Position numbers and translations under genes: made by a program | Shown: positions 1-21,412 of the stretch, piece by piece | How positions within the stretch are numbered: position 1 is the first letter of the stretch | How the letters are laid out: each line of letters begins with the position of its first letter | Virus record (IMG/VR): IMGVR_UViG_3300042864_000489 | Coordinates: 1 to 21,412 of that record | Direction: 5' to 3' (one strand) | From: a virus | Length of the DNA stretch: 21,412 bases | The notes under the pieces: model-generated | The model's database searches: none | Seen by the model: only the letters and a program-made list of their open reading frames with translations | Told to the model about the DNA's origin: nothing

Positions 1-216
1 GTTATCTGGTGCGACCTTGGCGGCGCTGCACCCAAGCGGTGCTACGTGGTCTACGTGGGAGCGGAGTTCAACCGCCACGGTGAGCCGCGTGAATGGTATT
101 CCGTGCGACCTGAGCGGAAGGATCGGAAGTTTGGCACGGGTATCCGCTACGCCTATCCCGGTCACGTCCAGCGGGGCTACCAGAAGGCGGGCCTCGCGCC
201 TGATGTGCCCGCGTGA
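1..216 (+). CDS. Hypothetical protein, 5' end outside window
   Basis: The reading frame is open from the first base and closes at TGA 214-216, so at least 71 C-terminal residues are encoded and the start lies upstream. The peptide is basic and aromatic-rich (for example WYSVRPERKDRK, then a Gly/Tyr-rich end). I do not recognise the family. The stop overlaps the GTG of the next gene (GTGA), as in the rest of this operon, which supports it being a real, co-translated gene. Function unknown. Confidence 0.6.
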   Translation, partial: VIWCDLGGAAPKRCYVVYVGAEFNRHGEPREWYSVRPERKDRKFGTGIRYAYPGHVQRGYQKAGLAPDVPA

Positions 217-503
217 ATACCTATAACCCGCTCCATCCCGGCAAGGGTCTGCAACGCGACAGTGACGGCATTCTCGTCTGGAAAGGTGGGGGCAACTACA
301 CGCAACCTGACGAAGCTATTAAGACGTGGTGGGCTGGAAACCTGCGCTTCGGTTGCAATGAATGCTGCTTCAGCAACTACCATTCTCATCCATGCGGCAA
401 CACTGCCAAGCACGATCCAGACGCCAAGGGCAACCCGACCAAGTGCGGCACCCATAGCCAAGCTGCGAAGGACAAGCGCAAGGCAAAGAGTGACGCGCCA
501 TGA
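213..503 (+). CDS. Cys/His-rich hypothetical phage protein (96 aa)
   Basis: It starts at GTG 213, overlapping the upstream stop by four bases. The middle and C-terminal half carry a cluster of metal-ligand-type residues (CNECC, several His, then C-G-N-T-A-K-H-D-P-D and KCGTH), followed by a Lys/Ala-rich basic tail. The spacing suggests a small zinc-binding protein. The KHDPD...G-N-P-T-K-C-G segment looks like a recurrent phage motif, but I cannot name a characterised family. Role unknown. A DNA- or RNA-binding function is only inferred from the basic tail and the Cys/His pattern. Confidence 0.65.
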   Translation: MNTYNPLHPGKGLQRDSDGILVWKGGGNYTQPDEAIKTWWAGNLRFGCNECCFSNYHSHPCGNTAKHDPDAKGNPTKCGTHSQAAKDKRKAKSDAP

Positions 504-507
504 GGCC

Positions 508-657
508 ATGCGGAAACAGTGGGCGCGGGAGAAGGCACTAAACAAAGCCACCGCAGCCCTCGAACCCGCGCTGCGAAAGATCGCTGAGGGCTACAACGAC
601 GCCCGAGGACTGGCAGAGGGAGTTATTGCTGAACTGGATAGAGCGAGGGGAAATTGA
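508..657 (+). CDS. Small basic helical protein (49 aa)
   Basis: ATG 508 to TGA 655-657 encodes a highly charged, Ala/Leu/Arg-rich peptide that should be one or two helices (KALNKATAALEPALRKIAEG and onward). An in-frame GTG at 490 would add six residues and overlap the previous gene by 14 bases; I prefer the ATG, but its ribosome-binding site is poor, so the start is uncertain. No family recognised. It is kept because it fills the space between two convincing genes with no competing frame. Confidence 0.5.
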   Translation: MRKQWAREKALNKATAALEPALRKIAEGYNDARGLAEGVIAELDRARGN

Positions 658-700
658 CCCCTTACCCGATTCCTGAAACCAAGTAGAAAGGCAAAGCCAA

Positions 701-997
701 ATGAACGAAGCACTGAAACAATTCACTGACGACGAACTGTTGCTCGAACTTCGGCAACGCGGTCGTCTGGCGCGACTGGAAGTAAATCATAAGGAGAAAA
801 TGGCTCACCTTCGCAACATTCCGCCGTCTTATATTTGGGAACGGATGTGGCGCGATGCTGCGGCAGAAGCGAACTATGCTCACGGTCAAGGTCGTTACGT
901 GCCGAGCGGGTCTAAGATGACCGTAACTGAAGTCCACCGACCCGATGAAGTGCATAACTACACACTGATCCTGAACTACGTGGTGGACAAGGAATGA
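701..997 (+). CDS. Hypothetical protein (98 aa)
   Basis: ATG 701 follows a GAAAGG-type ribosome-binding site at about 686-691. The N-terminal half is amphipathic and charged (TDDELLLELRQRGRLARL), probably helical. The C-terminal half is more beta-like and ends VVDKE. The terminal TGA overlaps the ATG of the next gene (ATGA). No domain recognised and no function assigned. Confidence 0.65.
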   Translation: MNEALKQFTDDELLLELRQRGRLARLEVNHKEKMAHLRNIPPSYIWERMWRDAAAEANYAHGQGRYVPSGSKMTVTEVHRPDEVHNYTLILNYVVDKE

Positions 998-1131
998 GCC
1001 TGTTTTATCTTCTGTTCGCGTTCCTCTCCGTGGGACTTGCTTTCGTGATCGACATGGACACGACGACTGAGATTCAGTTCACCATCGTTGCCTGCGCCAG
1101 TGCGATCTTGTCCAAGCTGGAAGAAATGTAA
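994..1131 (+). CDS. Small membrane protein (45 aa)
   Basis: ATG 994 overlaps the previous stop (ATGA) and the frame closes at TAA 1129-1131. It encodes an N-terminal hydrophobic segment (SLFYLLFAFLSVGLAFVI), a short acidic linker (DMDTTTE) and a second moderately hydrophobic stretch ending KLEEM. One, possibly two, membrane helices are expected. Phages often encode such microproteins in early operons to act on the host envelope, but nothing here says which. It is the last gene before a 73-base gap that holds the first promoter candidate. Confidence 0.6.
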   Translation: MSLFYLLFAFLSVGLAFVIDMDTTTEIQFTIVACASAILSKLEEM

Positions 1132-1195
1132 GTAAGCTCACTTATCACCTTTTACTTGACATTCTACAGGTGATTGTTTAACCGATTACTTGTAG
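1129..1195 (+). promoter_or_regulatory. Candidate promoter with nested inverted repeats
   Basis: This is one of only two real gaps in the rightward block. It contains a perfect TTGACA (1156-1161); the best -10 match is weak (TTTAAC at 1177-1182, 15-base spacing). Three inverted repeats surround it: TAAGTAAGCTCACTTA (1129-1144, one mismatched pair); ATCACCT 1144-1150 with AGGTGAT 1168-1174 flanking the -35; and CTACAGGTGAT 1164-1174 with ATTACTTGTAG 1185-1195 (9 of 11 paired). AAGGAG for the next gene follows at 1197-1202. The repeats look like operator half-sites; promoter activity is inferred. Confidence 0.4.
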
Positions 1196-1210
1196 CAAGG
1201 AGAAATGCCC

Positions 1211-2038
1211 ATGTCGAAATGTCCTATCTGTTTTGATGATCCTGCGGGTCGCAGGCAACCTTGTGCTGCGAAGCGCAGTGTTGATCTAGCCGACGCGGCA
1301 CAGTCACCGCACGGCGTGACCGAGGGGCCTTGGAGCGTCCCCGGCCAGTCCGACAAGGTATGCTGCGAAGGCTACACGAAGAACGGCTGGGGGAAGGTAG
1401 TAGCTACTGTATCCACGGCGTCGTGGCTGGGGGATGTTGAGCCTTGGGCCAACGCCTGCTTTATCGCCTTTGCCCGCGCATGGGTGCCGGAAGCCGCCGC
1501 CGCCCTCACCGCCCTGTCAGCCGAGCGTGACGCCCTCGCCGCGCAGGTGGCGGAACTGACGCGCCTGAATGACACGCAAGCCGAAACAATCACGGCATAT
1601 CAGGACGCAGCCCTTCCCCCCGCCGCTGACGCGGTGGAGGCGGCATACGACGAAGCATTGCGGGTGATCGGGGAAGGCCAAGAATTGACTGTGACCGGAG
1701 ACGGTAGCGACGTTGATTGGCGATACCGTGCGAGAGTAGCCCGCGCCGATGCTCTGAACGCGGCAATGGCAAAAGTCATGCTTGCCCGTGACGCCGCAAT
1801 GGCAAAAGTCATGCTTGCCCGTGACGCCGCAATGGCAAAAGTCATGCTTGCCCGTGACGCCGCCCTTGCCGCCGCGCTTTGGTTCATCGCGGGCGTGGCA
1901 CTGTCAGACGCCAGCGCAGAGGCCAGCACACCGCGCTGTGTTTTCGTGGGCGGCACGTATGTCTGCACCACGGACCGTGGGACAGTCTCGACCGGGGTTT
2001 GCATTCAGTTGGTAAATGGGAGGGTCAGATGCCTGTGA
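1211..2038 (+). CDS. Ea22-like protein with 11-residue tandem repeats and Cys-rich C-terminus
   Basis: Start ATG 1211 lies eight bases after AAGGAG; an in-frame ATG at 1205 is too close to that site. The product is 275 aa. It has a CPIC motif (Cys4, Cys7), then a segment like lambda Ea22/ead proteins: GPWSV, a beta-like stretch, then ANACFIAFARAWVP and a coiled-coil run of about 35 residues. At residues 185-217 an 11-residue unit (AMAKVMLARDA) is repeated three times. A hydrophobic stretch (about 220-231) follows, ending ALSDASAEA, which resembles a signal-peptidase site, then a tail with four Cys. Ea22-type proteins are accessory early proteins of unknown role. The C-terminal part may be a fused export module or be made separately from an internal ATG such as 1844. 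Confidence 0.65.
   Translation: MSKCPICFDDPAGRRQPCAAKRSVDLADAAQSPHGVTEGPWSVPGQSDKVCCEGYTKNGWGKVVATVSTASWLGDVEPWANACFIAFARAWVPEAAAALTALSAERDALAAQVAELTRLNDTQAETITAYQDAALPPAADAVEAAYDEALRVIGEGQELTVTGDGSDVDWRYRARVARADALNAAMAKVMLARDAAMAKVMLARDAAMAKVMLARDAALAAALWFIAGVALSDASAEASTPRCVFVGGTYVCTTDRGTVSTGVCIQLVNGRVRCL
1763..1861 (+). repeat. Three perfect 33-bp tandem repeats
   Basis: The 33-base unit (1763-1795, 1796-1828, 1829-1861) begins GCAATGGCAAAAGTC and recurs three times with no mismatch. The length is a multiple of three, so copy-number change keeps the Ea22-like gene in frame. Perfect identity suggests recent expansion by slippage or unequal exchange. Each unit contains two in-frame ATG codons. 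Confidence 0.95.
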
Positions 2039-2112
2039 GTGCGGATGATCTGATCCGGCGAAGGGATGCGTTGGGTGCGATTGACGATTTGCAGGCGGAA
2101 AATAAGCGATGA
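2029..2112 (+). CDS. Microprotein (27 aa)
   Basis: ATG 2029 is preceded by a strong GGGAGGG at 2018-2024 and overlaps the end of the Ea22-like gene. The product, starting MPVSADDLIRRRDALGAI, is a charged amphipathic helix ending AENKR. The TGA overlaps the next ATG (ATGA). The ribosome-binding site and the coupled overlaps on both sides are the reasons for calling it. Function unknown. Confidence 0.5.
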   Translation: MPVSADDLIRRRDALGAIDDLQAENKR

Positions 2113-2318
2113 CTGACGACTGGAAGGGCGAACACATTATCCGTGGAATGAAAGCCTCCCGTGTAACTGAAGATCGGCGCACGATCTCGAACATTGTCCA
2201 CGAAAAGAAGCGCCGCGAAGGCACAAACATGTCCACCGTCAAACACGGATGGGGCGGCAGCGTTCGTGCTTGGCATCTCGAAGGGAAGCGGAGAAATGCT
2301 AATCCCGAAGCCTCGTAA
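2109..2318 (+). CDS. Basic hypothetical protein (69 aa)
   Basis: It starts at ATG 2109, coupled to the previous gene. The product is strongly basic (VTEDRRTISNIVHEKKRREG, then a Trp/Gly/Arg-rich end). No family recognised. Its 3' end overlaps the start of the next gene by 23 bases. The composition would suit nucleic-acid binding, but that is inference only. Confidence 0.45.
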   Translation: MTDDWKGEHIIRGMKASRVTEDRRTISNIVHEKKRREGTNMSTVKHGWGGSVRAWHLEGKRRNANPEAS

Positions 2319-2463
2319 CCTGCCGCCCGTGGAGGATATGACGCCCATCCAGCTTGCTGAAGAAGCGGAACGTCTTGCAATCAACTTTGCAGACGCTGAG
2401 TATCTGTCACCGATTCTAAAGCGTCTTGCAGAGGTTGTCAGATGTCTAACGGCTCAGAACTGA
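2296..2463 (+). CDS. Hypothetical protein (55 aa)
   Basis: ATG 2296 follows AAGCGGAGA. The same frame is open further upstream (from 2194), but the upstream part reads as a shadow of the preceding gene, so the later ATG is chosen. The product starts MLIPKPRNLPPVEDMTPIQL and continues as two acidic amphipathic helices. It overlaps the next gene by 22 bases. Unknown function. Confidence 0.5.
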   Translation: MLIPKPRNLPPVEDMTPIQLAEEAERLAINFADAEYLSPILKRLAEVVRCLTAQN

Positions 2464-2612
2464 AGTCTCGTGGCGCACAGGCCCTTCGCGCCGCAGGTTT
2501 CGTCCCACTACCGCGCTGGTGGGTGAAGCGAGAAGACCTAGACCTGATTGAATACATGGCGCGGCAACATGAATCAGAAGTCAACCGCATTCGGCATGAG
2601 GCAAGATTGTGA
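2442..2612 (+). CDS. Hypothetical protein (56 aa)
   Basis: ATG 2442 to TGA 2610-2612. The peptide begins MSNGSELKSRGAQALRAAGF and has the central motif LPRWWVKREDLDLIEYMA and a basic, helical C-terminus (QHESEVNRIRHEARL). The pattern of a small helical bundle followed by a charged helix resembles short winged-helix or ribbon-helix proteins, but no family can be named. The next gene's GTG overlaps its stop. Confidence 0.5.
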   Translation: MSNGSELKSRGAQALRAAGFVPLPRWWVKREDLDLIEYMARQHESEVNRIRHEARL

Positions 2613-2797
2613 CATGTAAAGCAATCCAGCAAAGCGACGAAATGTTCTGCGCCCAATGTGGGTTGCGGTGGGACGCCAACGACGACAACCCGCCCAAGTG
2701 CAAGGAGAAACCTGATGCTGGCAACCTTCTGCCTCGCAGCCCTAATCTACGCAGAAGCGCGTGGGGAATCACTCAACGGTCGTTTGCTCGTCGCTGA
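2609..2797 (+). CDS. Small zinc-ribbon protein (62 aa)
   Basis: GTG 2609 lies seven bases after GAGG. Residues 1-33 carry four Cys (3, 14, 17, 31): CAQCGLRWDANDDNPPKC is the typical 'CxxC...WD.ND..PP.C' signature of small phage zinc-ribbon proteins. The C-terminal half has no conserved look and overlaps the following hydrolase gene by 83 bases in another frame, so only the first 33 or so residues may matter. Role unknown; a structural zinc site is expected. Confidence 0.6.
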   Translation: MTCKAIQQSDEMFCAQCGLRWDANDDNPPKCKEKPDAGNLLPRSPNLRRSAWGITQRSFARR

Positions 2798-3077
2798 AAC
2801 CGTCTACAACCGTATGGATCATGGGGCATACCCTGATTCCGTCTGCGCGGTAGTGACCGAAGCCAATCAGTATTCATTGCCGCAAAGCGTCGATGAATAC
2901 GAGGCGTGGCGCACAAGCTGGCTGATCGCGGCGGCGGTCACGTCAGACCCGGAAGGCACGTTGCCTCGCACCGGGGCCACGCACTTCTACTCGGGGAAAA
3001 CCAAGCCGCATTGGGCGAAGGTCTACCCGCTCGTTGCGACCAGTGCGGGCCACAAATTCTACAGGACGACAAGATGA
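2715..3077 (+). CDS. SleB-type cell wall hydrolase (120 aa)
   Basis: Start ATG 2715 is fixed by AAGGAG at 2702-2707. The product matches the Hydrolase_2/SleB fold seen in spore-cortex hydrolases and many phage lysins: IYAEARGE near the N-terminus with the presumed catalytic Glu, VAETVYNRMDHGAYPDSVC, and GATHFYSG...PHWA near the C-terminus. It should cleave peptidoglycan glycan strands. There is no clear cleavable signal peptide, although residues 2-11 are hydrophobic. It sits in the early operon, far from the lysis cassette that holds the lysozyme, so it may not be the main lysin. The last codons overlap the next gene (ATGA). Confidence 0.85.
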   Translation: MLATFCLAALIYAEARGESLNGRLLVAETVYNRMDHGAYPDSVCAVVTEANQYSLPQSVDEYEAWRTSWLIAAAVTSDPEGTLPRTGATHFYSGKTKPHWAKVYPLVATSAGHKFYRTTR

Positions 3078-3250
3078 ACTGCCACAGTTGCAGAGTTTGT
3101 GGTGGAAAGGTCGAGGTCGTTGACAGTCGCCCCATAGACATGAATGGGGTAATGACGATCTGGCGCAGAAAGCGTTGCGTGTCATGCCGCGCGCTTTACA
3201 AGACTGTTGAAGTGGACATTGAGATCGCCAAGCAGATTTATCTTGACTGA
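3074..3250 (+). CDS. NrdR-like zinc-ribbon protein (58 aa)
   Basis: ATG 3074 is coupled to the hydrolase gene. The whole product corresponds to the N-terminal zinc ribbon of the bacterial ribonucleotide-reductase repressor NrdR: CxxC near the start (CRVCG), VVDSRPID, then W-R-R-K-R-CVSCRALYKT-VEV, matching NrdR's CxxC...VVDSR...RRRRxCxxCxxRFTTYE. The ATP-cone domain is missing, so it cannot sense nucleotides as NrdR does, but it could bind DNA. It lies directly before a 19-bp palindrome and promoter, so it may act there. That link is inference; the palindrome is not a clear NrdR box. Confidence 0.7.
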   Translation: MNCHSCRVCGGKVEVVDSRPIDMNGVMTIWRRKRCVSCRALYKTVEVDIEIAKQIYLD

Positions 3251-3272
3251 CTATCACATAAAATGTGATACT
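3243..3272 (+). promoter_or_regulatory. Promoter with overlapping 19-bp palindromic operator
   Basis: A perfect palindrome TATCACAT-AAA-ATGTGATA occupies 3252-3270. It sits between a -35-like TTGACT (3243-3248) and a -10-like GATACT (3267-3272), spacing 18, with an upstream TG (3264-3265) giving an extended -10. A repressor on the palindrome would block polymerase, so this looks like a regulated promoter for the ligase operon. AAGGAG at about 3287-3292 and ATG 3301 follow. The symmetry is seen directly; the promoter and its regulation are inferred. Confidence 0.6.
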
Positions 3273-3300
3273 CACCCTATCAGAACAAGGAGAATCACAC

Positions 3301-4182
3301 ATGTCGTTCAAACCTCTGCTGGCTGAGAAAGCTGATCTGGAAACCCTGCGCTTCCCAGTGCTGGCATCCCCGAAGCTGGATGGCATTCGCGCACTGACGG
3401 GTCTCCCACAGGGCAGCATTGTCAGCCGCAGCATCAAGGCGATCCCGAACAAGCACATTCAGGTAGCCGCAGAGCAGTTTCCTGCTGGCCTTGACGGCGA
3501 AATCCTGACCTACACCAACGGCATCCGCGACGACTTCAACAACGTCCAGTCCAAGGTGATGAGCGTCGAAGGGACTCCTGAGTTCAAGTTCCATGTGTTT
3601 GATGCTTGGGACTTGGATGCAACGTTTGATGCCCGTATCAAAGGGGCGGACTCTATTGTATGCGACGACCAAATCTTTGGCTCTGGGCTGCTAAAACTGG
3701 TCGAACATCGCCTGATCTGCACGCTCGAAGAACTTCTTACCTATGAGACAGAGTGCCTTGCTGCGGGATGGGAAGGCGTGATGATGCGCGACCCGAACGG
3801 GCGCTACAAGCATGGCCGCTCCACGGTGAAGGAAGGTATTCTGCTGAAGCTGAAACGCTTCCACGACGACGAAGCCGTGATCGTCGGCACGGTCGAGCGG
3901 ATGCACAACACCAATGAAAAAGAGCGCGACGAACTAGGTCACGCGAAGCGGTCCAGCGCCAAGGCGGGCCTCGTTCCCACGGGCACCCTCGGTGCGCTGC
4001 AATGCGAGTGGAAGGGTGTCCGCTTCGAGATTGGGACGGGCTTCGATGATGCTACCCGCACTTCCCTTTGGGGTCAAAGGGAAGCACTGCTTGGGAAACT
4101 CGTAACCTTCAAGTATCAGGAAGTTGGGAGCCAAGGTGCGCCGCGCTTCCCGGTGTATCTCGGACTGCGGAGTGATCTGTGA
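3301..4182 (+). CDS. ATP-dependent DNA ligase
   Basis: ATG 3301 is chosen because AAGGAG sits eight bases upstream; the frame is open from 3265, but that would run through the operator. At 293 aa it is a minimal phage-size ligase. The nucleotidyltransferase motifs are intact: motif I SPKLDGIRA with the AMP-accepting Lys25, Arg43, LDGE at 64-67, FHVFD at 97-101, EGVMMR at 158-163 and LLKLK at 181-185. An OB-fold follows (about 190-293) with VGTVERMHN and EIGTGFDD. It seals nicks during replication or repair. It is the first gene after the palindromic promoter. The last codons (GLRSDL) are duplicated in the next gene. Confidence 0.95.
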   Translation: MSFKPLLAEKADLETLRFPVLASPKLDGIRALTGLPQGSIVSRSIKAIPNKHIQVAAEQFPAGLDGEILTYTNGIRDDFNNVQSKVMSVEGTPEFKFHVFDAWDLDATFDARIKGADSIVCDDQIFGSGLLKLVEHRLICTLEELLTYETECLAAGWEGVMMRDPNGRYKHGRSTVKEGILLKLKRFHDDEAVIVGTVERMHNTNEKERDELGHAKRSSAKAGLVPTGTLGALQCEWKGVRFEIGTGFDDATRTSLWGQREALLGKLVTFKYQEVGSQGAPRFPVYLGLRSDL

Positions 4183-4355
4183 TGACCAATCAAGTTAAAG
4201 GTATTCCGCTTACGGATGAACTGAAAACCGTGTTTGGTTTCTTTGGCGAAGTCACAGGACTTATTGTCCATCGTGACGGAAAAATAGAAGTCCATTACGG
4301 AGGAAGATTCAAAATTGACTACATCCCTGTCGTAGGACTGCGGGGTGATCTGTGA
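4162..4355 (+). repeat. 21-bp direct repeat at two successive gene junctions
   Basis: GGACTGCGGAGTGATCTGTGA (4162-4182) recurs at 4335-4355 with one mismatch. Each copy encodes a C-terminal GLR[S/G]DL and stop, and also supplies the purine-rich ribosome-binding site and start for the following gene (ATG 4182, GTG 4352). The two copies bracket the 57-aa gene exactly. Confidence 0.9.
4182..4355 (+). CDS. Hypothetical protein (57 aa), ends in duplicated GLRGDL
   Basis: ATG 4182 overlaps the ligase stop by one base (TGATG), nine bases after GGAG. The product begins MTNQVKGIPLTDELKTVFGF and has a beta-strand pattern (GLIVHRDGKIEVHYGGRFKI), ending in IPVVGLRGDL, which matches the ligase C-terminus. 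No family recognised. It is noticeably AT-richer than its neighbours. The flanking 21-bp repeat suggests it arrived, or could be lost, by recombination between the copies. Confidence 0.6.
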   Translation: MTNQVKGIPLTDELKTVFGFFGEVTGLIVHRDGKIEVHYGGRFKIDYIPVVGLRGDL

Positions 4356-4567
4356 CCATTGCCCAATTCCCAACCCGCGTGTCCGATCTTCGGATTGAGC
4401 ATGTCACGTATAATGCGGTTGAAGATAACCGTTTTATCCGGTGCAATGTCACCAACGTCATGTTTACCCATAACGGTAAGCGTATGTCTAGCCGTTACCA
4501 CTACCACCTGTCGCGGCATGAGGCAGAGGCAATGGTTAAACGATCACTGGAAAGGAAGAAGAAATGA
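4352..4567 (+). CDS. Hypothetical protein (71 aa)
   Basis: It starts at GTG 4352, overlapping the previous stop. The peptide has alternating hydrophobic/polar strands (DLRIEHVTYNAV, FIRCNVTNVMFTHNGKRM) and a basic helical end (EAMVKRSLERKKK). This suggests a small beta-sheet protein with a charged tail. No family recognised. The next gene is coupled through ATGA at 4564-4567. Confidence 0.6.
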   Translation: MTIAQFPTRVSDLRIEHVTYNAVEDNRFIRCNVTNVMFTHNGKRMSSRYHYHLSRHEAEAMVKRSLERKKK

Positions 4568-4719
4568 TCGCTGCGATTTCAATCCCGATCTTCCCGCTCC
4601 ATATCGACCAAGCGATCCGCCAAATCGGCGTTGTCCCGAAAGTCGAAGAACAAAAGCCTGTTGCGCGAACTGAGCGCGGATGGACACCAACGAAACCCGG
4701 CGAAGAACCGCCATTCTGA
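4564..4719 (+). CDS. Small proline-rich protein (51 aa)
   Basis: ATG 4564 overlaps the previous stop; AAGGAAG lies just upstream. The N-terminal 14 residues are hydrophobic (MIAAISIPIFPLHI). The rest is polar and rich in Pro, Glu and Lys, ending GEEPPF. It could be a short membrane-anchored or disordered peptide. Unknown function; called on frame, ribosome-binding site and coupling. Confidence 0.45.
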   Translation: MIAAISIPIFPLHIDQAIRQIGVVPKVEEQKPVARTERGWTPTKPGEEPPF

Positions 4720-4728
4720 AGGTATGTA

Positions 4729-5301
4729 ATGAAAAATCCAATCATCTTTGACTGTGACGGCGTGCTTCTGGACTGGGAGACGGGCTTCAGGAATTGGTCA
4801 GAGCGTCACTACGCGATCCAATTCAAAACGCCACGCCCTACGCATTGGGACTTGGAACAATGGACGGGTCGTTCCAAAGAAGAAACTATGTTCATGGTGA
4901 CACGGTTCAACCGTAGCGACGACTTCGGCCAGCTTGACGTAATGCCCCATGCTGTCGAAGTGTTGGCTGAACTTTCAGGCCATCCGTTGTTCGTTCTGTC
5001 ATCGTGCAGCCGCATGGTCAAAGGGATGCGCTGGAACAATCTGATCGCACGATTCGGTGACGTGTTCCAGAGCGTGATCTGTCTTGATCTACAAGAAAAC
5101 AAGAGTGAAACACTCGGAAAATTCTACTCCGTTTTCGGTGAGTGCATCTGGGTCGAGGACAATGTGAATAATGCCAAAGCTGGATGGGCAGAAGGCCACG
5201 AGGCTTTCCTTCTGCGGTGTTCGCATAACAGCGCCACCCCCGTCTTTGAAGGCATCACGACCCTTGACACTCTTTCCGATCTGTTGTCACATATTTCGTG
5301 A
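4729..5301 (+). CDS. HAD-superfamily phosphatase, 5'(3')-nucleotidase-like
   Basis: Start ATG 4729 follows GAAGG. The 190-aa product has all four HAD motifs: motif I FDCDGVLLD (nucleophile Asp8, general acid Asp10), motif II VLSSCS (Ser91/92), a motif III Lys at about 125, and motif IV WVEDNVNN (Glu143/Asp144). The small cap between motifs I and II and the overall size fit phage 5'(3')-deoxyribonucleotidases or nucleotide phosphatases. The substrate cannot be read from sequence. Neighbouring MazG-like, DUF5664 and thymidylate synthase genes favour a role in deoxynucleotide pools. A DNA-end phosphatase acting with the ligase is an alternative. Confidence 0.8.
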   Translation: MKNPIIFDCDGVLLDWETGFRNWSERHYAIQFKTPRPTHWDLEQWTGRSKEETMFMVTRFNRSDDFGQLDVMPHAVEVLAELSGHPLFVLSSCSRMVKGMRWNNLIARFGDVFQSVICLDLQENKSETLGKFYSVFGECIWVEDNVNNAKAGWAEGHEAFLLRCSHNSATPVFEGITTLDTLSDLLSHIS

Positions 5302-5318
5302 GTTTCACGGAGGAATCA

Positions 5319-5567
5319 ATGAAGCGTTATCTGGCCTTTGCAGGCGAATACACCCCGAAACAGCATTTGCGTGACTATGTCGGGGATTTTGACGAACTGG
5401 TGATGGCGAAGCGGGCGGTCGATGTGACTGATCCGCAGGGCTACCACTCCTACGACTGGGGTTGCGTCCTCGACACCAAGACGGGTCAAACGCACGACTG
5501 GTCGAGTGACGGCACGGCTTTCGGTCGCGCTGACTGGCGTTACCCGCGAGACGCCTCTGCCACATGA
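5319..5567 (+). CDS. Hypothetical protein (82 aa)
   Basis: ATG 5319 is preceded by GGAGG at 5309-5313, a strong site that rules out the upstream in-frame GTG 5298. The product starts MKRYLAFAGEYTPKQHLRDY and contains VGDFDELVMAKRAVD and WGCVLDTKTGQTHDWSSDG. It is a compact mixed alpha/beta sequence of a kind common in early regions of phages of Proteobacteria, but without a named function. The next gene overlaps by four bases. Confidence 0.65.
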   Translation: MKRYLAFAGEYTPKQHLRDYVGDFDELVMAKRAVDVTDPQGYHSYDWGCVLDTKTGQTHDWSSDGTAFGRADWRYPRDASAT

Positions 5568-5746
5568 GGCCGCAAGGTGACTTTACCAAAGCTGCTTCCT
5601 GTGACGGGAAGCAGCAGCACGACAGGGCTACGGCCCGCAAGATCGTGCAGAAATCGAAGAACGCCCACAAGCTGACTTACTACCACTGTCGGTTCTGCGG
5701 GCATTGGCACATTGGAGGACTGGTATGTTCTATTACGAAGAAATGA
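5564..5746 (+). CDS. Small zinc-finger protein (60 aa)
   Basis: ATG 5564 is coupled by ATGA. A CDGKQQHDRATARKIVQKSK segment is followed by YHCRFCGHWHIG, the arrangement (single Cys, basic helix, then CxxCxxxH) seen in small phage zinc-ribbon proteins. It is basic throughout and ends TKK. It probably binds one zinc and perhaps nucleic acid; no function is established. It overlaps the next gene by 22 bases. Confidence 0.6.
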   Translation: MRPQGDFTKAASCDGKQQHDRATARKIVQKSKNAHKLTYYHCRFCGHWHIGGLVCSITKK

Positions 5747-5919
5747 CAGCACTGGGAAGATGGTCTCCGCGCCTCTCCCATGATGATCGTCCTAGCGAGA
5801 AAACGCCTTCGGGCAACAAGCGGAAGATAAGGAACGTCCGCGACGTGCCACCTGAAATGCAAGCGTTCTCTCTGGACTCGCTCGAAGAAATATTCAACGC
5901 ACAAGAGGTCACACGATGA
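5725..5919 (+). CDS. Hypothetical protein (64 aa)
   Basis: ATG 5725 follows GGAGG at 5714-5718, so this start is preferred over in-frame codons upstream. The product begins MFYYEEMTALGRWSPRLSHD, has a basic, Ser/Arg/Lys-rich middle and an acidic helix near the C-terminus (QAFSLDSLEEIFNAQ). Probably partly disordered. No family recognised. Confidence 0.5.
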   Translation: MFYYEEMTALGRWSPRLSHDDRPSEKTPSGNKRKIRNVRDVPPEMQAFSLDSLEEIFNAQEVTR

Positions 5920-6404
5920 TGAAATTCACCCCGGAAGAACAGGCTATGGTTGATTCCTTTGTCGGATCGGCTGAACGCCGCGCTGCGTTTGAAGCATTGA
6001 ATAACATTGCTAGTGCTAATCTCAACACGCTGGAAACCCTAGCACTGATCGGCCTGCGCGCAGCCCAAGAACTCGCCCACAAGACTGCCACCGACGCAGG
6101 TTGGTATCGCGACCCCGTAACGGGAGAACCTGTCACTCGCAACTTCGGTGAAGTCGTCGCGCTTATGCACAGCGAACTCAGTGAGGCTTTGGAAGCCGAC
6201 CGCAAGGGGCTGATGGACGACAAGCTGCCCCACCGCGACGGTCGGGAGGTCGAGTTTGCAGACTGCATCATTCGCATCTTGGACACATCTGCTGCGCTTG
6301 GCCTCGACGTGGCCGGGGCGCTGGTAGACAAAAATCGATTCAATCGGCAGCGGGCGGATCACAAACTCGCCAATCGCGCAGCCGCAGGCGGGAAGAAATA
6401 TTGA
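5916..6404 (+). CDS. MazG-like nucleotide pyrophosphohydrolase
   Basis: ATG 5916 lies seven bases after GAGG and overlaps the previous stop. In the 162-aa product, residues 76-150 carry the all-alpha NTP-PPase signature: HSELSEAL (Glu87, Glu90), then EVEFADCIIRILD (Glu113, Asp116), and a later DKNRFNRQRADHK, the typical K-x-x-x-N-x-x-R segment. These acidic residues bind Mg2+ and the enzyme hydrolyses (d)NTPs to NMP and pyrophosphate. Phage MazG-like enzymes adjust nucleotide pools or alarmone signals. The N-terminal 60 residues are an extra helical region. Confidence 0.85.
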   Translation: MMKFTPEEQAMVDSFVGSAERRAAFEALNNIASANLNTLETLALIGLRAAQELAHKTATDAGWYRDPVTGEPVTRNFGEVVALMHSELSEALEADRKGLMDDKLPHRDGREVEFADCIIRILDTSAALGLDVAGALVDKNRFNRQRADHKLANRAAAGGKKY

Positions 6405-6405
6405 C

Positions 6406-6669
6406 ATGGCACGGGATCAGAACTACCCCGCCCGCTATTCGCGCGTCACCGTTACTCTGAACGATGGTGAGGTCAGAGAATACGACATTGCCGCTGGCTG
6501 CGGGCTACTCCCATACCTCATGCGAGAGTCCAAAGACACAGGTGCGTTTGTCCTTCTGTGCGGTGACGAGACCTACGCGATCCCCACATCAGCGATTCGG
6601 GAAGTCGCCATGAAAGAGTTTGCGACTGCGGAAGAACGCGAAGCCTTTTACGCAAAGGACAAAACATGA
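6406..6669 (+). CDS. Conserved-type hypothetical phage protein (87 aa)
   Basis: ATG 6406 begins one base after the MazG-like gene ends; GGAAG lies about eleven bases upstream. The product starts MARDQNYPARYSRVTVTLND, contains REYDIAAGCGLLPYLMRES and a strand-turn-strand AFVLLCGDETYAIPTSAI, and ends in an acidic helix. It looks like a small beta-barrel-like protein of a type often met in phages, without assigned function. The stop overlaps the next ATG. Confidence 0.6.
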   Translation: MARDQNYPARYSRVTVTLNDGEVREYDIAAGCGLLPYLMRESKDTGAFVLLCGDETYAIPTSAIREVAMKEFATAEEREAFYAKDKT

Positions 6670-6869
6670 CCCCTCTGACTCTTACCATCGGCCTCTGGGG
6701 TCACATGGTCTACAGCATCACGCAGAAACTCTACCGCGCCTACTTGGAGGACAAAGACCGTCCGCATGAATGGGTGGGTTGGGCGCTGATGCTGTCAATG
6801 TTCGCTGTAACCTACTTCTGGGTCACGGCGATCTGGAACCTCACGGAATGGGTGACGAAATGGATGTAA
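6666..6869 (+). CDS. Small membrane protein (67 aa)
   Basis: ATG 6666 overlaps the previous stop. A hydrophobic N-terminus (TPLTLTIGLWGHMVYSI) is followed by a charged loop (YRAYLEDKDRPHEW) and a Trp-rich transmembrane helix (WALMLSMFAVTYFWVTAIW). It is probably an inner-membrane protein with one or two spans. An early membrane protein may serve superinfection exclusion or envelope takeover, but nothing in the sequence decides this. Confidence 0.6.
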   Translation: MTPLTLTIGLWGHMVYSITQKLYRAYLEDKDRPHEWVGWALMLSMFAVTYFWVTAIWNLTEWVTKWM

Positions 6870-7114
6870 ACACGGTTCTTCGCGGCATGGAGGAACGGGG
6901 TGAACTCTACTTCGACCCTACACAGCAGAAAGCCTTCCGCCCCACCCACCGTCACGTCAGGACTGGTGGCTGCTACATGCTAACTGCTGATGGCGCGCGT
7001 CTCGAAGTTACGGGCGACGAGGCATACCCACTGGCTGAATACGAGAACGAGTGGGGAGAGAAATTCGCACAGCGGTCTGACCGCTTCCACGATGGGAGGT
7101 TTGAGGTTCTGTAA
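6848..7114 (+). CDS. DUF1653-like hypothetical protein (88 aa)
   Basis: The start is ATG 6848, or ATG 6860 four codons on; neither has a strong ribosome-binding site and both overlap the membrane-protein gene. The pattern THRHVRTGGCYMLTADGARL, then VYEN-type 'YPLAEYENEWGEKFAQR' and a final DGRFEVL matches a small SH3-like fold common in phages and related to DUF1653. Biochemical role unknown. The GAGG within its last codons (7103-7106) serves as ribosome-binding site for the next gene, so the two are coupled. Confidence 0.6.
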   Translation: MGDEMDVNTVLRGMEERGELYFDPTQQKAFRPTHRHVRTGGCYMLTADGARLEVTGDEAYPLAEYENEWGEKFAQRSDRFHDGRFEVL

Positions 7115-7828
7115 ATGGGAAAAGAATTTTCGGCGGTTGTAATCTACGGTTGCAATAAAAACGCAAAACCATCTATGGGCACACTTGAAGAACTAGGGAA
7201 GCGTCTCGGATGCAAAAATGCAGTCGAACTCGGAACCGTGCTTTATGAAGACTATGCCCACTGGACTACTGAAAGCGTAGAAAATGCACGGGATCGCGTG
7301 AACAGCATTTTTACGGAAACTTCTGATCGGTTCGTGCCGAACATCACCTATGTTGCGGCAAAAGACGTGGCGGGATTTGCGCAGAAGGTTCAAGTCAAAG
7401 ACAGCAACCCGTCGCCTGAGAATCCGAAGGATTCGGTAGGCGTCAAACGCTGGCGTCAGTTCATCCACGTTCCCATGAGCGTTCTCTGCGAACTTGGCGT
7501 GGCAATGCTTGAAGGTGGGCGTAAATATGGCCGCGCCAACTGGCGAGTAGCAGGCGTCCGCGCTTCCGTCTACGTCGATGCTGCGATGGGGCACATCATC
7601 CAGTGGTGGGAAGGTGAGGATGTAGACGCCGACTCGGGTCTCTCCCACATCACCAAAGCTATTGCTTCACTAACCGTCCTGCGTGACGCGATGATCCAAG
7701 ATATGCTGACGGATGATCGGCCACCCAAAGCCAATCTCGACAAGCTGCGGACCGAGTTGCAGGCAGCGGTTGATGGCATCTTCGAGCGCATCCCTGAACC
7801 CAAGCCAGCTTTCACGGAGAAAGAGTGA
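7115..7828 (+). CDS. dATP/dGTP diphosphohydrolase-type (DUF5664) protein with extra N-terminal domain
   Basis: ATG 7115 directly follows the previous stop. Residues 100-205 of 237 match the DUF5664 family, which Pfam calls the N-terminal domain of dATP/dGTP diphosphohydrolase: ENPKDSVGV..WRQF..VP, ELGVAMLEGGRKYGR.NWR, AAMGHIIQWWEGED.D.DSGLSHI and KAIASL.VLRDAM. The acidic residues (Glu126, Glu166, Glu168, Asp170, Asp172) are typical of Mg-dependent NTP pyrophosphohydrolases. The family includes enzymes of phages that replace adenine with 2,6-diaminopurine, but also many ordinary phages. Residues 1-95 are an added, AT-richer domain I cannot identify, starting MGKEFSAVVIYGCNKN. A nucleotide-pool role is likely; the exact substrate is unknown. 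Confidence 0.8.
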   Translation: MGKEFSAVVIYGCNKNAKPSMGTLEELGKRLGCKNAVELGTVLYEDYAHWTTESVENARDRVNSIFTETSDRFVPNITYVAAKDVAGFAQKVQVKDSNPSPENPKDSVGVKRWRQFIHVPMSVLCELGVAMLEGGRKYGRANWRVAGVRASVYVDAAMGHIIQWWEGEDVDADSGLSHITKAIASLTVLRDAMIQDMLTDDRPPKANLDKLRTELQAAVDGIFERIPEPKPAFTEKE

Positions 7829-8127
7829 TGCGCGGCAGGACGCCAAAGCAAGCTGCACAGAGGTTCATCGTCTGGCGCGAAGGTGAGTCTGTTGGTTGGA
7901 ACTGCACCTATGCTGATCTTATCGCAGCCACGGGTCTGTCCGAGCATGTGGTTCGATGGGCTTGCCGCAGCATGAAGAAGCGCCCACACAACGAAGATGA
8001 TCTGAATGCAGCCAGAGTGGCCCACGGAGAGTCTATGAGTTATGGAATTAGTGTAGACAAGATCATGGCATACCCTTATCTACAATCAGCGATTCACCTC
8101 AAACGAGAAATGCACGGAGAGGAATGA
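7828..8127 (+). CDS. Helix-turn-helix protein (99 aa)
   Basis: ATG 7828 overlaps the previous stop (TGATG), after GGAGAAAGA. Residues about 25-50 (NCTYADLIAATGLSEHVVRW) form a plausible helix-turn-helix: a helix, a Gly-containing turn, and a recognition helix followed by basic CRSMKKR. The first residues are basic (MRGRTPKQAAQRFIVW). The C-terminal 45 residues are helical with no known domain. Probably a small DNA-binding regulator; target unknown. Confidence 0.6.
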   Translation: MRGRTPKQAAQRFIVWREGESVGWNCTYADLIAATGLSEHVVRWACRSMKKRPHNEDDLNAARVAHGESMSYGISVDKIMAYPYLQSAIHLKREMHGEE

Positions 8128-8399
8128 TGTCGGGAATCGGCCACAACAGCGGAGACGAGGCTTACAACGTCACAGCAGATGAACTGCGTCAGTTTGTTGA
8201 ACGCTTCGAGCAACTGGAATCGGAGAAGAAAGACATTGCAGAACAGCAGAAAGAACTCATCTCGGAACTTCGCGGGAGGGGCTACGATTCCAAGATTTTC
8301 CGCAAGGTTGTGGCGCTCCGTAAGCGCAAGCCGGATGAGATCGCAGAGGAAGAAGCTGTGCTTCAACTATACCTGAACGCATTGGAGATGGATTACTAA
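8127..8399 (+). CDS. GapR-family (DUF2312) DNA-binding protein
   Basis: ATG 8127 is seven bases after GGAG; ATG 8124, overlapping the previous stop, is also possible. The 90-aa product opens SGIGHNSG, a peptide common at the start of phage and alphaproteobacterial proteins of this kind. It then matches DUF2312/GapR along its length: TADELRQFVERFEQLESEKK, ISELRGRGYDSKIFRKVVALRK, and EEEAVLQLYLNALEM. In Caulobacter, GapR is a tetrameric clamp on overtwisted DNA that helps topoisomerases during replication and transcription. A phage copy could support its own replication or reshape the host nucleoid. This is the best evidence for an alphaproteobacterial host. Confidence 0.9.
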   Translation: MSGIGHNSGDEAYNVTADELRQFVERFEQLESEKKDIAEQQKELISELRGRGYDSKIFRKVVALRKRKPDEIAEEEAVLQLYLNALEMDY

Positions 8400-8400
8400 C

Positions 8401-8748
8401 ATGAAACTTGGCGAACTGAAATCGAAAATGCGGGCGATGAAGGGCAACCCTTCGGTCCCTCTCGTCATCAACGGCGGCACGGTGATCTGGGTCAAGGTGC
8501 AGAAAACCGACATGATGAAGGCTCTGGATGAAGTTCTGAGCAACAAGGCTTCGGAAACTGGGCTTCACATCAACGGTGAGCGGATCGGCCCATCGTCCAG
8601 CGTGGCCGCGAAGGTGGCGGCAACGCCGTCTCCCGCGCCCGTGGATGAAGAAGGCGATGATCTATTGGACGACGGGGACGATTTGTTGCTCGACTCGTCT
8701 GAGTCAAACACGTCATCTGAAGATGACGTAGAAGACCTTCTCGCATGA
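8401..8748 (+). CDS. Hypothetical protein with acidic DDLL-repeat C-terminal tail (115 aa)
   Basis: ATG 8401 follows the GapR gene by one base. Residues 1-62 form a folded-looking domain (GELKSKMRAMKGNPSVPLVI, VIWVKVQKTDMMKALDEVL). Then come an Ala/Pro/Ser linker and an acidic tail of about 35 residues carrying GDDLLDD, GDDLLLD and a terminal DVEDLLA. The domain family is unknown. The next gene's product and the methyltransferase 1.6 kb downstream end in similar acidic-leucine tails. Such tails recall those of single-stranded-DNA-binding proteins (E. coli SSB, T7 gp2.5) that recruit partners. This protein could be a replication accessory factor, but that is inference. Confidence 0.65.
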   Translation: MKLGELKSKMRAMKGNPSVPLVINGGTVIWVKVQKTDMMKALDEVLSNKASETGLHINGERIGPSSSVAAKVAATPSPAPVDEEGDDLLDDGDDLLLDSSESNTSSEDDVEDLLA

Positions 8749-9050
8749 CCGTATGGGACAAACTCGAAGCCATGCTGGAGTCGCGTAAAATCTACGCGGC
8801 TTCGGTAGGCCGCACCACTGTCCCCGGCCCTACCCGCTTTGCCAGCATCGAAGCCTCCGACCGCGCGTTCTTCCGCGCACAAGGAAGCAGCGTGGAGGAA
8901 GCCATGACCAAGGCTGTCGATCACATGGAGCGGCGGCACAAGGTTACGGCCCGCGTAGATGCTGCGCTTGCTGAAAAGGGGCACGCGCCTTCTCACACCA
9001 TCGTCACGGGTGACGATGGTGACGATCCACTCTCTGACCTGTTGGGATAA
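8745..9050 (+). CDS. Hypothetical protein with C-terminal DPLSDLLG tail (101 aa)
   Basis: ATG 8745 overlaps the previous stop (ATGA). The N-terminal 85 residues (VWDKLEAMLESRKIYAASVG, FASIEASDRAFFRAQGSS, EEAMTKAVDHMERRHKV) look like a small alpha/beta domain with no known family. The last residues are TGDDGDDPLSDLLG. The same ending, DDYDPLVDLLG, closes the methyltransferase encoded at 10326-10988. Its position directly before thyA and the shared tail suggest a place in the replication/nucleotide machinery. Confidence 0.65.
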   Translation: MTVWDKLEAMLESRKIYAASVGRTTVPGPTRFASIEASDRAFFRAQGSSVEEAMTKAVDHMERRHKVTARVDAALAEKGHAPSHTIVTGDDGDDPLSDLLG

Positions 9051-9056
9051 AACATA

Positions 9057-9842
9057 ATGCTTGAATACCACAACCTTCTCGCCCGCATCCTCGAAGAAGG
9101 CGAACCGTGTCAGGACCGCACTGGCACTGGCACCAAGGCGATCTTCGGCGCACAGATGCGCTTTTCCATGATTGATGGGTTTCCACTTATCACCACGAAG
9201 AAGTTGCATCTGAAGTCGGTGATCCACGAACTGCTGTGGTTCTTGAAAGGCGACACCAATACCCACTACCTTGAAGAAAATGGCGTCACGATCTGGCGGG
9301 AGTGGGCCGACGAGAACGGCGATCTCGGACCCATCTACGGGCACCAGTGGCGGGACTTCTTCGGCGTTGACCAGATCGCCAAACTGGTCGAGCAAATCAA
9401 GAACAACCCCGACTCCCGCCGCCTGATCGTTTCGGCGTGGAACCCGCAACAGTTACCCCTCATGGCGCTTCCGCCGTGCCACGCGCTTTGGCAGGTTCGG
9501 GTGATGAACGACCGCCTGCATCTGCACCTTTATCAGCGCAGCGCAGATATGTTCCTCGGGGTGCCGTTCAACATCGCTTCCTATGCGCTGTTGCTGCACA
9601 TGCTTGCCGCCGTCACGGACAAGATTCCCGGCGATCTGATTATCAGCATCGGTGACGCGCACATCTACAACAACCACTTCGATCAGGTGAAGGAACTTCT
9701 GTCGCGCGTAGACAACGCGCCACCGCTCCCCCTTCTCGGGTTCCGGCGCTGGCCTGTTTCGATCTTCGACTTCACCTATGAGGATTTCGTGATTTCTGGA
9801 TATTTCCCCATGCCCGCGATTGCGGCCCCTGTGGCTGTGTGA
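9057..9842 (+). CDS. thyA: Thymidylate synthase (ThyA type)
   Basis: ATG 9057 begins six bases after the previous stop. The 261-aa product is full length and collinear with E. coli ThyA: QDRTGTGT (phosphate-binding Arg21), [39 protein letters not shown] with the catalytic Cys141, [20 protein letters not shown] and the C-terminal APVAV. Asn172 in FNIASY is the residue that selects dUMP over dCMP, so it should make dTMP from dUMP and methylene-tetrahydrofolate, not hydroxymethyl-dCMP. Phages carry it to raise dTTP supply. It is uninterrupted, with no intron, although an HNH endonuclease gene follows directly. Confidence 0.97.
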
Positions 9843-9850
9843 GGACTTAA

Positions 9851-10345
9851 TTGGTCGTTTATTCTGGCTACGAACTCAGTCAAAGCGATGCCACGCGCTT
9901 CTGGTCTAAAGTAGACAAGTCTACGGGCGAAGACGGCTGCTGGAATTGGTCTGCATCCAAACATCGACTGGGCTACGGAAACTTCAGCATACGAGGGCGT
10001 AGAGGTATAATAGCCGAAGCCCACAGAGTTGCTTACGCCCTACACTATGGCGCGCATCCTGATGGATGCGTGATGCACACATGTGATAATCGCGGGTGTT
10101 GTAATCCCAAGCATTTGAAATTGGGAAGCCACCAAGAAAACATGCGGGACTGTGCCGACAAGAAGAGAAATAGAAGCCCGAGACCCGGAAACGGTTACAC
10201 GAAAATTGACGAAAATACTTCGCATCGCATATACATGCTTGCTCTGGGCGGGAAGAACTTTTCCGAGTTAGGGAGAATGTTCGATGTAAAACCGAACACC
10301 ATCAGGAATCACTTCGGAAAGCATTATGATGACAACCTACGCTGA
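9851..10345 (+). CDS. HNH homing-type endonuclease with C-terminal helix-turn-helix
   Basis: Start TTG 9851 is seven bases after GAGGA; no ATG lies near the N-terminus. Residues 28-105 of 164 match the HNH_3 type of phage homing endonucleases: CWNWSAS..GYGNF, AHRVAYALHYG, MHTCDNRGCCNPKHLKLGS and ENMRDCADKKR. Active-site His76, Asn80 and His88 and the Cys pairs are present. The last 40 residues (SHRIYMLALGGKNFSELGRM onward) form a helix-turn-helix for target recognition. The gene is AT-richer than thyA and starts nine bases after it, the usual position for a free-standing homing endonuclease that cuts the uninterrupted neighbour in related phages. Its end overlaps the methyltransferase start by 20 bases. 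Confidence 0.88.
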   Translation: MVVYSGYELSQSDATRFWSKVDKSTGEDGCWNWSASKHRLGYGNFSIRGRRGIIAEAHRVAYALHYGAHPDGCVMHTCDNRGCCNPKHLKLGSHQENMRDCADKKRNRSPRPGNGYTKIDENTSHRIYMLALGGKNFSELGRMFDVKPNTIRNHFGKHYDDNLR

Positions 10346-10988
10346 CGCGCTGATCGAAGGGCAGAAACTCCACGCACGGAAGCCCGCAGATTTTTATCCG
10401 TCGCCCCCAGACGTGACACAGGCTCTGATCGACTTCCTGAACCTGAAGCCGGGAACGTTTGTCTGGGAACCCGCCTGCGGAGACGGTGCCATGTCTAAAG
10501 TTCTCAGCGCGTCAGGCTGCAACGTCCACTCCACTGACCTTCGTGAAGATTCTGGTTACGGTGAAGGTGGGGTGGATTTCCTGACCGCTGACCCAGAAGG
10601 TGTTGCACCGGACTGGATCATCACCAATCCGCCATTCAAACTCGCCCCCGAGTTTATCACGCGATCCTTGCAGATCACGCCGAACGTTGCAATGCTGCTG
10701 AAAAGCCAGTTCTGGCACGCAGCCCGTCGCCTTGAACTGTTCGAGAAGCACCCGCCGTCACACATTCTCGCTCTGACGTGGCGTCCCGCCTTTCTGGAAG
10801 CCGAGCGTGGTAGCAGCCCTTTGATGGATGTGATCTGGTGCGTCTGGCAGAAGAACTCAGAAGGGACGCTATTCACTCCCGTTCGTCGCCCAAAGACTAA
10901 GTTTCAAGGCAGGGGAGTCAAAATGTCGCATGACGTAGATTCACTCATTTACGATGATTATGATCCGCTGGTCGATCTGTTGGGCTGA
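10326..10988 (+). CDS. DNA methyltransferase (NPPF type) with C-terminal DPLVDLLG tail
   Basis: ATG 10326 (or 10329) lies inside the end of the HNH gene. In the 220-aa product, FYPSPPDVTQALID precedes motif I (VWEPACGDGAMSKVL, residues 46-60, the SAM-binding loop) and motif IV NPPF (101-104), as in N6-adenine or N4-cytosine methyltransferases. LLKSQFWHA and TWRPAFLEAE follow. No target-recognition domain of useful size is visible and no restriction enzyme is adjacent, so it is probably an orphan enzyme that protects or marks phage DNA. After residue 200 an acidic tail ends DDYDPLVDLLG, nearly the same as the protein encoded just before thyA. Confidence 0.85.
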   Translation: MMTTYADALIEGQKLHARKPADFYPSPPDVTQALIDFLNLKPGTFVWEPACGDGAMSKVLSASGCNVHSTDLREDSGYGEGGVDFLTADPEGVAPDWIITNPPFKLAPEFITRSLQITPNVAMLLKSQFWHAARRLELFEKHPPSHILALTWRPAFLEAERGSSPLMDVIWCVWQKNSEGTLFTPVRRPKTKFQGRGVKMSHDVDSLIYDDYDPLVDLLG

Positions 10989-11001
10989 TTCGGAGAAGTA
11001 G

Positions 11002-11256
11002 ATGGGGGTAATTGACTTACCGTTTATCGCCAAAGACCAATGTGGCAACACTGTGACCATGTGGGCACCAGAGCGCACGGGTGACTACGCAACCGACTGC
11101 GCCAAGGGGCGCGAATATGCTGACGCCGTGATTGCGGAGATGCGATGCGGTGAAAATGTTGCCCTGTTAGGGTGGATCGTCAGGGGCTTCGGACCTGACT
11201 TTGACGGCGTGGAGATTGGCTTCTGCCACCGCATAGCGGAACACGCGCTGTCCTGA
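11002..11256 (+). CDS. Hypothetical protein (84 aa), last rightward gene
   Basis: ATG 11002 follows GGAG. The product starts MGVIDLPFIAKDQCGNTVTM and includes DCAKGREYADAVIAEMRCGE and GWIVRGFGPDFDGVEIGFCH. It is a compact mixed sequence with four Cys not arranged as an obvious zinc site. No family recognised. It ends just before the hairpin terminator. Confidence 0.6.
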   Translation: MGVIDLPFIAKDQCGNTVTMWAPERTGDYATDCAKGREYADAVIAEMRCGENVALLGWIVRGFGPDFDGVEIGFCHRIAEHALS

Positions 11257-11260
11257 TGCA

Positions 11261-11299
11261 AGCGAAAACCCTTGCATGGACGGGATGCAAGGGTTTGCT
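11261..11299. terminator. Bidirectional hairpin terminator between converging operons
   Basis: AAACCCTTGCAT (11266-11277) and ATGCAAGGGTTT (11285-11296) form a perfect 12-bp stem with a 7-base loop. AGC/GCT on the outside can extend it past a two-base bulge. Leftward transcripts leave the stem into TTTTCGCTT; rightward ones into GCTTTACCTTTC. It lies between the stop of the last rightward gene (11256) and the stop of the last leftward gene (11300-11302), as expected for a shared terminator. Confidence 0.88.
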
Positions 11300-12439
11300 T
11301 TACCTTTCGATTGGGTCTATGGCGCGAAGAACCAAGCCATCCTTCTTGTCGAACACAAGCGCCTGTAGCGCCCGCCGCCCCGCATATCCCATCCCGGCAG
11401 CATAAGCGTCAGGTGGGCAGAAGGCGCGCAGGCTTTCCCACCGCAGCGGCCCTACATCCTTGGACGAGTCCTTGTGGATGTGACCTGTCAGCATGTAGCG
11501 GTGCCTCGTCTCTGACCAGAACGGGCAAACGTCCGAGACGTAGAGGGTTAACCGCTCTGGTGGCGCACGGTCGCCATGATGGGCAAACACCGCAGCCCTG
11601 CCCCACTGCGCCATGTAGAGGTCACGCGGGTCTTTGTGAATGACGATGCGTTGATTCTTTGCGTAGCGGGCGGCAAGAGCGAAGGTGATGACAAGATGGC
11701 TGTGTTCGTCGTGGTTGCCGCGCAGCACGCGAACTTCGACCGTCTTGTGCTTTGATGCCAGCGCCTCGACCACGCGCACCAGCATAGCCACGGCTACGTC
11801 CAGCACCTTGTAGTGTCGCCCGTCCACGTCCAGATGGTGTTTACTCTGTGGTGTCTGCGCCGTGTTATCGTCAGCGTGGAGGTAGTCGCCTCCCACGAGC
11901 AGCACAGCTTTGGCGCAGGCGGGGGTGAGTGCGTCCACCTTCTCAAAAGCCGTCACGAGATCACTCTGCGCGAGTTTCAGATCGTAGTCCTGCTCCCCTG
12001 TCTCTTTGCCCCATGCGTGCATCCCGACATGGGCATCCATCAGCGGCAGGATCAGCATCAGATCGTCTTGAACACGCTTGGGTGCTGCGATTCTCGGAGC
12101 CACAGGGATTTCGGTGAAGGCTGTTTCCAGACGAGCAACGAGGTCTTCCGGGGCATCCTTCTCGGGCTTCAGCAGGACGCTGTAGCTGGTGCCATCCTCA
12201 TTCTTGTGTTTGGCCCAGACCATACCGGGAACCATGCGCGTGGCAACGGCATCCATTGCCAACTCAATCGCCTCGTCTTGGTGCTTGGCAAAGCCCCGTT
12301 CAATGGCGCGTTTGATGCGATGTTCAAGAGTTTTTCTGGGGATGCCTAACGCATTGGCTGCGGCGTTTTTGCTGCCATGCTGGCGAAACACCGAGATCGC
12401 TTCCTGAAGCTGTTCGTCCGTCAGAGGTTGGAGTTTCAA
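11300..12439 (-). CDS. Calcineurin-like metallophosphoesterase with N-terminal helix-turn-helix
   Basis: The start is TTG 12439: no in-frame ATG exists near the N-terminus and an in-frame TGA lies five codons upstream. Residues 7-50 of 379 form a helix-turn-helix (LQEAISVFRQHGSKNAAANA, then LGIPRKTLEHRIKRA). From about 125 all metal-binding motifs of the calcineurin-like fold are intact: MDAHVG (Asp135, His137), GGDYLH (Asp185), GNHDEH (241-246), HHGD (287-290) and GHIH (319-322). It should be a two-metal phosphodiesterase, possibly directed to DNA by the helix-turn-helix. It is the last gene of the late operon, after lysis, an odd place for an early-type nuclease. Substrate unknown. Confidence 0.85.
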   Translation of the reverse strand: MKLQPLTDEQLQEAISVFRQHGSKNAAANALGIPRKTLEHRIKRAIERGFAKHQDEAIELAMDAVATRMVPGMVWAKHKNEDGTSYSVLLKPEKDAPEDLVARLETAFTEIPVAPRIAAPKRVQDDLMLILPLMDAHVGMHAWGKETGEQDYDLKLAQSDLVTAFEKVDALTPACAKAVLLVGGDYLHADDNTAQTPQSKHHLDVDGRHYKVLDVAVAMLVRVVEALASKHKTVEVRVLRGNHDEHSHLVITFALAARYAKNQRIVIHKDPRDLYMAQWGRAAVFAHHGDRAPPERLTLYVSDVCPFWSETRHRYMLTGHIHKDSSKDVGPLRWESLRAFCPPDAYAAGMGYAGRRALQALVFDKKDGLVLRAIDPIER

Positions 12440-12451
12440 TTCATCGCGGCC

Positions 12452-12658
12452 TCATTGGGGACCGACGCCTGCATCGTAAGTCGCCACCACGTCCCGAACC
12501 TTGGCGCGGATCAGCGCAAGATCGTTCGTCACAGCGGCTTCCGACAGCGCGTCAATCGGTTTTTCGAGTCTTTCGACCAGTCTGCTTGCTCCGTCTGGCG
12601 TTGCGCCGACGCAGCCACTCAAGATCATCGTCAGCATCACCGCCACTAACGTCCGCAT
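12452..12658 (-). CDS. Lipoprotein, putative o-spanin (Rz1-like)
   Basis: ATG 12658 is eight bases after GGAG on this strand; an in-frame TTG at 12664 is less likely. The 68-aa product has a signal sequence MRTLVAVMLTMILSGC with a good lipobox (ILSGC), so the mature protein would be an outer-membrane lipoprotein of about 53 residues, mostly helical (ASRLVERLEKPIDALSEAAV). Its first 107 bases overlap the end of the preceding gene in another frame, the usual Rz/Rz1 arrangement. O-spanins join i-spanins across the periplasm and fuse the membranes at the end of lysis. It lacks the Pro-rich segment of lambda Rz1. Confidence 0.72.
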   Translation of the reverse strand: MRTLVAVMLTMILSGCVGATPDGASRLVERLEKPIDALSEAAVTNDLALIRAKVRDVVATYDAGVGPQ

Positions 12659-12824
12659 GGTCAATTCTCCTATCCGCTTCTACCGCACCCTTGAGGCGGT
12701 CAGCTTCCACCTTGTTCAGCGTGTCGTTCACAGCGCCGCGACGGATGGAAAAGACAAGAGCGATGACAGCGAAGAAGGCCGTCACCGCTCCAATGATCTT
12801 GGCTTTGATGTTAAAGCCAAACAT
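12552..12824 (-). CDS. Putative i-spanin (Rz-like) membrane protein
   Basis: Start ATG 12824 lies three bases after the upstream stop (TGACCATG); ATG 12839, five codons earlier, is possible. The 90-aa product has a single N-terminal transmembrane helix (AKIIGAVTAFFAVIALVFSI) and then a long charged, helical domain (LNKVEADRLKGAVEADRRID) ending in a very basic tail. This is the layout of phage Rz proteins: type II inner-membrane anchor with a periplasmic helix. It lies just downstream of the lysozyme and overlaps the lipoprotein gene. No sequence similarity to lambda Rz is claimed; the call rests on topology and position. Confidence 0.65.
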   Translation of the reverse strand: MFGFNIKAKIIGAVTAFFAVIALVFSIRRGAVNDTLNKVEADRLKGAVEADRRIDHADVSGGDADDDLEWLRRRNARRSKQTGRKTRKTD

Positions 12825-12826
12825 GG

Positions 12827-13006
12827 TCAGGTCGCCCATCCCTTGCGCTTGGCGAGAACGTAGACACCTTCGACCATTGCGCCGAGGAACAGCGAGACGG
12901 TGAAAACCATGTCGTGATCCATTACCAGTGCTTCACCCACGCCAGAACCAGCAATGTAGCCGATGCCATAGCGAAGCAGGATTCGAGATACGGGTCCAAA
13001 GTCCAT
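12827..13006 (-). CDS. Small membrane protein, holin-like (59 aa)
   Basis: ATG 13006 to TGA 12829-12827 on the minus strand, following the lysozyme stop by one base, with AAGGGGAAA just upstream. The sequence starts MDFGPVSRILLRYGIGYIAG, has a second hydrophobic segment MVFTVSLFLGAMVEGVYVLA, and ends KRKGWAT. One or two membrane helices are expected. The size, ending and lysis-cassette position resemble small putative holins of alphaproteobacterial phages. Because another hydrophobic protein precedes the lysozyme, this may be an accessory holin or antiholin. Confidence 0.65.
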   Translation of the reverse strand: MDFGPVSRILLRYGIGYIAGSGVGEALVMDHDMVFTVSLFLGAMVEGVYVLAKRKGWAT

Positions 13007-13007
13007 T

Positions 13008-13676
13008 TCATTTCCCCTTGTTAAATGCAGCTATCAGCCGCTCGAAGAAGGACAACTGACGCGACGGTTCGGGCGCACGCTTCGCACCCGCCGACTGCAT
13101 CAGTTCTGCGAGTCGAGCGCCGTCAATCTTCATCCGGTAGCGGGTGCGACCATTAGGCAGGGCGTCATAAACAGGAATCGAATTACCGTTTGCCTCGTAG
13201 TCACCCATCAGGAACAGCCGCTGTTCGGCCTGCCGACGCTTGGCGATCTCTTTCGGCTTGAGCCATCCCATGAAGCCAGCGCCGCTCATGTTGCCCGCGT
13301 TCACTTCGCGGATCAGTTGGCAGGGAGCGCCGCTACGGCTGCGCCACGTAGCACCACCCGTGTTGAAGTCCCACGACACCAGCGCATCGAACTGATGGGG
13401 TCGCAGCGGAACCTTCACAGCCCGCGCAACCCGCGCCTCATAGCTGTCCAGATCGGTGTCGAACAAAGCGAGAGCCTTGATGAGTTCAGCTTCGACCTGT
13501 GCGGCAGACCAGCCACGGGTATCCACGCGAGGCATTTTCGCAGGATCGGGGCCACCCGCCGCTGCCGTGTGTCCGACATACACGGTCCACACATCAACGG
13601 AGTCGAGGTAGGGACCGAGGACGATCCCCTCATGCTCTGCAATTTCGAGAATACCGTTTTGCGTGATTTTACTCAT
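13008..13676 (-). CDS. Endolysin, T4-type lysozyme (GH24-like)
   Basis: ATG 13676 is seven bases after GGAAGG; the frame extends upstream to 13763 but has no comparable site there. In the 222-aa product the catalytic triad has exact T4 lysozyme spacing: Glu16 in AEHEG, Asp25 in PYLD, Thr31 in VWTVYVGHT. RPHQFDALVSWDFNTGG, with a conserved F-N-x-G, and a final KRRQAEQRLFLMG block are also typical. It hydrolyses the glycan between MurNAc and GlcNAc. There is no signal peptide or SAR helix, so release through a holin is expected. The C-terminal 60 residues lie outside the core domain. Confidence 0.92.
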   Translation of the reverse strand: MSKITQNGILEIAEHEGIVLGPYLDSVDVWTVYVGHTAAAGGPDPAKMPRVDTRGWSAAQVEAELIKALALFDTDLDSYEARVARAVKVPLRPHQFDALVSWDFNTGGATWRSRSGAPCQLIREVNAGNMSGAGFMGWLKPKEIAKRRQAEQRLFLMGDYEANGNSIPVYDALPNGRTRYRMKIDGARLAELMQSAGAKRAPEPSRQLSFFERLIAAFNKGK

Positions 13677-13989
13677 CGTCTTTACCTTCCACTGTCTTGA
13701 CGACACGGGAGCGATAGGCCCGCAGAAGTTCGATGCCACCGAGAGAAAGCGTTCCAGCCACAACCGTCAGAAGCGTTTCCCGATCCAAAGCCGTGGGCAG
13801 GGCTGCGCCAACCAAGGATGCTACGGGTTTGGCGAACAGGATGGGCATAGCCACCGCAGCAATCGCCCGTTCCAGTGCAAGCATCCAACTCTTAGGTCTA
13901 AAGATGATAATCTGAAGAACGAAACCTAGAATTGCCCCGAAGGTCACGGGTCCGAGTTTAGCCTGCGCCCAAGCAAATATATCGTCCAT
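13669..13989 (-). CDS. Putative holin (106 aa, three membrane helices)
   Basis: ATG 13989 on the minus strand; the stop overlaps the lysozyme start by eight bases. Three hydrophobic segments are visible: about 15-30 (VTFGAILGFVLQIIIF), 41-64 (AIAAVAMPILFAKPVASLVG) and 72-89 (LLTVVAGTLSLGGIELL). The N-terminus is short and acidic and the C-terminus charged (RSRVVKTVEGKDDE), as in class I holins. Holins form the inner-membrane lesions that let lysozyme reach the wall. Position directly before the lysozyme is the main support. A 65-base gap separates it from the gene before it. Confidence 0.72.
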   Translation of the reverse strand: MDDIFAWAQAKLGPVTFGAILGFVLQIIIFRPKSWMLALERAIAAVAMPILFAKPVASLVGAALPTALDRETLLTVVAGTLSLGGIELLRAYRSRVVKTVEGKDDE

Positions 13990-14054
13990 GATTGACCCAT
14001 GCCGCCACGTTTCCAGACCTTGTGCCTAGAAAACGCAGCGTGTCAATGGGTGGA

Positions 14055-15299
14055 TTAAATGGTTACTGGCGCGATGGAGTCAAATATTCTTGTAACTTCG
14101 GCTCCGTTGCCCATCGCCAACACGTAGACTGGATCAGACGTGTAAACGATGATCTCGAAAGCACCCGTGATCGCGTTGCTGACTGTTTCGCCAACAAGTC
14201 TGCCCGTTTCGCGATGGTATGCTCTCACGGTTCTGCTGACCAGTGCGTTTTCCGCGTTCCTCACCGTCCCGGCAAGTCTGCGGCGAGTGAGGCCAGCAGC
14301 AGGCAACATGCCAAGCACGTTATGTGATGCGATCTCTTGGAAACTTTCGACCGCGTTGGTTGTCATATTGAAGATGACGAAGATTGAACTGGTGGTGGCC
14401 GCTGGCGTGAACAGTGCGACCACGCGATCATTGTCAATCCAGTTGACCTCCACGCCTTCCAGAATGTGAGCCAGCACTGGAGTCAGGTCTCGGGAAGTCA
14501 GAGTATTTGCGGCAAGGTCGTAGAGGTAGAGCCTCTGTGCCGCGACGGTGCTTTGGGTGATGATGGCGATGCGTTGCCCGTTCGGGCTGAAGCGGATCGA
14601 CCGGATCGCGGTGTTCGGGAACGTGGGAGTAGAAATCCTCGTCCACGGTGTCGCCGTGGTATTGTAGAGGTTGAAGTTCCCCGGCGCAGTCCCGCTGCTC
14701 GAGCCTCCCGTAGCAAGCCTCGTGCTGTCTGGGCTGAAATCAGCAACAGTGCAGCGGGCAAGCGGAAGCGTTGCCGGATCGACCACCTTGCTCATGTCGG
14801 AGCGGTTGTAAACGGTGACGAACGGGCTGATGTTATGGGGAACCGCGATCCATGTCCCGTTGGCCGAATATGCCACTCGACCCGCGATGCCTGTTGGCAA
14901 GGTTGAGGGGGCGGCGAGTTGCGCCAGATCGCTCAACCGATACCGAACGATCCAAGGGTTGACTTCCAAGGCAAGCGTGATTTCTGCCTCATCAGGAGAC
15001 AGCGTGATACCATAAGGCGCGGCAGGCGGGAGAACAGACGGGTTGGTGTTGTATGCGCCAGTGTTCAAGTTCAGGAACCTGATGAACGGTGTCGTGTTCT
15101 GAGCAAGGATCGCCGTTTCCCCGTTCGCCAAAACCGCCATAGACCTGAAGGGGTCGTTGAACACGCTACCCGTTCCCGGTCGAACTGTAGCCTGCGCGAA
15201 CAGCGATCTCGCCACGCGAGGATTTCCGAGGCTGACCGCGTAATAGGCATCCCGCAGAGTCGTGGCTATCAGAAACTCGCCTTTAATCAGTTTGCCCAT
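14055..15299 (-). CDS. Beta-propeller (WD40-like) virion protein with C-terminal beta-sandwich
   Basis: ATG 15299 begins five bases after the tail-tip gene ends. The 414-aa product has repeated blades of the form 'W/x-V..SPDG..A......I..YN' over about residues 40-325 (YGITLSPDEAEITLA, VADFSPDSTRLATG, SIRFSPNGQRIAII, VNWIDNDRVVALF), which is a WD40/TolB-like propeller of about six or seven blades. Residues about 340-414 look like a carboxypeptidase-regulatory-type beta-sandwich (AGTVRNAENALVSRTVRAYH, GRLVGETVSNAITGAFEI), common at the ends of phage tail proteins. It is encoded between tail tip and lysis genes, so it is probably a tail-tip or receptor-binding accessory. No enzymatic motif seen. 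Confidence 0.78.
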   Translation of the reverse strand: MGKLIKGEFLIATTLRDAYYAVSLGNPRVARSLFAQATVRPGTGSVFNDPFRSMAVLANGETAILAQNTTPFIRFLNLNTGAYNTNPSVLPPAAPYGITLSPDEAEITLALEVNPWIVRYRLSDLAQLAAPSTLPTGIAGRVAYSANGTWIAVPHNISPFVTVYNRSDMSKVVDPATLPLARCTVADFSPDSTRLATGGSSSGTAPGNFNLYNTTATPWTRISTPTFPNTAIRSIRFSPNGQRIAIITQSTVAAQRLYLYDLAANTLTSRDLTPVLAHILEGVEVNWIDNDRVVALFTPAATTSSIFVIFNMTTNAVESFQEIASHNVLGMLPAAGLTRRRLAGTVRNAENALVSRTVRAYHRETGRLVGETVSNAITGAFEIIVYTSDPVYVLAMGNGAEVTRIFDSIAPVTI

Positions 15300-15304
15300 T
15301 CGGT

Positions 15305-18157
15305 TTACCCAAGAGTGAAGTTGATGTTGTTGCCAGCGGGCGGCGCGGTGGTGTTGTCCATCACGAAGGACAGGTTAGCGCCAGAAGTCGTCGGCGTGTT
15401 GTTTATGACGATCTCACGGGCCTGCAATGATTCGATCCCGTCTCGCACGGACAATACGCGGACGCGAACGCTTGTTGCCGCGCCCATTGCCGTTCGCGGG
15501 AAGGACATGCTGGTGCCCGTCAACCCGGCATATTGAGTAATCTGAACGCCTGTCTGAGCGTTGATTAGCCGAACGGTGGTCGTTTGGCCCGCCTCTGGGG
15601 CGATGCTTGTCTCCGTCCACTCAAGCGGAACCGTTTCTTCCATGAGGCGGTTTCGGGTGGCCCATGTGACGGGCACGTTTGTCAAGTTGGAAACATCCAC
15701 GGGATCGAAATAGCTTCCAGCCACCGTCACATTCGCGGGCCGCGCAGGGCGGTAGTAGCGATTTGTCGGTGTGTATTCAGAAACTACAGCATCAGCATCC
15801 GGCAACAGGCCGACACTGGTGCGGGTTCTGAATTTATAATCCTTGGGGACGCCAATGACTGTTTGCTCGGGGTCGCCAAGTCGGGAGTCGAAAGACACGA
15901 AGCGTATGGGTGTGCTGATGGCCCACGCCTGCGGGATGGTGTCGAACAGGCCACGGCGGATCGTCCATCCGGCAGTATCATCTACGGCTGTGAACAGCGC
16001 GATTTCGTGCTGACTTTCGGGTATCCCGGTTGGACCAATGATTGCGAAGCCGCCGATCTTCGGGCCGACCCCAACCCAGTCGGAGCCGAACGTGAAACCT
16101 GTGCTGTAGGTTTCAGGCACCAAGGCTGACGTGATTAGGGTGCGGCCAGTGAAGTTGAACGTTCCGATATTCTGGAAACTCGAAGCGCCTGTAGCGTCAA
16201 CTTTCTCGGCATAACCCTCCACCCCGAAGGCATCGACTTGGTTCGTTGCGACCATGAAGCCAACGCGCGAGGCAGGGTCAACCAGTTCGCTTGCGTCTGG
16301 GTTTGACGCCTTGATGACGTAGTAGTTCGCAGTCAGATACTCGACATGGGTGGGAGGTAGCGGCGACTGAGACAGCGAGGGGGCTGCGCTGACTGGGGCA
16401 TCTTGAGCCTTCGGCTTGGTGTAACCAAACACATCTTCACTCAGGGAGACTTTGATACGGCTTGCGCCGGGGCTTCCGTAATTTACAGACATGACCCGCA
16501 TTACGAGTTCGTCTGCCCCAACTTCATCATAGGTTAACTTGCAGACTTGACCGGGGACAAGGCTCCAAGCGTCCCTGTTCACTGTGATCTCGGCAAAAGC
16601 CAGCGGGGCTACAGCGGCAGAGAGGTCTCGCGATGCCACCTGAGAAGCCAAAGCTGCGCGACGGATACCGTGGTAGTTCCGGCTGTCGGTAACGATCTCG
16701 CCCCCATTGGCAACAATCGCACCGAGGGATTGCGCGATCACCACTTCTTCTTCTTCGTTCTTCGGGTTCGTCCACGTCACGCTGATTTCGTTGGTGGTTT
16801 CAGACGGCGTGCGGCGCTTGAACGACTCCACCGTGCAGTTGCTACGGTCGAAGGTTTGGAGAAGCGACACATCATAGTCGTCTCGGATCAGGTCGAGCGT
16901 AATCAACCCAGACGCCGGATTCACAAATACCACGCCCTGAATGTGCGAGATTATGTCGCCAATGAAGTTCTGGATTTCCTCTTGTCGCGCCCACAGCATC
17001 GAAAGGCCAAAGCGTTCTGCATAAAGACGCTCTGCTGACGATTCGAAAGAAGCGTTGTCCAATGCCGTTTCAGGTAGACCCAAGCCCCACACACCGTCAA
17101 CCAAGCACTCTCTGATGATGTGGGCGGGATTCATGTCGATGTGCTGCGTCAGCGGGTAGAGGAACATGTGCTGAAGCGTTTCGTCATCCATGTTGGATAT
17201 GACCGGAACCCCATCGTTCGGGGTGTTGTCCATCTTCGCCGTTTCAGTCGTGTTGGTCAGGAACAGGTTGAAAGCGTAAGCCTGCGCCCCAGTGGCCGCG
17301 AGAGTGCTTGCGGCTGAGTTAGTGTCGGCCACCCCGTCACTGGGTTCTCCGTCAGTGAGAAACACGAAAATGCGGGGCTTGCTGCCCGCACCATTGTAGA
17401 AGGACTGCAAACCCACGACAGCATTGGAGAAGCGGGTTCCACCAGCCACTCCGATGGAGTTCACAAAGATGATAAGGTCGGTGTAATCTGCGGTCGTGCA
17501 GTTTCTCCGTTCCATCGAAACAGACGTGCCTGACCAACCGACGATGCGAACATCAAACGTGTTCGAGTAGTCGCGCATTTGCTTGAGCGCGTTCACTACT
17601 GCGGCCTTTGCCGCAACCAGTGGCGCTCCAATCATGGACAAGGAACAGTCTATGGCGAAACAGATGGCGAGGTTAGGTGTGTCCAGATCACCGGGAATAG
17701 CCGCAATGTCAGGACGCCAGCGACGGTCAATGCGCGTGACGCGGAAGTGGGTTGGCGGCACAAACGGGCTGTTGACCGACCACCTAAAGCCAGCCGTGTT
17801 GCCGGGTTGCTCCGTGAAATAGGCGGTGGAGATGCCGCGATACGCGGGGACGGTTGTAGGTGAGCCTCCGAGTTTTGAAGCACAATGTGCGTCGAGCAAC
17901 TGGGTAAACGAACCGTTCTGCCAAGCCAAGCGCCCGACTAGACCTCCTTCTTTCTTGTCACCACCAAAGAGTTCCGGCTGATTTATGGCAATGATGGACG
18001 GCGTGGGGCCGAGCGGAAACGCAACTTCTTTATCATTTACCGATATTGCGCGGAGATTCTCAACGACACCGTGACAGATTGCATATTGAATCGACGCGAA
18101 GTAGTCGGTGACGCTTATGGAACCGCCGCCCTTTTTGCCGCCGCCACCGCTACTCAT
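15305..18157 (-). CDS. J-like tail-tip protein with internal von Willebrand A domain (950 aa)
   Basis: ATG 18157 follows AAGGAG. After a Gly/Lys-rich start, residues 14-150 (VTDYFASIQYAICHG, LRAISVNDKE, THFRVTRIDRRWRPDI) and everything from about 340 (MNPAHIIRECLVDGVWGLGL, then hub-like repeats) match lambda J-type/baseplate-hub tail-tip proteins, which close the tail tube and bind the receptor. Between them, residues about 160-335 are a von Willebrand A domain: LAICFAIDCSLSM with MIDAS Asp170-x-Ser172-x-Ser174, Thr241 in GGTRFSNA and Asp269 in LTDGEPSD. All metal-binding residues are present. The insertion falls in a loop of the J fold, so the tip probably displays a metal-dependent adhesion domain. 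The C-terminal 250 residues hold fibronectin-like domains. Confidence 0.88.
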   Translation of the reverse strand: MSSGGGGKKGGGSISVTDYFASIQYAICHGVVENLRAISVNDKEVAFPLGPTPSIIAINQPELFGGDKKEGGLVGRLAWQNGSFTQLLDAHCASKLGGSPTTVPAYRGISTAYFTEQPGNTAGFRWSVNSPFVPPTHFRVTRIDRRWRPDIAAIPGDLDTPNLAICFAIDCSLSMIGAPLVAAKAAVVNALKQMRDYSNTFDVRIVGWSGTSVSMERRNCTTADYTDLIIFVNSIGVAGGTRFSNAVVGLQSFYNGAGSKPRIFVFLTDGEPSDGVADTNSAASTLAATGAQAYAFNLFLTNTTETAKMDNTPNDGVPVISNMDDETLQHMFLYPLTQHIDMNPAHIIRECLVDGVWGLGLPETALDNASFESSAERLYAERFGLSMLWARQEEIQNFIGDIISHIQGVVFVNPASGLITLDLIRDDYDVSLLQTFDRSNCTVESFKRRTPSETTNEISVTWTNPKNEEEEVVIAQSLGAIVANGGEIVTDSRNYHGIRRAALASQVASRDLSAAVAPLAFAEITVNRDAWSLVPGQVCKLTYDEVGADELVMRVMSVNYGSPGASRIKVSLSEDVFGYTKPKAQDAPVSAAPSLSQSPLPPTHVEYLTANYYVIKASNPDASELVDPASRVGFMVATNQVDAFGVEGYAEKVDATGASSFQNIGTFNFTGRTLITSALVPETYSTGFTFGSDWVGVGPKIGGFAIIGPTGIPESQHEIALFTAVDDTAGWTIRRGLFDTIPQAWAISTPIRFVSFDSRLGDPEQTVIGVPKDYKFRTRTSVGLLPDADAVVSEYTPTNRYYRPARPANVTVAGSYFDPVDVSNLTNVPVTWATRNRLMEETVPLEWTETSIAPEAGQTTTVRLINAQTGVQITQYAGLTGTSMSFPRTAMGAATSVRVRVLSVRDGIESLQAREIVINNTPTTSGANLSFVMDNTTAPPAGNNINFTLG

Positions 18158-18350
18158 TCACGCGCTCCTTGGCTTTTGCGAGAACCCTCTTGGCGAAGGC
18201 ATCGTCCATCGTCTCTACATCTTCGGCAGGGATGCCATTCTTGACGATCTCTTTGAAATCGTATCCGTTCTGCTCTGCCCACGTTTTCAATCCGGGGATT
18301 ATGCAGTAGCCCGCTGCTTTCACATCTCTTGCAGTGATTATCAGGCTCAT
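18150..18350 (-). CDS. Small conserved tail-module protein (66 aa)
   Basis: ATG 18350 lies nine bases after GGAG and overlaps the previous stop (ATGA); its end overlaps the J-like gene by eight bases. The sequence (ITARDVKAAGYCIIPGLKTW, then NGYDFKEIVKNGIPAEDVET and ALAKRVL-type ending) has the 'G...W....G.....F...GI.A..L...D.....' pattern of a small protein often encoded directly before J-like genes. Whether it is structural or a chaperone is not known. Position, size and pattern are the evidence. Confidence 0.7.
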   Translation of the reverse strand: MSLIITARDVKAAGYCIIPGLKTWAEQNGYDFKEIVKNGIPAEDVETMDDAFAKRVLAKAKERVNE

Positions 18351-18592
18351 GCAGGGATGCTCCGCGTGAACTGGCCCTTGTCACGAACGTCGATAATGTT
18401 GGCGCTCTTGACAGTCATGGTTCCGAACACCACAGGAATCGGTCGCCCCGCTTCTGCGGTAGGTGCTTCGAGGTCTTTCGCAGCTTCAGGCTTCTGCTGC
18501 TTTGGCTTCGGCATGATGGCATACGAAATGACCATCAATGCCAGACCTATGGCAAGCTGAATAAAGAATGATGCGAGGAACGGCAGGGGCAT
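18347..18592 (-). CDS. Tail assembly protein with N-terminal membrane helix (81 aa)
   Basis: ATG 18592 overlaps the previous stop. Residues 5-27 are a hydrophobic helix (FLASFFIQLAIGLALMVISY), then a Lys/Pro/Glu linker, then AGRPIPVVFGTMTVKSANII, a segment typical of small tail-tip proteins that precede or form the beginning of J-like proteins. It may be an assembly factor at the tail tip or a periplasm-crossing component; lambda gpI occupies a comparable place, but no homology is claimed. Confidence 0.7.
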   Translation of the reverse strand: MPLPFLASFFIQLAIGLALMVISYAIMPKPKQQKPEAAKDLEAPTAEAGRPIPVVFGTMTVKSANIIDVRDKGQFTRSIPA

Positions 18593-19425
18593 CAGAAGAA
18601 CCTTGTATTGTAGCCTGTAGGATTCTTGATTGGGATGTAAGGTTGCCCGCCAAAGTTGACTACATTGTTATGCAGATCGCGGCATCCCGTCAAGGTGTGC
18701 GGGCATCCGGCATAGACGAACATCTGTGTTCCAAGCGTCAAACCAGTGGTCGCACCAATAATGAGATCATCTTCGGTTGCACCAGTGTTCAGGATCGTCC
18801 TGACCTGTGTGTTTCCAGCGGCGTCAGTCCACTCGACATAGCCTCCAATGTATGACGACTTTGCTGTTGTGGCGTTCCAGCCAGAGGGCATCCGCGCATA
18901 GTTAGCGCCGATCAGAGTGGGAATGACCGTGCGCTTCAGCGTTTCCTTGTTCGCCTTGCATGTGCGCTGATCGTAAAGGACGTGCGGGCAACCAAGCATG
19001 TAGAAGCGGCGTAGACCGGGGCGGGCCAGAATGGAGTCCAGAGGTTCGGCCACAATCTTCGGGTTCGGGCCTTCCCAGTTCACGTTCTTGATGACCCCGC
19101 TCCACGCTGCCTTGTAGTCTTTGGTCGGATCATCAACGTGACCTTGGTAGATCACAATGCCAATCTTACCCTGCGGCGGGTTGGTGGCATACATCTTGAC
19201 GATCTCGGCACTCGGGGTGATGTCGATCACCATTTCCTTTTTGTCGAGGGTGCCGGAAGCAACAATCTCGGATCGACCAATCGGAATTGGTTTGTAGACT
19301 TTCCCGCCAAACGTGATTTCTACGTCAGAGTCCGTGTAGGCAAGGTGGCTGTTCCCCCATTCGATTAGAAACAGGGAGGCCGGAATACCGTCCTGACGGG
19401 ACATCTCGTATTGAGCGAAACTCAT
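18592..19425 (-). CDS. BR0599/DUF2163-type tail hub protein with four cysteines (277 aa)
   Basis: ATG 19425 follows GGAGG by four bases; the open frame starts at 19482, but the upstream part lacks such a site. The N-terminal half (LIEWGNSHLAYTDSDVEITF, YKPIPI, IDITPSAEIV) and C-terminal half match the phage family named after BR0599. Four Cys occur in two similar units: GCPHVLYDQRTC (Cys146, Cys156) and GCPHTLTGC (Cys241, Cys248), followed by NFGGQPYIP. In lambda gpL and in the gene-transfer-agent hub, four Cys in equivalent parts hold an iron-sulfur cluster, so the same is likely here. It caps the tail tube and carries the J-like protein. Confidence 0.85.
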   Translation of the reverse strand: MSFAQYEMSRQDGIPASLFLIEWGNSHLAYTDSDVEITFGGKVYKPIPIGRSEIVASGTLDKKEMVIDITPSAEIVKMYATNPPQGKIGIVIYQGHVDDPTKDYKAAWSGVIKNVNWEGPNPKIVAEPLDSILARPGLRRFYMLGCPHVLYDQRTCKANKETLKRTVIPTLIGANYARMPSGWNATTAKSSYIGGYVEWTDAAGNTQVRTILNTGATEDDLIIGATTGLTLGTQMFVYAGCPHTLTGCRDLHNNVVNFGGQPYIPIKNPTGYNTRFF

Positions 19426-20537
19426 GCGTCCTCCAAGGATCGAAGTGTCATATTGCAGCGCCCCGTGGTATCCGTGATCCAATTAATCTGCAACGTGTCA
19501 GTCTCGAAGCGGCAACGCAGCAGCCATCTGACTGAAAGCACATTCTCAGCAGCAATAGTGGGTAAGGAAGATGAAAGCGTGAACACCGAGTTCTGCCCGC
19601 TTCGGGAGACGCCGCTTATCCTGCGATTGTAGGTGCCCGCCGTGGTTTCAATTCGGACGCTGCGGTATGTGGGATCATCCGAATACATTACGCTAGGTTC
19701 AAGGCCGCTGATCGTCAACGCCGTTCCGCCAATGCCGCCAGCCGCGAAAAGCGTGGTCATTGGATCGGGGACGTAGAATGACCGCTGACTGCCGCGCGAT
19801 CTGGCGAACAAGCCCCGCACTGCGTTTTCCGTAGCTTCATCCCTGAGCAAATATTCCATTTCGATCAGACGGGCGGTCGTGTTTTCAGGAAGATAGAAAT
19901 CGGTCACGCCGCGCTGGTAATCGAATATGTCTGCTGCCTGCTGAAAGCTGATGTTCGGCGGGGAAGCCCAGTTCGGATTTAGAGTGAACAGTTCAGCGCC
20001 ATTGAAGGTCTGCGGTGTGGCACCGTAGTCCTTGGAGGGGACGTAATAAGTAGGGTCTGCCGCAACACGCAGCCGCATAACTCCGACTCTATCCGTTGTG
20101 CCGCTGACGGAGATACCACCTTCAAATCGACCGATGACGTTCTGTTCGTCAGTCCTGCCACGGTCTATCAGGGTTTCACGTCTGGGATTCGGGAAGATAA
20201 AGCGTCCAGCAGCCTCACGCGACAGGCGGCGTTCTGCGGTGCGGAGGTCTTCGCCAAACAGCACACTACGCCACTCGTAAGAGTGACGTGGCTTTACCCG
20301 CTGCGCGATGCGCTGTTCAGTGCCATCCCGTGAGCGAATGATCTCTGTTCGATAGGAGACTTCTTCAACGAATCCTGCGGACCAGTCTGGATTAACATTC
20401 CAGACTGTGTAAGGCGAGATCGCTACAGCAGGGATACCTAGAATGGGTGCGGGCGTCACTAGGACGGAAGGGACAAGCAGGGAAAACCCCATACCTGTCC
20501 CTGCTGCATTGGATATGAATGGCGCGGAGCCAAACAT
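19422..20537 (-). CDS. Distal-tail-like protein (371 aa)
   Basis: ATG 20537 overlaps the previous stop (TAATG); its own stop overlaps the hub start (ATGA). The N-terminal region (DWSAGFVEEVSYRTEIIRSR..TEQRIAQRVKPR and then R-S-V-L) and a later unit (QRGVTDFYLPENTTARLIEM) have the beta-galectin-like pattern of distal tail proteins of siphoviruses and gene transfer agents (DUF2460 neighbourhood). Such proteins form a hexameric ring between the tube and the hub. Its place just before the hub gene agrees. A direct DUF2460 match cannot be confirmed by eye, so the family name is less certain than the role. Confidence 0.7.
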   Translation of the reverse strand: MFGSAPFISNAAGTGMGFSLLVPSVLVTPAPILGIPAVAISPYTVWNVNPDWSAGFVEEVSYRTEIIRSRDGTEQRIAQRVKPRHSYEWRSVLFGEDLRTAERRLSREAAGRFIFPNPRRETLIDRGRTDEQNVIGRFEGGISVSGTTDRVGVMRLRVAADPTYYVPSKDYGATPQTFNGAELFTLNPNWASPPNISFQQAADIFDYQRGVTDFYLPENTTARLIEMEYLLRDEATENAVRGLFARSRGSQRSFYVPDPMTTLFAAGGIGGTALTISGLEPSVMYSDDPTYRSVRIETTAGTYNRRISGVSRSGQNSVFTLSSSLPTIAAENVLSVRWLLRCRFETDTLQINWITDTTGRCNMTLRSLEDA

Positions 20538-20989
20538 TACTCAGGCCACTCAATCTCAGGCAAACTCGCCACCAGTTCAGCAATCGTCGGCACAGGTTTC
20601 GTCCCTGCCTGAATTTCCGCAAATTCGGCCAGAGCAAACGACCACACTTGATCACGCCAAGCGACGAACACCTGCGCCTGTTCAGCCCATTCGGGGATGG
20701 TGGAACTGACATACCCCGCAAGCGACCATGCGTTGTCGTAGTTTTTGGCCTGCGCCACAGCGTCCACATGGTTGCGGATGGCGGCGGTGAAGTCGGCTTG
20801 GTTTGGGGCGGGAAGCGGCGCGGCAACGTATGGGGCGGGGTTCATTTCCAGCGCAGCGGCGTAGATGGCGCGACCGTGTTCTTCCGCATCATCCGGCGAT
20901 GCAGTGAATGGTATCCAGCCGAATTGCGGGTGTTCAATCTCGCAGTCGATGTTGCCAGTGGCGGTGTAGATCGGGTTGCGAATTTGCAT
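20537..20989 (-). CDS. Tail fibre assembly chaperone-like protein (150 aa)
   Basis: ATG 20989 is eight bases after GAGG; the adjacent GTG 20992 is a second choice. The N-terminus (RNPIYTATGNIDCEIEHPQF, then GWIPFTASPDDAEEHGRAIY) resembles short tail-fibre assembly proteins that begin with a copy of the fibre's host-facing region. The rest is helical (AIRNHVDAVAQAKNYDNAWS, EWAEQAQVFVAWRDQVWSFA) with a final TIAELVASLPEIEWPE. It directly follows the fibre gene, as Tfa-type chaperones do. Function is inferred from this pairing and the helical pattern. Confidence 0.65.
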   Translation of the reverse strand: MQIRNPIYTATGNIDCEIEHPQFGWIPFTASPDDAEEHGRAIYAAALEMNPAPYVAAPLPAPNQADFTAAIRNHVDAVAQAKNYDNAWSLAGYVSSTIPEWAEQAQVFVAWRDQVWSFALAEFAEIQAGTKPVPTIAELVASLPEIEWPE

Positions 20990-21412
20990 CACGAAATCCT
21001 CAGAAAAAGTGTGGTGCGATCATCGGGGGCAAAGTAGGATGCAAACGAGAGCCCCATGCAGCGCCATGTTCCAGATGGCGTAACCCCCGCAGTGCCAGTC
21101 CCCGATGCTGCCACGTAGCGCAGATTGCTTCCGGCAACTAAATCCCCGATGTTAATGTTTGCGCCCACACCTTCGTTCATGAGCAGTGCATAGGTGCCGA
21201 CACTCCCTGCGGGCTGCGCGGCGATGGTTCCCATCGTGTTTGCCCAAGTCGGAACTTCCTGCCGTAGGGCAATAAGACCCAGCGTTGTTGCGTCAATCTG
21301 AAGCAGCGCCCCGCCCTCACTTTCTTGCCACCCAATGCGAACCTTGTTGGTTCCCATATTGGCCCCACCGCCCTGCTCAACAGGCGTGAAGCCGATTGCA
21401 CCCTGCACCTGC
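20989..21412 (-). CDS. Tail fibre protein, C-terminal part (start outside window)
   Basis: The frame is open at the right edge, so only the last 140 residues are present. GAIGFTPVEQGGG, then GTNKVRIGWQ, is the repeat-type module common near the ends of phage tail fibres. The final part, TYALLMNEGVGANINIGDLV, then GSNLRYVAASG and SGTWRCMG, to LFLRIS, is a typical fibre C-terminal head domain. This tip is expected to contact the host receptor. Its stop overlaps the chaperone start (TGATG), which supports a fibre/chaperone pair. Confidence 0.75.
   Translation of the reverse strand, partial: QVQGAIGFTPVEQGGGANMGTNKVRIGWQESEGGALLQIDATTLGLIALRQEVPTWANTMGTIAAQPAGSVGTYALLMNEGVGANINIGDLVAGSNLRYVAASGTGTAGVTPSGTWRCMGLSFASYFAPDDRTTLFLRIS

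Follow-up and report, generated by a model that had tools for sequence, protein, structure and literature searches.

The window analysed here is a virus record of 21,412 bases (IMG/VR IMGVR_UViG_3300042864_000489), and the tail genes described below all lie on its minus strand (Table 1). They occur in the order distal tail protein, upper baseplate protein, two small genes and a J-like hub, as in annotated relatives, and the order distal tail, upper baseplate, hub is also common to phage JBD30 (PMC11445458). The gene for the upper baseplate protein likely starts at an ATG near 19425. The distal tail gene is preceded by the C-terminal part of a tail fibre-like protein, in the position that the pilus-binding fibre genes occupy in JBD30. 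On the other side of the hub lies a gene (P0004) which possibly encodes a receptor-binding protein; its beta-propeller call is weak and no relatives of it were found in IMG/VR. A contig 99% identical to the window (L002) differs from it in 14 of 811 codons of the hub gene, all at or beyond residue 420 and none within the domain discussed below.

Table 1. Features of the tail-tip region of the window, with the VWA-bearing distal tail proteins of other loci in the last row
Feature	Position	Strand	Basis or remark
C-terminal part of tail fibre-like protein, cut by the window edge	20989..21411	-	PHROG 16867 positions 496-631 of 631; frame open at end
Distal tail protein (PHROG 1082 / DUF2460-like), no VWA in the window phage	19422..20537	-	PHROG E 7.9e-57
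Upper baseplate protein (BR0599 / Gp84_N), no VWA in the window phage	18592..19482	-	Pfam, PHROG 778
Small gene, 81 aa, PHROG 1180 (annotated tail assembly chaperone)	18347..18592	-	PHROG E 5.6e-24
Small gene before hub, 66 aa, PHROG 1196 (annotated tail assembly chaperone)	18150..18350	-	PHROG E 3.4e-16
Baseplate hub (J-like, JBD30 gp53/Chi type), 950 aa	15305..18157	-	Phage-tail_3; PHROG 1101 E 1.9e-188; 8rk3/8vjh fold
VWA domain, hub residues 160-338	17144..17680	-	Pfam, confident model, VWA structure matches
MIDAS motif 1, D170-x-S172-x-S174	17636..17650	-	Invariant in 24-sequence alignment
MIDAS Thr, T241	17435..17437	-	Invariant in 24-sequence alignment; one Glu exception (L146) in wider set
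MIDAS Asp, D269 (TDGxP)	17351..17353	-	Present in 145/145 domain hits
Second motif conserved in the tail VWA subfamily, DNTPNDGVP at residues 310-318	17204..17230	-	Conserved at about MIDAS level
Phage-tail_3 (PF13550) core of hub, residues 391-557	16487..16987	-	Pfam E 5.6e-11
Gene after hub (P0004), candidate receptor-binding partner	14055..15299	-	Weak Pfam beta-propeller/WD40; C-terminus PHROG 19311
Distal tail proteins with VWA in other loci	L036:2495-4186, L167:855-2558, L170:2497-4194, L175:4416-6167		

The first-pass annotation had described a J-like protein of the tail tip with a complete von Willebrand factor type A (VWA) domain at residues of about 160-335, carrying the DxSxS, Thr and Asp of the metal site. 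Both parts of this description were borne out. Besides its profile matches, the protein has the full-length fold of known tail-tip hubs: a whole-hub AlphaFold2 model (44 alignment rows, mean pLDDT 86.1) compared with the PDB by VIA-align matched the JBD30 hub gp53 (8rk3, Z 31.6) and the Chi tail tip (8vjh, Z 31.4), followed by lambda J-type tips. By homology, the window protein is identified as the presumably trimeric baseplate hub of a siphophage whose tail tip is of the JBD30/Chi type.

The VWA domain was found at the predicted coordinates. PF00092 matched residues 165-314 (E 3e-7, 31.3 bits against a cut-off of 23.8), and in the model this stretch was mostly at pLDDT 80-97 with the strand and helix order of a VWA (Rossmann-like) fold. 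VWA structures matched the model at Z of about 20-21 and 2.0-2.5 A, including 4fx5 (Z 21.4, 2.3 A, 177 residues) and the Aeromonas adhesin vWFA 9das (Z 20.8, 2.0 A, 172 residues). ANTXR2, the integrin alphaM I domain and others matched as well, nearly all on model residues of about 154-341. All five residues of the metal site (MIDAS) are present. The fold, the profile match and the conservation of the domain rule out chance or artefact as the origin of the VWA call.

Comparison with related hubs established that the domain is an insertion. The hubs of JBD30 and Chi, whose fold resembles that of the window protein over its whole length, contain no VWA, and the site is a short turn; in phmmer searches they matched on both sides of the VWA and skipped the domain itself. 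Within the genus Pamexvirus, the PaMx28 hub has the VWA and the PaMx74 hub does not, a clean presence and absence of exactly this block. In the hub model, short strands at residues 153-155 and 340-342 bracket the VWA, which would be expected if a turn had been opened by the insertion.

The search for J-like proteins with and without the VWA recovered both kinds and revealed a recurrent insertion site. In a survey of 218 hubs, a sample biased towards the VWA, the slot held a VWA in 125, an empty or short turn in 38, a small insert in 11, and a larger insert of another kind in 44, the last falling into 15 sequence clusters. The flanks of the slot are well conserved and alike across very different inserts. 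This site in the hub is thus a hotspot where relatives hold nothing or quite different domains. Since it tolerates inserts differing greatly in size and sequence, the VWA would be exposed on the hub surface. Loci with unrelated inserts, from about 15 clusters, include L021, L225, L202, L245, L269, L205, L022, L206, L015 and L068. None of the alternative inserts was named by Pfam, with nothing convincing among the matches. A lectin-like fold was considered for one cluster (L016/L194) and dropped, because the pLDDT of its model was low (55.7) and Foldseek returned nothing at E <0.1. Because Pfam names none of the inserts and the sole attempted model was poor, they do not prove that the site is an adhesion slot.

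The metal site is the most strictly kept part of the domain, together with one further motif. A total of 145 VWA domain hits was collected, two of which were split so that their MIDAS columns were not fully readable. All five MIDAS residues were intact in 141 of the remaining 143, the two exceptions being one S-to-T and one T-to-E substitution (L146), and for this reason the MIDAS is clearly kept by selection in the tail VWA subfamily. In an alignment of 24 diverse sequences, which are 24-40% identical to the window and related to one another, so that the figures are descriptive, the five MIDAS columns were all among the 12 of 197 columns that were invariant (median column conservation 46%). 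Such strict conservation across a family this divergent is consistent with metal-dependent ligand binding. Among 31 representatives with less than 60% identity, the MIDAS and the motif DNTPxDGVP (residues 310-318) made up the most conserved columns, and in each of the three proteins found to carry the domain (see below) DNTPxDGVP was kept at roughly the level of the MIDAS. This motif, which may serve metal binding, docking or the fold, was absent in the aligned parts of host chromosomal VWAs.

Further searches examined how widely the domain is distributed. In tblastn searches, the whole hub matched 751 phage records and the N-terminal 400 residues of the VWA-less PaMx74 hub matched 752. Five VWA queries combined matched 27 records, of which 20 have the VWA in the hub and 7 are from Rhodobacter phages; in RcSpartan, the only one of these 7 that was read, the VWA lies in the distal tail protein. 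The hub VWA is therefore found in a minority of hub-bearing isolate records, about 3% (20/~752), which is a lower bound at this search sensitivity. These 20 isolate records are of Bordetella, Xanthomonas, Stenotrophomonas, Pseudomonas, Variovorax and Erythrobacter phages. With IMG/VR and GTDB genomes added to the phage records, 175 loci with the hub core were collected (window included), 134 of them with a VWA, a set biased towards the domain since the query carried one. The same VWA subfamily occupies the same hub site in more than 100 viral or prophage loci, and the prophage hosts are mainly Rhodobacterales and Gammaproteobacteria.

The isolates that share the hub family, insertion site and VWA subfamily of the window comprise Bordetella phages MW2, CN1, CN2 and FP1, Xanthomonas phages Elanor and Mallos, Stenotrophomonas phages Bhz59 and QH3, PaMx28, Erythrobacter phages ZS04 and R6L, and Variovorax phages V45iii and BAPIC_0004. 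Their hubs are about 30% identical to the window hub, and like it have the MIDAS and DNTPxDGVP intact. In several of them, MW2 and PaMx28 included, the upper baseplate protein has a VWA as well, unlike that of the window phage.

Two further baseplate proteins were found to carry the same VWA. It is present in the upper baseplate protein at seven loci (L003, L004, L009, L013, L014, L048 and L113) and in the distal tail protein at five (L036, L157, L167, L170 and RcSpartan, L175). At L167 and L170 the distal tail protein has the VWA and the hub itself does not. The first-pass annotation had called the insertion an unusual evolutionary step; this view could not be upheld, given the same VWA at the same site in many phages, other domains there in other phages, and the two additional carriers. 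The anatomy of the VWA and its recurrence can be regarded as practically certain. In RcCWillis (L010:3017-5485), the upper baseplate protein has a GTA TIM-barrel domain ahead of BR0599, where others have the VWA. In Bordetella phage CN1 (KY000221.1 53710-54294), the upper-baseplate VWA gene is annotated as 'FAD/FMN-containing dehydrogenase', probably a misannotation.

In a tree of the VWA domains, one clade (98/91) unites the upper-baseplate copies with the hub copies from the PaMx28-like group, and five of the six copies from upper baseplate proteins cluster together (100/99), a pattern suggestive of an ancient duplication between adjacent genes. Copies from distal tail proteins occupy two positions, one of them within a hub clade (96/92). 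The window VWA is on a long branch and its exact position is unsure. Recent capture of a host VWA was not supported: with a tail-VWA profile, the tail copies scored 210-248 bits and VWAs elsewhere in 12 host genomes scored at most 40. The nearest bacterial relatives of solved structure by sequence are the vWFA domains of the adhesin LapA (9no5, E 3e-17) and of an Aeromonas adhesin (9das). These share the MIDAS fold with the window, and LapA keeps a DG near the position of DNTPxDGV, but they belong to large cell-surface adhesins and not to phage structural proteins. The tail VWA thus seems to have been a phage lineage of its own for a long time, related to adhesins only distantly.

Based on these observations, the VWA is probably an interchangeable, metal-dependent accessory adhesion module, which would bind a ligand on the host. 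A ligand role is suggested by the selected MIDAS, the permissive slot, the location at the tail tip, and precedents in other phage-derived systems. In 'evolved' Dit and Tal proteins of Gram-positive siphophages, carbohydrate modules are inserted in baseplate proteins (PMC7291167). The arrangement is comparable, in that an accessory module interrupts a loop of a baseplate protein that is otherwise conserved, and the phage has a dedicated receptor-binding protein as well; the slot survey and the PaMx28/PaMx74 pair place the window hub alongside them in this respect. The window insert is a VWA, not a carbohydrate-binding module, and comes from different phages, so the hub is a parallel case rather than a member of that class. 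VWA is also listed among the tail-fibre domains of eCIS (PMC12923769), a phage-tail-derived adhesion device; there it is in contractile-injection fibres instead of the hub, and the likeness is one of description.

In the proposed mechanism, a phage-tail-specific VWA would interrupt a turn on the hub surface, in the way that the I domain interrupts the integrin alpha propeller. Three copies, one per hub subunit, would surround the tail tip, and each MIDAS with its divalent metal may engage an acidic residue of a bacterial surface protein. The VWA would then allow the phage to hold on reversibly, as an aid to its dedicated tail fibres and to the receptor-binding protein of the tip. The hub site would be an adhesion-module slot which phages fill, empty or refill by recombination. 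The literature searched shows no receptor for any phage that bears the VWA. The integrin alpha I domain is likewise an inserted VWA with a MIDAS and superimposes on the window domain at 2.5-2.8 A over about 175 residues (14-18% identity); however, it is eukaryotic and inserted in a beta-propeller, so the VWA alone is common to both and the hub does not have the architecture of an integrin subunit. An integrin-like pairing of VWA and propeller was considered for P0004, whose propeller call is weak and for which no relatives were found. A broader proposal, put forward tentatively, is that the phage-specific VWA may be a transferable adhesion cassette that spread across the three carrier proteins in Gram-negative siphophages, with two copies in some phages. 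The tail tip might thereby gain several grips of the integrin kind, dependent on metal, on a bacterial surface protein so far not recognised as a receptor, with the hub site as a general slot exchanged between phages.

The main rival to adhesion is docking inside the virion, an explanation considered unlikely. MIDAS sites also serve intramolecular and intersubunit ligands, as in the integrin alpha-I and beta-I domains, and a conserved MIDAS in the hub could dock another virion protein by taking an acidic residue of a tail fibre, of the tip receptor-binding protein or of the upper baseplate, thereby locking or gating the baseplate. The strictly conserved DNTPxDGVP motif could be the docking surface. 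Moreover, the VWA is found in three contacting baseplate proteins, whose JBD30 counterparts together keep the fibres in place (PMC11445458). However, PaMx74, JBD30 and Chi have the same neighbours and no VWA, which argues that the domain is not generally needed for assembly. The downstream tip gene varies among VWA carriers, and the slot is also used by other, unrelated inserts.

The first-pass annotation had named a pilus as the possible ligand of the adhesion module, and binding to type IV pili in particular is an improbable reading. VWA domains are indeed known from pilus tips and from further adhesins (e.g., Mfa5), and the hub relatives include phages that use a pilus or flagellum (JBD30 and Chi); among Pamexviruses, AXL1 and DLP4 depend on the type IV pilus (PMC9206674, PMC6469090). 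For the Bordetella VWA phages, pili have only been suggested, because their sibling LK3, the fifth Vojvodinavirus, resembles a Pseudomonas phage that uses pili (PMC8471281). The idea is weakened because JBD30 binds the pilus through separate fibres, gp47 and gp48, and its hub has no VWA (PMC11445458). Furthermore, no Stenotrophomonas Pamexvirus, the pilus-dependent group, was among the phage-record matches to the five VWA queries (judged by search match), and only the small fraction of hub-bearing isolates noted above has a hub VWA. Least probable is a decorative VWA whose metal merely stabilises the fold, as has been thought of some baseplate metal sites (JBD30 upper baseplate, PMC11445458) and as hubs tolerant of many inserts would allow, since three non-contiguous MIDAS loops kept at about 100% against the median column exceed what fold stability alone would lead one to expect, and repeated acquisition suggests a benefit.

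Accessory baseplate modules have been documented mainly as carbohydrate-binding domains of Gram-positive phages. If the VWA acts as an accessory adhesion module, a recurrent, MIDAS-conserved domain in Gram-negative siphophages would be their protein-binding counterpart. It would also offer a simple experimental handle, through chelation and a single Asp mutation. Exchange of domains at the hub site could explain differences in adsorption among close relatives, and recognition of the slot could improve the annotation of many genes now labelled 'tail protein'. Literature searches, which covered a minority of subscription papers, found none that describes a siphophage hub with a VWA, and the VWA proteins in papers on halovirus, T4-like and Vi01-like phages are not presented there as tail hubs. 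Similar proteins were already present in GenBank, and one VWA-bearing hub (KY000218) is annotated there as 'von Willebrand factor type A', but no published account of the module, the three proteins that carry it or the hub slot was found. Elsewhere in the window, an open reading frame on the plus strand (1205-2038) contains three copies of the repeated peptide AAMAKVMLARD.
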